A DNA stretch of 64,000 bases, from NCBI RefSeq assembly GCF_009208075.1, contig NZ_WFKJ01000005.1:1-64000 (forward strand). The letters are read 5' to 3'. A program made the position numbers and the translations under genes. Below, one piece after another: positions 1 to 64,000 of this stretch. The notes under the pieces were generated by a model that made no database searches, was not told the DNA's origin, and worked only from the letters and a program-made list of their open reading frames with translations. This DNA is from Poseidonibacter ostreae (lineage in GTDB: Bacteria; Campylobacterota; Campylobacteria; Campylobacterales; Arcobacteraceae). Each line of letters starts with the position of its first letter. The first letter of the stretch is position 1.

Positions 1-131
1 TCTTGTTTTAAATAGTGTTGAAAATTTTCAAGCTTTAAGGTTCCATTAGCAAGTTGTTGTACAAATTCATGTTTAATATAATCATCCCAATAAGGTTTTG
101 AATTTTTGATAAGATTTTGTGTGATAGTCAT
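1..131 (-). CDS. tenA: TenA-family thiaminase II / aminopyrimidine aminohydrolase, N-terminal fragment
   Basis: Only the first 43 codons lie in the window; the gene runs off the left edge. It starts at an ATG (129-131) preceded by a clear AAGGAGA ribosome site. The visible protein (MTITQNLIKNSKPYWDDYIK...HEFVQQLANGTL...FQHYLKQ) matches the TenA start pattern of a tryptophan and a 'H-F-V..-A-G-T-L....F..YL-Q' helix pair. TenA enzymes release or salvage the HMP pyrimidine half of thiamine. A TPP riboswitch directly upstream supports the call. The catalytic Cys and Glu are outside the window, so the exact TenA subclass cannot be judged. Confidence 0.8.
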   Translation of the reverse strand, partial: MTITQNLIKNSKPYWDDYIKHEFVQQLANGTLKLENFQHYLKQ

Positions 132-204
132 ATCTCTCCTTTAAATTCTTAAATACAAGATAAAGATAGACAAAATTTGAAGTATAAAAATACATTTGTA
201 AAAC

Positions 205-285
205 AAATCCCTACGCTAGAATTACCTAGATCAGGTTCAAAGGTCGAAGTTCAAAACTCCCTCTCAGCCTATTTATAAGCTCCCT
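205..285 (-). promoter_or_regulatory. TPP (THI-box) riboswitch
   Basis: Read on the minus strand, the stretch contains the two hallmark TPP aptamer blocks: GGCUGAGAGGGA (about 259-270), then ACCUGAUCUAGGUAAUUCUAG (about 216-236) followed by GCGUAGGGA. It precedes tenA by about 75 nt. A short hairpin, ATTTGT-TTT-ACAAAT (194-208), followed by a T-rich stretch may be the expression platform, but it is weak as a terminator. The riboswitch lies downstream of the ABC permease gene, so it controls tenA and not thiC or the transporter. Confidence 0.9.
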
Positions 286-332
286 ATATATTAAGAAATT
301 AAATCTTATCACAAAAAGAAATTTAAGTCAAT

Positions 333-1079
333 TTAATGTAAATGTGAAGCCCAAGGTATAAATTTCTTTGTTAGAAAATCAGTTAAAAAGTAGATACTTA
401 ATGTCATTATAACTAGTATAAAAAGTGCAGAAAACATTAAATCAATCTGCATTCTTGCATTTGCATGTAACATTAAATACCCAAGTCCTTTTGAAGAACC
501 AACCCATTCACCTATAACTGCTCCAATAGGTGCAATACAAACAGCTATTTTAAGTCCAGAGGCTAAAGAGGGCAAGCTTGCTTTAAATCGTACTTTAAAT
601 AGAGTTTGAAAAGCAGATAGTTTATATGTATGTGCTAGTTGAAGCCATTGTTTTGGTGTATTTTTTAGACCATCATAGCAAGCAGTTGTAATTGGAAAAT
701 ATATTATAATTACTGTCATAACTATTTTTGAAGCCATTCCATAACCAAACCATAAAACTAAAAGAGGTGCTATTGCAAATACTGGAATGGCTTGAGAGAT
801 TACGAGTATTGGAAGTAAATATTTTTCAATTTTTTTAAAATAAAGTAAGGTAAAAGCAGAACCCAGACCAAAAATACAACCAAGAATTATTCCAAGAATT
901 ATCTCTATTAGTGTAGTTTGGGTATGCTCCCAAAGTAAGCTATATTGATTTATTAATTGAGAAAATACATCTGTTGGTTTTGGAAGTATATAGTGTGGTA
1001 AATCAAAAATTACAATAATACTTTGCCACAAAATAAATAAAAATATAATAGGAAGTAGTATTTTAAAAAACTTTTTCAT
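333..1079 (-). CDS. ABC transporter permease, ThiX-like (thiamine pyrimidine precursor uptake)
   Basis: A 248-residue integral membrane protein of the SsuC/TauC/ThiX binding-protein-dependent permease family. About six hydrophobic helices are visible. The family motif EWVGSSKGLGYLM sits at about residue 190, after the cytoplasmic EAA-type loop (ASLPSLASGLKIAV). Its ATG overlaps the stop of the ATPase gene by 4 bp, so the two are translationally coupled. The substrate is inferred as HMP or a thiamine precursor only from the neighbours thiC, tenA and the TPP riboswitch; the same family also carries sulfonates and taurine. No binding protein (ThiY) is in the window; it could lie beyond tenA. Confidence 0.85.
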   Translation of the reverse strand: MKKFFKILLPIIFLFILWQSIIVIFDLPHYILPKPTDVFSQLINQYSLLWEHTQTTLIEIILGIILGCIFGLGSAFTLLYFKKIEKYLLPILVISQAIPVFAIAPLLVLWFGYGMASKIVMTVIIIYFPITTACYDGLKNTPKQWLQLAHTYKLSAFQTLFKVRFKASLPSLASGLKIAVCIAPIGAVIGEWVGSSKGLGYLMLHANARMQIDLMFSALFILVIMTLSIYFLTDFLTKKFIPWASHLH

Positions 1080-1813
1080 ACTTGACTTTCTTTATCTTGA
1101 AGTTTAGATATTAACTCATCTTGTAAATTCCATAGTTTTTCATTTGAAAGTTTATGAGGTAAATCTCCTTGTAAGGAAGCCACTTCTTCTAAAATAACTG
1201 GTTGATTTTTTAAAATATAAATATGATTTGCTAGTTTTATAGCTTCTTGTGGGTCATGAGTTACAAGTAAAATAGTTTTATCTTTTAACAAATGACAAGT
1301 TAAATCTTGTAGTTGAATTTTTGTAATTGCATCTAGTGCTGAAAAAGGTTCATCCATCAAAATAAAATTTGCATCTTGCATAAGTGTTCTTGCTAATGCA
1401 ACTCTTTGTTTTTGTCCACCTGATAATTCATAAGTTTTTTTATCTACGTGTTCAGACATATTTACTTGGCTTAAAAGTTCTTTTGCTTTTTGTAAAGTTT
1501 GCGCTGACTTGCTTCCTTTTAAATGATGATACAATTGTACATTATCTAAAATACTAAGCCAAGGATATAGTGAGTTTTCTTGACTAAGCCAAGCTATACT
1601 AACACCTTTTTTTAATACTATTTCCCCATTAGTGATATTTTCTTTTTCTAAATCAGCTATGCATCTAAGTAGGGTTGATTTTCCAACTCCTGAACTTCCT
1701 AGTAAGGCAGTACTTTTGTTTTCTAGAATATTAAAGTTTAGATTTTTAAATAGTTTTTTACCTTTAAAATCAAGGTTTAAATTTTGTATTTGAGCTATAA
1801 AGTTATTGTCCAT
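1076..1813 (-). CDS. ABC transporter ATP-binding protein, ThiZ-like
   Basis: A 245-residue ABC ATPase of the TauB/SsuB/ThiZ group that energises the permease encoded next. Walker A is LLGSSGVGKSTLL (about 37-49), the Q-loop is WLSQENSLYPWLS, the signature is LSGGQKQRVALAR, Walker B is FILMDEPFSALD and the H-loop is LLVTHDPQEA. All catalytic motifs are intact. It is first in its operon and divergent from thiC across a 161-bp gap. Assignment to thiamine-precursor uptake rests on neighbourhood, not on the sequence of this subunit. Confidence 0.88.
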   Translation of the reverse strand: MDNNFIAQIQNLNLDFKGKKLFKNLNFNILENKSTALLGSSGVGKSTLLRCIADLEKENITNGEIVLKKGVSIAWLSQENSLYPWLSILDNVQLYHHLKGSKSAQTLQKAKELLSQVNMSEHVDKKTYELSGGQKQRVALARTLMQDANFILMDEPFSALDAITKIQLQDLTCHLLKDKTILLVTHDPQEAIKLANHIYILKNQPVILEEVASLQGDLPHKLSNEKLWNLQDELISKLQDKESQV

Positions 1814-1974
1814 AGCTAATATAATATAATAAAAGAACTAAAAACATGTATCAAATATTAGCATTAATCATTGTAAATAAAATTATTCTCGATTATTAAG
1901 TTTCTCTAAAAATATTTTGATATACTCAAACTCAAAAATAAATAAAATAAACATATATTAATAGGATTTTAAAA

Positions 1975-3327
1975 ATGAGAGAATGGTTAGAAAATCATAA
2001 AGACGATAAAATTAGAACACAAATGTATTATGCAAAACAAGGTATCATTACTGGTGATATGGAGTATGTTGCAAAAGTTGAAAAAATTGATCCAGAGCTT
2101 GTACGAAGTGAGATTGAAAGAGGAAGATTAATTATTCCTGCAAACGTAAATCATAAACACCTAGTTCCAATGTCAATTGGAATTGCCTCATCATGTAAAA
2201 TTAATGCAAACATCGGTTCTTCTGCAGTTGCTTCAGATATTAATGGAGAAATTGAAAAAGTTGATGTATGTTTAAAATATGGTGCTGATACTATTATGGA
2301 TTTAAGTACAGGTGGAGATTTAGATGCTATTAGAACAGCTGTTGTAGAACATTCAACAGTACCTATTGGAACCGTTCCAATTTATCAAATTTTACATGAT
2401 TGTAAAGATAAGATTGAAGATTTATCTATTGATGTTATGTTAAAAGTTTTAGAAAAACAAGCACAACAAGGTGTTTCTTACTTTACAATTCACGCAGGTT
2501 TCCTACTTGAAAATATGCCAAATGTTGCAAAAAGAAAAATGGGAATAGTATCACGTGGTGGTTCTTTAATGGCTGCATGGATGATGCATTACCACAAAGA
2601 AAACCCATTTTATGAAGCATTTGATGATATTTTAGAAATCTGTGCTAAGTATGATGTTTCTTTATCTTTAGGTGATAGTTTAAGACCTGGATGTTTAGCT
2701 GATGCTTCAGATCCTGCTCAATTATCAGAACTTAAAGTTTTAGGTGAATTAACATTAAGAGCTTGGGAAAAAGATGTTCAAGTTATGATTGAAGGTCCTG
2801 GTCATGTTCCTTTAAATCAAATTGAAAGAAATATGAAGTTAGAAAAAGAGTATTGTCATGAAGCTCCTTTTTATATCTTAGGACCATTAGTAACTGATAT
2901 TGCTGCTGGTTATGACCATATTTCATCTGCAATTGGTGCAGCTGTTGGTGGATGGCATGGAGCTAGTATGTTATGTTATGTAACACCAAAAGAGCACTTA
3001 GGTTTACCAAATGCTAAAGATGTAAGAGAAGGTATTATTGCATATAAAATTGCTGCTCATGCTGCTGATATAGCAAGAGGTAGAAAAGGTGCAAGAGATA
3101 TTGATGATGAAATGTCTGATGCAAGATATGGTTTTGATTGGAATAAGCAATTTGAACTTTGTTTAGACCCTGAGAGAGCTAAAGAGTATCATGATGAAAC
3201 TCTTCCTCAAGATGTATTTAAAGAAGCTGAGTTTTGTTCTATGTGTGGACCAAAATTTTGTTCATATAAAATTACACAAAAAATTGTTTCTGAACATGGT
3301 GAAGCAATGAAAAGTATTGGTGAATAA
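1975..3327 (+). CDS. thiC: Phosphomethylpyrimidine synthase ThiC
   Basis: A radical-SAM enzyme that rearranges aminoimidazole ribotide to HMP-phosphate, the pyrimidine half of thiamine. At 450 residues it is the short form without the N-terminal extension of the roughly 630-residue enterobacterial enzyme. The unusual C-terminal cluster motif CSMCGPKFC (C421, C424, C429) is present, as are core blocks such as [23 protein letters not shown] and [13 protein letters not shown] promoter-like TATACT lies near 1922. I find no TPP aptamer in the upstream 160 bp, unlike many bacterial thiC genes. It is convergent with apbE. Confidence 0.97.
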
Positions 3328-3338
3328 TCACTAATACT

Positions 3339-4274
3339 TTAAGAAGTATATATCTCAATATTGGGATATATATTTTTTAATTTCTTACTTTTTTCTTTAG
3401 GCATTACACAAAAAGCTGTGGCTAATGCATCTGCTAGCATTGCATTTTCTGCTTTTACCGTAACTGCTTTTATATAGTTTGCACTTGTTCCCGTTTTCGT
3501 ATCAAATAAATGATGATACTTTTTATTAAATTTTGTGCCATAGCCACCTGAACTTGCCATTGCATTATTATTTAGTTTTAAATATTTGATATCTTTTAAA
3601 TAGGGAGTTGCAATATTCCAGTCTCTATTATTTTTATGGCCACCTATGCTATTAAACTCTCCTAAATTTATAAGGACATTTTTAAAGCCTCTTTGTTCTA
3701 AAATATTTGTAATTCTATCTGTTATATATCCTTGAGCAATACCATTTAGAGTGATTTTCATATCTTTTATTTTAAAATTTATTTCTTTTTTATTTATGAT
3801 TATATTTTTATAAGATACTAACTTTGAAGCTTTTTTAATATATTTTTTAAGGTTTTTATCATTGCCTTTTGTTTTAAAAGCCTTGTCATGTGCTAGCCAT
3901 AAAGGCTGAACTGTAACATCAAAGGCTCCATTTGTCTTTTCAGATATTTCATGTGCAAAAGTTAATACTTCAACTAACTCTTTTGGTGGATTTTCTAAAA
4001 CACCATATTTATTTAATTTTGAGATTGAAGAGTTTTTATCAAATAGACTAAATATATTTTCTAATCTTTTAATCTCGTTAATGCAAGTTTTTAAACTTTC
4101 CTTTGCATAATATCTATCTTCATGAAATAGTGTCATCTTGGATTCTGCTCCAAGTGCAACTCCACTCCATACTACTTCTTTACTATTATCTGCATTTAAT
4201 TTATTAAAAGGTAGAGAAAGACTTAAAGAACTAGCTGCTATTGTTAAAAACTTTCTTCTTGAAATTTTAGCCAT
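3339..4274 (-). CDS. apbE: FAD:protein FMN transferase ApbE (NosX-like)
   Basis: Covalently attaches FMN to a threonine of exported flavoproteins. I start it at the internal ATG at 4274 and not at the longer frame opening at 4322. That ATG has a GGAGA ribosome site and gives MAKISRRKFLTIAASSLSL, a twin-arginine export signal, for a protein of about 311 residues. ApbE blocks visible include LFDKNSSISKLN, GAFDVTVQPLW, LNGIAQGYITD and a 'NAMLADALATAF' metal and substrate region. It overlaps the end of the NosR-like gene by 8 bp, so the FMN-domain protein next door is its obvious target. The pairing resembles nosR/nosX, but no nosZ is nearby. Confidence 0.93.
   Translation of the reverse strand: MAKISRRKFLTIAASSLSLSLPFNKLNADNSKEVVWSGVALGAESKMTLFHEDRYYAKESLKTCINEIKRLENIFSLFDKNSSISKLNKYGVLENPPKELVEVLTFAHEISEKTNGAFDVTVQPLWLAHDKAFKTKGNDKNLKKYIKKASKLVSYKNIIINKKEINFKIKDMKITLNGIAQGYITDRITNILEQRGFKNVLINLGEFNSIGGHKNNRDWNIATPYLKDIKYLKLNNNAMASSGGYGTKFNKKYHHLFDTKTGTSANYIKAVTVKAENAMLADALATAFCVMPKEKSKKLKNIYPNIEIYTS
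3347..3378 (+). terminator. Rho-independent terminator of thiC
   Basis: Stem TATATATC (3347-3354) pairs with GATATATA (3365-3372), is extended inward by a few pairs, and is followed by six T residues (3373-3378). It lies inside the 3' end of the convergent apbE coding sequence, so the terminator and the end of apbE share the same DNA. Confidence 0.65.
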
Positions 4275-6321
4275 TTGTTTTTCTCCAATCTTTGATTTGC
4301 ATATCTTTCTCTTTTTTTGCATCTTTTTTTAATATCTTACAAAGGTCTGCATCACTATATATTTGAACACAGTCTAAACACTGAAAACACTCAGCATATT
4401 TTATATCACCACTTTTTTTATCTATTGCTTGATAGTTACAGCTTTTATGACAGTTATTACAAGGGTTCCCACACTCAAATCTTCTTGGTAACCAATTTAA
4501 TGTTTGTAATCTTCCCATTAATGAAAGAAAAGCTCCTAATGGACAGAAGTATCTACAAAAGCCTTTAAATAAGAACATTCCTAAAACCAACCAAAATAGT
4601 GCATAAACAACATAAGGCCATTGTCTATCAAATACTAATGTAATTGAAGTTTTAAAAGGCTCTATTTCTATTAAATATTCAGTAATATTTGGTGCAAAAA
4701 TAGCTGAAAGTATTAAAGAAGCAAGTACAATGTACTTGATATATACTAGTTTAGAATTTAGATTCTCTGAAAATCTAATTCTTGGAAACTTTAACATTCT
4801 TCCTATATAGTGTGAGAATTCTTGTAAAACACCATAGGGACATAACCAGCCACAAAAAGTTCCTCTACCCCAAATAGCTAATGATATTAAAACGAAGAAC
4901 CAAATTATAAGAGAGAATGGGTCATATAATAAAAATTGTAAACTTTGAGAATTTAATACTGCTTTTACTAAACCTAAAATAGTAACCATACTAAGTTGAC
5001 CTTGCCCATACCAACCTATAAAAAATAGTGTGATTAAAAGAAGAAAACTTCTTTTATATCGTAGATTTTTTAATACTACTTGGTATTTAAAAAGAATTAT
5101 AAAAAGTCCTATTAATAGTAGAGTTAGGATTATGAGTTTCTCTTTTTGCTCATAAATTGATGAAAGCCAAAGAGGAGTCTCTTTTACTTTTTGCTTTATA
5201 TCAAAATACTTTTTATCTATATGTACATCTAAACTTAAATTTTTTATAACAGGAGTTGAATATAAAGTTCCATTTCCTCTTACTACTTTTGCATTTAATA
5301 TCCAAGGGCTTGAAGGATCAAAATCAAATCTTTTATCCACTTGTAAAATTAGGGATTGATCAAACTGTGGTATACCATCTAATAGATTAATCTCATAGTC
5401 CCCATCTCTAATATTTAAAGCAAAGCCCTCTTGTTGTATTTCTAAAGTATCTGGTGAAGTATTTCTTACAAAGTCATCACTTAAAATTTGATGTTCACCA
5501 TTTGCAAGAATAAGTATTGCTTCTTCTGTTTCTAAAATCTGGCCATCTAATTCATCTTGTGTAGATTGTTTTATCAGGTTTTTTGCAATAGATGGAATAG
5601 TTAAATCAGCTACATAAAGGTCTAAAAAAAGTTCACTTCTCTCATCATCTAAAAGTTCATTCTTGTATTCACTATTTATAAATAGCTTTTCTGCTTCTTC
5701 TTTTGTAACTCTTAAATTCTTAACTAGGTTTTTATCTAATAAACTTTTCCAAGTGTGTTTTTCTAATAAATCTTTTTTAGGATGGGATATTTCTTTTGGA
5801 GCAACTCCTGATAATTTTTCTTTAGCAATTTTAATACTTGAGGCTAAGATACTGTCATTTGCAATTTTTACAGATGCAGTTGCTTTACTTACTCCATCGA
5901 GGTATACAGTGTTTCCAGAACTTTTTAAATCTCCAACTTTTATACTATTTTTTAAAGATTTATTTTTATATTGTTGTAAAAATTCAACAAAAGGAAGAAC
6001 ACCTAGGCCTGATACGAAAACTGGTTCATCTTGCTCTAAAAGTTGTACGTCTAAAAAATTACCTTCTATATCCATTTGAACAAGCATATTCATTTTCCCA
6101 CCAGAAAAACCTGCAATTGGTGCTAAATCAAAAGTTTCGAATATAAATGAATGAAGTTCTTTATTTTTATCTAATATTTCCCACATAGGAAGAGTTTCAT
6201 CTTTCTTCCCTATACTCATAGATTTATCAATGAATTTTGTTAGTTCATCTTTTGTCATAGAAGCTTGGATGTTATTAAAAGATACAAGTATAAAAAATGT
6301 TATTAAAATTAAACGAAACAT
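4267..6321 (-). CDS. NosR/NirI-family membrane flavo-iron-sulfur protein
   Basis: A 684-residue protein. It has a signal peptide (1-20), then a periplasmic FMN-binding domain (about 70-175) whose attachment motif reads SKAT (S145-T148) where many homologues have SGAT. A periplasmic beta-rich region and at least five membrane helices (from about 390) follow. The iron-sulfur motifs come last: CGWLCP, CRYFCP, CGNPCNNCHKSC and CFQCLDC. This is the NosR architecture. NosR-type proteins pass electrons from the quinone pool to a periplasmic partner such as N2O reductase. No nos genes are in this window, so the true electron acceptor is unknown. The gene is translationally coupled to apbE. Confidence 0.85.
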   Translation of the reverse strand: MFRLILITFFILVSFNNIQASMTKDELTKFIDKSMSIGKKDETLPMWEILDKNKELHSFIFETFDLAPIAGFSGGKMNMLVQMDIEGNFLDVQLLEQDEPVFVSGLGVLPFVEFLQQYKNKSLKNSIKVGDLKSSGNTVYLDGVSKATASVKIANDSILASSIKIAKEKLSGVAPKEISHPKKDLLEKHTWKSLLDKNLVKNLRVTKEEAEKLFINSEYKNELLDDERSELFLDLYVADLTIPSIAKNLIKQSTQDELDGQILETEEAILILANGEHQILSDDFVRNTSPDTLEIQQEGFALNIRDGDYEINLLDGIPQFDQSLILQVDKRFDFDPSSPWILNAKVVRGNGTLYSTPVIKNLSLDVHIDKKYFDIKQKVKETPLWLSSIYEQKEKLIILTLLLIGLFIILFKYQVVLKNLRYKRSFLLLITLFFIGWYGQGQLSMVTILGLVKAVLNSQSLQFLLYDPFSLIIWFFVLISLAIWGRGTFCGWLCPYGVLQEFSHYIGRMLKFPRIRFSENLNSKLVYIKYIVLASLILSAIFAPNITEYLIEIEPFKTSITLVFDRQWPYVVYALFWLVLGMFLFKGFCRYFCPLGAFLSLMGRLQTLNWLPRRFECGNPCNNCHKSCNYQAIDKKSGDIKYAECFQCLDCVQIYSDADLCKILKKDAKKEKDMQIKDWRKTNG

Positions 6322-6397
6322 GATACCTCTTTAGTTTTTTTAAGTAAATAAAGAGTATATAATATGAATATAGCTTAGGATTAGCGATAATTGAAAA

Positions 6398-6419
6398 ATT
6401 GTTCTTTAATTAAGACAAT
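6398..6419. promoter_or_regulatory. Imperfect inverted repeat between nosR-like gene and mrp
   Basis: ATTGT (6398-6402) and ACAAT (6415-6419) flank a 12-bp AT-rich centre in the divergent 155-bp gap. The geometry resembles a dimeric regulator site upstream of the nosR-like gene. Its similarity to an FNR/CRP site is only partial, so I make no regulator assignment. Confidence 0.25.
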
Positions 6420-6476
6420 AATTATCCTATTTTAATTATAATACAAAAAATATAAATATAATAAAGGAAATTTTCT

Positions 6477-7676
6477 ATGGCAAATATCGAAGATATTAAA
6501 AAAGAACTAGAGAAAGTAAAATATCCTGGTTTCGCAAAATCTATCGTAGAGTTTGGTTTTGTAAAAGATGTAAAGGTTGAGGGTTCAAACTGTTTAGTTA
6601 CTCTTGATATTACATCAACAGCAGCAGATGTTGAAACACAATTAACTAAAGAAGTTACAGCATGTTTAAGTGCTATTGGAATGAATGCAACATTAAATTT
6701 CAATAAGCCTCAAGCTCCAAAACAAAGTAGTAATACTGTAAGTGGAACAAATATTGCTCCACAAATTAAGAAAATTGTAATGGTAAGTAGTGGAAAAGGT
6801 GGAGTTGGTAAATCAACTACTACTGTTAACTTAGCAGTAGCAGCTGCAATGCAAGGTAAAAAAGTTGGTATCTTAGATGCTGATATTTATGGTCCAAATA
6901 TCCCTCGAATGATGGGTTTAAATGGTAAAGAAGTTGAAGTAATTGGTGATAAAGCTAAGCCATTAAATGCATACGGTGTTGATGTAATGTCAATGGGTGT
7001 ATTAATGGAAGAAGGTCAAGCTGTAATCTGGAGAGGTTCTATGATTATGAAAGCTATTCAACAATTATTAAGAGATATTTTATGGGAAAACTTAGATATC
7101 TTATTTATTGATATGCCTCCAGGAACTGGTGATGCTCAATTAACATTAGCACAAAGTGTACCTGTTGCAGCAGGAATCAATGTTACAACTCCTCAACATG
7201 TTGCTTTAGATGATTCTAGAAGATCATTAGATATGTTTGAAAAATTACATATTCCAGTAGCTGGTGTAGTTGAAAATATGAGTGGATTTATTTGTCCATC
7301 ATGTAATACTGAGTCAGATATTTTTGGAATGGGTACATGTGATGCATTAGCTGATCAATATAATACTCAAGTATTAGGTTCTTTACCAATTGAACCTGCT
7401 ATTAGAGAAGGTGGAGATGCTGGTAAGCCAATCGTATATTTTGCACCTGAAAGTGTTTCTGCAAAAAGATATATGGAAGCAGCAGCTAAAGTTATTGCTT
7501 TTGTAGATGCTATTGATGATGACAGAACTAATGAAGATATTCAACCAACAACTCCTCCTGGAGTAAGTGCTTGTTCAACTACAGCAGCAGCTCCAAAAGC
7601 TGAGGCAAGTTCTGGATGTTGTTCTTCAACTCCTAAAGACGCAGCACCTAAACAAGGTGGATGTGGTTGTAATTAA
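6477..7676 (+). CDS. mrp: Mrp/NBP35-family Fe-S cluster carrier ATPase
   Basis: A 399-residue P-loop protein that carries and delivers iron-sulfur clusters. It has an N-terminal MIP18/DUF59 domain (about 1-85) and a deviant Walker A, SSGKGGVGKST (about 103-113). DADIYGPNIPRMMG and FIDMPPGTGDAQLT follow, then the cluster-bridging CPSC motif in GFICPSCNTES. The start has an AAGGAAA ribosome site. A low-complexity C-terminal tail of about 40 residues carries five cysteines and ends GGCGCN, an extension not needed for the core fold. A strong terminator follows, so it is probably monocistronic. Confidence 0.95.
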   Translation: MANIEDIKKELEKVKYPGFAKSIVEFGFVKDVKVEGSNCLVTLDITSTAADVETQLTKEVTACLSAIGMNATLNFNKPQAPKQSSNTVSGTNIAPQIKKIVMVSSGKGGVGKSTTTVNLAVAAAMQGKKVGILDADIYGPNIPRMMGLNGKEVEVIGDKAKPLNAYGVDVMSMGVLMEEGQAVIWRGSMIMKAIQQLLRDILWENLDILFIDMPPGTGDAQLTLAQSVPVAAGINVTTPQHVALDDSRRSLDMFEKLHIPVAGVVENMSGFICPSCNTESDIFGMGTCDALADQYNTQVLGSLPIEPAIREGGDAGKPIVYFAPESVSAKRYMEAAAKVIAFVDAIDDDRTNEDIQPTTPPGVSACSTTAAAPKAEASSGCCSSTPKDAAPKQGGCGCN

Positions 7677-7715
7677 TAGGCTATAGTTTATAGCAAAATA
7701 TATAAATCATAAAAG

Positions 7716-7745
7716 AGGGGAGATATTTAGTATCTCCCCTTTTTT
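7716..7745 (+). terminator. Rho-independent terminator of mrp
   Basis: AGGGGAGATA (7716-7725) pairs perfectly with TATCTCCCCT (7731-7740) across a TTTAG loop and runs into six T residues. Confidence 0.92.
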
Positions 7746-7822
7746 AATGCTTAAAATTCATGATAAAGACTCACTACACAAAGAGTAAACGAACCCTTTA
7801 CGTAAGCTTCACAAAGAAATCC

Positions 7823-7828
7823 TATAAT
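7823..7828 (+). promoter_or_regulatory. Probable -10 element of the exported repeat-protein gene
   Basis: TATAAT sits 45 bp before the ATG of the repeat-protein gene, with an AAGGA ribosome site at about 7860-7864. No convincing -35 is seen. An imperfect GTAAA...TTTAC inverted repeat (about 7785-7801) lies upstream. Confidence 0.5.
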
Positions 7829-7872
7829 TCAACTACAAAATATAAAACAATATAAAATTAAGGATTTTAAAA

Positions 7873-8229
7873 ATGAAAAAATTAACAACAACAATTATAG
7901 GATTAAGTTTAGTAGTAGGTAGTGCATTAAGTGCAAATGATAATTTCGCAAGTTTTTACCCTCTTGAGAATAACGATACTCCATCTTATTTATTAGATAA
8001 TAGCAAAGTAGAAGCTTATCAAACATTATCAAAAGCATCAACACAAGATAATACATTTGCATCTTTTTATCCACTTGAAAACAATGATACACCAGATTAT
8101 TTAGCAAGCTTTAGTGATAACAAAGGTGAAGTTTTTCAAACACTTGCAAAAAGTTCAATTGAACATTGTACTTTAACTGCTTTTTATCCAGAAGAAAATG
8201 TAGATACTAGAGTTCAAACTTCTTGTTAA
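7873..8229 (+). CDS. Small exported protein of unknown function with three FYP-x-EN-x-DT repeats
   Basis: 118 residues, family not recognised. A clean signal peptide (MKKLTTTIIGLSLVVGSALSA, 1-21) predicts export to the periplasm. The mature part is three repeats of about 37-39 residues: FASFYPLENNDTP at 25-37, the identical block at 62-74, and a shortened LTAFYPEENVDT at 101-112. The spacers also match (YQTLSKAS against FQTLAKSS). Two cysteines, C99 and C118, fall only in the last repeat and could form a disulfide. The gene has its own promoter-like TATAAT, a ribosome site and a terminator, so it appears to be an independent and probably well-expressed unit. Confidence 0.85.
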   Translation: MKKLTTTIIGLSLVVGSALSANDNFASFYPLENNDTPSYLLDNSKVEAYQTLSKASTQDNTFASFYPLENNDTPDYLASFSDNKGEVFQTLAKSSIEHCTLTAFYPEENVDTRVQTSC

Positions 8230-8250
8230 TCACTTAGAAGATTAAAGATT

Positions 8251-8287
8251 AAAAAAAAGGGAAGATAATAAATATCTTCCCTTTTTT
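8251..8287. terminator. Bidirectional terminator between the repeat protein and hisIE
   Basis: GGGAAGATA (8259-8267) and TATCTTCCC (8273-8281) form a perfect stem. An A-run on the left and a T-run on the right let it terminate transcripts from both converging genes. Confidence 0.88.
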
Positions 8288-8307
8288 AGTTTTTAGTAAA
8301 ATATAAA

Positions 8308-8991
8308 CTATTTATCAGTTCTTGAGTTTTTTTCTTCAATTCCTGACATTCCGAATCTTCTTGCTAATTCTTGTTTTACCCTATCTGGACTTATATTTTT
8401 AGAAGCAAGTGCAACTAAAACATGATAAGTAATATCAGCAGCTTCATAGATAATTTCTTCACTATCATTATCTTTTATAGCAAAAGTAAATTCTCCTGAT
8501 TCTTCAACAATCTTTTTAAGCATAGAGTTCTCTTCACCTTGAAGAAGTTTTGCTGTATATGATTTTTTAGGATCATCATTTTTCTTTTCTTGAATTGTAT
8601 GGTATAAAGTATCAATAACACCATAAGCACTTGTTGTATCAACTTCAACAGGTAATACTTCTTCATTCGTTTTCATACTTGTAAAGAAACATGATTTTCT
8701 TCCAGTATGACAAGCAACACCAGTTTGATTTACTTTTAATAAAATAGTGTCATTATCACAATCAATCATAATATCTACAACTTCTTGTATATGACCAGAA
8801 CTTTCACCTTTTTTCCAAATTCGTTGTTTACTTCTACTAAAGTAATGTGCGATATTTGATTCAAGTGTTAAAGTTAAAGCTTCTCTATCCATAAAAGCTA
8901 ACATAAGTACTTCATTTGTAGTAGCTTCTTGTGTTACTACAGGAATTAATCCATCAATTTTTTCCCAGTCAATACTCTCTATTTGATTCAT
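8308..8991 (-). CDS. hisIE: Bifunctional phosphoribosyl-AMP cyclohydrolase / phosphoribosyl-ATP pyrophosphatase
   Basis: Catalyses steps 2 and 3 of histidine biosynthesis in one polypeptide of 227 residues. The N-terminal HisI domain (about 1-115) shows YFSRSKQRIWKKGESSGH, the metal-binding DCDNDT and the zinc ligands in GVACHTGRKSCFF. The C-terminal HisE domain (about 125-220) shows KKIVEESGEF and EAADITYHVLVAL. An AAGGATC ribosome site overlaps the end of the upstream small gene, only 9 bp away, so the two are probably co-transcribed. No other his gene is in the window. Confidence 0.95.
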   Translation of the reverse strand: MNQIESIDWEKIDGLIPVVTQEATTNEVLMLAFMDREALTLTLESNIAHYFSRSKQRIWKKGESSGHIQEVVDIMIDCDNDTILLKVNQTGVACHTGRKSCFFTSMKTNEEVLPVEVDTTSAYGVIDTLYHTIQEKKNDDPKKSYTAKLLQGEENSMLKKIVEESGEFTFAIKDNDSEEIIYEAADITYHVLVALASKNISPDRVKQELARRFGMSGIEEKNSRTDK

Positions 8992-9000
8992 TTTAGATCC

Positions 9001-9267
9001 TTAAAATTTTTTACCTATGTCAATTTTTAAACTATCTATTTCTCTTTTTTCTTTATTTACATTAGCATCTAAATTTAATGATGAATCTTCTTTTTTTACA
9101 TTTTCATCAGGAAGCGCAAGGGGTTCTTCATACTTATCTGTAAGTGTATATTTTTCTTCAATAATCTCAGGGTTTAGGTTTATTATAGGAGTTTCTAAAG
9201 ACTTAGAATTTACAAAACTTGTAAATAAAAATAGTTTGATTAATATTAATAATGTGATTTTTTTCAT
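9001..9267 (-). CDS. Small predicted secreted protein, unknown
   Basis: 88 residues, no family recognised. Residues 1-20 (MKKITLLILIKLFLFTSFVN) look like a signal peptide. The rest is charged and low-complexity, with many Lys, Glu and Asp and no Cys. It sits 9 bp upstream of hisIE on the same strand. Its ATG comes directly after the T-run of the terminator that follows the SPFH gene, and I see no Shine-Dalgarno sequence in front of it. Translation may be weak, or initiation may depend on read-through or a leaderless transcript. The signal peptide and tight packing argue that it is real. Confidence 0.6.
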   Translation of the reverse strand: MKKITLLILIKLFLFTSFVNSKSLETPIINLNPEIIEEKYTLTDKYEEPLALPDENVKKEDSSLNLDANVNKEKREIDSLKIDIGKKF

Positions 9268-9271
9268 AATA

Positions 9272-9300
9272 GAAAAAAGAGTAGAAAGATTCTACTCTTT
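9272..9300 (-). terminator. Rho-independent terminator after the SPFH-domain gene
   Basis: AAAGAGTAGAA (9276-9286) pairs with TTCTACTCTTT (9290-9300). Read on the minus strand, the stem continues into a T-run just before the ATG of the small secreted-protein gene. Confidence 0.8.
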
Positions 9301-9304
9301 AAGA

Positions 9305-10393
9305 TTATTGGCTAATAGCCGCATCTCTTGATTTACTTTTAGTATCAACCCAAATATTTGGAGTTGAACCACCAGGTGTTAAGAAGATTTTTGCATCTTT
9401 ATTTGTTTTAAGTGCTTCATTGAATTTCCCTTGAACTTCAATTTGTTGCATTTGAAGAAGTTTTGGAGTTAAAGATTCTGCAATTGATTTATTTGCTAAA
9501 GCTTGTGCTTTTGCTTCAATAGTTACAGCATCTGCACGACCTTGTGCTTCAATTCTATTTGCTTCTGCATCCCCAGTAGCTTTCGCAGCTCTTTTTTCAG
9601 CTTCTTGCTTAGTTCTTAAAACTTCATATTTTACTCTTTCAGATTCTTGATTTGCAATTTGAACTCTTTCAATTTGCTCTTTAATCTTTGTAGGTAAAAC
9701 AATTTCTCTTAATTGAACAGATAATAAAGCAACTGGTTTACCAGGTAAGCCATCTATATTTGCTCTAACACCATTTTCAATTTTAACAGCGATTTCATTT
9801 CTTTTTGTAGGTAATTCTTCAGCTGTATAAACACCAACAACATTTCTTACAATATCTCTTACAACTGGATTAATAATCTTGTCTTCCCAAGAGAATCCCC
9901 AGTTAGCAATAGTAGTAGGTGCTCCTTCAGCTGTAAGTCTATACTGAACAGTTAATTCAATTGAAACAGGTAAACCTCTTGCATCAAGAATATTAATTGC
10001 AGGATTTAATCTAATACTTTGATCAAAACTTCCAGTTGTTTCAACTGAAGCATAATTCATAAGTCTAACTTTTGTATCAATTAATACAACTTTTTGGAAA
10101 CCTGGAATGTATAAATGAATTCCTGGTCTTAATGGAGTCTCTTCGTATTTACCAGTAGTACTTTTAATACCTACTTGACCTGATTCTACAATTACAAATG
10201 GCTTGAATAAAAATAATGCAACAACTACTGCAATAATTGCATATATTAGTCCTGCTTTTTTCCCTAAGTTTTTGAAAAATTCAGGTGGCTCAAAAGGTGG
10301 TTGATAGTTTCCACCACCTCCATTATTATTTGATGAGTTTCCACCACCATTTTGTTGTTGTTTCTTTTTAAAATAATCGTTATCTATTGGCAT
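9305..10393 (-). CDS. SPFH/prohibitin-family membrane protein (HflK/HflC-like)
   Basis: 362 residues. A Gly/Asn/Gln-rich N-terminal tail (about 1-35) precedes one membrane helix (about 47-66, AGLIYAIIAVVVALFLF). An SPFH/band-7 domain (about 70-260) and an alanine- and glutamate-rich coiled coil (VLRTKQEAEKRAAKATGDAEANRIEAQG) follow. Such proteins form large membrane cages that regulate FtsH-type proteases or organise membrane microdomains. A single SPFH gene rather than an hflK-hflC pair suggests a prohibitin-like homo-oligomer. It has an AAGGACA ribosome site and its own terminator. Confidence 0.88.
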   Translation of the reverse strand: MPIDNDYFKKKQQQNGGGNSSNNNGGGGNYQPPFEPPEFFKNLGKKAGLIYAIIAVVVALFLFKPFVIVESGQVGIKSTTGKYEETPLRPGIHLYIPGFQKVVLIDTKVRLMNYASVETTGSFDQSIRLNPAINILDARGLPVSIELTVQYRLTAEGAPTTIANWGFSWEDKIINPVVRDIVRNVVGVYTAEELPTKRNEIAVKIENGVRANIDGLPGKPVALLSVQLREIVLPTKIKEQIERVQIANQESERVKYEVLRTKQEAEKRAAKATGDAEANRIEAQGRADAVTIEAKAQALANKSIAESLTPKLLQMQQIEVQGKFNEALKTNKDAKIFLTPGGSTPNIWVDTKSKSRDAAISQ

Positions 10394-10445
10394 AATTGTC
10401 CTTAAATTTTTTTATATATTATTTGTGACCTAATCTTACTATTGA

Positions 10446-11366
10446 TTAGTTAATGTATGTTAAATCGTTTATATATTTTTCATTTTTACCTGCAACTACG
10501 TCAAAGTATGCAGTTTGTAAAGCTTCAGTAATTGGACCTCTTTCACCTTTTCCAATTATTCTTGCATCAATATCTCTAATAGGCGTTACTTCAACAGCAG
10601 TTCCTGTAAAGAAAGCTTCATCAGCAATATAAACTTCTTCCCTTGTAAGTCTTCTTCTAACTACTGTATATCCTAAGTCTTCAGCAAGGTCAATAACTGT
10701 TTTTTGAGTAATTGATTCTAAAGAGTTGTCATTAGGAGGAGTAATAATTACGCCATCTCTAACAATAAAGAAACAAGCACCTGATGCCTCAGCAATGTAA
10801 CCTTGGTCATCTCTTAATAATGCTTCATCATATCCACATTCAACTGCTTCACCTTTAGCCATTTGAGAGTTTAAGTAATTTGCAACTGCTTTTGCTTTTC
10901 CCATTCCAGAAGTATTTGAGTTTCTAGTCATTGATGCAATTTTAACTCTTACACCTTTTTTCATTCCCTCTTCACCTAAATAAGCTCCCCATTCCCATGC
11001 AGAAATAGAAACTTTTACAGGTGCTTCCTTATGGTAAAGTCCCATAACTCCGTAACCTAAATATACTAAAGGTCTAATATAAGCACCTTCAAATAATTCA
11101 TTTTCTTGTAATAATTTAACTTGAGCTTTATTTAATTCATCTTCAGTAAATGGTACATCAATTAATGTCATTTTTGCTGAATTTATAAGTCTTTTTGTAT
11201 GCTCTTGTAGTTTAAAAATTGCACATCTACCATCATGAGTTTTATATGCTTTTGTACCTTCAATGGCACCATTTCCATAATGTAATGTGTGTGATAAAAC
11301 GTGAACTTTAGCATCGTGCCAATTTACAAGTTCTCCATCCATCCAAATATATTTTGCTTCAGTCAT
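10446..11366 (-). CDS. ilvE: Branched-chain amino acid aminotransferase
   Basis: A PLP-dependent fold-type IV transaminase that interconverts valine, leucine and isoleucine with their keto acids. It has 306 residues, the usual length. Visible signatures are VLSHTLHYGNGAIEGTKAY at the start, the PLP lysine in GKAKAVANYLNS, and the class IV signature around DEALLRDDQGYIAEASG...FFIV. It sits 52 bp upstream of the SPFH gene on the same strand, with no terminator evident between them, and is divergent from the lipoprotein gene. Confidence 0.95.
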   Translation of the reverse strand: MTEAKYIWMDGELVNWHDAKVHVLSHTLHYGNGAIEGTKAYKTHDGRCAIFKLQEHTKRLINSAKMTLIDVPFTEDELNKAQVKLLQENELFEGAYIRPLVYLGYGVMGLYHKEAPVKVSISAWEWGAYLGEEGMKKGVRVKIASMTRNSNTSGMGKAKAVANYLNSQMAKGEAVECGYDEALLRDDQGYIAEASGACFFIVRDGVIITPPNDNSLESITQKTVIDLAEDLGYTVVRRRLTREEVYIADEAFFTGTAVEVTPIRDIDARIIGKGERGPITEALQTAYFDVVAGKNEKYINDLTYIN

Positions 11367-11519
11367 TGTATAAATTCCTAATGATTAAATTTTTAATTAA
11401 TATTTTATCTAAGATATAATTAAAAAATGCCGATAATAGAATTTTTGCTTATTTTTTATAAAAAATAGTTCCTAATTATGGTATATTGTCGAAAATTTTT
11501 TAAAGGTACACAATTTAAT

Positions 11520-12233
11520 ATGAATTATAAAAATATAGTAAAACTAGCTACATCAATATCATTAATAACATTTCTTGCAGGTTGTGCTGTTAATCAAGTA
11601 AATACAATTGATAATAATGGAAATATTATAGATAACTTTGGTGTAAAAACTGTAGAAATTAAAGAGATAATATATAAACGACCAGCTGTTTCTGAGCAGT
11701 TAAAAAATAGAATTCATAATATACTAAACACTATGTCAAAAAAAGATTTAGGAAGTTTAAATAGTAAATATATACATCCTGAATTTGGCTTTTATAATTT
11801 ACTTAAAATAGATGGTGTAAAAGTCTTTTTAGAACAAAAAATGATTTATAATATTGTAGAAGAAGAGAGTGAAGAAATCTCACATATTATTTCAAGAGTA
11901 AATCCTAGTTCTTCAAAACTTAAAATTATAGAAAAAAATATCAAGTTTAATTGTAGTCCTAATGATGATGCTTTTTATGGATGGAGTGAAGATGGTTTGT
12001 ATCTGTCTAATAAAATAGATACTTTCCTTTCAGAAATGATGAAAGAAACTAATAACTATCAAAAAGATAAATATAAAACAAAAGATTTTCAAAAAGCAGC
12101 TTTAATTGAAAAAACAAGTTATAAAGTTGTTCTAACACCTGAGCTATCTTTTTATATTACAAAAATTGATGATAATTGGTATATTACATTAATAGATAGA
12201 ATTACTACAGATTGTAGTTCTATAAAGGAATAA
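11520..12233 (+). CDS. Lipoprotein of unknown function
   Basis: I choose the ATG at 11520, not the frame opening at 11478. It yields MNYKNIVKLATSISLITFLAGC, a lipoprotein signal with lipobox LAGC, and AAAGG lies 13 nt upstream. The mature protein, about 215 residues, is lysine- and isoleucine-rich with no motif I recognise. It ends 3 bp before the ATG of a methyltransferase gene, so the two form an operon. Probably anchored in the inner or outer membrane facing the periplasm. Confidence 0.75.
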   Translation: MNYKNIVKLATSISLITFLAGCAVNQVNTIDNNGNIIDNFGVKTVEIKEIIYKRPAVSEQLKNRIHNILNTMSKKDLGSLNSKYIHPEFGFYNLLKIDGVKVFLEQKMIYNIVEEESEEISHIISRVNPSSSKLKIIEKNIKFNCSPNDDAFYGWSEDGLYLSNKIDTFLSEMMKETNNYQKDKYKTKDFQKAALIEKTSYKVVLTPELSFYITKIDDNWYITLIDRITTDCSSIKE

Positions 12234-12236
12234 AAT

Positions 12237-12836
12237 ATGAGTCAACAAGAATTTTGGAATAGCAAATTTTCAAGAGATGGTTTTTTATATGGATTAAAAC
12301 CAAATACTTTTTTAGCTTCAAAAATCAAACTTTTAAAAAGAGAATCAAAACTTTTATGTTTAGGAGAGGGTGAAGGAAGAAATGCTATCTTTTTTGCAAA
12401 AAGAGGTTTTAAAGTTACTGCTCTTGATGCATCAGATATTGGCTTAGCAAAACTTGAACAAAGAGCAAAAGAAGAGAATTTAGATATTAAAACTTTATGC
12501 TTAGATTTAAATCATTGGGAAAGTGATAAAAAATATGATGTAATAGTAGCTTCCTATTTACATATGTATAAAGATGAAAGAGTGAAATTGTTTGAAAAAA
12601 TTGAAGAATCTTTAAATCAAGATGCTTACTTTATAGGAGAGTTTTTTTCAACAAAACAACTTAACTTTAATAGTGGTGGGCCAAAAGATGAAGATTTACT
12701 TTATACTGTAGATGATTTTAAGAAAAACTTTTTATATTGTGATAAAGAAATAAGTGAACAAGAAGTAATCCTTGATGAGGGAAGAGGTCATCAAGGAGAT
12801 GCTTGTGTTATTAGAGTTGTAATGCAAAAACTATAA
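12237..12836 (+). CDS. Class I SAM-dependent methyltransferase, TehB-like
   Basis: 199 residues. SAM-binding motif I is LLCLGEGEGRNAIFFAKRG (about 38-56), motif II acidic end is ALDAS, then DVIVASYLHMY. The N-terminal EFWNSKFSRDGFLYGLKPNTFL resembles TehB-type and related small-molecule methyltransferases. The substrate is unknown; tellurite or thiol methylation is only a family-level possibility. The stop overlaps the convergent zinc permease gene by 6 bp. Confidence 0.8.
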   Translation: MSQQEFWNSKFSRDGFLYGLKPNTFLASKIKLLKRESKLLCLGEGEGRNAIFFAKRGFKVTALDASDIGLAKLEQRAKEENLDIKTLCLDLNHWESDKKYDVIVASYLHMYKDERVKLFEKIEESLNQDAYFIGEFFSTKQLNFNSGGPKDEDLLYTVDDFKKNFLYCDKEISEQEVILDEGRGHQGDACVIRVVMQKL

Positions 12837-13655
12837 AGATGATTTCTTAATTTTTTTAATTATAAAATCAAAACATATTACTATAAACATAAAAATAGAA
12901 CTTGCTAAAATGATTGATGGCCCAGAACTTAAGTCAAAGTTATAAGATAAAATAAGACCTACTATAGTAAATAAGATTGAAAGAATACTAGATATAATCA
13001 TCATGGAAAATAGGGTATTACAAAACTTTTGAGCTATATAAATTGGAATAGTAAGTAAGGCAATAACAAGAATTAAGCCTACAATTTTTATTGCAATTAC
13101 AATACTAAGTGCAGATAAAATAAGAATAAGTGTATAAAAAAATCTAGTTTTTATACCTCTTAGGTTTGCATATTCACTATCGTAAGAAACGGCAAGTATA
13201 TCTCGATAAAAGAATATCATAGTTAAAACAATAAATCCTAGTAAAACAGACATAAATAAAATATCATCATTTGTAACTGCTAAAATAGAACCAAATAAAT
13301 AACTCATCAAGTCAGAATTATATCCAGGTGTTAAATCAACAAGTAAAATACCAAAAGACATACCCATAGCCCAAGTAAGACCTATTATTGTATCAAGGTT
13401 TTCTCTTTTTTGATAAGTTAGAAAAGCAATTAAAATAGTAACAAGTACAGAAAAAACTGAAGTAGATAAAAGCATAGGCAGACCAAAGTAAATAGATAAA
13501 CCAAGACCTCCATAAGCACTATGTGCAATTCCTCCTGAAAGAAATACCATCTTATTTACAACAATAAGTGAGCCTATAATTCCTGTTATAACACTAACTA
13601 AAACCCCAGCTATTATGGCGTTTTGAATAAAACTATATGATAAGGCTTCTAACAT
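12831..13655 (-). CDS. znuB: Zinc/manganese ABC transporter permease, ZnuB-like
   Basis: A 274-residue ABC-3 family permease with about eight hydrophobic helices. Family blocks include VVNKMVFLSGGIAHSAYGGLGL near residue 32 and GLILVIALLTIPIYIAQKF near 192. It overlaps the ATPase gene by 7 bp and is last in the znuA-znuC-znuB operon. Zinc is the likeliest substrate because of the His-rich loop of the binding protein; manganese or iron are alternatives for the family. Confidence 0.9.
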   Translation of the reverse strand: MLEALSYSFIQNAIIAGVLVSVITGIIGSLIVVNKMVFLSGGIAHSAYGGLGLSIYFGLPMLLSTSVFSVLVTILIAFLTYQKRENLDTIIGLTWAMGMSFGILLVDLTPGYNSDLMSYLFGSILAVTNDDILFMSVLLGFIVLTMIFFYRDILAVSYDSEYANLRGIKTRFFYTLILILSALSIVIAIKIVGLILVIALLTIPIYIAQKFCNTLFSMMIISSILSILFTIVGLILSYNFDLSSGPSIILASSIFMFIVICFDFIIKKIKKSSL

Positions 13656-14410
13656 TTACATTTTCCTAACATTTCTAAAAGTTCTATTTCACAGACATGG
13701 GGGCTCATATTTTTAAAATCATCTTTCATTTTTGATAAATCATGATAAGTAAGTCTTTTATTTATATAAACTGCTTTTGTAGCATGCTTTAAAACAACAG
13801 AAATATCATGACTAATTACTACAATAGTAATTTCTTTATTTAGGTTCTCAAGTGTTTGATAAATCTGTTCACACCCACTTATATCAATATTTGAGGTTGG
13901 TTCATCTAAAAGTAAAATCTTAGGATTACAAAACAAGGCACGTGCAATTAAGACCCTTTGTCTTTGACCTCCTGAGAGATTTGAGATTTTAGAACTAGCA
14001 AACTCTTTCATATTTACTTTTTCTAAAACTTCAAGAGCTTTTATCTTTTCTTCTTTTTTATAACCAAAAAATCTTTTCTTAATATCATTTTGTCCCATCA
14101 TAACTACTTCAATAACGCTAATAGGAAAATTAAGATTTATATTTGTATTTTGAGGCACATAACCAATATAAGGAATTTCACTAGCTATTTTATTTCCAAA
14201 GATTTTAATATCACCTTGATTTAAAGGGTTAATACCAAAGATTAGTTTTAAAAGTGTAGATTTTCCACCACCATTTGGACCTAAAATTGTCAAAAAATCT
14301 TTATCTTTAACTTCTAAATTTATATCTTCTAATACAAACTCTTTTTCATATTTGAAAAAGAGCTTTTTTATTGAGATTGGATTAGTTATTTGCAATTGTT
14401 CTTGCCACAT
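13649..14410 (-). CDS. znuC: Zinc/manganese ABC transporter ATP-binding protein, ZnuC-like
   Basis: 253 residues. Walker A is ILGPNGGGKSTLLK, signature LSGGQRQRVLIARAL, Walker B ILLLDEPTSNID, H-loop VVISHDISVVL. It matches the metal-type ABC ATPases that pair with ABC-3 permeases. Its ATG lies 29 bp inside the end of the binding-protein gene, an unusually long overlap, and it overlaps the permease gene by 7 bp. Stoichiometric coupled translation of the three subunits is likely. Confidence 0.92.
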   Translation of the reverse strand: MWQEQLQITNPISIKKLFFKYEKEFVLEDINLEVKDKDFLTILGPNGGGKSTLLKLIFGINPLNQGDIKIFGNKIASEIPYIGYVPQNTNINLNFPISVIEVVMMGQNDIKKRFFGYKKEEKIKALEVLEKVNMKEFASSKISNLSGGQRQRVLIARALFCNPKILLLDEPTSNIDISGCEQIYQTLENLNKEITIVVISHDISVVLKHATKAVYINKRLTYHDLSKMKDDFKNMSPHVCEIELLEMLGKCKC

Positions 14411-15281
14411 GAATTAAGTTAAGAGACCAATTACTAGCCAATGGTGTTTCTTTAATAACTTTGATGTTTAACTCATCAGCTATTACTTTAGCACTTTTTT
14501 CAGAGAATTCAACTTGTGTGAATATAGCTTTTATGTTCTCTTCTCTAGCTTCTTCTATAATTTTTTGAAGAATTTTTGGTTTTGGGTCTTTTCCTTCGAT
14601 TTCTATAGCAAATTGTACTAAATTATACTCTTTTGCAAAGTATCCCCAAGCTGGATGAAATACCATGAATTTAGAGTTCTTTGGCATATTTGAAAAGATA
14701 TCTTTGATTCTTGCATCTGTTTGTTCTATCTCTTTTACAAAACTATTATAGTTATTTAAATAATACTCTTTATTTATACTATCAAATTGAACTAAAGTAT
14801 CATAAATATTTTTTGCCATAATTTTCACATTTTTAGGACTTGTCCATGTATGAGGGTCTTCTTTATATTTTGATTCTTTTTTATCACCATGATGATTATC
14901 GTGTTTAGTGTGATGCTCATCATGGTGATGATGTTTGTCATCCACTTTATGTTTATGTCTTTTCATCATAATTCGTTCAATGTCTTTTGTCATTTCAACA
15001 AATTTCATGTTTTTATTTTGATTTGCAAACTTAGGAAGCCAAGTTTCTTCAAATCCAAAACCTATTGGAAAATATATAGCTGCCTTTGAAATATGCTTCA
15101 TCTGAGACGTTTTTGGCTCATAATGATGAGGATTACTTCCTGGTGGAACCATAGCAATAACCTTAACCTTATCTCCTCCTATTTTTTCAACAAATGTTTG
15201 TTGAGGTAAAATACTTACAACAATATTAGTTTGTGCATAAGCAAAATTTATCATTAAAAATAATGTGATTAAAAATCTCAT
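14382..15281 (-). CDS. znuA: Periplasmic zinc-binding protein, ZnuA-like
   Basis: 299 residues, cluster A-I metal-binding lipocalin-like ABC receptor. Signal peptide 1-16. Metal ligands are expected at H52/H53 (SNPHHYEP), H144 (EDPHTW), a histidine in MVFHPAWGYF and an acidic residue near the C-terminus. Residues 109-131 form a loop with eleven histidines, the hallmark of zinc receptors. An AGAAGGAG ribosome site precedes the ATG. Upstream lie two copies of a palindrome around the likely promoter, so expression is probably repressed by zinc. Confidence 0.93.
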   Translation of the reverse strand: MRFLITLFLMINFAYAQTNIVVSILPQQTFVEKIGGDKVKVIAMVPPGSNPHHYEPKTSQMKHISKAAIYFPIGFGFEETWLPKFANQNKNMKFVEMTKDIERIMMKRHKHKVDDKHHHHDEHHTKHDNHHGDKKESKYKEDPHTWTSPKNVKIMAKNIYDTLVQFDSINKEYYLNNYNSFVKEIEQTDARIKDIFSNMPKNSKFMVFHPAWGYFAKEYNLVQFAIEIEGKDPKPKILQKIIEEAREENIKAIFTQVEFSEKSAKVIADELNIKVIKETPLASNWSLNLIHVARTIANN

Positions 15282-15301
15282 ATAATACTCCTTCTATATG
15301 T

Positions 15302-15316
15302 TGCAACTTAGTTGCA
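15302..15316. promoter_or_regulatory. Palindromic operator, promoter-proximal copy, upstream of znuA
   Basis: TGCAACTTAGTTGCA is a near-perfect dyad (TGCAACT-T-AGTTGCA). It lies 20 bp upstream of the znuA ATG, where the 5' end of the transcript should be, and is repeated 46 bp further upstream. A zinc-responsive repressor site (Zur or another metal regulator) is the natural reading; the regulator itself is not identified. Confidence 0.7.
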
Positions 15317-15347
15317 TTTGTGGAATATTAGTAAAATAAAAATTAAA

Positions 15348-15362
15348 CGCAACTTAGTTGCA
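15348..15362. promoter_or_regulatory. Palindromic operator, distal copy, upstream of znuA
   Basis: CGCAACTTAGTTGCA differs from the proximal copy at one outer base. On the minus strand it overlaps a possible -35 (TTGCGT) with TAATAT 16 bp downstream as the -10. The two dyads therefore flank the putative promoter, a classic repression layout. Confidence 0.7.
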
Positions 15363-15550
15363 TTTAATTTTTATAAAGATATAATATCTTAAATTAAGAG
15401 CTTAAATAAATGAAATTTAAATCTTAAAGTAAATATTTAAGAAAGTCATGTTTTTTATTTAACAACTTTTTAACGAAAATTTAAATACACTCTTAATAAT
15501 AAATATCAATTATAATTATAATAAATAAATAATCAAAAATAGAGAATAAA

Positions 15551-18500
15551 ATGTTAACAAAAATTAAGAATATAATAGAAGAAAATGTACTAGTTATTGA
15601 TGGAGCTATGGGAACACAGCTTCAAATATCAGATATAAAACAAGAAGAGTGGATGTATGAAGGGGAAGATTTAGAAGGTTGTAATGAGCTTCTAAATTTA
15701 ACCGCTCCTCATATTTTACGAAATATTCATGATGCTTATGCGAGCGCTGGAGCAGATTTAATTACAACTAATACTTTTGGTTCAATGAATTGGGTTTTAG
15801 ATGAATACGATATTCCTCAAACTTCTTATGAACTATCAAAATTAGGTGCACAACTTGTTAAAGAGTCTTGTGATAAATACTCAACACCAGAAAAACCAAG
15901 ATTTGTATTAGGTTCAGTAGGACCTGGTACTAAACTTCCTTCACTTGGTCATATTAAATATGATGATATGTATGAGGGCTATAAAATAATGGCACAAGGA
16001 TTAGCTGATGGGGGAACTGATATATTCTTACTTGAAACTTGTCAAGATCCATTACAAATAAAAGCAGCACTTCATGCACTAAATGATACAGCTCCACAAA
16101 TTCCAATTATGGTATCTGTTACAATTGAGTTAACAGGAACGATGCTAATAGGAACTGATGCTCAAACAATTGCAGCTATTATGGCTCCTTTTAATATTTT
16201 ATCACTTGGATTTAACTGTGGAACTGGACCTAAACAAGTACATAAGCATATCAAATCACTAAGTGAAGTTTGTAAATTCCCAATTTCAGTTCATGCAAAT
16301 GCTGGACTTCCACAAAATAAAGGTGGAGTTTCTTATTACCCAATGGGACCTGAAGAGTTTACAAAGTTACAAAAAGAATTTTTAGAAATTAATGGGGTTT
16401 CATTTTTAGGTGGATGTTGTGGAACTACACCTGAGCATATTAAAAAACTAGCAGAAGAAATAAAAGATATAAAACCTTTAAAGCCTTGTGGATTTTTAAA
16501 AGCTTCATTAGCTTCACTATTTGGTACTGTAGCTTTAAAGCAAGAGCCAGCACCACTTTTAATAGGTGAACGTTCAAATGCAACTGGATCAAAAGCTTTT
16601 AGAGAACTTCTTAAATCAAATGACTATGAGGGAACACTAACAGTTGGACAACAACAAGTACGAGCGGGTGCACATATTATTGATGTTTCAGTTGGATTTG
16701 CTGGAAGGGATGAAAGAGAAGATATGGATAAGGTTGTTGAGCTTTATTCTCAAAAAATATCACTTCCTCTAATGCCAGATTCTACGCAAATTTATGCACT
16801 TGAAGCAGCACTAAAACAAATAGGTGGAAGACCAATTATTAACTCTGTTAACCTAGAAGATGGAGAAGAGAAATTTGATGCTGTTTGTAAGTTAGCTAAA
16901 AAATTTGGAGCTGCTTTAGTATGTCTTACAATTGATGAAGTTGGAATGGCAAAAACTAAAGAAGATAAAATTAGAATTGCTGAGCGTATTTATGACTTAT
17001 GTGTAAATAGACATGGATTTGATCCTCATGATTTAGTATTTGATATGCTAACATTTACTATTGGTTCTGGTGATGATGAGTATAGAACAGCTGGTATTGA
17101 AACACTTGAAGCTATTAGAGAGTTCCAAATACTTCATCCTGAAGTTGGAACTACTCTTGGACTTTCTAATATCTCTTTTGGACTTGATATAAAAGCAAGA
17201 GCTTATTTAAACTCTATTTATTTAGATTATTGTGTAAAAGCTGGTTTAACATCTGCTATTGTAAATGTTAAGCATATTTTACCACTTAATAAAATAAATG
17301 AAGATGATAAAAAAGCTTGTGATGATTTAATTTTTAATAATCAAGAAGCAGGAGATCCATTATTTGCCTTTATTGAACATTTCTCAAATGTTGGAGATAT
17401 TGAAGAGCAAAGTGATGAAGAGTATCAAAATCTTCCTGCTATTGAAAAAGTAAAAAAGTTACTTTTAGATGGAGATAAAAATAGATTAATTCCACTTGTT
17501 GATGAGTTAAGACATGAAGTAAAACCTGAAATAATAGTAAATGAATGGCTAATTGATGGTATGAAAATCATTGGTGAATTATTTGGAAATGGACAAATGC
17601 AATTACCATTTGTTCTTCAAAGTGCAGAAACTATGAAAGCAACAGTTGATGCTTTAAATCCATATTTACCAAAAGAAGAAAAAGCTAGTGAAACTGTAAT
17701 TGTAGTAGGAACTGTAAAAGGTGATGTTCATGATGTTGGTAAAAACTTAGTTGATATTATTTTAAGTAATAATGGATTCAAAGTTATAAATATTGGTATT
17801 AAAGCTGATTTAAATAGCTTCTTAATTGCTGCAAAAGAGCATAAAGCACAAGCTATTGGAATGAGTGGATTACTTGTAAAATCAACTGCTGTTATGAAAG
17901 AAAACTTAGAAGAATTACAAAAAATGGGAATAGATATTCCTGTACTTATTGGTGGAGCAGCACTTACAAAATCTTTTGTAAATGATTTTTGTAGACCAAT
18001 TTATGATGGACCAATATTCTATTGTAGAGATGCCTTTGATGGTGTTGTTTCTATGCAAAGAATTGAAGAGGGTGATTTAGATAATACTGCTTTAGCAGCT
18101 GATTTAATCGAAATAGCAGATACAAGTGAAAAAGTTGAAAAAGAAGCAGTTGTTATTCCTCCTTATGAAGAGATTCCAATGCCAAAAGAGACTGCTTTTA
18201 CCTATCCTCCTTTATGGGAAAGAGTTGCTAAAAGTAGTGAACAATTAGATAAAGAGCTTATTTTTAAATGGATAAATCATAGAGTTTTATTTAGACAAAG
18301 ATGGGGATATAAAAGAGGGAAACAAGATAGAGATGCTTTCTTAAAATATGAAGAAGAAACAGTTGAGCCTTTATATAGAAAACTAAAAGATGATTTATTG
18401 GATAAAAATATTTTTGAACCAATTGCTATTTATGCTTATTATCCTTGTATCTCTCATGATAATAAACTGTATATTTTTGATAAAAAGTATCTATTTAATA

Positions 18501-19027
18501 ATGAAGAAGAAGCTAAGAATGTACCACCTTTAGAAGAAGCTATAAAGGTTTTAGAATTCCCTAGACAAAAAAGGAAACCATTTAGATGTATTCCTGATTT
18601 CTTTGCTAGCGATAGATTAGATGTAATTGCATTTACACTTGCAAGTGCAGGACTTAAAATATCTGATTATGAAAGAGGACTTTATGATGAGGGTAAATTT
18701 ACTGAATATTACCAAATTCATGGGCTTGGTGTTGAGTTAGCTGAAGCCTTAGCTGAGGTACTTCATAAACAAGTTAGACTTGATTTAGATATTGTTCCAA
18801 AAGAAGGACATACACTAAATGATGTTCAAATGAAACAGTATGTAGGTTGTAGATATTCACCTGGTTATGCAGCTTGTCCAGACTTGGCAATGAACAGAGA
18901 TATTTTTGATTTATTAAATCCTGAAGAGTTTGGAATTGAACTTAGTGAAACTTTCCAAATGCATCCTGAACAAACTACTTGTGCAATAGTTGTTCCTCAT
19001 CACGAAGCAAACTACTACAATATCTAA
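15551..19027 (+). CDS. metH: Cobalamin-dependent methionine synthase
   Basis: Transfers methyl from methyltetrahydrofolate to homocysteine through B12. At 1158 residues it is complete. The homocysteine domain (about 1-315) has VIDGAMGTQLQ and the zinc site FNCGTG plus GGCCGTTPEH. The pterin domain (about 325-600) has LLIGERSNATGSKAF. The cap and B12 domains (about 620-860) have the DVHDVG cobalt-ligand motif. The C-terminal SAM-dependent reactivation domain (about 870-1158) has RYSPGYAACPDL. I see no cobalamin or SAM riboswitch in the 269-bp upstream gap. It is divergent from the zinc uptake operon. Confidence 0.98.
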   Translation: MLTKIKNIIEENVLVIDGAMGTQLQISDIKQEEWMYEGEDLEGCNELLNLTAPHILRNIHDAYASAGADLITTNTFGSMNWVLDEYDIPQTSYELSKLGAQLVKESCDKYSTPEKPRFVLGSVGPGTKLPSLGHIKYDDMYEGYKIMAQGLADGGTDIFLLETCQDPLQIKAALHALNDTAPQIPIMVSVTIELTGTMLIGTDAQTIAAIMAPFNILSLGFNCGTGPKQVHKHIKSLSEVCKFPISVHANAGLPQNKGGVSYYPMGPEEFTKLQKEFLEINGVSFLGGCCGTTPEHIKKLAEEIKDIKPLKPCGFLKASLASLFGTVALKQEPAPLLIGERSNATGSKAFRELLKSNDYEGTLTVGQQQVRAGAHIIDVSVGFAGRDEREDMDKVVELYSQKISLPLMPDSTQIYALEAALKQIGGRPIINSVNLEDGEEKFDAVCKLAKKFGAALVCLTIDEVGMAKTKEDKIRIAERIYDLCVNRHGFDPHDLVFDMLTFTIGSGDDEYRTAGIETLEAIREFQILHPEVGTTLGLSNISFGLDIKARAYLNSIYLDYCVKAGLTSAIVNVKHILPLNKINEDDKKACDDLIFNNQEAGDPLFAFIEHFSNVGDIEEQSDEEYQNLPAIEKVKKLLLDGDKNRLIPLVDELRHEVKPEIIVNEWLIDGMKIIGELFGNGQMQLPFVLQSAETMKATVDALNPYLPKEEKASETVIVVGTVKGDVHDVGKNLVDIILSNNGFKVINIGIKADLNSFLIAAKEHKAQAIGMSGLLVKSTAVMKENLEELQKMGIDIPVLIGGAALTKSFVNDFCRPIYDGPIFYCRDAFDGVVSMQRIEEGDLDNTALAADLIEIADTSEKVEKEAVVIPPYEEIPMPKETAFTYPPLWERVAKSSEQLDKELIFKWINHRVLFRQRWGYKRGKQDRDAFLKYEEETVEPLYRKLKDDLLDKNIFEPIAIYAYYPCISHDNKLYIFDKKYLFNNEEEAKNVPPLEEAIKVLEFPRQKRKPFRCIPDFFASDRLDVIAFTLASAGLKISDYERGLYDEGKFTEYYQIHGLGVELAEALAEVLHKQVRLDLDIVPKEGHTLNDVQMKQYVGCRYSPGYAACPDLAMNRDIFDLLNPEEFGIELSETFQMHPEQTTCAIVVPHHEANYYNI

Positions 19028-19035
19028 AATTTTTA

Positions 19036-19060
19036 CTAAGGGTGTAACTTTCACCCTTAG
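19036..19060 (+). terminator. Hairpin after metH, possible weak terminator
   Basis: CTAAGGGTG (19036-19044) pairs with CACCCTTAG (19052-19060). There is no real T-run after it, so read-through into the next gene is likely. Confidence 0.4.
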
Positions 19061-19086
19061 ATGTATATTTCCCCTAGGATTTTATT

Positions 19087-19947
19087 TTGACAAATAACGC
19101 TAAAGGTTTAGCACTTACCTCAAGTGGTATTTTTATTATGAGTTTAGAATCTCTTTTTATTAAATATGCCACAGTATCTCCTATGGTTCTTTCTTTTTAT
19201 TTAGGAATATTTATATTTATTTCCATGATAACTACTTTATTATTTAAAAAAAAAGAGTATATAAAAACAGCATTTAAAAGCTCAATTGGAATATTAGTAC
19301 TTTGTGCTTTTATTATGGGTTGTTCAAATATCTTCTTTATAAGTGCGATTAAGATGATTACAGTTGCTAATGTAGTTATAATATTTAGTACATCAGCACT
19401 TTTTTCATCATTGATTGCATATCTTTTTTTTAGAGAAAAAATTACAAAAAATATATTGTATGCTTCTTTTTTTATGTTTGTTGGTCTTTTTGTTATTTTT
19501 AGTGATAAGCTTGAGTTTGGAAGTATAAAGGGAAATATTTTTGCTCTTTTATGTACAATATCTCTTTCACTTTCTTTTGTAATTATGTCACGATATAAAG
19601 AGATAAATAGACTTCTTTTAATTGCTTTTGCAGGATTAGCACTTAGTATAATAGCTTTTTTTCTAAGTGATGATTTAAAAATTGATATAAATAATCTTTT
19701 AATAATTATGTTTATGGGATTAGTTGTTTCTTCTTTTTCAAGGGTTTTATTAGGAACAGGAGCAAAATATATTAGTGCTGCTGAAATGAGTCTTTTAATG
19801 CTTATTGAAACAATAATGGCACCTATTTGGGTGTGGATATTTTTAAATGAAATACCAAGTATTTATACATTTATTGGTGGAAGTATTATTATTTTTACAT
19901 TAATTATTAACTCTATTTATACGATAAAAAGAAAACAAATAGCATAA
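19087..19947 (+). CDS. DMT-superfamily (EamA) transporter
   Basis: 286 residues with ten hydrophobic helices in two EamA halves. The second half contains the typical ALFSSLIAYLFFREK and GAKYISAAEMSLLMLIETIMAPIWVWIFLNE blocks. It starts at a TTG, with AGGA eight bases upstream; no ATG fits better. Exporters of this family move amino acids or metabolites, and the substrate cannot be read from the sequence. It follows metH in the same direction after a weak hairpin. Confidence 0.85.
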   Translation: MTNNAKGLALTSSGIFIMSLESLFIKYATVSPMVLSFYLGIFIFISMITTLLFKKKEYIKTAFKSSIGILVLCAFIMGCSNIFFISAIKMITVANVVIIFSTSALFSSLIAYLFFREKITKNILYASFFMFVGLFVIFSDKLEFGSIKGNIFALLCTISLSLSFVIMSRYKEINRLLLIAFAGLALSIIAFFLSDDLKIDINNLLIIMFMGLVVSSFSRVLLGTGAKYISAAEMSLLMLIETIMAPIWVWIFLNEIPSIYTFIGGSIIIFTLIINSIYTIKRKQIA

Positions 19948-20061
19948 AAAAAAGAGCTAATGCAAGAAATCCTTCCTCATAAAGAATAAGTTTTTCTATA
20001 TTTATTATTTTATAAAAGATTTATAATATAATCTCTATATTAATTATTAAGGAAATATTAA

Positions 20062-20457
20062 ATGAATCAAATAGAATTTTATGAAGCAAAATTAGCATAT
20101 GAAACAGACTCTTGGGATGTATTTGAAGCTTTAAATAATGGTGATAATAATCTTATTGTTATTGATGCAAGGGCAAAAGAAGCTTATTTAAAAGAACATA
20201 TTCCAAACTCTATAAATATTCCACATAAAACAATGAGTGAAGAGAGTACAAAAAATCTTGATAAAAATAAAATATATGTAAGTTACTGTGATGGAATAGG
20301 CTGTAATGCTTCAACTAAAGGGGCTTTAAATCTGTCAAAGTTAGGATTTAAAACAAAAGAGTTATTAGGAGGACTTGATTGGTGGAAAAGAGATGGTTAT
20401 GAAACTAGTGGGGTTAATGCTACAAAAGGAACAAATATCTCTTGTGGATGTAATTAA
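20062..20457 (+). CDS. Rhodanese-like domain protein
   Basis: 131 residues, a single rhodanese fold for sulfur (persulfide) transfer. The core reads VIDARAKEAYLKEHIPNSINIPH, and the active-site loop is SYCDGIGCNAST, with Cys at the expected place. A short tail follows and ends TNISCGCN, giving two further cysteines next to each other. It has its own TATAAT-like promoter and an AAGGAA ribosome site, and lies 5 bp before the AraC regulator gene, with which it is probably co-transcribed. Confidence 0.88.
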   Translation: MNQIEFYEAKLAYETDSWDVFEALNNGDNNLIVIDARAKEAYLKEHIPNSINIPHKTMSEESTKNLDKNKIYVSYCDGIGCNASTKGALNLSKLGFKTKELLGGLDWWKRDGYETSGVNATKGTNISCGCN

Positions 20458-20462
20458 AATCT

Positions 20463-21272
20463 ATGCATAAGACATTTACTAAAGTATTTATAGATGAAAG
20501 TCTTCCTTTTTTAGAGTTAAGATATTCAAATTCAAATGCTCACTATAAAAGACATTTTCATGATACTTTTTCAATAGGCGTAAATAAAGAGGGAAGAAGT
20601 ATTTATGAAAATAGTACTAAGTCATATACTTTAGATAAAAATATGCTAAGTATTATAAATCCTTTAGAAGTACATTCTTGTAACTCTTGTAGTGATGTTT
20701 TAAATATTTATTATATGTTATATTTAGATACTAAATGGTGTATGAATATTCAAAAACTTATAAACTGTGAAATAAAAGAGTTTGTAAAAATACCAATTCA
20801 TATATTAGAAGATGAAAGTTTTTACAAAGATTTTATAAGTTTATGTGAGTTTATTTTTCACGATAATTCTATTTTAGAAAAAGAAGATGAGTTAATAAAA
20901 TTTTTTCTTAATTTTTTCTCTTTATACTTAGAAAATAAAGAAGTAGAACTTGTAGATGCGAGGTTTCAAGAGATACTTTTATATTTAGATGAGAATTACA
21001 AAGAAAATATTTCACTAGATGAACTATCAAATAAATTTGAATTAAACTCTTTTTATATAATACGACTTTTTAAATCTCAGATGAATTTAACTCCACATTC
21101 CTACCTTTTAAATGTTAGAATTAATAAAGCAAAAGAGTATTTGAAAAATGGTTATTCGATTATTGATACTGCCTTAGAGTGTGGTTTTTTTGACCAAAGC
21201 CATTTTCATAAAAACTTTTTAAAAATAGTTGCAATTACTCCAAAAGAGTATAAAGTCAATTTTATACAATAA
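20463..21272 (+). CDS. AraC-family transcriptional regulator
   Basis: 269 residues. The N-terminal cupin-like sensor (about 1-160) has the HFHDTFSIGVNKEG metal/ligand region. Two C-terminal helix-turn-helices (about 170-267) include ISLDELSNKFELNSFYIIRLFK and DTALECGFFDQSHFHKNF. Position between the rhodanese gene and a LysE exporter suggests it activates the exporter, as AraC regulators with adjacent LysE genes often do. Confidence 0.88.
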   Translation: MHKTFTKVFIDESLPFLELRYSNSNAHYKRHFHDTFSIGVNKEGRSIYENSTKSYTLDKNMLSIINPLEVHSCNSCSDVLNIYYMLYLDTKWCMNIQKLINCEIKEFVKIPIHILEDESFYKDFISLCEFIFHDNSILEKEDELIKFFLNFFSLYLENKEVELVDARFQEILLYLDENYKENISLDELSNKFELNSFYIIRLFKSQMNLTPHSYLLNVRINKAKEYLKNGYSIIDTALECGFFDQSHFHKNFLKIVAITPKEYKVNFIQ

Positions 21273-21322
21273 GTTAACTTTCTATTTATATATAATTAGA
21301 CAAATATAAAGGAAACTTTCTT

Positions 21323-21919
21323 ATGACACTAACTATACTTTTTACAATGATATCTTTTTCTTTTGCTATGTCAATATCTCCAGGACCTGTTAATATGATG
21401 ATAATAACATCAGGAATTAATAATGGTTTTTCTAAAACTTTCTCATTTATATCTGGTGCAACAATAGGTTTTACTTTTTTATTGATAGTTATAGCCTTAG
21501 GGCTTAAAACTCTTTTAGATGAATATCCACTTTTCTTAGAGTATCTTGGCTATGTAGGCTCTTTATTTATTATATATATGGGATATAAAATTGCAAGTTC
21601 TACACCAAATATAGAACTTGAAAATAGTATGAAAAAATTAAAGTTTTATGAAGGCTTTTTACTTCAGTGGCTTAATCCAAAAGCATGGGCTGCTTGTATT
21701 TCAGGTGTTGCTATGTACTCTTTTAATGATTTTTTTTTACTGGTTTTTATTATTATATATTTTATAGTTTGTTATTTAAGTCTATCTTTTTGGGGATTAT
21801 TTGGACAAAAAGCTACTATGTTTTTAAATACAAATAAAAAGATAAAAAACTTTAATCTTTTTATGGGTTCTATTTTGATTATTTCAACACTAGTATTACT
21901 GTTTATAAATATTTTGTAG
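21323..21919 (+). CDS. LysE/RhtB-family amino acid exporter
   Basis: 198 residues, about six membrane helices, with the family start SISPGPVNMMIITSGINNGF and the central FLLQWLNPKAW motif. The family exports amino acids or related small molecules. An AAGGAAA ribosome site precedes the ATG. It follows the AraC regulator by 50 bp. Confidence 0.88.
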   Translation: MTLTILFTMISFSFAMSISPGPVNMMIITSGINNGFSKTFSFISGATIGFTFLLIVIALGLKTLLDEYPLFLEYLGYVGSLFIIYMGYKIASSTPNIELENSMKKLKFYEGFLLQWLNPKAWAACISGVAMYSFNDFFLLVFIIIYFIVCYLSLSFWGLFGQKATMFLNTNKKIKNFNLFMGSILIISTLVLLFINIL

Positions 21920-22008
21920 AAATTAGCATACAATTTATATAATTTGATATTCACATCTTTTAGCATTTATTCTATACTAGATAAATTAAAAAATATGAAG
22001 GAAAATTT

Positions 22009-23154
22009 ATGAGTTTAGTATATGATTATTCAAACCCAACAGCAATTCACTTTGGAAAAGGTCAAATTGCTTCAATAGTTAAGCATTTAAATAAAGATAA
22101 TAAAATATTAGTAGTTTATGGTGGCGGTTCAATTAAGAAAAATGGAGTATATGATGAAGTTTCATCTGTACTTGATGGTTTTAATTGGATTGAGTTTTCA
22201 GGAATTGAAGCAAATCCTTCTTATGAAACACTAAATAAAGCTGTTGCTTTAAGTAAAGCAGAAAAAATTGATTATATTTTAGCTGTTGGAGGAGGTTCTG
22301 TTATTGATGGAGCTAAATACATAGCAGCTGCTTCACTTTATGATGGTGATGCTTGGGATTTCCTTGATGGAAGTGTTACTGTAGAAAAAGCACTACCTCT
22401 TGGTGCTATTTTAACACTACCAGCAACGGGAAGTGAATCAAATGGAAACTCTGTTGTATCTAAAAAAGAGACAAATGAAAAAAGATTTTTTGCTTCACCT
22501 TTAGTTTATCCTGTATTTGCAGTTTTAGACCCAAGTGTTATGAGCACATTATCTGATAGACAATTAGCAAATGGTTTAGTAGATGCTTTTGTTCATACAT
22601 GTGAACAGTATTTAACTTGTCCAAATACTTCACTTCTTCATGATGGATATGCAGAAACAATTCTTAGAGGTTTATTATCTCTTGCACAAACTTGGGATAA
22701 TAGAAAAGATGCTATTTGGGAAGAAAACTTAATGCTTCTTGCAAACCAAGCTTTAAATGGTTTTATAGGTTCTGGTGTTACGCAAGATTGGGCAACACAT
22801 ATGATAGGACATGAATTAACAGGATTTTATGGAGTTGACCATGCTCAAAGTTTAGCAGTTGTTCAACCTCAATTACTAAGAGTAATGATGGAAGACAAAA
22901 AAGAAAAATTAGCTTTAATGGGTGAAAATGTTTTTGGAATCAAAGATGATAATGAAGCAGTTATTATTGCAATTGAAAAAATGTATGAAAGTGTTGGAGT
23001 TACAACAAATTTAAATGATTATGAAAATGTAGATGATAAAGTTATTGAAACAATAATTCCATCACTTAAAGCTCATGGAATGACAGCAATTGGTGAGAAT
23101 CAAAATATCACTCTTGAAGTCTCAGAAAAAATTCTTAAAATGGCTATGAAATAA
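22009..23154 (+). CDS. yqhD: Iron-containing alcohol dehydrogenase, YqhD/BdhA-like NADPH-dependent aldehyde reductase
   Basis: 381 residues. The nucleotide site is AVGGGSVIDGAKYIAAAS. The metal ligands lie in LVDAFVHTCEQYL (Asp and His) and MIGHELTGFYGVDHAQSL (two His). ATGSESNGNSVVS is typical of the YqhD subgroup. YqhD reduces toxic short-chain and dicarbonyl aldehydes with NADPH. A convergent AraC regulator and a DJ-1/Hsp31-like gene follow, consistent with a carbonyl-stress role; in E. coli the adjacent AraC protein YqhC controls yqhD. Confidence 0.9.
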   Translation: MSLVYDYSNPTAIHFGKGQIASIVKHLNKDNKILVVYGGGSIKKNGVYDEVSSVLDGFNWIEFSGIEANPSYETLNKAVALSKAEKIDYILAVGGGSVIDGAKYIAAASLYDGDAWDFLDGSVTVEKALPLGAILTLPATGSESNGNSVVSKKETNEKRFFASPLVYPVFAVLDPSVMSTLSDRQLANGLVDAFVHTCEQYLTCPNTSLLHDGYAETILRGLLSLAQTWDNRKDAIWEENLMLLANQALNGFIGSGVTQDWATHMIGHELTGFYGVDHAQSLAVVQPQLLRVMMEDKKEKLALMGENVFGIKDDNEAVIIAIEKMYESVGVTTNLNDYENVDDKVIETIIPSLKAHGMTAIGENQNITLEVSEKILKMAMK

Positions 23155-23171
23155 AACTATTTCTATAGTTT
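23154..23171. terminator. Weak hairpin between convergent yqhD and araC-type genes
   Basis: AAACTAT (23154-23160) pairs with ATAGTTT (23165-23171) across TTCT. The stem is all AT except one G-C pair, with a poor T-run, so termination is uncertain. Confidence 0.35.
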
Positions 23172-23177
23172 AAAAAA

Positions 23178-24053
23178 CTAAATAATCTCAAAAGAAGCTT
23201 TTGCTTCTTTGGGTGGATAGCCATAATAAGATTTAAAATCTTTAGAAAACTGTGAGCTACTCTCATATCCTGTTGCATAAGCAGTTTCATTTACTTGCAT
23301 ATCTCTTCTTGTTAATAAATCCATTGCTTTGTGTAATCGAATCTTTTTTATATATTGTAAAGGACTTAATGAAGTCACTTTTTTAAAGTGTGTATGAAAA
23401 GATGATACGCTCATGTCTTCTTCTTTTGCTAATCTTGGAATATCAAGATGCTCATTATATTCATGATGAATGGTTCTAAGTGACCTTATCATTTTAGCTT
23501 CTGCTTTATTTTCTAAAAACATTTTATGTAAAAAATGAGAGTTTTCACCAATTGCTATTTTATAAAAAATCTCTCTTAAAATAGACTCACCTAAGATATT
23601 TGATTCTTCTTTTGATTGAAGCATTTTTAAAAGTCTATAGATTGAATCTTCTAGTTCATTTGTAACTTTATCTTGAAATACACTTATTTGAACATCTTCA
23701 CATTTTTTTGATTCTTCTTTTGAAATTGAAGAGATTATTTCTTGCATTATCTCTTTTTTAATATCAATTAAAATACAAATATAAGGCTCTTCTTTAGATG
23801 CATAGGTTTCACACTCAAAAGGCATAGCAGTTGGAACTACAAGATAGTTTTTTGAATCATATTCAAATCGATTATTTGAAAGATAACCAATTTTTTTCCC
23901 TTGTAATACAAATACTAAGCAAAAATCATAAGTTAGAGGAGTTCTTGGAAGATAAGTAGTGGTTTTATAAAGATTAACACCTTTTATATTTGTTCTTGTT
24001 AAGGAGTCTTCTTTTATAAGTTTATTTACTTCTTCTAAGATTTTAGTGTTCAT
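23178..24053 (-). CDS. AraC-family regulator, YqhC-like
   Basis: 291 residues. The AraC_N-type sensor (about 20-180: LTYDFCLVFVLQGKKIGYL, YLVVPTAMPFECETYA) is followed by HTH_18 (about 195-290: LDIPRLAKEEDMSVSSFHTHFKKVTSLSPLQYIKKIRLHKA). This architecture matches E. coli YqhC, which senses aldehydes and activates yqhD. The gene is convergent with the yqhD-like gene and follows the Hsp31-type gene on the same strand. A GGAAG ribosome site precedes the ATG. Confidence 0.85.
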   Translation of the reverse strand: MNTKILEEVNKLIKEDSLTRTNIKGVNLYKTTTYLPRTPLTYDFCLVFVLQGKKIGYLSNNRFEYDSKNYLVVPTAMPFECETYASKEEPYICILIDIKKEIMQEIISSISKEESKKCEDVQISVFQDKVTNELEDSIYRLLKMLQSKEESNILGESILREIFYKIAIGENSHFLHKMFLENKAEAKMIRSLRTIHHEYNEHLDIPRLAKEEDMSVSSFHTHFKKVTSLSPLQYIKKIRLHKAMDLLTRRDMQVNETAYATGYESSSQFSKDFKSYYGYPPKEAKASFEII

Positions 24054-24100
24054 TGTACTTCCAAGTAGTTTTTATGCATTATACTAAAAAGAGTGTTATA

Positions 24101-24128
24101 AAAAGGGCAGAGTTTTTTTGCCCTTTTT
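24101..24128. terminator. Rho-independent terminator after the DJ-1/Hsp31-like gene
   Basis: AAAAGGGCA (24101-24109) pairs with TGCCCTTTT (24119-24127), with A- and T-runs on the two sides. On the minus strand it ends the DJ-1-type transcript. Confidence 0.85.
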
Positions 24129-24132
24129 TATT

Positions 24133-24810
24133 TTAAGAAAGTAGTTTTAGTAGTTCTTTTGCTACAGCTTGCGATGAAGCTGGGTTTTGTCCTGTAATAA
24201 GTTTACCATCAGTAATCGCATATGAATTCCAGTCATCTACTTTTGAGTAGTTTGCACCTTTAGAGATTAGTTCATCTTCAAGTAAGAATGGAACAACATT
24301 TGTTAATTGAACTGCTTCTTCTTCAGTATTACTAAAAGCAGTAAGATTTTTACCTTTTACTAGATAGTCTCCATTTTCTAATTTTACATTTACTAAAACA
24401 GAAGGGGCATGACATACTGAAGCTACTGGTTTATTTGCTTTTACAAAGGCTTGGATTAAAGATATTGAGTCTTTATCATTTGTTAAATCCCATAAAGGAC
24501 CATGGCCACCTGGATACATAATCGCATCAAAATCTTCTTCTTTTACGCTTGATAGTTTTACAGTATTTGCTAGTGCTTCATTTCCTTTTGCATCTTCTTT
24601 AAATCTATTTGTAGCTTCTGTATGAAAATCAGGTGCATCACTATTTGGATCAAGTGGTGGTAATCCACCTTTTGGAGATGCTAGTGTAATACTTGCTCCT
24701 GCATCAAGAAGTGTGTAGTATGGTGAAGCAAACTCTTCTAACCAAAATCCAGTTTTATGTTCTGTGTCGCCTAATTTATCATGTGAAGTAAGTACTATAA
24801 GAATATTCAT
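24133..24810 (-). CDS. DJ-1/PfpI/Hsp31-type protein (possible glyoxalase III)
   Basis: 225 residues, one DJ-1/PfpI domain. The nucleophile elbow is SVCHAPSVLV with Cys133-His134, the acidic partner is E25 in GFWLEEFASPYY, and the glycine-rich turn is MYPGGHGPLWDL. Proteins of this group act on methylglyoxal or protect proteins from carbonyl damage. Beside a YqhD-type reductase and a YqhC-type regulator it completes a plausible aldehyde-defence set. It has an AAAGGAA ribosome site and a likely -10 TATAAT around 24840-24845 on the minus strand. Confidence 0.88.
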   Translation of the reverse strand: MNILIVLTSHDKLGDTEHKTGFWLEEFASPYYTLLDAGASITLASPKGGLPPLDPNSDAPDFHTEATNRFKEDAKGNEALANTVKLSSVKEEDFDAIMYPGGHGPLWDLTNDKDSISLIQAFVKANKPVASVCHAPSVLVNVKLENGDYLVKGKNLTAFSNTEEEAVQLTNVVPFLLEDELISKGANYSKVDDWNSYAITDGKLITGQNPASSQAVAKELLKLLS

Positions 24811-24934
24811 ATTTTTCCTTTAATTATTTTAATTTGAGATATTATAGGGGATTGTTAAAAGTATATGAATGGTTAATTCTATAAATTATATGTAAATTTC
24901 TACAAAATCGAATTTTTTTAAGGGATTAAATAAT

Positions 24935-25018
24935 ATTCCTAAGTTTTAATTTAAGGAGAAAGGGGAGTCAATGAGTGTTGACCTACTTAGGAATACAAAA
25001 AAGTCGAACTTTTTATAA
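24935..25018 (+). ncRNA. Structured intergenic element with a 15-residue ORF; candidate small RNA or leader
   Basis: The gap between the DJ-1 gene and the CNNM gene holds nested symmetry. A 10-bp outer stem ATTCCTAAGT (24935-24944)/ACTTAGGAAT (24985-24994) encloses an inner hairpin GTCAA (24967-24971)/TTGAC (24978-24982). AAAAAGT-CGA-ACTTTTT follows at about 25000-25016. Between the stems run AAGGAG (24953-24958) and GGGGAG (24962-24967), then ATG at 24971 opening MSVDLLRNTKKSNFL and stopping at 25018. The GC-rich purine block stands out in this AT-rich genome. No class recognised. It could be a regulated small-peptide mRNA, an sRNA or a palindromic repeat unit. Confidence 0.45.
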
Positions 25019-25033
25019 GAGAAGTATAATTGA

Positions 25034-25080
25034 AAAAAATAGCAAAATAATCGAATAAAATTAAAGATTATTGGCTTTTT
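25034..25080. terminator. Probable bidirectional terminator beside the structured element and CNNM gene
   Basis: AATAATC pairs with GATTATT about 13 bases later, with partially paired AGC/GCT ends and a run of T residues on the plus strand and on the minus strand. It could end the plus-strand structured transcript and the minus-strand CNNM gene. Confidence 0.5.
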
Positions 25081-26127
25081 TTAATTTTTTGTTTTTACTC
25101 GTCTAATCTCTTTCATTTTAGTCCTTGCAACTTCTCTCATATCAATATTGGTATCAAGCTCATCAACAATTTCAACACCTAAAAGTGTTTCAACGGCATC
25201 TTCAAGGGTTACAACACCTTTTGTTTGTTCATAATTATCAACTACAATAAACATATGTTCTTTTTTGATTAAGAAAAGGTCTATAAGTTTAGAAATAGGA
25301 ATATTCTCGTTTACACTAAAAATAGGCTTTATTATCTTTTCTTTATTTTCTATATTATTTTCAATATACTCGTAAAAATACTCTTTTGAAATAACAACTC
25401 CAATAATATCATCAATACTTTCTTTATAAACAGGAACCCTTGAGTACTCTTTAAATTTCTCTAAATCTAAAATCTTGTGAGTTTTAAAACTATTAATTAA
25501 ATCATCTTTTTGTACAGAAAAAAGTACACTTCTTGGTGTAAATATATCTCTAACTTTTATTTCATTTAATTGTAAAAGATTTTCAATTACACCACTTTCT
25601 TTTTCTCTTAAAATCCCACTTTCTTCTGCTATATTTGCAGTTGCTATGATTTCTTCTTTTGTTATTGTCTCTTTATCTGTAGGAGTTATATAGTTCGTGA
25701 TTTTATTTAAAATAATAAGTAAAGGGTAAGTTACAAAGATTAAAATTTTTATAGTTCTTGTTGAAAACCCAGATAAACTTCTCCAATAATATGCTCCTAA
25801 TGTTTTTGGAATAATCTCAGAAAAAACTAGAATTAAAAGTGTAAGAATTGCAGAGATATGAAACATATAATCTTCACCAAACATTTTAGCTGCTTCACTA
25901 CCAACGCCAGCAGCACCTAATGTGTGAGCAAAAGTATTTAGAGTTAAAATTGCTGCAATAGAATAATCAATATTTTTCTTCTGTTTTTGCATTTCATTAC
26001 CAAGCTTATTATTCTTTTGTTTAGTAAGCTTTATATGAGAAGCACTAATTGATAAGAGAACTGCTTCAAGTATGGAGCATAAAAAGGAGACGCCAACGGC
26101 TATTAGAAAGTAAGTAAGTATTAGCAT
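25081..26127 (-). CDS. CNNM/CBS-domain transporter-like protein (HlyC/CorC family)
   Basis: 348 residues. The N-terminal CNNM (DUF21) membrane domain of about four helices (1-140) includes FLCSILEAVLLS and a conserved ILTLNTFAHTLGAAGVGSEA region. A CBS pair (about 190-320) follows with VRDIFTPRSVLFSV and IVVDNYEQTKGVVTLEDAVETLLG. The family is tied to magnesium and sodium homeostasis. The C-terminal CorC_HlyC domain of longer members is absent; the protein ends soon after the second CBS in a basic tail. An AGGAC ribosome site precedes the ATG. Confidence 0.88.
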   Translation of the reverse strand: MLILTYFLIAVGVSFLCSILEAVLLSISASHIKLTKQKNNKLGNEMQKQKKNIDYSIAAILTLNTFAHTLGAAGVGSEAAKMFGEDYMFHISAILTLLILVFSEIIPKTLGAYYWRSLSGFSTRTIKILIFVTYPLLIILNKITNYITPTDKETITKEEIIATANIAEESGILREKESGVIENLLQLNEIKVRDIFTPRSVLFSVQKDDLINSFKTHKILDLEKFKEYSRVPVYKESIDDIIGVVISKEYFYEYIENNIENKEKIIKPIFSVNENIPISKLIDLFLIKKEHMFIVVDNYEQTKGVVTLEDAVETLLGVEIVDELDTNIDMREVARTKMKEIRRVKTKN

Positions 26128-26268
26128 TTAAAGTCCTGTAAAATATTTTATATAAAAACTATGATAAAAGCATATCAAAAAAATATAAGAAAGTTTAGAT
26201 TTATCGATTATTTTGCTCTTTTTTATAGTTACACTTCTTTCATAATTAATCCAAGTTAAGGAAAAGAA

Positions 26269-28677
26269 ATGAAAATTGAAAGAAGAAATTTTTTAAAAAA
26301 AGGTGCAATAGGGACAGCTGTTATTGCTGCTAGTACTACAATAAGTGGTGCTGCTGCAAATATTATGGAATCAAGAACTAAAAAAATTCCAAGTGCTTCT
26401 CACTTTGGACCTTTTTATGCTCATGTAAGAGATGATAAAATTATTGATATCACTTCACAATTAGATTCAGATGCAAACCCAACAGTAATTGTAAAAGGTT
26501 TAGCCGATAGAAATACTTCAAACTCAAGAGTTAAATATCCAGTAGTAAGAAAGTCTTACTTAGAAGGAAAAGGTCGAGGCGATTTAAGAGGTAAAGAAGA
26601 GTTTGTTAGAGTTTCATGGGAAACAGCACTTGATTTAGCTGCAGATGCAATTAAAAGAGCACAGAAAAAAGGTGGTAATGAAGCACTCTACAACGCATCT
26701 TATGGTGGTTGGTCTATTCCAGGAGCTTTTAAACCAAATGTTTTAGCTGGAAGATTCTTTAACCAAATTGGTGGAGCTGTTGGAACTGCTGGTGAGTATT
26801 CAAATGGTGCTGCTGGTCCTGTAAACCCAGGAGTTGTTGGGGATATGGAAGTTTATTCTATTCAAACTGCACATGAGCAAATTATCAAACATACTGAAGT
26901 TATGGTTTTATGGGGAGCTGATTTATACAAAACTAATAGAGCAGGTTATTCAGTACCAAATCACAGATGTTATGATGCTTATGAAGAGTACAAAAAAGCT
27001 GGTATGAAAGTAATTCTAATTGACCCTATTTATAATTCATCTGGACAAGAGTTTAAAGCTGATTGGATTAAAATTAGACCAGGTTCTGATGTTGCAATGA
27101 TGATGGCAATGATGCATCATTTATATAAAACTGGTAAATATGATAAAGCATTTATTGAAAAATATACTCATGGATTTGATAAGTTTTTACCATATCTTTT
27201 AGGAAAAACAGATGGAATTCCTAAAACTGCAAAATGGGCTGAAAAATTAACAGAAGTACCTGCTAAAACAATTGAGCAATTAGCTGAATTAATGGTTTCT
27301 AAAAGAACTATGATTGCAGGAAACTGGGCAATGCAAAGAGCAGCACACGGTGAACAAGTTGATTGGTCTATAATTACTTTAGCTTCGATGCTTGGACAAA
27401 TTGGATTACCAGGTGGTGGTTTTGGTTTCTCTATGCATTATGAAGGTGGTGGTGATGCTGCATCTGGAAAAAGAACTGTTGGTGGATTAAGTCAAGGAAA
27501 AGGTGGTGCGGTAACTCTTACTATTCCAGCTTCAAGAATGAGTGATTTAATTAATAAACCAGGTGAAACTGTTACTTATAAAGGTAAAACTATTAAGTAT
27601 CCAAAAGTTGAGTTTATGTTAAGTGCAGGTGGTTCACCAATTGGACATCAACCAAATGTAAATGAGCTAATAAAAGCTATGAGAACATTAGATACTGTTG
27701 TTGTTATAGAACCATGGTGGACACCAACTGCTAAAATGGCAGATATTGTTTTTCCTGCAACTACAACTTTAGAAAGAGATGATATTGCTTCTGGTATGTC
27801 GTATTCAAATGATAGAATTTTTGCAATGAGAAAAGTAGTTGATGCTAGATATGAGTCAAAAGATGATTATGAAATCTTTACTGAATTAGCAAAAAGGTTT
27901 GGAACTGAAAAAAGATTTACAAGAGATAGAACGCCTATGCAATGGATTCAAAGATTATACAAAAGATCTTATGCAAATAAAGTAATGAAAATTGCTTTTG
28001 AAGATTTCTGGGAAAAAGGAAGTGTTCATTATGATATTCCTGATGAAGCTAGAAAATATGTTAGACATGAAGCGTTTAGAAAAGACCCTGTAGCAAATGC
28101 ACTTAAAACAGAAACTGGGAAAATTCAAATTTTTTCTGAAAAGTTTGAAAGTTATAAATATAAAGACTTTAAAGGTCATCCAATATGGATGGAGCCAGAA
28201 GAGTGGTTAGGGAATAAAGAATTAGCAAAAAAATATCCATTACACTTAGTATCACCACATCCAAAATTTAGAATCCATACACAAATGGATAATACTTGGG
28301 TACAAAATGTGCATAAAGTACAAGGCAGAGAGCCAATTAGAATTTCTCCAAATGATGCTAAAAAATTTGGTGTAAAAGATGGCGAGATTGTAGAGGTATA
28401 TAATAATAGAGGGAGTATTTTAGCAGGTGTAGTAGTTACAAATACTATTAGAGATGGTGTTGCAGCAATTGAGGAAGGGGCTTGGTATTCTCCTGAAGAT
28501 AGTTCAAAAGAGAATTCAAGATGTAATTCTGGACAAGTTAATGTATTAACTTCATCAAGACCAACATCTCAAATGGCAAATGCAACAACAGTAAACTCAA
28601 CACTAGTTTCAATTAAAAAAGTGGATGTTGTTTCTCCAAATGTGGCATATAATCCACCAAAAATTCAAGGAGCTTAA
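26269..28677 (+). CDS. torA: Trimethylamine-N-oxide reductase, TorA-type molybdoenzyme
   Basis: 802-residue periplasmic molybdopterin enzyme of the DMSO/TMAO reductase family. A twin-arginine signal (ERRNFLKKGAIGTAVIAAS) directs export of the folded enzyme. The molybdenum ligand is Ser149 in NASYGGWSIPG. No N-terminal iron-sulfur motif is present, as expected for TorA. WGADLYKTNRAGY, ERDDIASGMSYSNDRI and RIHTQMDNTWVQNVHKVQGREP are family blocks. The monohaem cytochrome gene starts 2 bp after the stop. Relatives such as BisC or DmsA are less likely given the cytochrome partner and regulator genes. Confidence 0.92.
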   Translation: MKIERRNFLKKGAIGTAVIAASTTISGAAANIMESRTKKIPSASHFGPFYAHVRDDKIIDITSQLDSDANPTVIVKGLADRNTSNSRVKYPVVRKSYLEGKGRGDLRGKEEFVRVSWETALDLAADAIKRAQKKGGNEALYNASYGGWSIPGAFKPNVLAGRFFNQIGGAVGTAGEYSNGAAGPVNPGVVGDMEVYSIQTAHEQIIKHTEVMVLWGADLYKTNRAGYSVPNHRCYDAYEEYKKAGMKVILIDPIYNSSGQEFKADWIKIRPGSDVAMMMAMMHHLYKTGKYDKAFIEKYTHGFDKFLPYLLGKTDGIPKTAKWAEKLTEVPAKTIEQLAELMVSKRTMIAGNWAMQRAAHGEQVDWSIITLASMLGQIGLPGGGFGFSMHYEGGGDAASGKRTVGGLSQGKGGAVTLTIPASRMSDLINKPGETVTYKGKTIKYPKVEFMLSAGGSPIGHQPNVNELIKAMRTLDTVVVIEPWWTPTAKMADIVFPATTTLERDDIASGMSYSNDRIFAMRKVVDARYESKDDYEIFTELAKRFGTEKRFTRDRTPMQWIQRLYKRSYANKVMKIAFEDFWEKGSVHYDIPDEARKYVRHEAFRKDPVANALKTETGKIQIFSEKFESYKYKDFKGHPIWMEPEEWLGNKELAKKYPLHLVSPHPKFRIHTQMDNTWVQNVHKVQGREPIRISPNDAKKFGVKDGEIVEVYNNRGSILAGVVVTNTIRDGVAAIEEGAWYSPEDSSKENSRCNSGQVNVLTSSRPTSQMANATTVNSTLVSIKKVDVVSPNVAYNPPKIQGA

Positions 28678-28679
28678 TT

Positions 28680-29234
28680 ATGAAAGCTATTTTAAAAAAA
28701 TTATTAATAACATTACTTGCAGTAGGGAGTTTTTCCCTACTAAGTGCTAATGAAATGTACATCTTCCAAACAGCAGATGTAAAAATTGATAATAATAAAG
28801 CAAAACTTTATATTGGTACGCCTGTAAAAGTACTAAAAGATGTTGATGATAAGAATTCGTTAGTTGAATTTTCAGGAATGGTTTTTGCTAATAAGCTTTA
28901 CATAAATAAAGATAAATCACTTTTATTAGCATCAGTAGAAAAAAGTACTTTTGGAAAAGATGGTGAAATAAAAAAAGTTCAAGCAATAATTGAAAAAGGT
29001 TATTTAGCTAATAATCCACTTGAAATTTGGGAGGAACATGAAGAGTTCTTTTATGAAAACTGTACACAATGTCATGCCGCACACGCACCAACAGAACATT
29101 CAATGTTAGAATGGGATGCTATTTTACAAACAATGAATGGTTTTGCACAACTTGATGCCCAAGAAGCAGCTTATTTAGCAAGATTTGTAAAAGCTACATC
29201 TAATAATGGATTTTATCCAAAAGCAAAAAAGTAA
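28680..29234 (+). CDS. Monohaem c-type cytochrome, electron donor to TorA
   Basis: 184 residues. A signal peptide (about 1-23) is followed by a small beta-rich region (about 25-110) and one haem site CTQCH (C128-C131-H132). It corresponds to the C-terminal haem module of TorC rather than the pentahaem NapC-like protein, the arrangement known in Campylobacter TMAO reductase loci. Adjacent to torA with 2 bp between. How electrons reach it from quinol is not evident in the window. Confidence 0.87.
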   Translation: MKAILKKLLITLLAVGSFSLLSANEMYIFQTADVKIDNNKAKLYIGTPVKVLKDVDDKNSLVEFSGMVFANKLYINKDKSLLLASVEKSTFGKDGEIKKVQAIIEKGYLANNPLEIWEEHEEFFYENCTQCHAAHAPTEHSMLEWDAILQTMNGFAQLDAQEAAYLARFVKATSNNGFYPKAKK

Positions 29235-29266
29235 AAATTAAGTATAATTAGCAAAAAGGAGAGATT

Positions 29267-29953
29267 ATGAAAAAAGATGTACTTGAAAAATTACAAAACT
29301 TGACTCTTCTTTATGCTGAAGATGAGGTAGGAATTAGAGAAAATATTGCAGATTCTCTACGATACTATGTAAAAGAAGTTTATGAAGCAAATGATGGAGA
29401 GGAAGGATATGAATTATATCTTGAAAAAACTCCTGATATTATATTAAGTGATATTCATATGCCAAATGTAAATGGTATTGAATTTATAAAAAAAGTTAGA
29501 CAAATAGATAAAAATATTCCAGTTGTTATGATAACTGCTCATACAGATAAAGAGTATTTACTTGAAGCAGTTGAATTACATATGGAAAAATATATTGTAA
29601 AACCTCTTGATTTAGATGAGTTATTTGAATCTTTAGATAAATGTATAACCCTGCTAGACTCAAATAGAAAAGTTATATTAAAAGTTGATAAAGATTATGT
29701 TTATGATTATGATTTAAAAGAATTAAAATATAAAGACGAAAGTATTATTTTAAATAAAAAAGAGATGACTTTTTTAGAAGTGCTAATCTCTAATCAGAAT
29801 AGAATTGTAAATTATGAAGAGTTACAAGATAAAGTTTGGGGTGATGATATTATGACAGATAGTGCATTACGCTCACTTGTAAGAAATTTACGAAAAAAAC
29901 TTCCTACGGATTTACTTTTTAATTTATCCGGAGTAGGATATAGACTTGTATAA
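29267..29953 (+). CDS. OmpR-family response regulator of the tor operon
   Basis: 228 residues: receiver domain (about 1-125) with acidic pocket EDE and phospho-acceptor Asp62 in LSDIHMPN, conserved Lys in IVKPLDL, then a winged-helix DNA-binding domain (about 135-228, NKKEMTFLEVLISNQNRIVNYEEL...VRNLRKKLP). Preceded by AAGGAGAG, and follows the cytochrome gene by 32 bp. With the next two genes it forms a likely sensor system for TMAO or a related signal, controlling torA. Confidence 0.9.
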   Translation: MKKDVLEKLQNLTLLYAEDEVGIRENIADSLRYYVKEVYEANDGEEGYELYLEKTPDIILSDIHMPNVNGIEFIKKVRQIDKNIPVVMITAHTDKEYLLEAVELHMEKYIVKPLDLDELFESLDKCITLLDSNRKVILKVDKDYVYDYDLKELKYKDESIILNKKEMTFLEVLISNQNRIVNYEELQDKVWGDDIMTDSALRSLVRNLRKKLPTDLLFNLSGVGYRLV

Positions 29954-31586
29954 ACTAATACTTCTATTTTTTCTTGCATTTAATTTATTAAGTGCAAGTA
30001 CTTTTAGGGAAGATAATTCTAAATTAAAACTTGCAAAACCCATGCATCCAAACTCACATATTAAAATATTTTTACCCTCAATACCTTATTCTTATGTATC
30101 AAAAACAATTAATTCTGGACTTGTACGCTCTACTGATAATGAAAGAGGATGGGAATATGATTTAGCTAAAGAGCATATAAGAGTAGATGATTATACATAT
30201 ATTTTTGAGCTTAGAGAAAATCTAAAATTTCAAAATGGAAAAGATTTTACAATGGATGATATTTTATTTAATTTTGAATTTTTTAAAAAGAATCCACTTT
30301 TATATACAAATATTGATAAAATTGATTTTGATATTATAAAACTTGATGAAAAAAGATTTAAAATAGTTTTAAAACAAAAATATGAGATGTTTTTAACAGA
30401 TTTAGCACGAATTTATTTTTATACCAAAGAGTACATAGAAAAATATAATCCAATAGGAGCAGAAACTGGGACAGCAACAAAAGTAGCTGGTGCTTATGGA
30501 ATGGGACCATATATTTTAAAAAGTGGTTTTGCATTAGGAGAGAAACAGACTTCAAAGCTTGAATTAATAGCAAATCCTTATTATTGGGATAAAAGATATC
30601 CAAAAATTAAAAAGGTTACAGTTTATACTCAACTTGATGTGAATAAGGCTTTAGATTCTATTGTTGAAAAGGAAGGGCAACTTGATATTATGCCAATTCC
30701 ATTTAATAAAAAAATTAATGTACTAATGTCAAAATATTCAAAGCTTATAATAAAAGAATCTACAAATAACTTTACAATATTTTTTAATCTAATAAATGGA
30801 AATAAAATACTTGAAAATAAAGATGTAAGAATTGCCTTGAATGAAGCAATAAATCAAGAAAATCTTTTAAATTTTGTTTATAAAAAAGAAGGAAAAATAT
30901 CTCCTTTTGCAACTTCGATAAACTATAAAGAGGTGAAAAAAATTGCAGCTAAAAATGAATACAAGAAATTTAATTTTAGTGAAAAAAAGAAAAAAGAGTT
31001 GCTCAATGGCTTAGAGTTAAATATTTTTACTCAAGATAGATTTATATTTTTATTTAAAGGCATTGAATACCAATTGAAGAAATATGGTGTTAAATTAAAA
31101 TATACAATTACAAGTAGTGAAAAAGATATATATGAACAACTTTTAAATACAAGGACTTCACAAAACAGTAAAAAATGGGATTTACTTATGTGGGGTAATG
31201 ATGATTGGTATTACCAAAATCCTTGGACGGTATTTTTTGTTTATGAAAACGATTCTCCTTGGTCTACAATAAAGAATGATGAGGTAATGAATACTCTAAT
31301 CACAAAATTTTTTGAAACAAAAACTAACTCTTTGGAATATGAAAAAATAGTAGAAAAGATACTTTATCAAGCACGAGAGATGGCATATACTTTAAGAGTT
31401 CCATCTTCTAATAAAGTATTAGCAGTAAATAAAGAAGTTGTTTTTAAACCTTATGGAGGAGGGATAATCCCTCTTTGGAAAATAGAATTAACAAAAGATC
31501 ATTGGTCAATTAGAAAAAATAATGAGTATTCAAAAAAATTACATACTCCTATAAAAACACAAAGAATTAAAAATGAAGTTAAATAA
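29946..31586 (+). CDS. Periplasmic substrate-binding protein, SBP family 5 (dipeptide-binding type)
   Basis: 546 residues. It starts at TTG 29946, overlapping the response-regulator stop by 8 bp. A signal peptide (MYKLILLFFLAFNLLSAS) leads into the family-5 solute-binding fold: YIFELRENLKFQNGKDFTMDDILFNFEFFK, AYGMGPYILKS and DVRIALNEAINQENLL. No ABC permease or ATPase is near. Its position between a response regulator and a histidine kinase, overlapping both, suggests it is a ligand receptor that hands a signal to the kinase. In E. coli TorT plays that part, but TorT belongs to a different binding-protein family. Confidence 0.87.
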   Translation: MYKLILLFFLAFNLLSASTFREDNSKLKLAKPMHPNSHIKIFLPSIPYSYVSKTINSGLVRSTDNERGWEYDLAKEHIRVDDYTYIFELRENLKFQNGKDFTMDDILFNFEFFKKNPLLYTNIDKIDFDIIKLDEKRFKIVLKQKYEMFLTDLARIYFYTKEYIEKYNPIGAETGTATKVAGAYGMGPYILKSGFALGEKQTSKLELIANPYYWDKRYPKIKKVTVYTQLDVNKALDSIVEKEGQLDIMPIPFNKKINVLMSKYSKLIIKESTNNFTIFFNLINGNKILENKDVRIALNEAINQENLLNFVYKKEGKISPFATSINYKEVKKIAAKNEYKKFNFSEKKKKELLNGLELNIFTQDRFIFLFKGIEYQLKKYGVKLKYTITSSEKDIYEQLLNTRTSQNSKKWDLLMWGNDDWYYQNPWTVFFVYENDSPWSTIKNDEVMNTLITKFFETKTNSLEYEKIVEKILYQAREMAYTLRVPSSNKVLAVNKEVVFKPYGGGIIPLWKIELTKDHWSIRKNNEYSKKLHTPIKTQRIKNEVK

Positions 31587-33234
31587 TATAAATATAAAAG
31601 TAAAGCTTGGAATACTATTTCTAATTTTGTGTATTTCTATTGCAGTTTTATCCTATAAAGCAATAAATACAAGTGAGTATAATAAACAAACATTAAAAGT
31701 AGTACATAGTAAATCTCAAACTGTATTAGCAATGCAAGATAAGATTATCACGCCTTTATATAAATTAAGAGAATTAACTCAGTCTTTAGTAATGGCTCCT
31801 AATAATGAGATTAGAGAAACTATTCAAAGCAATATGAACTTTCTTGTAAAGAGTCTTAAAAATGAGTTTATACAACTAAAAGATACTCTTGTATTATTAG
31901 AATGGGATAGATATCAAGAATCAATTAAAACTACTAAAAAATATCTTGAAGATGAGTTTGAAGAGGGTGCATATGTAAATGTTACAACAACAAGTAGAGA
32001 ACAGTTTAACCAATTATTAGAAAGTCTATTAGCAATTCAAAGTAACTCTTTAAATAATTCAACAATTGCTTATGAAAAAGCAAGTAAAGAAGTAAAAGAG
32101 ATTAAATTTGAAATTTTAATGGTGATTGTAATCGTACTTATTTTAGCAACATTTATAGGATGGTTAATTACAAGTAATATAATAAAATCAATTGATGTTG
32201 TTCAAGATGGATTGACAAACTTTTTTGAATATTTGCATCATAGAAAAAATAGTGTTAGAAAAATTGAAATAAATTCAAAAGATGAATTTTATCAAATGGC
32301 ACAGATGATAAATGAAAATGTCTCTGATATACAGAAAAATATTAGAGATAATGAAGAGCTGATTAAAAATGCTACAAAGGTATTAGAAGATTTAAAAAGT
32401 GGGGACTTAAGTTCAAGGCTTACAAAACACAGTAATAACGAATCCTTAAATGAATTGAAAATTATGATGAATAATATGATTGATAATTTGGAGTTTCAAG
32501 TACAAGAGCAAATTGATAAAAGGCTAGAGCAAGAACAATTGTTAATTCAGCAATCAAAACTAGCATCAATGGGTGAAATGATTGGTAATATTGCTCATCA
32601 ATGGAGACAGCCTTTATCTCAAATCTCTGCTATTCACATGAATATGAAAATTACTTATGATTTTGATAAGTTTACAAAAGAGTATATAGATACAAAGATA
32701 AAAGAAGCAAATAAATTAACCTCTTATATGTCTCAAACAATATCAGATTTTCAAAACTTCTTTAAACCACAAGGTGAAAGAGAGTATTTCTCAGTTGAAA
32801 AAGCATGTCGTGATGCTTACCATATATTAGAATCATCACTAAAATATCATGGAATAAAAATAGAGTTTAATGTAATTGAAGATAGTAAAATTTTTGGTTA
32901 TAAAAATGAATATTCACAAGTGATTTTAAATGTATTAAGTAATGCAAAAGATATTTTAATAGAGAGAAAAATAGAAAAACCAAATATAAATATAGAAATA
33001 AAAGAGGGTGAGAATTTTGCAATTGTAAAAATAAAAGATAATGCAAAAGGTGTTGAAAAAAATATTATAGATAAAATCTTTGAGCCATATTTTACAACAA
33101 GACATAAAACTCAAGGTACAGGTATTGGTTTATATATGTCAAAAAATATAATAGAGCGAAATATGAATGGCTTTATTAATGTAAAGAATATAGAAAATGG
33201 AGCATTATTCACTATTAAGGTTTCAAAGAAGTAA
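31573..33234 (+). CDS. Membrane sensor histidine kinase of the tor operon
   Basis: 553 residues. Two membrane helices (about 10-27 and 181-200) bracket a helical periplasmic sensor (about 28-180). A HAMP-like linker with long coiled coil (about 205-330) is followed by the kinase core: His342 in GNIAHQWRQPLSQ, N-box VILNVLSNAKDIL, and G-boxes IKDNAKGVEK and GTGIGLYMSK. It overlaps the binding-protein gene by 14 bp. The linker closely resembles that of the chemoreceptor at 47.6-49.9 kb. Confidence 0.9.
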   Translation: MKLNNINIKVKLGILFLILCISIAVLSYKAINTSEYNKQTLKVVHSKSQTVLAMQDKIITPLYKLRELTQSLVMAPNNEIRETIQSNMNFLVKSLKNEFIQLKDTLVLLEWDRYQESIKTTKKYLEDEFEEGAYVNVTTTSREQFNQLLESLLAIQSNSLNNSTIAYEKASKEVKEIKFEILMVIVIVLILATFIGWLITSNIIKSIDVVQDGLTNFFEYLHHRKNSVRKIEINSKDEFYQMAQMINENVSDIQKNIRDNEELIKNATKVLEDLKSGDLSSRLTKHSNNESLNELKIMMNNMIDNLEFQVQEQIDKRLEQEQLLIQQSKLASMGEMIGNIAHQWRQPLSQISAIHMNMKITYDFDKFTKEYIDTKIKEANKLTSYMSQTISDFQNFFKPQGEREYFSVEKACRDAYHILESSLKYHGIKIEFNVIEDSKIFGYKNEYSQVILNVLSNAKDILIERKIEKPNINIEIKEGENFAIVKIKDNAKGVEKNIIDKIFEPYFTTRHKTQGTGIGLYMSKNIIERNMNGFINVKNIENGALFTIKVSKK

Positions 33235-33307
33235 AAATTTAATATTTATTAACACATTATTATCTTTAATTAGGTAAAATGAGGATAATTAATTTATAGG
33301 AATATAA

Positions 33308-33802
33308 ATGCCAAAAGAAAAAACATTTAAAGAAAAAATTTTAGATTATATATATATTGTATCTAAGCAACCAATCTTGTTAAGAGATTTACTTATTGCA
33401 AATAGACAATATAAAGAAGGTATGCATGTAGATCCTGCAAAACTTGGGTTCAGAATAAAACTCTCACGTGCTTATTTAGTTTATATGGGAATGATACTAA
33501 GTGTTTTAATACCTTTATCAGGACTTACACATAAACCTTTAGCTGATATAGATTCACATATATCTATAATAGGAGCTGTTGTTATTACAGCAATTATATT
33601 TATTGGCTTTAATTTTTTTAGAGCTAAAATGAGAGATGCTATAACTATTGAACTTATAAAAAGATCTTGGAAAATACATTTTCCTTTTTTCTCTTATGAT
33701 GAATATTCAGAAAAAATTGAAGAAATTTTTGAAAAATCTTTGAAAGAAGAAGTTTCAAAAAGAGAATTAGAAAAATATATCTTAGATAACCTTACAGAAT
33801 AA
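33308..33802 (+). CDS. Conserved hypothetical membrane protein
   Basis: 164 residues, function unknown. Basic N-terminal cytoplasmic part, two membrane helices (about 52-70 and 85-105) and a charged helical C-terminal tail (YSEKIEEIFEKSLKEEV). No Cys cluster or catalytic motif seen. AATTTATAGGAATATAAATG gives an AGGA ribosome site. It stands alone between the tor operon and the convergent amidohydrolase gene. Confidence 0.7.
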   Translation: MPKEKTFKEKILDYIYIVSKQPILLRDLLIANRQYKEGMHVDPAKLGFRIKLSRAYLVYMGMILSVLIPLSGLTHKPLADIDSHISIIGAVVITAIIFIGFNFFRAKMRDAITIELIKRSWKIHFPFFSYDEYSEKIEEIFEKSLKEEVSKRELEKYILDNLTE

Positions 33803-33812
33803 TCTCTGTAAG
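33791..33812 (+). terminator. Hairpin at the stop codon of the hypothetical membrane protein gene
   Basis: CTTACAGA (33791-33798) pairs with TCTGTAAG (33805-33812), followed by ATTATTTT. The stem overlaps the last codons; a moderate terminator. Confidence 0.5.
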
Positions 33813-33829
33813 ATTATTTTACGAATATC

Positions 33830-34645
33830 TTATTTCTTTAAATCTAAATCTAGATGTATTTTAGTAAAAGTAAGTAAGGACTCAACAAAAGCTTTCGCAC
33901 AATTTTCTCTATTTTCATTTGTATCTCTTACATCTTTATATGGAAACTCTATTTGAATTCCACTAATATTCCCACCATTTAAAGACCCATGGCTAATAGT
34001 ATTGTAAGCACCCTCAAAATAGTTGTCATCACTTGCATATGGAAGTTTTACAGAAGGTACTGAATCATAACCTTCATTACACATCAAACTTCCCATAGAG
34101 TGTGGACCTCTTAATTGATCTATAAAACACTCTTTTGTAAATTTTGATAAAGCAGAAATACTTGAATTCTCAATATTAGATTTCTCTTTTAGTGAACCAT
34201 CATGTTGCTTGATAATAGAATTATCAAGTAAGTATCCAAACTCTAAATATCCTTTAGGATGTGATTGTCCATGAATATCTATATATAAACCTTTTGAAAA
34301 CTTATTTTCTATCTCTTTTTTAGAAATTTTAATAAAGTCATGAAATTGATTATAAGGAATACTTGCTTTTTCATCTTCATAAGCTTCTTCTTTTGCTCTA
34401 TTTATATCTACTTTGACTCTTGAAATATCAGCAATTACTGCATAAGGTGTAAGCTGTGTTTGTTTATGAAATTCTTTTATAATTAATTCCGTAAGTTCAT
34501 AAGTGTAATCATCTTTATCAAATACACCTTTGGTTCTTGTTTTTATCTCTTTTGGTTCTTCTTCTCCACCATGAGGAGCACTTAATATTATTGGTGCATT
34601 TCCTTGGTAATATTTTATATGATTTTTTTTAATTGCTTTAGTCAT
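33830..34645 (-). CDS. N-formylglutamate amidohydrolase-like protein
   Basis: 271 residues of the N-formylglutamate deformylase/amidohydrolase superfamily. Visible marks are ILSAPHGGEEEP near the N-terminus (metal histidine), DISRVKVDINRAKEEA, GLYIDIHGQSHPKGYLEFGY and the C-terminal GIQIEFPYKDVR. No histidine-degradation (hut) genes are nearby, so the physiological substrate is uncertain. It overlaps the methyltransferase gene upstream by 8 bp. Confidence 0.8.
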   Translation of the reverse strand: MTKAIKKNHIKYYQGNAPIILSAPHGGEEEPKEIKTRTKGVFDKDDYTYELTELIIKEFHKQTQLTPYAVIADISRVKVDINRAKEEAYEDEKASIPYNQFHDFIKISKKEIENKFSKGLYIDIHGQSHPKGYLEFGYLLDNSIIKQHDGSLKEKSNIENSSISALSKFTKECFIDQLRGPHSMGSLMCNEGYDSVPSVKLPYASDDNYFEGAYNTISHGSLNGGNISGIQIEFPYKDVRDTNENRENCAKAFVESLLTFTKIHLDLDLKK

Positions 34646-35384
34646 AAATCGCTTTTGCGTCCTTGTTTCTTTCTCTTTTTAAATCCATATCGATATATTT
34701 ACCTAATACGTCTTTTTTTGTTTTTGTTGCTAATGTAATTTTTCTTTTTACAGGTCTATATTCATATATAAAAAATCTTGCTTCATTCATTGATAATCTA
34801 ATAGGAGTTGCAACTGAGTAAGAACTCATCACACAATCATCTTTACATAGTTTATATATATCATCAAAGTACTCTTTTGTCCAAAGTTCAGTATTTACGT
34901 CTGATGAAAAAGCATCTTGATATATTATGTCAAAGGATTCTTTTTCTAGTGTTTTTATATACTCTCTAGCATCACCTATATTTACTTCTATTTTTATCTT
35001 TTTATCTTCATATTTAAGATTTTTTGATACTTCAATTATTATATGCTTAATCTTTTCAAACTCTTTGGGAAACTCAAAGTTTTCTAAAGATTTTACTAAG
35101 TTTCCATCTAACTCAGGAGAGTAAATAGATACTTTTATATCTAAGTTATGTTTTATAATATAATATAGTGTAGTAAAAGTGTTATATCCAATTCCAAAGC
35201 AGATATCTAAAATCTTTAGTTCTTTTTTATTTTCATGAAATTGAAATGTTGGGAGTATATGTTTTGATAGCGCTTCATTTATAGCACCATCATCAGGATT
35301 GTGATAGTGCTGATTGTATCTTGATGAAAAAAGTGTGTTTGAACCATCTTTAGTTGAAACTACACTATTTATATTATCTTGCAA
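34638..35384 (-). CDS. MnmC/MnmD-type tRNA methyltransferase domain protein
   Basis: 248 residues. SAM motif I is LKILDICFGIGYNTFTTLYY; the N-terminal GSNTLFSSRYNQHYHNPDDGAINEA and the acidic IYQDAFSSDVNTELW are typical of the methyltransferase half of MnmC, which completes mnm5s2U at the wobble base of tRNA. The FAD oxidase half of fused MnmC is absent, so it is an MnmD-like standalone form. It sits between a methyltransferase-like gene and the amidohydrolase in the luxS operon. Confidence 0.85.
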   Translation of the reverse strand: MQDNINSVVSTKDGSNTLFSSRYNQHYHNPDDGAINEALSKHILPTFQFHENKKELKILDICFGIGYNTFTTLYYIIKHNLDIKVSIYSPELDGNLVKSLENFEFPKEFEKIKHIIIEVSKNLKYEDKKIKIEVNIGDAREYIKTLEKESFDIIYQDAFSSDVNTELWTKEYFDDIYKLCKDDCVMSSYSVATPIRLSMNEARFFIYEYRPVKRKITLATKTKKDVLGKYIDMDLKRERNKDAKAIYD

Positions 35385-35399
35385 TATTTAAAGTCACTT

Positions 35400-35843
35400 T
35401 TAAAGACCATTGTCCCAGTGGTGCATTTTTTTTGCAGTGAAAATATAAGTATCATCAAAAAGTTCAATACAGTTTGCTGCTTGAAAACCAATATTTTCTA
35501 AAAGTTCCAAAAGTTCATACTTATTATCATTTTCTATTTTTTCTAAAATGATTATATTTCCAGAGTTTTCAATTGCTTTATACATCAGTTTTAATATCTG
35601 TTCTTGATTAGGACAAGATGTTAGAATGTTTCCTAAAACTACATATTCATATTCTCTAGCAGTTCCTCGTAGTTTCGCACTTGATTCATCTATAAAAGGA
35701 ATATACTTGATATTCCCTTCATTTTTTTTTCTTACTTCTTCAAGTGCTAAATCAACTAAACCTAAAGAGTTATCAATATGTAAGATTGCAATATTTATGT
35801 AATCTGCAAATAACTCTTTAAACAAAGATAGCTTTTTTTCCAT
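35400..35843 (-). CDS. Short protein resembling the C-terminal half of a SAM methyltransferase
   Basis: 147 residues, not assigned. YEYVVLGNILTSCPNQEQILKLMYKAIENSGNIIILEK followed by ENIGFQAANCIELFDDTYIFTAKKMH has the strand-helix pattern of the second half of class I methyltransferases. A glycine-rich SAM motif I is missing. Residues 15-45 (INIAILHIDNSLGLVDLALEE) could be a degraded first half. It lies 6 bp from luxS and 15 bp from the MnmD-like gene on the same strand. The call is a structural impression only. Confidence 0.5.
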   Translation of the reverse strand: MEKKLSLFKELFADYINIAILHIDNSLGLVDLALEEVRKKNEGNIKYIPFIDESSAKLRGTAREYEYVVLGNILTSCPNQEQILKLMYKAIENSGNIIILEKIENDNKYELLELLENIGFQAANCIELFDDTYIFTAKKMHHWDNGL

Positions 35844-35849
35844 GAGGTT

Positions 35850-36365
35850 TTAGTTTCCTAAAGAAGCTAACTTTTCATCTGAAAGGAATAAGTCTTCATT
35901 TGACATAATTCCAATATCACTATTTAAAATATCTTGAGCAATCTCTTTTGCTTCGCTTAATGAGTGCATTTCACAAGTTCCACATTGGAAAATGTTTAAT
36001 TCAGGAATATCATCTTGCTTTTCAACATCAATAACATCTTGCATAGCAGCTCTCCATGCAGCTCCAACAGTTTTTTCATCTGGATTTCCTAATAAACTCA
36101 TGTAAAAACCAGTTCTACAACCCATTGGAGAAACATCAATAATCTCAACTGTATCACTATTTAAATGATTTCTAATAAATCCAGCAAATAAGTGTTCTAA
36201 AGTATGAATACCTTTTTCACTTAACATCTTTTCATTTGGTACACAAAATCTTAAATCAAAAACTGTAATAATATCACCTGATGGTGATTTCATAGTCTTT
36301 GCAACTCTAACTGCAGGTGCTGGCATAATTGTGTGATCTACTCTAAAACTGTCTAATAATGGCAT
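35850..36365 (-). CDS. luxS: S-ribosylhomocysteine lyase LuxS
   Basis: Cleaves S-ribosylhomocysteine to homocysteine and the AI-2 precursor DPD, completing SAM-cycle detoxification. 171 residues, normal length. Metal ligands H54 and H58 (HTLEH) and a Cys in CGTCEMHSL, plus [10 protein letters not shown], are all present. AAAAGGAAT precedes the ATG. First gene of a four-gene run with two methyltransferase-type genes, which fits recycling of methylation by-products; metH elsewhere in this window could remethylate the homocysteine. Confidence 0.97.
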
Positions 36366-36445
36366 AATAATTCCTTTTAATTTTTAATATAATTTATTCA
36401 TATATATTTGTTGTTAAGATGCGATTATATCTAAAGTTTAGTAAA

Positions 36446-36667
36446 TTAGTTTATATATTCATAGTTTTTGATTAGAGTTTTTAAATATTTCGTAGCTTTT
36501 GTTTTTTGATAAAAAACAAATCCAATTATAGGTAGAATTCCCAATCCATAGGTAAATAAAATAGATAAAATTATAAGTAGAGTGATAAATAAAGTATAAG
36601 AATTATCAAGTTCAGCATCTAGTATCAAAGTATTTGAATCAAATTTAGCTGTAAGATTATATTTCAA
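36446..36667 (-). CDS. Small two-helix membrane protein, second gene of a tiny coupled pair
   Basis: 73 residues starting at TTG 36667: MKYNLTAKFDSNTL..., then two hydrophobic helices (about 24-52, with IILSILFTYGLGILPIIGFVFYQ) and a basic tail ending NYEYIN. Unknown function. The TTG overlaps the TGA of the upstream 54-residue ORF (sequence TTGA), so translation by termination-reinitiation is likely. Confidence 0.6.
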   Translation of the reverse strand: MKYNLTAKFDSNTLILDAELDNSYTLFITLLIILSILFTYGLGILPIIGFVFYQKTKATKYLKTLIKNYEYIN

Positions 36668-36828
36668 AATGTATCAATAGGATTTTTAGCAATAGTTAGT
36701 ATATTTTTATCAATACTGTGTTCATATTTTTTATCTTTTGATAGTTGTTTATTTAAAAACTCATATAAATCTTTTTTGTCTTTTTTTAATTTTAACTCTT
36801 TGATAACTTGTACATCAAACATTCCCAT
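36664..36828 (-). CDS. Very small charged protein (54 residues), first gene of the coupled pair
   Basis: Too short for ordinary gene calling. ATG at 36828 with AAGG six bases upstream opens MGMFDVQVIKELKLKKDKKD, continues LYEFLNKQLSKDKKYEHSID and ends in ILTIAKNPIDTF. It is soluble, lysine-rich and helical. Its TGA overlaps the TTG start of the 73-residue membrane protein. A second in-frame ATG at 36822 is possible. Tight coupling and codon use like the neighbours suggest a real gene; function unknown. Confidence 0.5.
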   Translation of the reverse strand: MGMFDVQVIKELKLKKDKKDLYEFLNKQLSKDKKYEHSIDKNILTIAKNPIDTF

Positions 36829-36896
36829 AATAAGCCTTGATTTTATTTTGAGTATATCAAAAAATAAAAGCTAGACTATTTTATGTTTGTTTATTA

Positions 36897-36914
36897 TTTA
36901 TACAAGTGTATAAA
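36897..36914. promoter_or_regulatory. Palindrome upstream of the tiny gene pair
   Basis: TTTATACA-AG-TGTATAAA is a perfect 8+8 dyad between the fic stop and the small genes. On the minus strand it overlaps a possible -35 (TTGTAT) with TAAAAT about 16 bp downstream. Its half-site resembles the TTGTATCA half-site in front of fic, so one regulator could serve both. Confidence 0.4.
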
Positions 36915-36922
36915 GTTTTTAA

Positions 36923-38041
36923 TCAAAATACTAAAGTATAAAAAGTAGCTCTTGCAAGTCCATGTTTTTCCATAATATTTTGCTCAACTAGATTAGATAA
37001 ATCTCTATTTGCTGTAACTCTTGTAGCTTTTGTAATATTCATATATTTTTTTACTTTCATTCCACCTTCAAAATCTTCTGGTAGTAAAGCTAACATTTTT
37101 TGGATAGCTTTTTTTTGTCTATCATTTAACTTTTTGTTTTGAATTTTTGAATAAAAATTCGTTTTTAGTTTAACTGTATTAATTTTTTCTAATGATGAAG
37201 ATATTGATTCTTCATATAATTTGATATTCCACCTTATCCACTCATTTATGTCAAGACTTGTATTTGTACATGTATTATCTAAAACCTGATAATATTCTTT
37301 TCTTTTACTATGTATACTTGATGAAATAGAATAAAAATCTGCATTTGCAAGCTTACCTTTTGCTAGCACATAATCACATATAGCCCTTGCAATTCTTCCA
37401 TTCCCATCATCAAAAGGATGGATTAGCAAGAAATATAGATGTGCTATCATAGATTTATATATATAGTTTATTTCGTTTTCTTCGTTTATCCATTTTAGAA
37501 AATCTTCCATAAGTTTAGGTATATCTTTTGCTTTTGGTGCAATATAGTGAACTTTTTCTTTTTCCCATGAACCTGATACTATTTGCATATCTTCTAAATC
37601 TTTTCTGTATTCTCCTACAATTATCTCTTTTAATCCTGATTGACCTGTTGGAAATAAAGCCTTGTGCCATGAACATAATCTTTTTTTATCAAGTTTTGCA
37701 TCATTGTTTTTTGTATCTAAGATGATTTGCACTAATGCATCACTTTGAATAGTTGAATCATAAGAATCTTCTTCTAAATCTAGCTTTAGTAGTTTATTTA
37801 TAGATGAACGTATGGATGAGCGCTGTAATAGTTCCCCTTCAATTGCTGAAGTTGATATAGCTTCATTTATAAGTATTTCACTTAAAAACTCTTTTGAATT
37901 AGAGTGATTCATAAAACTATCAATCATATTCAAGTTACCAAATTTGTAAAAGAGTTCCTCTAAAGGCTGTTTATCATAAATAAAATTAGGAAAATTTTTA
38001 TTTTCCCAAATCCATTTTTTTTCATAATGAGACGTTTTCAT
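36923..38041 (-). CDS. Fic-domain protein AMP-transferase with inhibitory helix and winged-helix tail
   Basis: 372 residues. N-terminal DUF4172-type region (KKWIWENKNFPNF), then the auto-inhibitory motif TSAIEGE (T64 to E70, matching S/T-x-x-x-E-G), the catalytic Fic motif HPFDDGNGRIAR (208-219) with the active His208, and a C-terminal winged helix (about 300-372: VKKYMNITKATRVTANRDLSNLVEQ). Enzymes of this class attach AMP to target hydroxyls and are held inactive by the inhibitory glutamate. The DNA-binding tail together with the palindrome at its own start suggests autoregulation. No Shine-Dalgarno sequence is seen before the ATG. Confidence 0.92.
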   Translation of the reverse strand: MKTSHYEKKWIWENKNFPNFIYDKQPLEELFYKFGNLNMIDSFMNHSNSKEFLSEILINEAISTSAIEGELLQRSSIRSSINKLLKLDLEEDSYDSTIQSDALVQIILDTKNNDAKLDKKRLCSWHKALFPTGQSGLKEIIVGEYRKDLEDMQIVSGSWEKEKVHYIAPKAKDIPKLMEDFLKWINEENEINYIYKSMIAHLYFLLIHPFDDGNGRIARAICDYVLAKGKLANADFYSISSSIHSKRKEYYQVLDNTCTNTSLDINEWIRWNIKLYEESISSSLEKINTVKLKTNFYSKIQNKKLNDRQKKAIQKMLALLPEDFEGGMKVKKYMNITKATRVTANRDLSNLVEQNIMEKHGLARATFYTLVF

Positions 38042-38044
38042 AAT

Positions 38045-38073
38045 AGTATTGTATCATTTTTTGATACAATACT
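38045..38073. promoter_or_regulatory. Perfect 12-bp inverted repeat immediately upstream of the fic start codon
   Basis: AGTATTGTATCA (38045-38056), five T residues, TGATACAATACT (38062-38073). The near arm lies only 3 bp from the ATG. A further half-site TTGTATCA follows at 38082-38089. On the minus strand the near arm contains TACAAT, which could be a -10 giving a leaderless transcript. Could act as an operator, an RNA hairpin blocking initiation, or both. Confidence 0.75.
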
Positions 38074-38161
38074 TTATTTTTTTGTATCAAAAATCATAAA
38101 AAGGAGAAGTAAATCACTATTTAGCTGTTTCATATTTTAATCTAATTCTTTTTATGATTTA

Positions 38162-38704
38162 TTAAAGACCAAACGTAACTAATAGTTCAGAATCTTCTAT
38201 CTTCACATTTTTTACAAAAGAGCCTTTAAATGAATCTTTTTTTATTGTATATATTGGCACTTGTTTAAAAACACTATCGAGAATTGGTTTGATATTTGAT
38301 GTTAATGAATTTAAAATATTTTTATCTATTTTTGCATCTGTAAAATCAATATTTTCAATTGTTACATCACTTAAATAAATTGATGAATTCTCTTTATTAA
38401 AGTAAGGTACTCCAGAAACTTCGAGTTTTCCAGTAGTCTTAGGTACAAATATTGCAGAAAGATTTACATCTACATTTGCACTTAATCTATTTTCACCATC
38501 TTTTATAAATACATTTGGTTGTTTGATTAATAAGTTTGCTAACACAAAATCTTGTTCAATTGGAAACTTACTTGAGGGTTTATTTAATTGTCCATCATCT
38601 ATTTTCATAGTTAAGCCATCTAAACCTATATCTTTTACACATCCTGTAAATAATGTAAGAGTTATTAGAACTAAAATTGTATTTATTTGCTTTTTAAAAG
38701 TCAT
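38162..38704 (-). CDS. DUF1439/YceB-like lipoprotein
   Basis: 180 residues. Lipoprotein signal with lipobox FTGC (C22). The mature part alternates strands (FIKDGENRLSANVDVNLSAIFVPKTTGKLEVSGVPYFNKENSSIYLSDVTIENIDF), as in YceB/DUF1439 proteins thought to bind lipid or hydrophobic ligands near the outer membrane. It is divergent from the TolC gene of the efflux operon. Confidence 0.7.
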   Translation of the reverse strand: MTFKKQINTILVLITLTLFTGCVKDIGLDGLTMKIDDGQLNKPSSKFPIEQDFVLANLLIKQPNVFIKDGENRLSANVDVNLSAIFVPKTTGKLEVSGVPYFNKENSSIYLSDVTIENIDFTDAKIDKNILNSLTSNIKPILDSVFKQVPIYTIKKDSFKGSFVKNVKIEDSELLVTFGL

Positions 38705-38755
38705 TTGTTTCCTTGTCTTTTTTATATTGGGTATTTTACTATAATTTTTAAATTT

Positions 38756-38786
38756 ATTAATACTACATTAACACAAGACTTATACT
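38756..38786 (+). promoter_or_regulatory. Possible response-regulator direct repeat and -10 of the efflux operon
   Basis: ATTAA occurs at 38756-38760 and 38767-38771, an 11-bp spacing typical of OmpR-type half-sites, just before TATACT (38781-38786). The OmpR-family regulator encoded at the end of the operon is the natural candidate. The motif is short and AT-rich, so chance is possible. Confidence 0.3.
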
Positions 38787-38824
38787 ATCCCCTTATAGAT
38801 TTAATTTTCTAAAAGGAAAAGAGT

Positions 38825-40090
38825 ATGAAAATATTTTTGATTCTACCAATTCTTTATTTTTCTTTATTTGGTTTTACTCTAGAAGAAGTAGAGCAACGAG
38901 CAAAAAAAGAAAACAGTGATATTTTAATACAAAAGAATGAACTTTCAAGTACTAGTTTTGAACTTAGGGCTAAAAAAGCAAAAAGATATGGACAAGTAGA
39001 TTTGTTTTCTTCTTATACAAAATATGATAGTCCAAGAACTCTAAAGCCTTTAGCTCCTCCTATTTCTTCTTCAGTTGTTACAAGTGAAAATATTGCAAAC
39101 TATGGTGCTAGTTATACTGTAGTTTTATTTAATGGATTTAAAGATGCAAAAGATGTAGATATTGCGAATATTCAAGAATCACTACAAAAAAATATGCTAA
39201 ATCTTACATATAATCAAGTTATATATAATGTACGTGCCTTATATATAGATATATTATCTTTAAGAAATCAAAAAAAAGCTCAAGATGAATACCTGAAATC
39301 CTTATTTAAATTGAAAGAAAATATCACTCAAGAAGTAAATATAGGTAAAAAAGCGAAGGTTGAATTATTAAAAGTTGAAGCAGATTTACAAAATGTTCTT
39401 AGTGGAATAAATAATATCCAAGCAAATATAAATATTTTAAAATCTTCACTAAATGTTTTAATAAACCATGAAGGTGATTTTGAAGTAAAAGATATAGAAT
39501 ATAAGGCTACAAATACTCTTACTCTCCTAAATATCAGTGAGTATTTTGAAAAAATAGAAAATCTTTCTTATTTTAAGATTTCAAAGTTAAATGAACAAAA
39601 ATCAATATCTGCTTATAAAAAATCAAAAGCAGCTTATTATCCAAGAATTAGTGCAAATACTCAATACTCAGAAATCTATTCAACGCATGGAGATGATGAT
39701 AAGATTTTCCAATTTGGTCTTAGTTTAAATTGGAATGCCTTTGATTTTGGAATGACAAATGCATTAGTTGAAAAAGCAAAAATAGAGAAAATAAAAAGTT
39801 CACTAGAATTAAAGAAAAGAGAACTTGAAGTTAAACAGAAAATAATTCAAGCAATAAATCAAATAAAACAAAGTGAACAAAACTATAAAAGTGCGAAGAA
39901 AGAGTTTTTATTTACAGAAGAAACAAATAAGATAGAAAAAATTAGATACGAACAAGAGGCAATAGATATTTATAATTATCTTTATGCAAAAGGACAAAAT
40001 GAGATTGTAAAAGCAAAAGAAATTCTAGCAAAATACAGTCTTTTAAAAGCACACTACTATTTTGAATATATATTAGAGGAAACAAAATGA
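38825..40090 (+). CDS. TolC-family outer membrane efflux protein
   Basis: 421 residues with signal peptide (1-16), then two TolC/OEP repeats dominated by long helices (for example LKENITQEVNIGKKAKVELLKVEADLQNVLSGINN and KSKAAYYPRISANTQYSEIY...FGLSLNWNAFDFG). It forms the outer-membrane channel of the tripartite pump. An AAAGGAAAAG ribosome site precedes the ATG. It overlaps the adaptor gene by 4 bp. Confidence 0.9.
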   Translation: MKIFLILPILYFSLFGFTLEEVEQRAKKENSDILIQKNELSSTSFELRAKKAKRYGQVDLFSSYTKYDSPRTLKPLAPPISSSVVTSENIANYGASYTVVLFNGFKDAKDVDIANIQESLQKNMLNLTYNQVIYNVRALYIDILSLRNQKKAQDEYLKSLFKLKENITQEVNIGKKAKVELLKVEADLQNVLSGINNIQANINILKSSLNVLINHEGDFEVKDIEYKATNTLTLLNISEYFEKIENLSYFKISKLNEQKSISAYKKSKAAYYPRISANTQYSEIYSTHGDDDKIFQFGLSLNWNAFDFGMTNALVEKAKIEKIKSSLELKKRELEVKQKIIQAINQIKQSEQNYKSAKKEFLFTEETNKIEKIRYEQEAIDIYNYLYAKGQNEIVKAKEILAKYSLLKAHYYFEYILEETK

Positions 40091-41250
40091 AAAAGTTAAT
40101 TTTATTTATAATATTAATAGTATTAGTTTTAGCAGGTATAAAACTAATAAAAAATAAAAATGATGAACTGGCAAATGAATCATTTGCTGTAAAACCAATT
40201 TTTACTGTAAATGTTGTAAAAGCTAAATCAAAAATAGTAGAAGAAAGAAGCACTTTTATAGCAAAACTAGAATCAACTCTTGCTCCAAAAATATCTACAA
40301 AAGTAGCAGCATATATAAAAAAAGTTCATGTCGTAGAAAATCAAGAAGTAAAAAAAGGTGATTTACTTATATCTATTGATTCAAAAGAGATAGAAAAGTC
40401 TTTAATCCAAATCAAAAACTCTATAAAATCAATACAATTATCAATCGATAGTATGAATGCAAATGTTTCCTCTTTAAGAAATGAAACAAAAGCTTCAAAA
40501 AGTAAACTTGATCGGAATAAGATTTTATATAAAGTTGGAGGATTATCAAAAGAAAAGTTTGAAAATTCTGAAGTAGAGTATCAACTTAAAAAAGCAAAAG
40601 TTGATTCAACACTAAAAAGTATTGAAGCTAAAACTTATGAGCTTAAAGCTATTGAAAACTCGTATGATTCAAAAAAAGCTAGTTTAGAATATTATAATAT
40701 AAAATCCCCAATAAATGGAATTGTAGATAGTATCATGCTAAAAACTGGAGATATGGCACTTGCAGGAAAAACTATATTAACACTTTTATCAAAAGAACAA
40801 AAATTAACTTTTACATTTTCAAATAGTGAGATAAAAAAAGATTTAGAAGTAATTGTAAATAATGACAGTAATAATAATGTAAAAACAAAAATATCTAAAA
40901 TCTTAAAAAGCAGTGATAAGTTTTTATATCAAGCACAAATAGATTTAAATACATATCTTGACTTAGCAATTGGAAGCTTTGTAAATATTGAAGTTATTAC
41001 AAAAAAGCAAGAAGCTAAAGCCCTTCCTATAAATACTATTTTACATAGAAAAGATGGTACCTATGTTGTTCTTTATGAAGAAGATGAAAATAAAAATGCA
41101 AAATTTAGCTTTAAAAAAGTAGAAGTATTAGTTCAAAGTGAAGATTATGTTATTACAAATCCTGTAATAGAACAAAGTGTTGCACTTGCTAGTGAATCAA
41201 AATTAGTAATTTTGCCAAGTAGCAATAACTATACAATAGTGGAAAAATAG
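40087..41250 (+). CDS. RND efflux periplasmic adaptor (membrane fusion protein)
   Basis: 387 residues. One N-terminal membrane anchor (about 3-22), a first lipoyl half-motif (TKVAAYIKKVHVVENQEVKKGDLLISID), a coiled-coil hairpin (about 95-200), the second half (YNIKSPINGIVDSIMLKTGDMALAGKTILTLL) and beta-barrel domains. It links the TolC channel to the RND pump. The pump gene begins right after its stop. Confidence 0.9.
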   Translation: MKKLILFIILIVLVLAGIKLIKNKNDELANESFAVKPIFTVNVVKAKSKIVEERSTFIAKLESTLAPKISTKVAAYIKKVHVVENQEVKKGDLLISIDSKEIEKSLIQIKNSIKSIQLSIDSMNANVSSLRNETKASKSKLDRNKILYKVGGLSKEKFENSEVEYQLKKAKVDSTLKSIEAKTYELKAIENSYDSKKASLEYYNIKSPINGIVDSIMLKTGDMALAGKTILTLLSKEQKLTFTFSNSEIKKDLEVIVNNDSNNNVKTKISKILKSSDKFLYQAQIDLNTYLDLAIGSFVNIEVITKKQEAKALPINTILHRKDGTYVVLYEEDENKNAKFSFKKVEVLVQSEDYVITNPVIEQSVALASESKLVILPSSNNYTIVEK

Positions 41251-44200
41251 ATGAAAAATATAGTAAAAGCGATACTCTCTCGACCTTTTTTTGTATATTC
41301 TTTTTTAGCTTTGTTTTTATTTTTAGGAATTAATGGATATTTTAAACTTGACAAAAAACTCTTTCCAAATTCAAATAGACCTGAAATTGCAATTGTTATA
41401 GTCCAACCTAGTGCATCAGCTAAAGATATGGCTTCAAATATTGCTATTCCTTTAGAGAGTGAATTATATACGATTGATAAAGTAAGAAGAGTTTATTCTT
41501 CAACTATTGATGAGGTGAGTGTAATAAGAGTTGAGTTTGAATATGAAAAAAGTTTAATAGATGCCTCAAGTGATGTTAGAAACTCTATTGATAAAATAAA
41601 ATCTTCTCTTCCAAGTGATATTTTAGAACCACAACTTCATAAAATATCAGAATCAACAGCTCCAATTATTACAATAGCAGCATCATCTAAAAATAATCTT
41701 CCTTTAGAAGATATACGACAGATTATAGAAAATGATATAGCAAAAGGCTTTTTAAAACTAAAAGGTATTGCAAATGTAGATATTTTTGGTGGTTACAAAA
41801 AAGAGTTACAAATAATAGTAAGTAAAGAAAAACTTGATAAATATGGATTAAGTCTTGCTCAAGTTATGGAAGTTGTAAAACAAAATAATAAAGATTATGC
41901 CTTAGGCTCAATAGATAATCAAAAGAGTAGGTTTTTATTAAAAATAAAAGAACAAAAAGATGCAGTTTATAAAATAAGAGAGATTCAAATAAATCAAGAT
42001 TTAAAACTAAAAGATATAGCAAAAATTTATTTTGGATATTATAATAATAGTGCTATATATCATGGGAATAGCCAAAAAGCAATAGCCCTTAGTATTCAAA
42101 GAAATGATAATTCAGATGTAGTTTCAAGTATAGAAATAGTAGAAAAACACTTAGAAACTGTACGAAAAGATTATCCAAATCTTAGTTTTAATATCACAGA
42201 TACTCAAAAAACTACAATAGTTCAAAGTACAGATAATATGTTTATAGCTTTAAGAGATGCGATTATAATGTCTATGATTGTAGTATTTATATTTCTAGCA
42301 TCATTTAGACAAATCTTTGTAGTTCTACTTACTATTCCTATGGTTTATGTAAGTACTATAGCTTTAATGTGGTTATTTGGTTTAGAGTTTAATATCATCA
42401 CATTAACCGCTATTATTTTAGCACTAGGTCTTTTACTTGATGATACTGTTGTAGTCGTTGAAAATATTGAACGACACTACTCTTCTATAAAAGAGCCAAT
42501 GTCAAAAGCTGTGTTAAATGGAACTTCTGAAATTATGTTTGCCGATTTCTCAGGAACACTTACAACAATAGTAGCACTTTTACCTATACTTTTTATTGGG
42601 GATTATCCACAAACTGTATTTGGTCCTTTAATAGGCACATTACTTTTAGCACTTATTGCTTCATTTTTTGTATCTATTACTTTTGTGCCCTTAATTTCTA
42701 CAAAAATCTTAGCAATTGATAATAAATATATCTTACTTTTAGAAAATAAGTTTAACATTTTAAGTGATATTATAAATAATTTCTTTGTAGAGTTTTTTAT
42801 AAATACAGTTAAATTAGCACTAGAAAAAAAAGTAGTTGCTAGTATATATTTACTTGCTTTAATGGCACTATTTTTTATAAGTGCAAAAATAGTTATGCCT
42901 ATGGCTGGGCAAGAGTTAATGCCTGCAATGGATACAGGTGCTGCTAAGATTAAAATTGTAACTGATTCAAATATGTCAATACAAAAAACAGAAGAAATCT
43001 TAGATAAAGCAGAATCTATAATCAATAAAAATGAACATATTCAAAGTATCTCATCTTCTATTGGTGGTGAGGCTGGAGTTTTAAGTATAGGAAGTGGTGG
43101 TGGAGTTAATGATATTCTTATTATTGCAAATTATGTAAATAGATTTAATAGAAGTGAAACTATTTGGGAAATTGAAGCTATTTTACGGAATGAATTATCT
43201 AAAATTTCTGATATAAAAAGACTTGAAGTAAGCGATGCAGGTGCAACAGCAATGGCTAGTATAAAAGCAAATATTGATGTGACTTTATATGGAAATGACT
43301 TAAATAAATTATATGAAAAAGCTTTAGAATATGAAAAAGCAATGTACAATACTCAAGGTATTGTAAATGTTAGTAAAACATGGAATATAGATAATAGTTC
43401 ATATATTTTAAATATAGATGCAAAAAAAGCCTTTGCTTATGGAATAAAAGAGCAAGAAATAGTAACTCAACTACAACTTGCTTTAAGAGGTTCAAAAGTT
43501 GCTTTTTATCCAATAGTAAATAGTGTTGATCTTCCTCTTAGAGTATGGCTTGAAAAGGAAAGTATTCAAGATGTAAGAGCAATACAAACACTTTTAATAG
43601 ATACTCCTAAGGGCAAAATCCCTCTTAATACAATTGCTTCTATTAGTACAGAATTAGAACCTAATATAATCACAAGAGAGGGTTTAGATTATACTATTGA
43701 TATATTAGGTTTTAGAGAAAAAGCTTCGATTTCACATTTAATGGCAAATTTTGAAGAAGCAGCTTCCCATATTGAATTACCAAATGATATAAAGCTTGTT
43801 CAAACAGGAGATATCCAACAGCTTCAAGATTCATCAATACGAATAATAAAAGCTGTTGGGCTTGGATTATTATTGATATTTTTAATTATGATTCCAATGT
43901 TTAATTCTCTTAAAATTCCTATTTTAATTATCTTATCAATACCCCTTACAATAGGTGGTGCTTCATGGATACTTATACTTTTGGATTATCATAGTTCTAT
44001 GAGTGCGATGATAGGTTTTATTTTACTTGCAGGTGTTATTGTAAATAATGCTATTTTATTAATACATTTTGCAATAGAAAAACAAAATGAAGGATGGGAT
44101 GCAAAAGAAGCAATCATGGAGAGTATTAAAACCAGAACTAGACCTGTTTTAATGACTGCCATTAGTGTTAGTGTTGGTATGATTCCTGTAGCTCTTGGAT

Positions 44201-44334
44201 GGGCTATAGGAATGGAGAGATTAGCTCCTTTAGGTGCTGTTGTTATTGGTGGATTAATTGTAGGTACCTTTTTAACGCTTGTATTTATACCACTATTTTT
44301 TGTTTGGATTCACAAACAAAAGATAAATTCTTAA
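41251..44334 (+). CDS. RND-family efflux permease
   Basis: 1027 residues, full length. Twelve membrane helices flank two large periplasmic loops. The start IVKAILSRPFFVYSFLALFLFLGINGYFKL, the proton-relay acidic pair in LGLLLDDTVVVVENIERH, and the C-terminal MSAMIGFILLAGVIVNNAILLIHF with TRTRPVLMTAISVSVGMIPVALGWA are classic AcrB/HAE1 family blocks. The drug or metabolite exported cannot be inferred. Third gene of the pump operon. Confidence 0.93.
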   Translation: MKNIVKAILSRPFFVYSFLALFLFLGINGYFKLDKKLFPNSNRPEIAIVIVQPSASAKDMASNIAIPLESELYTIDKVRRVYSSTIDEVSVIRVEFEYEKSLIDASSDVRNSIDKIKSSLPSDILEPQLHKISESTAPIITIAASSKNNLPLEDIRQIIENDIAKGFLKLKGIANVDIFGGYKKELQIIVSKEKLDKYGLSLAQVMEVVKQNNKDYALGSIDNQKSRFLLKIKEQKDAVYKIREIQINQDLKLKDIAKIYFGYYNNSAIYHGNSQKAIALSIQRNDNSDVVSSIEIVEKHLETVRKDYPNLSFNITDTQKTTIVQSTDNMFIALRDAIIMSMIVVFIFLASFRQIFVVLLTIPMVYVSTIALMWLFGLEFNIITLTAIILALGLLLDDTVVVVENIERHYSSIKEPMSKAVLNGTSEIMFADFSGTLTTIVALLPILFIGDYPQTVFGPLIGTLLLALIASFFVSITFVPLISTKILAIDNKYILLLENKFNILSDIINNFFVEFFINTVKLALEKKVVASIYLLALMALFFISAKIVMPMAGQELMPAMDTGAAKIKIVTDSNMSIQKTEEILDKAESIINKNEHIQSISSSIGGEAGVLSIGSGGGVNDILIIANYVNRFNRSETIWEIEAILRNELSKISDIKRLEVSDAGATAMASIKANIDVTLYGNDLNKLYEKALEYEKAMYNTQGIVNVSKTWNIDNSSYILNIDAKKAFAYGIKEQEIVTQLQLALRGSKVAFYPIVNSVDLPLRVWLEKESIQDVRAIQTLLIDTPKGKIPLNTIASISTELEPNIITREGLDYTIDILGFREKASISHLMANFEEAASHIELPNDIKLVQTGDIQQLQDSSIRIIKAVGLGLLLIFLIMIPMFNSLKIPILIILSIPLTIGGASWILILLDYHSSMSAMIGFILLAGVIVNNAILLIHFAIEKQNEGWDAKEAIMESIKTRTRPVLMTAISVSVGMIPVALGWAIGMERLAPLGAVVIGGLIVGTFLTLVFIPLFFVWIHKQKINS

Positions 44335-44368
44335 GTACTATAGATATAATAAAAAGAAAGGCTTTTAA

Positions 44369-45022
44369 GTGTATAAAATTTTATTAGTTGAAGATGATTT
44401 GATTTTAGGAGATACTATTTTTGATATATTAGAAAGTGCTGGTTTTGAAGCTACTTGGGTTAAAGATGGACAAAAAGCTTTAGATCAAACTTTTATAACA
44501 AACTACGATTTGTTTTTATTTGATGTAAATGTTCCTTTTATAAACGGCTTTGAACTTTTAAAAGACTTAAGAGCAAGTGGGGATATTACTCCTGCTATTT
44601 TTATAACAGCAAGAGTTGATATAGATTCTTTTTCACGTGGATTTGAAATAGGTGCAGATGATTATATAAAAAAACCTTTTGAAATTGAGGAACTTATTAT
44701 TAGAATAAGTGCTCAAATAAAAAAATCTTTTAAAACATATAATAAAAATATAGTTTATAAAGATTTGTCTTTTTCTATAGATAAAAAAGAAATTTTTAAA
44801 GACAATCAAAAGATTCATATAACACCTACTGAGTTTAAACTCTTTGAGCTTTTTATAAAAAATATTGGAAAAATGATTTCAAAAGAAGAAATTTTATATC
44901 ATGTTCATAGTGGAGATGAGGGAAGTGAAGCAGCACTTAGAGTACAAATATCAAAACTAAAAAAAATTGGCTTAGAGATTACAAATTTAAGAGGGGTAGG
45001 GTATAGATGTGAACAAGTATAA
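44369..45022 (+). CDS. OmpR-family response regulator of the efflux operon
   Basis: 217 residues from a GTG start with AAAGG upstream. Receiver domain with acidic residues EDD and Asp52 in FLFDVNVPFINGF, Lys in YIKKPFEI; winged helix in 130-217 (HITPTEFKLFELFIKNIGKMISKEEIL...LRVQISKLKKIG). 34 bp after the pump gene; overlaps the kinase by 14 bp. Probably controls the pump. Confidence 0.9.
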   Translation: MYKILLVEDDLILGDTIFDILESAGFEATWVKDGQKALDQTFITNYDLFLFDVNVPFINGFELLKDLRASGDITPAIFITARVDIDSFSRGFEIGADDYIKKPFEIEELIIRISAQIKKSFKTYNKNIVYKDLSFSIDKKEIFKDNQKIHITPTEFKLFELFIKNIGKMISKEEILYHVHSGDEGSEAALRVQISKLKKIGLEITNLRGVGYRCEQV

Positions 45023-46064
45023 GAAGAAAGCACTTTTAAAATTTACACTTATATATTTTTTATCAACTTCTATATTTATAATAGTATTAGGTTATCTATA
45101 TTTTTCACAACAAAAAAACTTGATACTACAAAAATATGCTCTAAGAATGCATCATTATGTTATAACACTAAAGCAAACAAACTTCAAATATAAACAAGAT
45201 AATTATAGTTATAAACTTATAGATGATATGAAAGTAAAATATCAATTACCAATAAAAGAAAATGATTTATATGTAAAAGTATTCCCACAATTAAAGAGTG
45301 AAAAAAATATTCAAGCAAGTATATCTTCTTGGCTTATTGATGATGATATCAGTAGTATTAAAAACCTTGTAATAAAATGGCAAATCACTTTAAATTTACT
45401 TTTTTTAATCATTAGTTTTATCCTTGCTAAAATTTCTTTAAAACCTATGGAAGATACTATTTCTCATCTTGATAGATTTATAAAAGATTTAATACATGAT
45501 TTAAATACACCTGCAACTTCAATTTTATTAAATGCTAAAATGCTTGATAATGAGATTAAAGAAGAAAAAGTTTTAAAGAAAATAAATAGAATAAAACATA
45601 GTGCACAAAATATTGCATCTTTATATGAAAACTTAGATGTATTTTTAAGTAATAATACAAAAAAAACTAAAGTAAATCTTTACTCAATTTTAAATCAAAA
45701 AGAAGATGAATATAAAATTATCTATCCAAATATAGAAATGAATATAGAGAATAAAGAGATGCTTGTAAATACTAATGAAAAAGCTATAAGAAGAATTATA
45801 GATAATATTCTATCAAATTCCTGCAAATATTCAAGCGAGAAACCCAAAATAGATATAAGATTTAAACAAAATAAACTAATAATCAAAGATAATGGAAAAG
45901 GTATAAAGTTTCCAAAAAAAGTTTTTGAAAGAAGTTATACAGAAAATGAACATGGACATGGAATAGGTATGCATATAGTATATAAATTAGCTATGGAATT
46001 AGATTTAGATATAAAGATTACTTCAAAAGAAAAAGAAGGAACTATCATCGAACTAGTATTTTAA
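45009..46064 (+). CDS. Compact sensor histidine kinase of the efflux operon
   Basis: 351 residues, GTG start inside the regulator gene. Two membrane helices (about 11-31 and 121-142) bracket a small periplasmic sensor. No HAMP domain is obvious. His163 lies in KDLIHDLNTPATSI, N-box is RRIIDNILSNSCKYS, G-boxes IKDNGKGIKF and HGHGIGMHIV. Its stop overlaps the convergent AbrB-family gene by 4 bp. Confidence 0.9.
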   Translation: MNKYKKKALLKFTLIYFLSTSIFIIVLGYLYFSQQKNLILQKYALRMHHYVITLKQTNFKYKQDNYSYKLIDDMKVKYQLPIKENDLYVKVFPQLKSEKNIQASISSWLIDDDISSIKNLVIKWQITLNLLFLIISFILAKISLKPMEDTISHLDRFIKDLIHDLNTPATSILLNAKMLDNEIKEEKVLKKINRIKHSAQNIASLYENLDVFLSNNTKKTKVNLYSILNQKEDEYKIIYPNIEMNIENKEMLVNTNEKAIRRIIDNILSNSCKYSSEKPKIDIRFKQNKLIIKDNGKGIKFPKKVFERSYTENEHGHGIGMHIVYKLAMELDLDIKITSKEKEGTIIELVF

Positions 46065-47110
46065 ATCCTTCTTGCAATTATTGGTGCTATATTCATAACT
46101 ATAAAAAGCCTCATAATATGATGAATAGTAATATATGGAATATTTGCAGCTACTAAAATTGCAATTAGATTTATTTCAGCTTGTCCTCCTGGAGAGAAAG
46201 CTAAAAGTATTGAAATAATGGAAAAGTCAAATAAATAGTGTGCAAGGCTTATAAAAAGTATTGAAATTAAAGCTAGAATTATAAAATGTCCAAAGGTAGC
46301 TATTAAAGTCTGAAGTATTGTTTTATAATCAACTCCTTTAAAAGTAAAACCAATAATAGTACCAAAGATAACTTGCACAAACTTAATAAGCTCATCAGGT
46401 ATTTTTGTATGTATTAATCCATTTGAATGAATCAAAATACTAAGAATCATAGGACCTATTAAATATGCTGCTGAGATATTTAACTTCTTTGCTATAAATG
46501 CTCCTATTGCCCCAACACAAGAAAGATAGAAAAGTTCTTTTAGATTTGTATCTACTAATGGTACTGTGATTATTTGGTTACCACTAATATCAATATGAAA
46601 GATATATTGAATAACAAAAGGAAGTGTTATAACTATAAAAAATAGTCTTGAAGATTGAACTAGAGTGATTTTAGAAATATTAGCTTTTATCTGCTCTCCT
46701 ATAATCACCATTTCTATAACACCTCCTGGCATTGAACTTAAAAAGGCAGTTCTTTTATCAAAGTCTAAAAATCTATGATAGTAGTACATCCCACAAATAA
46801 TAGTAATAATTGTATATGGAATAATAAGAAGAATAGAGAAAAAATAGATACTAAGATAATCTAAAACCTCTGGAGTAAAAGCACTACCAATTACAAGGCC
46901 TATAATAATTCGTGCAGGAGTTGAAAAAATATGGCTAGGTTTTTTTATATAATTATTTTCAAACTGTATTAAAATGGATATTATAAATATAGAACCTAAA
47001 AGCCAAGGAAGTGGAAGATTTAAATAGATAAATATTATTGAGCCTATAATTCCTATTGTAAGGGTAAGTATCATTTTAAAATAGGATAAAAGTGTTTCCA
47101 TAAAGCTCAT
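46061..47110 (-). CDS. AbrB-family integral membrane protein (PF05145 type)
   Basis: 349 residues, about ten helices in two similar halves: LPLPWLLGSIFIISILIQF and AAYLIGPMILSILIHS are the duplicated family motifs, each near FVQVIFGTIIGFTF or ARIIIGLVIGSAFT. Sometimes annotated as ammonia monooxygenase or AbrB regulator, but it looks like a transporter. The segment LAFSPGGQAEINLIAIL and its twin MPGGVIEMVIIGEQI are conserved. Substrate unknown. Confidence 0.8.
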   Translation of the reverse strand: MSFMETLLSYFKMILTLTIGIIGSIIFIYLNLPLPWLLGSIFIISILIQFENNYIKKPSHIFSTPARIIIGLVIGSAFTPEVLDYLSIYFFSILLIIPYTIITIICGMYYYHRFLDFDKRTAFLSSMPGGVIEMVIIGEQIKANISKITLVQSSRLFFIVITLPFVIQYIFHIDISGNQIITVPLVDTNLKELFYLSCVGAIGAFIAKKLNISAAYLIGPMILSILIHSNGLIHTKIPDELIKFVQVIFGTIIGFTFKGVDYKTILQTLIATFGHFIILALISILFISLAHYLFDFSIISILLAFSPGGQAEINLIAILVAANIPYITIHHIMRLFIVMNIAPIIARRI

Positions 47111-47194
47111 TTATAATTAGATATTTAATTATAAGATATATTTGTTAAATTTATATTTGTTTACATTAAAAGTATCAAATCTCCCAAGCGGAAC

Positions 47195-47509
47195 TTGAAA
47201 GTATTAGTTTTATTTAGTGATTTTACTTATAAGCCTATGGATAATGGAGGGCATGGACAAATTGGAATAAATATTTCAAATGAATCAAATATTATGATTC
47301 CATCTATTAAAGGTGAAACAAAAGCTATGCCTGCAAATATGTTTATAAATAAAGAACATAAGGGATTAAAAAGAGGACAAGCTGGTGCATATTTACCACC
47401 ATCTTCAGGTGGAAAAGGAAATTCATATTATGCTACAGTTAAAGCTTTAGACTCTAATGATGAGGTTTTAAAATCTATGGATATTCAAATGGGTAAATTT
47501 TATTTCTAA
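47195..47509 (+). CDS. Small conserved-looking protein of unknown function
   Basis: 104 residues from a TTG start (no ATG or GTG further upstream in frame before a stop at 47132); the ribosome site is poor (GCGGA). Glycine-rich: MDNGGHGQIGINISNESN and GAYLPPSSGGKGNSYYATV. No Cys, membrane helix or signal peptide. Function not recognised. Followed by a strong hairpin overlapping its stop codon. Confidence 0.5.
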   Translation: MKVLVLFSDFTYKPMDNGGHGQIGINISNESNIMIPSIKGETKAMPANMFINKEHKGLKRGQAGAYLPPSSGGKGNSYYATVKALDSNDEVLKSMDIQMGKFYF

Positions 47510-47531
47510 AAGTGTATTTATACACTTTTAG
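47506..47531. terminator. Hairpin terminator at the stop of the small unknown gene
   Basis: CTAAAAGTGTA (47506-47516) and TACACTTTTAG (47521-47531) form a perfect 11-bp stem with a TTTA loop; convergent with the chemoreceptor gene. No long T-run outside the stem. Confidence 0.6.
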
Positions 47532-47555
47532 ATTAATTTATATAAACTCTTCTTT

Positions 47556-49913
47556 TTATTTTTTACCATCAAAACTATTTTCATTAACACTATTTACTGT
47601 ATCAATTGCAATTTTATTTGTTTCAAGTGCAATAGCATTTGTTCTATCTGCAACAGATGCGTTTTCTTGTGTGAATTTATCTAATTGATTAATTGCATCA
47701 CTAATTTGTGTCATTCCTGTATTTTGTTCTTGAGCAGCATTTGAAACATCATCAATTAAGTGACTAGTTTGTTCAATATTTACTTCTAATTCAGAGAATC
47801 CTTCTATCATAGAAGAACTAATTTTTTTACCTTCATTTGCTTTTACAGTTGCTGATTCAACTAAATCTTTAATTTCTTTAGCAGCTTCTGCAGATCTGCT
47901 TGCAAGGTTTCTAACTTCAGCAGCAACAACTGCAAATCCTTTTCCAGCTTCACCTGCAGTTGCAGCTTCAACAGCAGCATTTAAAGAAAGAATATTTGTT
48001 TGGAATGCTATTTGGTCAATAACTGAAATTGCATCATTAATAGCTATTACCGTGTTATTTATATCTTCCATTGAGTCTGCAGTTTTTGTAGCTAACTCTT
48101 TACCAATATTTGCTGAATTTTGAGTTTTATCTGAAATTGAAAGCATCTCTTGCGCTTTTTCACTTGTTTGTCTAATATTTCCTGTAATTTCTTCTATTGA
48201 TGCAGCTGTTTCTTCAAGTGATGCAGCTTGAGAACTTGCATTTTGATTTAAGATAGTAACATTTGAAGTTAATTCTTCTGATTTATTTTGTAAACTATTT
48301 CCATCATTTAAATTATCTTGTAACATTTTTGTAATCATATTATTTAAATTTATAATATCACTACCAATTTTACCACTACTTGTACTATCAACTTTTTCAG
48401 TAAAGTTTTTTTGTGCATATTGTTCTAATACAGTGCTTAAAGCATTAATATTTGTTCCAACTAATGTTTGAATGTTATCAAGCATATTATTTAATAGAGT
48501 TTTTAATTCTTCTAAAGATTCATTATTTGTTGATGAAGAGATTCTTTTGTCTAAGTAACCTTGCCCAACATGATTTACAATCTCTTTTACATCTTTAATT
48601 AAAATATCATCTTGGTCAAAAATAGTTTTTGTTTTACTAATATTTTCATTTATTACTTTACACATACGACCTATTTCATCATCTGAATCAATAGCTAAAG
48701 TTTTAATATCACTTTGTTCTCTATTTAAATATTTGAAAAACTCCAGTAATCCATCTTGAAATCTTGTAAGAGGATTAAACATGATTTTTTTCATTATAAA
48801 GATAATTAAAAATGAGACAATAGCTATCACTACTATAATCTGTAAAATAGAACTTATCATAGTACTTGAAATATTATCATTTGTTTTTTTATTCATTTGA
48901 GCAACTTTTTCTTCTATCTCAGTTACGTATGCTCCTGTACCTATAATAAAATCCCAAGGTTCAAATTTTCTAACATAAGAGAACTTTTCAAACTCTCCTT
49001 TTTTTCCAGGTATTCCCCAGTAATATTTTACAAGTGAACCCTCTTTTTTCTCATTTGCACCCTTTACAATTGCTCTATATAAATATTTGCCTTTTTTATC
49101 TTTTAAATCATAAAGGTTTTTTCCTGCAAGCTCAGCTTTTACTCCATGCATTAAAACGACATGATTAGAGTCATTAATCCAATAATAACCATTTTTACCA
49201 TATTTCATATTGCTTATTGCATATAATGCTTCTTTTTTCATTTTTTCTGCTACATCGTCAATATATGCACCTGTTCCTAAAATCCAATTATATGGTTTGA
49301 AAACTTTTACAATAGAAGCTTTAAATACAGTTTTTTGACTACTTGGATTAAGAAAAGAGTATTCAATAAACCCTTTATCTGTTCCGTTCTTTTTCAGTTC
49401 ATCAACACCAAGTTCTACAAATGGAACTTTGGGAGTATTTTTAAAGTATTTACCTGTTAAATTCTCTTTAATAGGATGCATTACCATTTTATAATCAAAA
49501 TCATTTATCCAAAAATAACCAGACTTCCCATATCTTGTAGATTGGATTATTGATTTAATTCTCTGTTTTAACTCTTCTGGCTCTAAGATATCTTTGTTTT
49601 TTTCATATTCACTATTTATAATTGAAAATAAAAAGTCTGATTGTTCTTCAATATATATTTTTACTTCACCTTTGATTTTATCTTTTGCAGTTCTTGCATA
49701 ATATGATTCTACAGTTTTATATGCAAGTGATACATAGTTTTTTAATTCTGCTTCTTTTGCTTTGTATGCAGCTTCACTTGAATTTTCAATTATTACTTTA
49801 GAAGTATTTTTTAAACTTATAATTGATTGCACTTGCATTATAATTGTTACTAAAATCATAGAACCTATAATTGTTGATAATAACTTGACTTTTATTGAAC
49901 TATTTTTTAACAT
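47556..49913 (-). CDS. Methyl-accepting chemotaxis protein with tandem Cache sensor domains
   Basis: I start at ATG 49913, six residues inside the longest frame, because AGGAG sits 7 bp upstream. About 785 residues. N-terminal helix (8-28), then two Cache_2-type repeats ([27 protein letters not shown] and [27 protein letters not shown], each ending in a WILGTGAYI or FIIGTGAYV strand). A second helix (about 350-372) and a HAMP-like linker (about 375-480) follow. The signalling hairpin tip is [35 protein letters not shown] periplasmic small-ligand chemoreceptor; no CheB/CheR pentapeptide at the C-terminus. Confidence 0.93.
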
Positions 49914-49951
49914 AATGAACTCCTCATCCAAATAAAGGTTTTTATTAGCCT

Positions 49952-49957
49952 ATTATA
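49952..49957 (-). promoter_or_regulatory. Probable extended -10 of the chemoreceptor gene
   Basis: On the minus strand TGTGCTATAATAGG gives TATAAT with an upstream TG, about 40 bp before the chosen ATG. Looks like a housekeeping promoter, not a flagellar sigma-28 one. Confidence 0.5.
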
Positions 49958-50174
49958 GCACAAGTTACACTAATATATTTAAAAAAAAAATAAAAATAAC
50001 TAAAAGTTGATTATGAAATAATGTTATAAATCTTTGAATAGCACTAGTGTAGGAAGAAAAAAAGTTTTATTTGAAATAAATAATTTTTATAAAAAAACTT
50101 ATTTTAATGAAGGAAGCAAAAATTTGAAATAAGTTAGTTAAATGTTAGTATTTTGTATTATTTTTTGTATTTTT

Positions 50175-50206
50175 GTGCTCTAAAAATATAGAAATTTTTA
50201 GAGCAC
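50175..50206. terminator. Strong hairpin after porB
   Basis: GTGCTCTAAAAAT (50175-50187) pairs perfectly with ATTTTTAGAGCAC (50194-50206), starting 7 bp past the porB stop. There is no T-run following on the minus strand, so it may stabilise the mRNA end rather than terminate by itself. The rest of the 281-bp gap (49932-50212) is AT-rich with no gene seen apart from the chemoreceptor promoter. Confidence 0.6.
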
Positions 50207-50212
50207 AGAAGA

Positions 50213-51169
50213 TTACATTCTGATTTCTTCTCTTTTTTGTAAGAAATCCCATCTTTTATTAATTCTTTCTTGCCACTCTTCAATTATATATTCATATTGA
50301 GGAGTAAATAAGTGTTTAAATCTTGGTTGTGCAGCTAAATAATCTCTTACTGGAATAATGTTTTTTGGTCTGTAAGTGATATTTAATTCTCTGCCATCAA
50401 TGATTTCATATAATGGGAAAACTAAAGAATCAACTGCTAAATCAGAAACTTCAATAGTTTGATTTGGAGCAAATTTCCATTCAGTTGTACAAGCAGACAT
50501 TGCATTTATAAATACAGGACCCTCTGTATCAAAACCTCTTTGGATTTTCTTAACCATATCTTTCCATTTATTAGGTGCTACTTGAGCAACATAAGGAGAA
50601 CCGTGTGCTGCCATAATTGAAACAATATCTTTTTTCTGTCTTTTTTCACCATAAGATGTTGACCCAGCTGGTGCAGTTGTTGTACTTGAACCAATAGGAG
50701 TTGAAGATGATCGCTGCCCTCCTGTATTAGCATATACTTCATTATCTAAACATACATACATCATGTCATGACCACGTTCGAAACAACCAGAAATCCATTG
50801 GAAACCAATATCATAAGTTGAACCATCTCCACCAAATGTTACAAACTTTGGTTGAGCTGTATCTTCACTAATTCTACCTTTATTTCTTAAGGCTTTATTC
50901 ATAGTTTCAACACCAGCCATTGCTGTTGATGAGTTTTCAAATCCAATATGAATCCATGAACAATCCCAAGAAGTATGAGGATAAATAGCAGTACAAACTT
51001 CTAAACATCCTGTTGATGCTGATACAACTAAGTTATCATTAGTTGCATTTAAAACTTCTCTTACAATAATTGAGTGAGCACAACCTGGACATAAAAGGTG
51101 TGAACCTTCAAATCTCTCAGCAGCTGTTGAGAATGACTTTAAGTTTTTAATTACTTTTTGAGTACTCAT
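50213..51169 (-). CDS. porB: Pyruvate:ferredoxin oxidoreductase, beta subunit
   Basis: 318 residues, the thiamine-diphosphate subunit. LLCPGCAHSIIVREVL and a cysteine in ASTGCLEVC are likely cluster or active-site cysteines. The TPP/Mg motif runs from GGDGSTYDIGF to NEVYANTGGQRSSSTP. With PorA it decarboxylates pyruvate to acetyl-CoA. Last gene of porCDAB; 2 bp after porA. Pyruvate rather than 2-oxoglutarate is inferred from the gamma-delta-alpha-beta order known for Helicobacter and Arcobacter por. Confidence 0.93.
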   Translation of the reverse strand: MSTQKVIKNLKSFSTAAERFEGSHLLCPGCAHSIIVREVLNATNDNLVVSASTGCLEVCTAIYPHTSWDCSWIHIGFENSSTAMAGVETMNKALRNKGRISEDTAQPKFVTFGGDGSTYDIGFQWISGCFERGHDMMYVCLDNEVYANTGGQRSSSTPIGSSTTTAPAGSTSYGEKRQKKDIVSIMAAHGSPYVAQVAPNKWKDMVKKIQRGFDTEGPVFINAMSACTTEWKFAPNQTIEVSDLAVDSLVFPLYEIIDGRELNITYRPKNIIPVRDYLAAQPRFKHLFTPQYEYIIEEWQERINKRWDFLQKREEIRM

Positions 51170-51171
51170 TG

Positions 51172-52410
51172 TTATTTCTCCTCCACATCATAGAAACTAA
51201 GTGCAGGTCCTCTAACACCAATTAGTGTTTGAATTTTGCCATTAATTTTTCCATCTTGTGCATCTTTATTTAGTGTTCTAAAGATATCTTTTAATCCTGC
51301 AATAGTCATATCTCTACCACCTAATCCATAAATTAAGTTTGTAACTAATGGTCTGTTTTGTGAGTTAATTAAAGCTCCTGATACTTCATTATATAAAGCT
51401 CCAACAGTTCCCCCAGGTGCAGATCTATCCATACAAGCAATTGCTTTAACATTTTGTAATGTAGCTGATAACTCTTCAAGTGGGAAAGGTCTAAATAGTC
51501 TTGGTGCTACAACACCTACATTTATACCTTCTTCTTTTTTGATTTGATCAATTGCAAGTTTTGCAGTTTCAAAAGTTGAACCTAAACATACAATTGCAAT
51601 ATCAGCATCTTCCATACCATAAGTCTCAACTACTTTATATTCTCTTCCTGTTAACTCTTTAAATTCAGCAAAAGTATCTTCAATAACTTTTTTAGAACCC
51701 ATTAAAGCAGCATGTTGTTTCGCTTTATGTTCAAAGTGCCAATCTTGTTCAGTTTGTACACCATGTGTTACTGGCTTATCAAAATTTAATAAAGCGTTAA
51801 CTTGTAAGTAATCTCCAACAAATTTTGAAGCTACTTCATCTTTTAAAGGAATAACATTTTGAGCTGTATGTGAAGTCATAAATCCATCTTGATTAGAAAT
51901 AACAGGAAGTCTAACTGCTGGATGTTCTGAGATTTTAAATGACATTAAAGTCATATCATAAGCTTCTTGAGGTGAGAATGCATCAATTGAAACCCATCCT
52001 GCATCTCTTGTTAAATATAAATCTGAGTGGTCACCATTTACATTAAGTGGTGCTGCTAAGGCTCTATTTACAAGACATAAAACTACAGGAATTCTCATTC
52101 CAGATGCTTGATATAAAGTTTCAATCATAAGTGCTAAACCTTGTGAAGAAGTTGCAGTTGCAACTCTACCACCAGCAGCACCAGCTCCAATACATGCACT
52201 CATAGCAGCATGCTCAGATTCAGTCATCATAACTTCACCATCAACATATCCATTTGCATGGAACATTGCATAGTTTTCTACTGTAGCAGTAGATGGTGTA
52301 ATAGGGTATGCAGCAACAACATCAACATCAGCTTGTCTGAAAGCTTGTGAATTTGCCATGTTTCCATCCCAAACTTCAACACCTTTTAAATTCATTTCTT
52401 TGCTATTCAT
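51172..52410 (-). CDS. porA: Pyruvate:ferredoxin oxidoreductase, alpha subunit
   Basis: 412 residues. VEVWDGNMANSQAFRQADVDVVAAYPITPSTATVENYA is the conserved substrate-domain start, with GVVAPRLFRPFPLEEL and CMDRSAPGGTVGALYNEV toward the C-terminus. It supplies domains I and II of the enzyme. It lies 2 bp after porD and 2 bp before porB, so one transcript is certain in practice. Confidence 0.94.
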   Translation of the reverse strand: MNSKEMNLKGVEVWDGNMANSQAFRQADVDVVAAYPITPSTATVENYAMFHANGYVDGEVMMTESEHAAMSACIGAGAAGGRVATATSSQGLALMIETLYQASGMRIPVVLCLVNRALAAPLNVNGDHSDLYLTRDAGWVSIDAFSPQEAYDMTLMSFKISEHPAVRLPVISNQDGFMTSHTAQNVIPLKDEVASKFVGDYLQVNALLNFDKPVTHGVQTEQDWHFEHKAKQHAALMGSKKVIEDTFAEFKELTGREYKVVETYGMEDADIAIVCLGSTFETAKLAIDQIKKEEGINVGVVAPRLFRPFPLEELSATLQNVKAIACMDRSAPGGTVGALYNEVSGALINSQNRPLVTNLIYGLGGRDMTIAGLKDIFRTLNKDAQDGKINGKIQTLIGVRGPALSFYDVEEK

Positions 52411-52412
52411 AT

Positions 52413-52826
52413 TTATTCACCCTTCTTTTTTTTCTCAGGCCATTTACCTAGTGCATCTTCAACTGTTTCATACTCTTCAAACATTAATAAAGATTTTGGA
52501 TTAGTAGGACATACACTTACACATAATCCACATCCCTTACAGTGTTCGTAATCAACACCTTTCATCTCTTTATTTCTTGCAATAATTGAAGTATCTGGAC
52601 AGAATATCCAGCAGTTTTGACAGTCAATACATGTCTCAGAATTCCAAACTGGCTTTATAACTCTCCAGTCTCCTACTGACATTGCTTTTGAACTTGTTTC
52701 TGAATATAATCTATCTTCAGGTTGCATTTCAGCAATGTTATAATCTATATCTCCTTGGAATGTATATAAAGCAGCACCAGGTACTAGCTCATCCCATCCC
52801 ATTTCATTAATTGGTTTATTTGACAT
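52413..52826 (-). CDS. porD: Pyruvate:ferredoxin oxidoreductase, delta (2[4Fe-4S] ferredoxin) subunit
   Basis: 137 residues with two four-cysteine motifs, CIDCQNCWIFCP and CKGCGLCVSVCP, binding two [4Fe-4S] clusters. An N-terminal extension of about 60 residues (ELVPGALYTFQGDIDYNIAEMQ) matches the Campylobacterota PorD type. It carries electrons from the TPP centre toward the external acceptor. Second gene of the operon. Confidence 0.94.
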   Translation of the reverse strand: MSNKPINEMGWDELVPGAALYTFQGDIDYNIAEMQPEDRLYSETSSKAMSVGDWRVIKPVWNSETCIDCQNCWIFCPDTSIIARNKEMKGVDYEHCKGCGLCVSVCPTNPKSLLMFEEYETVEDALGKWPEKKKKGE

Positions 52827-52838
52827 ATTTATTATCCT

Positions 52839-53402
52839 TTAATGAACTTCATCATAAGCTCGTTGGATTGCAATCATATTTGCATCAATAAGATTCTGAG
52901 GTAATTTTTTTAATACACCTTTCATCGCTTCTTTGAAATACTCTAATTCGAACATTCCACTTACTTTCATAAATGCACCAAGCATAGGTGTATTTGGAAT
53001 TGCTTTTCCAATAGTTTCTCTTGAAATTTGGAAACAATCTAATACAAATACTCTATCTTCAATACCTTGAAGTTTTGGTACTTTTGCAATTACTTCTTCT
53101 TTGCTAAGGTGTGTTGTAATAATATATTTAGTTTTATCTGTACCATTAGCTGTAATATCATCAGTATAAGTTAATCCTGGATCTAGTATAAATACAAAAT
53201 CAGGTTCCATGTATTTTTCATGGTTTAAAATTACTTCATCATCAATTCTATTGTAGGCAGTCATTGACGCACCTCTTTTAGCTGAACCATAAAAAGCGAA
53301 TGCTTGCACTTGTTTTCCAGTTTCAGCAACAACAGAAGCAAGTCCTTTAGCACCAGTTACTGCACCTTGACCTGCACGGCTATGCCATCTAATTTCTAAC
53401 AT
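52839..53402 (-). CDS. porC: Pyruvate:ferredoxin oxidoreductase, gamma subunit
   Basis: 187 residues. Starts MLEIRWHSRAGQGAVTGAKGLA, the hallmark of the gamma subunit (R-x-H-x-R-x-G-Q-G), followed by AFAFYGSAKRGASMTAYNRID. First gene of the operon; GGAGCC precedes the ATG. Also called porG in some annotations. Confidence 0.94.
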   Translation of the reverse strand: MLEIRWHSRAGQGAVTGAKGLASVVAETGKQVQAFAFYGSAKRGASMTAYNRIDDEVILNHEKYMEPDFVFILDPGLTYTDDITANGTDKTKYIITTHLSKEEVIAKVPKLQGIEDRVFVLDCFQISRETIGKAIPNTPMLGAFMKVSGMFELEYFKEAMKGVLKKLPQNLIDANMIAIQRAYDEVH

Positions 53403-53725
53403 AGAGGCTCCTTAAAATTAATTTTGACTTAAATTTTTTAATTAGTCTGAAACATTATACATATTTTTAACTTATATTCTACTATATTTTTTACTATAAA
53501 TTTAGTAGGTGTTACTTTTTTATACACCAATATATTGTAAATTTGATAAAAATATGCTAGAGAAATAGTGTTTTTATAAATAAATAAAAGTTATAAAGCT
53601 TTAGTATTGTTGATTATATAGTTTTAAAACTATTATTTTTGATATATAATAGTTTTAAAAAAATAGATATTTTATTATTAAAAATAAATATTTTTATTTA
53701 ATTAATATTTTATTTTAATAAAATT
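53403..53725. other. Gene-free 323-bp AT-rich region upstream of porCDAB
   Basis: No convincing coding frame. It contains a perfect 16-bp palindrome ATAGTTTTAAAACTAT (53618-53633). Twelve bases of it (ATAGTTTTAAAA) recur at 53649-53660, and GGTGT...ACACC (about 53512-53529) forms another small dyad. The por promoter should lie near the right-hand part closest to 53403; the repeats could be regulator sites, or simple AT-rich symmetry. Confidence 0.4.
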
Positions 53726-54379
53726 TTAAGAAAGTAATTGTATATATTTTATAGCACTTAGTGCATTATCTGTAATATTTGGAGTGTATTTCTTTAACTC
53801 TTCTTTTTTCCCATAACCACAAAGTACTGCAATTGAATTTATATTTGCATCATTTGCAGCAATTAAATCAAGTTTTGTATCTCCTATCATCCATACATTA
53901 TGAGTGTTTTCATTATAGTTCATCTGTTCTAGTGTAACTAATATTGGCTCAGGGTGTGGTTTTGGATTTTCTACATTTTCTCTTCCTGTAACTATTTCAA
54001 AATGTTCACTTAATTTAAAATGTTCTAATAAAGGCATAGTATAAAGCCGTGTTTTTGTAGTAACAACTGAAACTCGTCCAATCTTTGCTGCTAATTGTAC
54101 TGCTTCTAAAGCTTCAGGAAGTAGTGTTGTTTTTTGTGTTGATATTTTTCTATATCTATTTTTATACGAAGCCACAAAATCCCAAACTCTATCTTCTTGT
54201 ATTCCTAAATTTGCATACATAATATCTAAAGGATAACCAATAAAAGATTTTATATCTTCTTCATTTCCTTTAAAATCAAAATTCATTTCTTCAAATGAGT
54301 GTATAAATGTAGATACAATTGCATCTGTTGAGTCTATTAGTGTTCCATCTAAATCAAATAATATTATATTTTCTTTCAA
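53726..54379 (-). CDS. gph: HAD-family phosphatase, phosphoglycolate phosphatase-like
   Basis: 217 residues. Motif I is LFDLDGTLIDSTDAIV with the nucleophilic Asp9, motif II SVVTTKT, motif III Lys in NPKPHPEPI, and motif IV MIGDTKLDLIAANDANI. Cap domain is helical (C1 type). Likely removes 2-phosphoglycolate or a related phosphate ester; the exact substrate cannot be fixed by sequence. 25 bp downstream of the binding-protein gene. Confidence 0.85.
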   Translation of the reverse strand: MKENIILFDLDGTLIDSTDAIVSTFIHSFEEMNFDFKGNEEDIKSFIGYPLDIMYANLGIQEDRVWDFVASYKNRYRKISTQKTTLLPEALEAVQLAAKIGRVSVVTTKTRLYTMPLLEHFKLSEHFEIVTGRENVENPKPHPEPILVTLEQMNYNENTHNVWMIGDTKLDLIAANDANINSIAVLCGYGKKEELKKYTPNITDNALSAIKYIQLLS

Positions 54380-54404
54380 AGCTTTCCTTTTTATATTTTA
54401 AGTT

Positions 54405-55904
54405 TTAAGGTTTTATCCAATCTTTTTGATTGTGAGTAATTCCTGTAAATGCAGGTTCGATATTTTTTATTTCATCATTAACAACTGTTATTGAGTTTGG
54501 TATATATAAAAATAAATATGGAATATCGTCTGTAATTTTTTTAAATATACTTTTATATATCTTACTTAATTCATCTCTATTTATTGTAGTTGAACCTTTT
54601 TCAATTAACTTATCTACTTCTTTATTAGAATATCCAACTAAGTTAAATCTTCCTGTTTTATCTGAACTTGAATGCCATAAAGGATAAGCATCAGGCATTA
54701 ATGATAAAGACCATCCAAGAAGTATTGCTTCATAATTTCTTGGATGAACAACTGTATTTAAATAAGCCTGCCACTCCATTACTCTTATTTTCATTTGTAT
54801 ACCAGCTTTTGATAGTTGGTATTGTAATATTTGTGCTGCGTTTATTCTTGTATCATTTCCCGTATTTGTAACTATCTCAAAACTAAATGGATTATTTTCA
54901 TCATAACCTAACTCTTTTAAAAGTTTTTTTGCTTTTTGAATATTTGGAATGATAGGTTTTGTCTTTTCATCATAGGCAAAACTTCCTGGTAAAAATGGTC
55001 CATTACATACTTCTCCATGTCCAAAAAATAGAATGTCAACAAGTTCTTGACGGTCAATTGCTAAGGATAATGCTTTTCTAATTCTTATATCTTTAAATTT
55101 TTCATTTTTTAAATTTAATCCAACGTATGAGTAAGAAAAACTTTGGCTTTCTATAATCTTGAATGATTTCTTAAACTCATCATCAATTTGTCTATCAATT
55201 TGAAGAGGTGTTAAACTAGATAAATCAAGTTTTTTTTGTTTTAAAAATAAAAAAGATGTATTTGTATCTGGAATAAATTTATACAATAACTCATCAATTT
55301 TAGGTTTACCTTCAAAATAGTTTTCATTAGCTTTTAATTTTATATTTTGTCCAACTTTAAAGTTTTCTAATTTATAAGGTCCTGTTCCTATTGGATTTTT
55401 ATTAAAAGAACTTGTCATCAAATTCTTTTCATCTTTTAATATATGATAAGGAAGTATGCCAACCATCCATATTTCTAAGGCTTTAAAATAAGCTTTTTTA
55501 TAAATAACCTCAATAGTGTAATCATCAATTGCTTTTACGGATTCTACTTCTTTATAGTTAGATTTTATAGAATTAAAAACTTTTGGATCTAAAATAGTAT
55601 TATAAGTAAATACTACATCTTTAGAAGTTAACTCTTTTCCATCATGCCATTTTATATCTTTTCTTAAATTTATGATTAGTTTTGTCTTTGTTTCAAAGCT
55701 ATATGAAAGAGCTAAATCTTCTGTAGGGTTTCCATCTTTATCGTATTTAAATAAACCATTAAAAAGCCAATTGGCTATTTGTGAACTTGCCGTATCATTT
55801 GCTAAAATTGGATTTAATCTACTAGGACTTGAACTTATTGATAAGTTTAATGTACTTGCTTGAATGTAAGTAAAAATAATTAGGAATAGTGTAATAAATT
55901 TCAT
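54405..55904 (-). CDS. Peptide/nickel-type ABC substrate-binding protein (SBP family 5)
   Basis: I place the start at ATG 55904 (MKFITLFLIIFTYIQAS, a signal peptide) and not at 55967, since the longer frame would begin inside the rpsI terminator. About 499 residues. The family blocks are LNPILANDTASSQIANWLFNGLFKYDKDG, DIKWHDGKELTSKDVVFTYN and IRIRKALSLAIDRQEL. No permease or ATPase is adjacent. TATACAAT lies only 5 bp before the ATG with no Shine-Dalgarno, hinting at a leaderless transcript. Confidence 0.87.
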   Translation of the reverse strand: MKFITLFLIIFTYIQASTLNLSISSSPSRLNPILANDTASSQIANWLFNGLFKYDKDGNPTEDLALSYSFETKTKLIINLRKDIKWHDGKELTSKDVVFTYNTILDPKVFNSIKSNYKEVESVKAIDDYTIEVIYKKAYFKALEIWMVGILPYHILKDEKNLMTSSFNKNPIGTGPYKLENFKVGQNIKLKANENYFEGKPKIDELLYKFIPDTNTSFLFLKQKKLDLSSLTPLQIDRQIDDEFKKSFKIIESQSFSYSYVGLNLKNEKFKDIRIRKALSLAIDRQELVDILFFGHGEVCNGPFLPGSFAYDEKTKPIIPNIQKAKKLLKELGYDENNPFSFEIVTNTGNDTRINAAQILQYQLSKAGIQMKIRVMEWQAYLNTVVHPRNYEAILLGWSLSLMPDAYPLWHSSSDKTGRFNLVGYSNKEVDKLIEKGSTTINRDELSKIYKSIFKKITDDIPYLFLYIPNSITVVNDEIKNIEPAFTGITHNQKDWIKP

Positions 55905-55949
55905 TAGGTATTGTATAGTTTTTTTGAATATTAATAACTTAAAGTGCAT

Positions 55950-55984
55950 AAAAAAAGGGAACAACATTTGTTGTTCCCTTTTTG
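55950..55984 (-). terminator. Rho-independent terminator of the rplM-rpsI operon
   Basis: AAAAGGGAACAA pairs with TTGTTCCCTTTT across CATTTG (about 55953-55983); on the minus strand it leads into a T-run. It separates rpsI from the binding-protein gene. Confidence 0.9.
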
Positions 55985-56020
55985 AAAATACAAAGATATA
56001 AAATCTTTGAAAAATTGAAT

Positions 56021-56410
56021 CTATCTTTTTGAGAATTGACCGCTTTTTCTTGCTTTTCTTCTTCCGTATTTCTTTCTTTCAACTGATCTAGCATCTCTAG
56101 TTAATAAACCATAAGGTTTTAAAATAGCTCTGAATTGCTCATCATAAGCAACTAAAGCTCTAGAAATACCATGTCTAACAGCATCAGCTTGTGCAGAGTA
56201 CCCTCCACCTAGAGTTTTAACAACAATATTTACAGAAGTTTCTTGTTTAGCTACTTCTAATGGTTGCATTACTCTTTTTTTAATCGCTTCGTGTCCACCT
56301 AACCATGTGTCTAAAGACTGACCATTGATTGTTAGTTGACCATTACCAACTTCTAGCCATACTTTAGCTATAGATGTTTTTCTTCTTCCAGTTGCGTAAA
56401 CTTTTGCCAT
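56021..56410 (-). CDS. rpsI: Small-subunit ribosomal protein S9
   Basis: 129 residues, normal length. Starts [18 protein letters not shown] and ends with the basic [13 protein letters not shown], whose terminal Lys-Arg contacts P-site t[23 protein letters not shown] is the family core. 5 bp after rplM, the universal L13-S9 pair. Confidence 0.98.
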
Positions 56411-56415
56411 TAGTC

Positions 56416-56835
56416 CTATCCTTTAATTTGTGCAGTATGAGGGTGTTCGCTACCTGCATATACTTTTAATTTTTTTAACATGTTTTTACCAAGAGTTGTT
56501 TTTGGTAACATACCTCTTGTTGAAAGTTTATATAATTTTTCTGGATTATTTTCAAACATATCAGACATTTTGTGAGTTTTTGTACTACCAAAATAACCTG
56601 AGTGTGTGTAATAGTTTTTAGTTTCTAATTTAGTTCCAGAAAACTTTGCTTTAGAAGCATTAATGATTACAACGTAATCTCCACAATCTACATGAGGTGT
56701 GTAATAAGGTTTAGTTTTCCCTCTTAAGATACTTGCAACTTCAGTGATAATTCTTCCGAATACTTTATCAGTTGCGTCGATTACTATCCAATCTCTTTCG
56801 ATTTCGTTAGCTTTTGCCATTTGAGTAAATTTCAT
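56416..56835 (-). CDS. rplM: Large-subunit ribosomal protein L13
   Basis: 139 residues. [44 protein letters not shown] and the C-terminal [26 protein letters not shown] are diagnostic. GGAGA precedes the ATG and TATTAT upstream on the minus strand may be its -10. First gene of the pair with rpsI. Confidence 0.98.
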
Positions 56836-56879
56836 TTATTTTCTCCGCTTTTATTAATGAGGTGGAATAATAGTGTAGT

Positions 56880-56909
56880 AATACTTAAATAAACCTTAAT
56901 TTAAGTATT
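56880..56909. terminator. Hairpin after phoR
   Basis: AATACTTAAAT (56880-56890) pairs with ATTTAAGTATT (56899-56909), beginning 2 bp past the phoR-type stop. AT-rich with no clear T-run, so a weak terminator between the pho operon and rplM. Confidence 0.45.
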
Positions 56910-56911
56910 AT

Positions 56912-58288
56912 TTAATACTTTATTGTAAATTCCGAACCTTGATTAAATTCTGAAGTAACTTCAAGTGAGAAATTATGCAGTGATAGTATAGATTGAACGA
57001 TAAATAAGCCTAAACCTAAAGAGTTGTTCCATCCGTTATTTGAGACTCTGTAGAACTTATGTTTAATTTTTTCAAGCTCCTTACTCTCTAAACCTATACC
57101 CCTATCTTTTATAATTATTGAATTTTCTGTAAGTTCTACAATTACTTCATCATCTGAGTATTTTAAGGCATTTTCAATTAAGTTTGATATTGCCATAGAA
57201 ATTAATGTTTCATCAACTTTTAAATTTATATCAATTCCTGAAATTATAATCTCTCTATTTTTATATTTTTCTTTTAAATCAGGAATAATATCTTCAACTA
57301 TTCTTTTTATTGGAGTAGGGATTAGAAGTAATTCTTGTTTTCCTTCTTCTAGTTTTAATGTAAGTCTTAACTTATCAATAATTTGTGACATTTTATTTGC
57401 ATTAGAATGAATTTTATTTAAAAATTTTTGTTTCATAACTTCTGGCATTTCATCATCATTCATAATAGTTTCACTATATCCAGAAATTATTGCAATTGGA
57501 TTTTTGAACTCATGAGATAAGGCAGAAATAATTTCATCTTTTTGTCTATTTGCAATCTTTAATTTTGCAGTTTGTTTTGCTTTTTGCTTCTCTTTTTTTG
57601 ATAGTTTTAAAGCTACTTTATTTAATAATCTTGTAATTTGATAAAACTCTTGTGTATATCTTGATTTTAATTTATAAGTAGGTTTTTTATCTGATAATTG
57701 CGTTAAAAAGTTTAAAATAGAGTCGGTCTCTTTTTTTATTTTAAGACTAATAAAGTATGTAGTTAAAAAACCAATAATTAAAAAAAATGTAATAAAAGCA
57801 AATATCTGAGCAGTAAGTTTTACAAAGTTATCAGTAATTTTATCTGTATAATCTGCCATTCTTATAAAATAAATATTTTTATCAATGCTTACTTTTTTAG
57901 TGATATATAAAAGTTCTTTATTTATCGTATTTGAAAATCTAACAATCTTTCCAATACCGAAATCTTTTGCTTGAAGTACTTCTTCTCTATTGGAATGATT
58001 CTCCATTAGGTTTTTATCTTCATCACTCTCAGCTATTACATTACCCTTTTCATCAATCACGGTAATTCTAAGATTAATCTGTGCTTTTAAATCTTTTATT
58101 ATATTGTCTATATTTTTTAAATCTTTTAATACAATTGAGAATGTATCAATATTTTGTACAAGATTTTTTTCAATTTGATTGATATAGATATTTTTTGACC
58201 AAAAGTAAGTAACTATTGTTAGAGTTATTAAAATTCCTACAAAAATTAAAATAAATGTTCTTAAAAAAAGTTGGTGAATTTTTAACAA
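56912..58288 (-). CDS. phoR: Phosphate-sensor-type histidine kinase, PhoR-like
   Basis: 458 residues. Two membrane helices (about 10-30 and 160-182) flank a Cache/PAS-like periplasmic sensor (about 31-155, including RITVIDEKGNVIAESD). Kinase core: His259 in ALSHEFKNPIAIISG, N-box ISNLIENALKYSDDEV, G-boxes IKDRGIGL and GLGLFIVQSI. E. coli PhoR lacks a large periplasmic loop, so this one may sense differently. Position in the pst operon gives the name. It overlaps the regulator gene by 7 bp. Confidence 0.85.
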   Translation of the reverse strand: MLKIHQLFLRTFILIFVGILITLTIVTYFWSKNIYINQIEKNLVQNIDTFSIVLKDLKNIDNIIKDLKAQINLRITVIDEKGNVIAESDEDKNLMENHSNREEVLQAKDFGIGKIVRFSNTINKELLYITKKVSIDKNIYFIRMADYTDKITDNFVKLTAQIFAFITFFLIIGFLTTYFISLKIKKETDSILNFLTQLSDKKPTYKLKSRYTQEFYQITRLLNKVALKLSKKEKQKAKQTAKLKIANRQKDEIISALSHEFKNPIAIISGYSETIMNDDEMPEVMKQKFLNKIHSNANKMSQIIDKLRLTLKLEEGKQELLLIPTPIKRIVEDIIPDLKEKYKNREIIISGIDINLKVDETLISMAISNLIENALKYSDDEVIVELTENSIIIKDRGIGLESKELEKIKHKFYRVSNNGWNNSLGLGLFIVQSILSLHNFSLEVTSEFNQGSEFTIKY

Positions 58289-58956
58289 AATATATAACCT
58301 TCACCTCTTACAGATTTTATATAATCTTTTTTTCCCTCAGGATCAATCTTTGCTTTTAATCTTTTTATAGCAACATTTACTGTTTTTACTTTTTTCTCTA
58401 ATGAGTCTCCCCAAACAGCATCTAATAAATGTTCTCTACTCATTAAGATATCTTTATTTTTAATAAACTCTAAAAATAAGTCATGTTCTAAATGCGTTAA
58501 TTCAATCTCTTTTTCTTCAATATAAAATTTCTTATTACTAGCTTTATATGTGATATCTTTAATTCTTAAGATATCAACTACTTTAGCTGTTCTTTTAATT
58601 ACAGCTTTTACACGTGCAGTTAATTCTTTTAGGTTAAAAGGTTTAGTTATATAATCATCAGCATGAGAATCAAAGCCCTCAAGAATGTCTTCGTCTTTAT
58701 CTTTAGCTGTTACATAAATTACAGGAATATTATATCCCTCTTGTTTAATTTTGTTAATAAAACTAGTTCCCTCACTTCCAGGAAGGTTTCTATCCATTAA
58801 AATTAAACCAATCTCTTCTTCTTTTAAGACCTGCTTTAGGTTTTTATCAATATTTAAAAAACCTATAGTTTCAAAGCCCTCTTTTTGTAATGTATATTCA
58901 AGAAGTTCTAAAATATCTTCTTCATCTTCAACAATTAAAATAGGTTTATTTGTCAT
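58282..58956 (-). CDS. phoB: PhoB-like response regulator
   Basis: I start at ATG 58956 (MTNKPILIVEDEEDIL), which aligns with receiver starts, and not the frame opening at 59016. About 224 residues. Acidic pocket EDEE, phospho-acceptor Asp55 in LILMDRNLPGSEG, Lys in YITKPFNL; winged helix toward the C-terminus (ELTHLEHDLFLEFIKNKDILMSREHLLDAVWG, VNVAIKRLKAKI). PhoB binds Pho boxes to activate phosphate-scavenging genes, and a Pho box precedes this operon. Its start overlaps the psiE-type stop by 11 bp. Confidence 0.88.
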   Translation of the reverse strand: MTNKPILIVEDEEDILELLEYTLQKEGFETIGFLNIDKNLKQVLKEEEIGLILMDRNLPGSEGTSFINKIKQEGYNIPVIYVTAKDKDEDILEGFDSHADDYITKPFNLKELTARVKAVIKRTAKVVDILRIKDITYKASNKKFYIEEKEIELTHLEHDLFLEFIKNKDILMSREHLLDAVWGDSLEKKVKTVNVAIKRLKAKIDPEGKKDYIKSVRGEGYIFC

Positions 58957-59398
58957 TGTTTTTACTACTTTCCTCAGAATTAATTTTTTTATTTGGACGC
59001 TCATCTTCATACTCAATTACTGTATCTTTTGATATTTTAATAACACCAGGTGAGAATTTAATTGCAAATATTCTAAAAATAAAGAAAATAAATATCGTAA
59101 ATAAAAGAAAAGTGATATCAAAATAGTCTCTATGTTTATCAGTTGAAAGAATAATTACATCTCTAATTAAAAAGATAATAAAAATATCGATAACGAATCT
59201 AAGTCGTAATTTCTCTTTTTTAATAAAATCAGAAATCATTTTTACAACTTCCATAACAACAATAAACTCTAGCATTAAGATTATTGCTTTATGAAAAGGA
59301 AGTCCTACTGCAAATATTAAGATAAAAATAATTGTTGCTATTAATACCTCAAAATTTGTACTGAAATAGTTTTGGATTTTTTTTATTGCATTTTTCAT
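58946..59398 (-). CDS. PsiE-family (phosphate-starvation-inducible) membrane protein
   Basis: 150 residues with about four hydrophobic helices (LIATIIFILIFAVGL, IILMLEFIVVMEVVKMI, FVIDIFIIFLIRDVIIL, FDITFLLFTIFIFFIFRIFAI), matching PsiE. It has a charged cytoplasmic tail. Biochemical function unknown in any organism I can cite, but phosphate-starvation expression is the family theme, and it lies between phoU and phoB here. Confidence 0.8.
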   Translation of the reverse strand: MKNAIKKIQNYFSTNFEVLIATIIFILIFAVGLPFHKAIILMLEFIVVMEVVKMISDFIKKEKLRLRFVIDIFIIFLIRDVIILSTDKHRDYFDITFLLFTIFIFFIFRIFAIKFSPGVIKISKDTVIEYEDERPNKKINSEESSKNNDK

Positions 59399-59417
59399 AA
59401 AGTAATTATATCATAAT

Positions 59418-60086
59418 CTATGATTGCATTATATCTCCACCAACATGTGCAAAAAGCGCTAAACTTGCAATAGATGAAGCTCTATCTGCTGTTCTTTCTA
59501 ATCTTCTTAAAGAACTTAATGTATCAAAATACTCTTTTGATAATTCAAGGTTTTTAGAAATTAGTTTTAAGATATTTTTTTCAACCATTGCATATAAATC
59601 AGCTGCTTTACTCTCTTCAACTATAACTCTATGGTATTTTTCTTCAGTATGGCTATCATTTTCTTCATCAAGCATTGATATTGCTGTACGAAGTGATAAT
59701 AATGCAGATTTATGAAGAGGAATTGTAAACTCTAATATAGTGTTAGTATTTAAATCTTCAGAAAAAGCTTTTCTAAATATTTTAATAAAACCTTTTACAT
59801 TTGAAGCTGCTCTAATTAATTCATTTGTAATTTTTAAATATGAAACCATTTCTCTTAAGTCTTTAGCTTCTGGCGAATATAAAGCTAAAGTTGTAACTAT
59901 TAAATTATCTATTTCATTAGATTTATTTGATAGTTTTTTTACTGATAAATCTATCTCTTTCAGGGCTGAAATATCATCACTTTTTAATATTTTTAATGAT
60001 GACTCTAAAGCATCAACTACATTGTTTCCAATAAATAACACTTCTTCTTTAATATTCTCTCTTTTTTCATTATAAGTTTTTAACAT
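59418..60086 (-). CDS. phoU: Phosphate transport regulator PhoU
   Basis: 222 residues, all-helical, two PhoU repeats (EEVLFIGNNVVDALESSLKIL...EIDLSVKKLSNKSNEID and IPLHKSALLSLRTAISML...EESKAADLYAMVEKNI). It damps PhoR/PhoB signalling and Pst activity under phosphate-replete conditions. Its ATG overlaps the pstB stop by one base. At 222 residues it is slightly shorter than the roughly 240-residue E. coli protein. Confidence 0.9.
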   Translation of the reverse strand: MLKTYNEKRENIKEEVLFIGNNVVDALESSLKILKSDDISALKEIDLSVKKLSNKSNEIDNLIVTTLALYSPEAKDLREMVSYLKITNELIRAASNVKGFIKIFRKAFSEDLNTNTILEFTIPLHKSALLSLRTAISMLDEENDSHTEEKYHRVIVEESKAADLYAMVEKNILKLISKNLELSKEYFDTLSSLRRLERTADRASSIASLALFAHVGGDIMQS

Positions 60087-60856
60087 TATCCAAATCTCCC
60101 TGTAATATAATCTTCTGTTTTTTTATTTGATGGATTAACAAAAATTGTTTCTGTTTCATCATATTCAATTAACTTTCCAAGATGGAAAAAGGCAGTATAA
60201 TCAGCAACTCTTGCAGCTTGTTGCATATTGTGAGTAACTGTAATAATTGTATAATCTTTCTTAAGTTCTAACATCAAAGCTTCAATTTTTTCTGTAGAAA
60301 TTGGATCAAGTGCTGATGTTGGTTCATCCATTAAAATAACTTCTGGCTTAACTGCAATTGTTCTAGCAATACATAATCTTTGTTGTTGCCCACCTGAAAG
60401 TGAAGTTCCTGGGTCATTTAATTTATCTTTAACTTCATCCCAAAGTCCAGATTTTCTTAAAGAGTTTTCTACTAACTCATCACACTCTTTTCCTTTTGAT
60501 ACAATTCCATGTTTAATAGGTGCATAAGCAACATTGTCATAAATAGATTTTGGAAAAGGATTTGGTTGTTGAAAAACCATACCAATTTTTTTACGAACAC
60601 TTACTTCATCTACATCTTTATCATAAATATTTTTTTTATCAATAACTACAGAACCTTCGATATTTACAATAGGTATTAAGTCATTCATTCTATTTAAACA
60701 TCTTAGAAATGTAGACTTACCACATCCTGATGGTCCAATTAAAGCTGTTATTTTATTTTCATATATATCTACATCTATTCCATGTAGTGCATGGTTACTT
60801 CCATACCAAAGATTAAGCTTTTCTACTTTTACTTTTGTTTTATTATCTTTTGCCAT
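60086..60856 (-). CDS. pstB: Phosphate ABC transporter ATP-binding protein PstB
   Basis: I take ATG 60856 ([14 protein letters not shown]) with AAGGAAAG upstream. About 256 residues. Walker A is [21 protein letters not shown], a PstB hallmark; signature is [16 protein letters not shown]; Walker B is [16 protein letters not shown]-loop is [14 protein letters not shown]. It powers high-affinity phosphate import together with PstC and PstA. Confidence 0.96.
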
Positions 60857-60870
60857 TTTAATCTTTCCTT

Positions 60871-62055
60871 CTACCATTTAACTTCGAATTTTTTTCTTAA
60901 ATAAATTGCTATTGCATTAAGTGATATTAATATAGTAAGTAATACCATAATACCTGCTGCTGTTTTTTCTATATACATTCTCTCCGGCATTCCTGCCCAT
61001 GTAAATAATTGTGCTGGCATAACAGTTGCTGCATCCATAACACTTCCTGGAGCATCTGGAATAAATGCAATCATACCTATAATAATAAGTGGAGCAGTCT
61101 CACCCATTGCTTGTGCTAAACCAATAATTGAACCAGTTAAAACTCCTGGAAATGCTAAAGGTAAAACATGATCTTTTGTTACTTGAATTTTTGTTAACCC
61201 TAATCCATATCCTGCTTGTCTAATACTATCTGGAACTGCTCTTAGCGCTGCTCTTGAACTTACAATAATTATTGGTAAAGTCATTAAAGCTAATGTTAAA
61301 CCACCAACAAGTGGTGAAGACCTTGGCATTCCAAAAAGATTAATAAAAATAGCAAGTCCTAATAAACCAAAAAGAATAGATGGGATTGCTGCAAGATTAT
61401 TAATATTAACTTCAATAAATCTTGTAAATTTATTATCAGTTGCAAACTCTTCTAGGTAAATTGCAGTTAATACTCCTAAAGGAAAAGCAACTGCCATTGT
61501 AATTATTAGTGTTAATATTGAACCAATCATAGCTGAAAATAAACCTGCATTTTCAGGAATTTTTGAATCCCCATTTAAAAAGAATATTGAGTTAAACTTA
61601 GTATCAATTCTTCCTTGTGCTTTCATATCATCAACTAAAGCTTTATCTTTTCTTTTTAACTTATAGTGGTGACCTTTTAAATATTGATCAACTTGGTCAT
61701 CTGCTAAAACCCACATAGTTTGAGTTGTATTCATAAGTTTTGGATTTTCTCTTACTTGATTTGGTAAATCTCTTAGCCATGATCTTGAAATTATCTTTCT
61801 ATATTTCTTTTCAACAGCAAATCTTGAATCATCAACTGTTTTTTCATTATATGTAACATTTACATGTAAATATGTAACTTTAAATGCTGGTGTTCCTTTT
61901 CCAATAATATCAATTAAAAAGAAAGCTAAAAATGCGATTGAAAAGATTAAAGATGTTAATGTAAATCTTTTAAATCTTTTTGCACTAGCATGTCTTTTAT
62001 CTAAAGAGGCATCATAAAAAGGGTTTTGTTTATTTTTCTTTTTTCTTTTAATCAT
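60871..62055 (-). CDS. pstA: Phosphate ABC transporter permease PstA (with DUF3333 N-terminal region)
   Basis: 394 residues, longer than the roughly 296-residue E. coli form. A first helix (about 31-49), then an approximately 110-residue extracytoplasmic insert (DUF3333-type: [23 protein letters not shown]...[21 protein letters not shown]), then the core permease with [14 protein letters not shown] and [27 protein letters not shown]. Overlaps pstC by 4 bp. The insert could contact the phosphate-binding protein, which is not encoded here. Confidence 0.93.
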
Positions 62056-62981
62056 AATGTATTCACTTTATATTTTTCTTTGAATTTTCTAATTAAACTT
62101 AATGAAATTATATTTAGGATTAATGTAACAACAAATAGTACTAATCCTAATGCAAATGCAGAAAGTGTTTCAGGTGAATCAAACTCAAAATCACCAACTA
62201 ATGAATTTACAATAGTTACAGTTACTGTTGTCATATCTTCTAATGGATTCCATGATAAGTTTGGTCGAAGTCCTGCTGCCATTACAACAATCATTGTTTC
62301 ACCTAAGGCTTTTGAAAGTCCTAGCAGTGATGCTGAAATAATTCCTGGAAGTGCAGATGGAATAACAATATCTCTAATTGTTTCACCTTGTGTAAGACCA
62401 AGACCTAAAGCTGCTTTTCTCTGAGAATCTGGAACTGACCTAATAACATCATCTGATAAAGAAGAAATTACTGGAATAATCATAATCCCCATAACAACAC
62501 CAGATGCTAAAGCAGAGTTAAACGTAGCTTCTAAGCCAACAGCATCTGCTGCTTTTACAATTAAAGGTGCAACTGTAATAGCTGCAAAGAATCCATAAAC
62601 AACTGTTGGAATTCCTGCTAATACTTCTAAAATAGGTTTTATATAATCTCTTGTAGTTGAACTTGCATATTCACTCATATAAATTGCACTACCTAATCCA
62701 ACTGGAATTGCAACACAAAGAGCTATTATCGTAATTACAAAAGTTCCTGCAAAAATTGGAACTGCACCAAATTTACTTCCCTCAACACCAGGTGACCATT
62801 CCATTCCAGTGATAAAGTACCAAAAACTTCTCATTTGAAAAAATTCTATTGCCTCAAAAAGAATTGAGAAAAGAATACCAAATGTTGTTAATATTGAAAT
62901 AACAGATGCAATAATTAAAGCTGATTTAATTAATTTTTCTATTAATTCTCTCTTCTTATTTCTTGTTTCAAAAGTGCTCAA
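62052..62981 (-). CDS. pstC: Phosphate ABC transporter permease PstC
   Basis: 309 residues from a TTG start with AAAGG about 9 bp upstream; no better ATG is in frame near it. Six helices. GMEWSPGVEGSKFGAVPIFAGTFVITIIAL, VPVGLGSAIYMSEYAS and ALGLGLTQGETIRDIVIPSALPGIIS identify PstC. First gene of the pst-pho operon, 45 bp downstream of a Pho box. Confidence 0.94.
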   Translation of the reverse strand: MSTFETRNKKRELIEKLIKSALIIASVISILTTFGILFSILFEAIEFFQMRSFWYFITGMEWSPGVEGSKFGAVPIFAGTFVITIIALCVAIPVGLGSAIYMSEYASSTTRDYIKPILEVLAGIPTVVYGFFAAITVAPLIVKAADAVGLEATFNSALASGVVMGIMIIPVISSLSDDVIRSVPDSQRKAALGLGLTQGETIRDIVIPSALPGIISASLLGLSKALGETMIVVMAAGLRPNLSWNPLEDMTTVTVTIVNSLVGDFEFDSPETLSAFALGLVLFVVTLILNIISLSLIRKFKEKYKVNTL

Positions 62982-63010
62982 TACTTTTGCCTTTATTTTA
63001 ATTTTAAAAG

Positions 63011-63043
63011 ATTATAAATCAACTTGGTTACAGAATGGTTACA
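63011..63043 (-). promoter_or_regulatory. Pho box and -10 element of the pst-pho operon
   Basis: On the minus strand TGTAACC-ATTC-TGTAACC (63026-63043) is a direct repeat of 7-mers spaced 11 bp, the PhoB half-site arrangement. TATAAT (63011-63016) follows 9 bp later with the Pho box in place of a -35. This strongly suggests that PhoB autoregulates the operon. Confidence 0.85.
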
Positions 63044-63046
63044 TGT

Positions 63047-64000
63047 CTATATCGTAGCACATAGAGGCATAGTATATTTTTTGGAATGTTTTTTCAATAA
63101 GGATAAAGTAAAGTCAAAATTTGCTTCATTAGATTTTTTATTTATAGAAATAAATGCGCAAGAAGTTGATAATAATTTAAATTTTCTTTTTACTTTAAAT
63201 CTATCTTCTGCAATTAAAAAACCATTTTTCTTGTCAACTTGACTATATAAGTTCTTAACAGATTCTTTAAATTCAACTAAAGTCTCATTTGCAAGGGAAA
63301 ATACTTCTTCAAAGGTTTTATTTTTAATACCAATAAAAAAATCATCACCACCAATATGTGCAATAAAAGAATTATTGTCATATTTCTTTTGAATAAGTTC
63401 TGAAAAGATAATAATAGCTCTATCTCCTTGTCTAAATCCATAATAATCATTAAAAGGTTTAAAGTCATTAAAATCAAAATAAAGCATATAAGTTGTTTCT
63501 TTATCTTTATTCTTAAAGCTTTTATGAATATATTTTTCTATTTGCTGATTTCCTGGCAGTTTTGTTAAAGGATTTTGATTGGTAGCAATTTCAATATTTC
63601 TTTTATGTGATAATGTTAATAATGAATTTAAATCAATAAAACCTTTATATTTATTACTTTGAGTAATAAATATTCCTGAATAGTCTTTTGAGTTATGATT
63701 AAACATATCAAGTGCTTTATCAATTCCCCATGAAATTTCCACTGATAAAACATCTTTTATATATTTTTTTAAATTTGAAGCGATGTTTTTATTTTTTGCT
63801 AAAGATAAGCCATATTTTGAATATGAAATTTTTTTAATATCTACTTCATAAATTACACCTATTAAATTTTGAAAATCATCAACAATTGGAACAAATGCAT
63901 TTTTACTATGATCTTTAAAATATACGAATAAATCATGTAATGAGGTATTAATATTTAATGCTTGAATAAGGTCAATATATTTGTCATCAATTGATTGTGT
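63047..64000 (-). CDS. CBS-pair plus GGDEF-domain signalling protein, N-terminus outside the window
   Basis: The frame stays open to the right edge (64000), so the first part is missing. Visible from N to C: a CBS pair (HSKNAFVPIVDDFQNLIGVIYEV and a second repeat ending KYKGFIDLNSLLTLS), then a diguanylate cyclase fold starting NPLTKLPGNQQIEKYI. The signature loop is GGDDF instead of GGDEF and the metal Asp is in YFDFNDFKPFNDYYG. The family often has EAL-CBS-GGDEF order, so an EAL domain may lie upstream. Whether GGDDF is active is unknown. It stops just before the Pho box. Confidence 0.85.
   Translation of the reverse strand, partial: TQSIDDKYIDLIQALNINTSLHDLFVYFKDHSKNAFVPIVDDFQNLIGVIYEVDIKKISYSKYGLSLAKNKNIASNLKKYIKDVLSVEISWGIDKALDMFNHNSKDYSGIFITQSNKYKGFIDLNSLLTLSHKRNIEIATNQNPLTKLPGNQQIEKYIHKSFKNKDKETTYMLYFDFNDFKPFNDYYGFRQGDRAIIIFSELIQKKYDNNSFIAHIGGDDFFIGIKNKTFEEVFSLANETLVEFKESVKNLYSQVDKKNGFLIAEDRFKVKRKFKLLSTSCAFISINKKSNEANFDFTLSLLKKHSKKYTMPLCATI

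Follow-up and report, generated by a model that had tools for sequence, protein, structure and literature searches.

A probable minus-strand small RNA gene with a torA-type promoter block in Poseidonibacter ostreae and its relatives

The Locus and Its Hairpin

The window analysed here is a stretch of 64,000 nucleotides from Poseidonibacter ostreae (contig NZ_WFKJ01000005.1). The element of interest lies in one of its intergenic gaps, among the following genes:

24133-24810, minus: DJ-1/PfpI-family gene
24811-25080: intergenic gap between the DJ-1/PfpI-family gene and the CNNM/CBS-domain gene
25081-26127, minus: CNNM/CBS-domain gene
26269-28677, plus: torA/bisC-type S/N-oxide reductase gene (TIGR00509 and TorA models, all below curated cut-offs)
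29267-29953, plus: OmpR-type response regulator, a candidate regulator of the box described below by virtue of its position only

Downstream of the torA-like gene there are a short gene weakly similar to TorC, the gene of the OmpR-type response regulator and one for a solute-binding protein. In what follows, G000 is the window's own genome, G004 is a congener, and G063, G074 and G076 belong to a second genus, g10. Aldehyde-type genes (a yqhD-like alcohol dehydrogenase, DJ-1/PfpI and AraC regulators) are grouped beside torA, at 20000-25000 of the window. In the window, the yqhD-type alcohol dehydrogenase gene is about 1.8 kb off; in G063 and G076 it is oriented towards the hairpin. Genome G001 has a pair of CNNM genes in differing surroundings, with 92% and 90% identity to that of the window, of which one alone adjoins torA (L031, L038).

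Within the gap, a nested hairpin spans 24934-24995. The original prediction had described this region as a plus-strand element, and every sequence piece that it described can be found there. The closing stem exists, although it is not 10 bp long as had been stated but 11 bp (24934-24944/24985-24995), plus one wobble pair available on the minus strand. An inner hairpin (24967-24972/24977-24982) does cover the A of an ATG at 24971; the two Shine-Dalgarno-like blocks are AAGGAG at 24953-24958 and GGGGAG at 24962-24967, and the U-rich hairpin is an A/U hairpin, AAAAAGT-CGA-ACTTTTT, immediately after the stem. The short ORF is also present. A possible terminator had been suggested as well, but no intrinsic terminator is called in the gap by the scanner's rule.

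24985-24996, minus: 5′ arm of the closing stem, pairing with 24933-24944
24933-24944, minus: 3′ arm of the closing stem, whose 12 pairs are all conserved, two of them with both partners changed
24967-24982, no strand assigned: inner hairpin GTCAAT/GTTGAC, found in G000 and G004 only
24971-25018, plus: micro-ORF MSVDLLRNTKKSNFL, judged incidental since its start codon and frame are not conserved

Fold significance was measured against 200 dinucleotide shuffles. The fold beats nearly all of them, more clearly on the minus strand than on the plus strand: the 182-nt region gives z -2.5 on the plus strand (5/200 shuffles as good) and -3.2 on the minus strand (1/200), and the 63-nt core gives -2.2 (6/200) and -2.8 (1/200), respectively.

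Homologs and Distribution

The gap is single-copy in its own genome, and a dispersed repeat is rejected on this ground. It has one syntenic relative, in G004, and no copy in 102 other genomes of the family. The exact DNA pattern, searched across all genome contigs, matched solely the contig of G004, and no plasmid or phage match was found for the element, so a plasmid or phage origin is rejected. The single copy and the absence elsewhere exclude a mobile palindromic unit. G003 has the same CNNM and DJ-1 neighbours and lacks the element. Between G000 and G004 the core is 91% identical and the nearby intergenic DNA 81%; since 586 of 1746 nearby intergenic windows reach an identity as high as that of the core, this pair alone is little proof.

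In transposons of the IS200/IS605 type, leader hairpins cover the start of the transposase. The layout observed here resembles this, as a lead only, and the gap of G003 without the element would also fit the remnant of such a transposon end. However, no Y1 transposase occurs in G000 or G004, the multicopy family of G030 has an unlike leader and the element is single-copy; a transposon remnant is largely refuted and barely credible. More than 10 near-identical IS200-type transposase genes were noticed in G030 (L048).

The original prediction had also called for a covariance search, and this found homologs in three g10 genomes. A two-sequence covariance model (G000 and G004) matched G063 and G076 at E about 1e-4, and a four-sequence model added G074 (E 1.9e-7). 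Nothing else convincing appeared among the 104 family genomes with the four-sequence model, or among the 399 genomes of the order with the first, two-sequence model alone; covariance matches beyond the five sequences had E above 0.03 and were judged to be chance. Eight near-identical weak matches to the second RNA model in G030 (24.7 bits) were read as chance similarity to another repeat.

By sequence, the element belongs to no Rfam family. Rfam has no match for it, which agrees with the earlier statement that no known riboswitch fits; near the homologs, Rfam gives nothing above chance level. The sole Rfam match in the window is a TPP riboswitch at 191-296 on the minus strand (67.2 bits, above the Rfam gathering score).

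Strand and Conserved Loop

Aligned across four sequences, the closing stem of twelve pairs has no unpaired cell, and two of its pairs are doubly changed (U-A to C-G). Both stem arms of G074 differ in length from those of the others, yet they pair fully. When the five homologs are counted with hand-set arms, the minus strand keeps 60 of 60 pairs (57 Watson-Crick pairs and 3 wobbles, no mismatch), while the three wobbles turn into mismatches on the plus strand. The inner hairpin of G000 and G004 counts against a minus-strand reading, as its wobbles are legal on the plus strand. Conserved structure with compensatory change in relatives, a property expected of a trans-acting sRNA, is present, albeit in five homologs only. 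On the minus strand the loop contains the anti-Shine-Dalgarno UCUCCU in all five homologs and UCUCCUnAAAUU in four of the five:

24948-24959, minus: loop motif UCUCCUUAAAUU, conserved and complementary to Shine-Dalgarno sequences

The original prediction had read the element as a plus-strand mRNA in which a sequestered start codon switches the translation of a regulated micro-peptide. A good ribosome site and an ATG do exist in G000 and G004, and within codons 1-8 there is a single change, which is synonymous and preserves the pairing on the plus strand. However, the plus-strand loops of G063, G074 and G076 have no ATG, so that the start codon is missing in three of the five homologs, and the frame of G004 breaks after codon 8, directly beyond the stem. 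No plus-strand promoter is called, and the wobbles of the closing stem favour the minus strand. We regard a regulated micro-peptide as very improbable. Another of the options raised, an sRNA, fares better, but on the opposite strand:

24927-25005, minus: proposed small RNA, from its covariance homologs (G004, G063, G074, G076) and the minus-strand fold

The ends of this RNA are approximate, the start being placed from a -10-like hexamer and the end from the U-rich tail. In G000 the stem is followed by a tail without a strong U-run, which counts against the sRNA reading.

Promoter Block and Regulatory Box

Positions 25013-25054, read on the minus strand, match 36 of 42 positions of 26204-26245 before torA and are oriented into the hairpin. 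This torA-like upstream block of the hairpin covers 25056-25012 on the minus strand and includes the following features, listed with the torA counterpart of the box:

25034-25055, minus: regulatory box TTCGATTATTTTGCTATTTTTT, upstream of the RNA
26203-26224, plus: matching box ATCGATTATTTTGCTCTTTTTT, upstream of torA
25012-25017, minus: -10-like hexamer TATAAA of the proposed RNA promoter, aligned with CATAAT/TATAAT of torA upstream regions

Set against the regions upstream of torA from seven genomes, the block retains the TTCGATTATTTTGCT box, a T-tract, a GTTA..CTTC stretch and a -10-like (C/T)ATAA. With 0-1 mismatch allowed, the box is confined, in G000 and G004, to the regions ahead of torA and of the hairpin. 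G063 has it before torA and, facing the opposite way, before an Opr-family porin gene; the arrangement in G074 is the same, with a weaker porin copy. The porin gene is divergent from torA in both genomes, and the hairpin follows directly after its stop codon on the same strand. In G076 the block lies directly before the hairpin, with the box one base shorter. A putative torA-type promoter block is seen to read into the RNA in G000, G004 and G076, and because the block is either immediately upstream or one porin gene away, a similar type of promoter would lie upstream in every case. We propose that the torA-like gene is co-regulated with the RNA. The box TTCGATTATTTTGCT has the appearance of a tiny dedicated regulon made of torA, the Opr porin and the RNA. 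Two box copies facing outward are found in the torA/porin gap of G063 (L148/L156). A leftover of a lost gene, also among the options first raised, gains a little substance in that the hairpin of G063 and G074 sits behind a porin gene that is missing at the window's locus.

The same promoter could be taken to serve the DJ-1-type gene, with the hairpin as a cis-acting 5′ leader on the minus strand, as this gene lies about 120 bp after the hairpin on the same strand in G000 and G004. However, DJ-1 has a promoter-like site of its own (24869-24841), the hairpin of G063 and G076 is followed by yqhD, on the opposite strand, and G003 has DJ-1 without the element. Such a leader seems improbable.

The hairpin is found where genes end: it comes after the CNNM gene, the Opr porin gene or a kinase gene, and in G063 and G076 yqhD faces it. 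Its stem is also nearly symmetric on both strands. These traits would suit a bidirectional terminator between neighbouring genes, with no trans role and with a loop that is alike by common descent only. Terminators rarely have loops of about 28-40 nt, though, and here the anti-Shine-Dalgarno motif in the loop is kept while the stem changes. Moreover, a regulated promoter is predicted to point into the hairpin in three genomes, and the scanner calls no terminator at the hairpin. We consider a plain terminator unlikely, if still worth some weight.

Candidate Target

When the complement of the loop motif was searched in the five genomes, the sole gene common to several of them was that of the major outer-membrane protein, the porin MOMP (PF05538), with the leader TTTCGAAATTTTAGGAGAACAAATG. 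Each g10 loop is complementary to the MOMP leader of its own genome at the ribosome site, over 15 contiguous bases in G063 (0 of 2000 shuffles), 14 in G074 (3 of 2000) and 14 with one G-U in G076 (7 of 2000); the shuffles kept the UCUCCU core and randomised the loop outside it. With the G063 loop and 484 gene starts, the MOMP leaders alone reach -20.5 kcal/mol, and ranks from these control starts are conservative since the set is enriched in Shine-Dalgarno-like matches. These pairing statistics should be taken as about one independent event, because the three g10 cases share descent and genomes in which no RNA was detected have a MOMP leader that is just as conserved.

For G000 and G004, pairing of the loop with MOMP is no better than in shuffles. 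Matches of TAAGGAGAAAG and AAATTTNAGGAGA at start codons in the window's own genome are few, and none is common to G000 and G004. One binding-protein-like gene of G000 (L186), with 14 matching bases, was discarded as a target as it has no support from G004.

The untranslated leaders of MOMP are themselves strikingly conserved across both genera, with GAGTTCGCGCGCTCCGA..AGACTGAAA..TTTCGAAATTTTAGGAGAA (e.g., L187 1420-1522, L203, L205). Their TGTCGGA/TCCGACA could pair as a long-range stem, and the leader may itself be structured or regulatory.

Proposed Model

We hypothesize that the element is probably a minus-strand small-RNA gene, co-regulated with torA and acting in a MicC-like way on outer-membrane protein mRNAs. 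The torA-type promoter (25056-25012) would start a transcript of about 75-80 nt, running from about 25005 down to 24927, which would fold as one long hairpin with a U-rich tail and hold the C/U-rich anti-Shine-Dalgarno UCUCCU in its large loop. An activator, most simply the response regulator of the torA operon, may bind the TTCGATTATTTTGCT box and switch on torA and the RNA together; TMAO would be the signal, the enzyme fitting TorA/BisC models below their cut-offs. The RNA would then pair with the ribosome sites of target mRNAs and block their translation. In g10 the best-supported target would be the MOMP mRNA, such that the Opr porin, which has the same box and the RNA at its 3′ end, goes up while MOMP goes down. 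In the window's species the Opr gene is absent from the locus, and the RNA would stand alone behind the box.

It is possible, although we suggest this only tentatively, that these parts make up a circuit by which Arcobacteraceae-type bacteria exchange porins. A single regulator for S/N-oxide respiration would turn on torA, a dedicated Opr porin and a MOMP-silencing sRNA, the latter produced at the porin 3′ end or by a promoter copy of its own; the window's lineage would carry it as a stand-alone gene, lacking the porin and with a changed target. If the small-RNA reading is right, the element would be a new regulatory RNA family linking anaerobic S/N-oxide respiration to outer-membrane porin choice, and MicC-like logic would be found in a phylum with few sRNA circuits worked out.

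Comparison with Known Small RNAs

The terminator loop of RepG from Helicobacter pylori is C/U-rich. RepG (PMC8295292) and NikS (PMC8035401) are trans-acting sRNAs of the same phylum, and RepG acts on an mRNA leader, at a G-repeat in the tlpB leader (PMC8295292). The proposed RNA would be alike in being a trans-acting sRNA of this phylum with a target in an mRNA leader, but the target of RepG is the tlpB G-repeat and not a Shine-Dalgarno sequence. No sequence relation between the element and RepG or NikS was seen, and no comparable RNA in this bacterial family was found in open-access literature text.

In E. coli, MicC is encoded next to ompN, a quiescent porin gene, and modulates OmpC, the major porin (PMC5745476). 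The likeness lies in an sRNA beside a minor porin gene, with common regulation of the pair proposed, and in base pairing to a major porin's mRNA leader (predicted here for G063, G074 and G076). On the other hand, there is no sequence relation between MicC and the element, which has no Rfam match, and the RNA here lies on the strand of the porin and downstream of it, or stands alone. The promoter box is common to torA, in contrast to sigma-E-linked control, and the effect on MOMP is a prediction only.

Small RNAs from mRNA 3′ ends are a reviewed class (PMC9438474), of which CpxQ is an example (PMC4817254). The RNA of G063 and G074 is predicted to be the 3′ end of the Opr porin mRNA and would resemble this class, whereas G000, G004 and G076 have their own promoter block and no porin in front. 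If our reading is true, these genomes offer a natural comparison between the 3′-end-derived and the stand-alone version of one sRNA.
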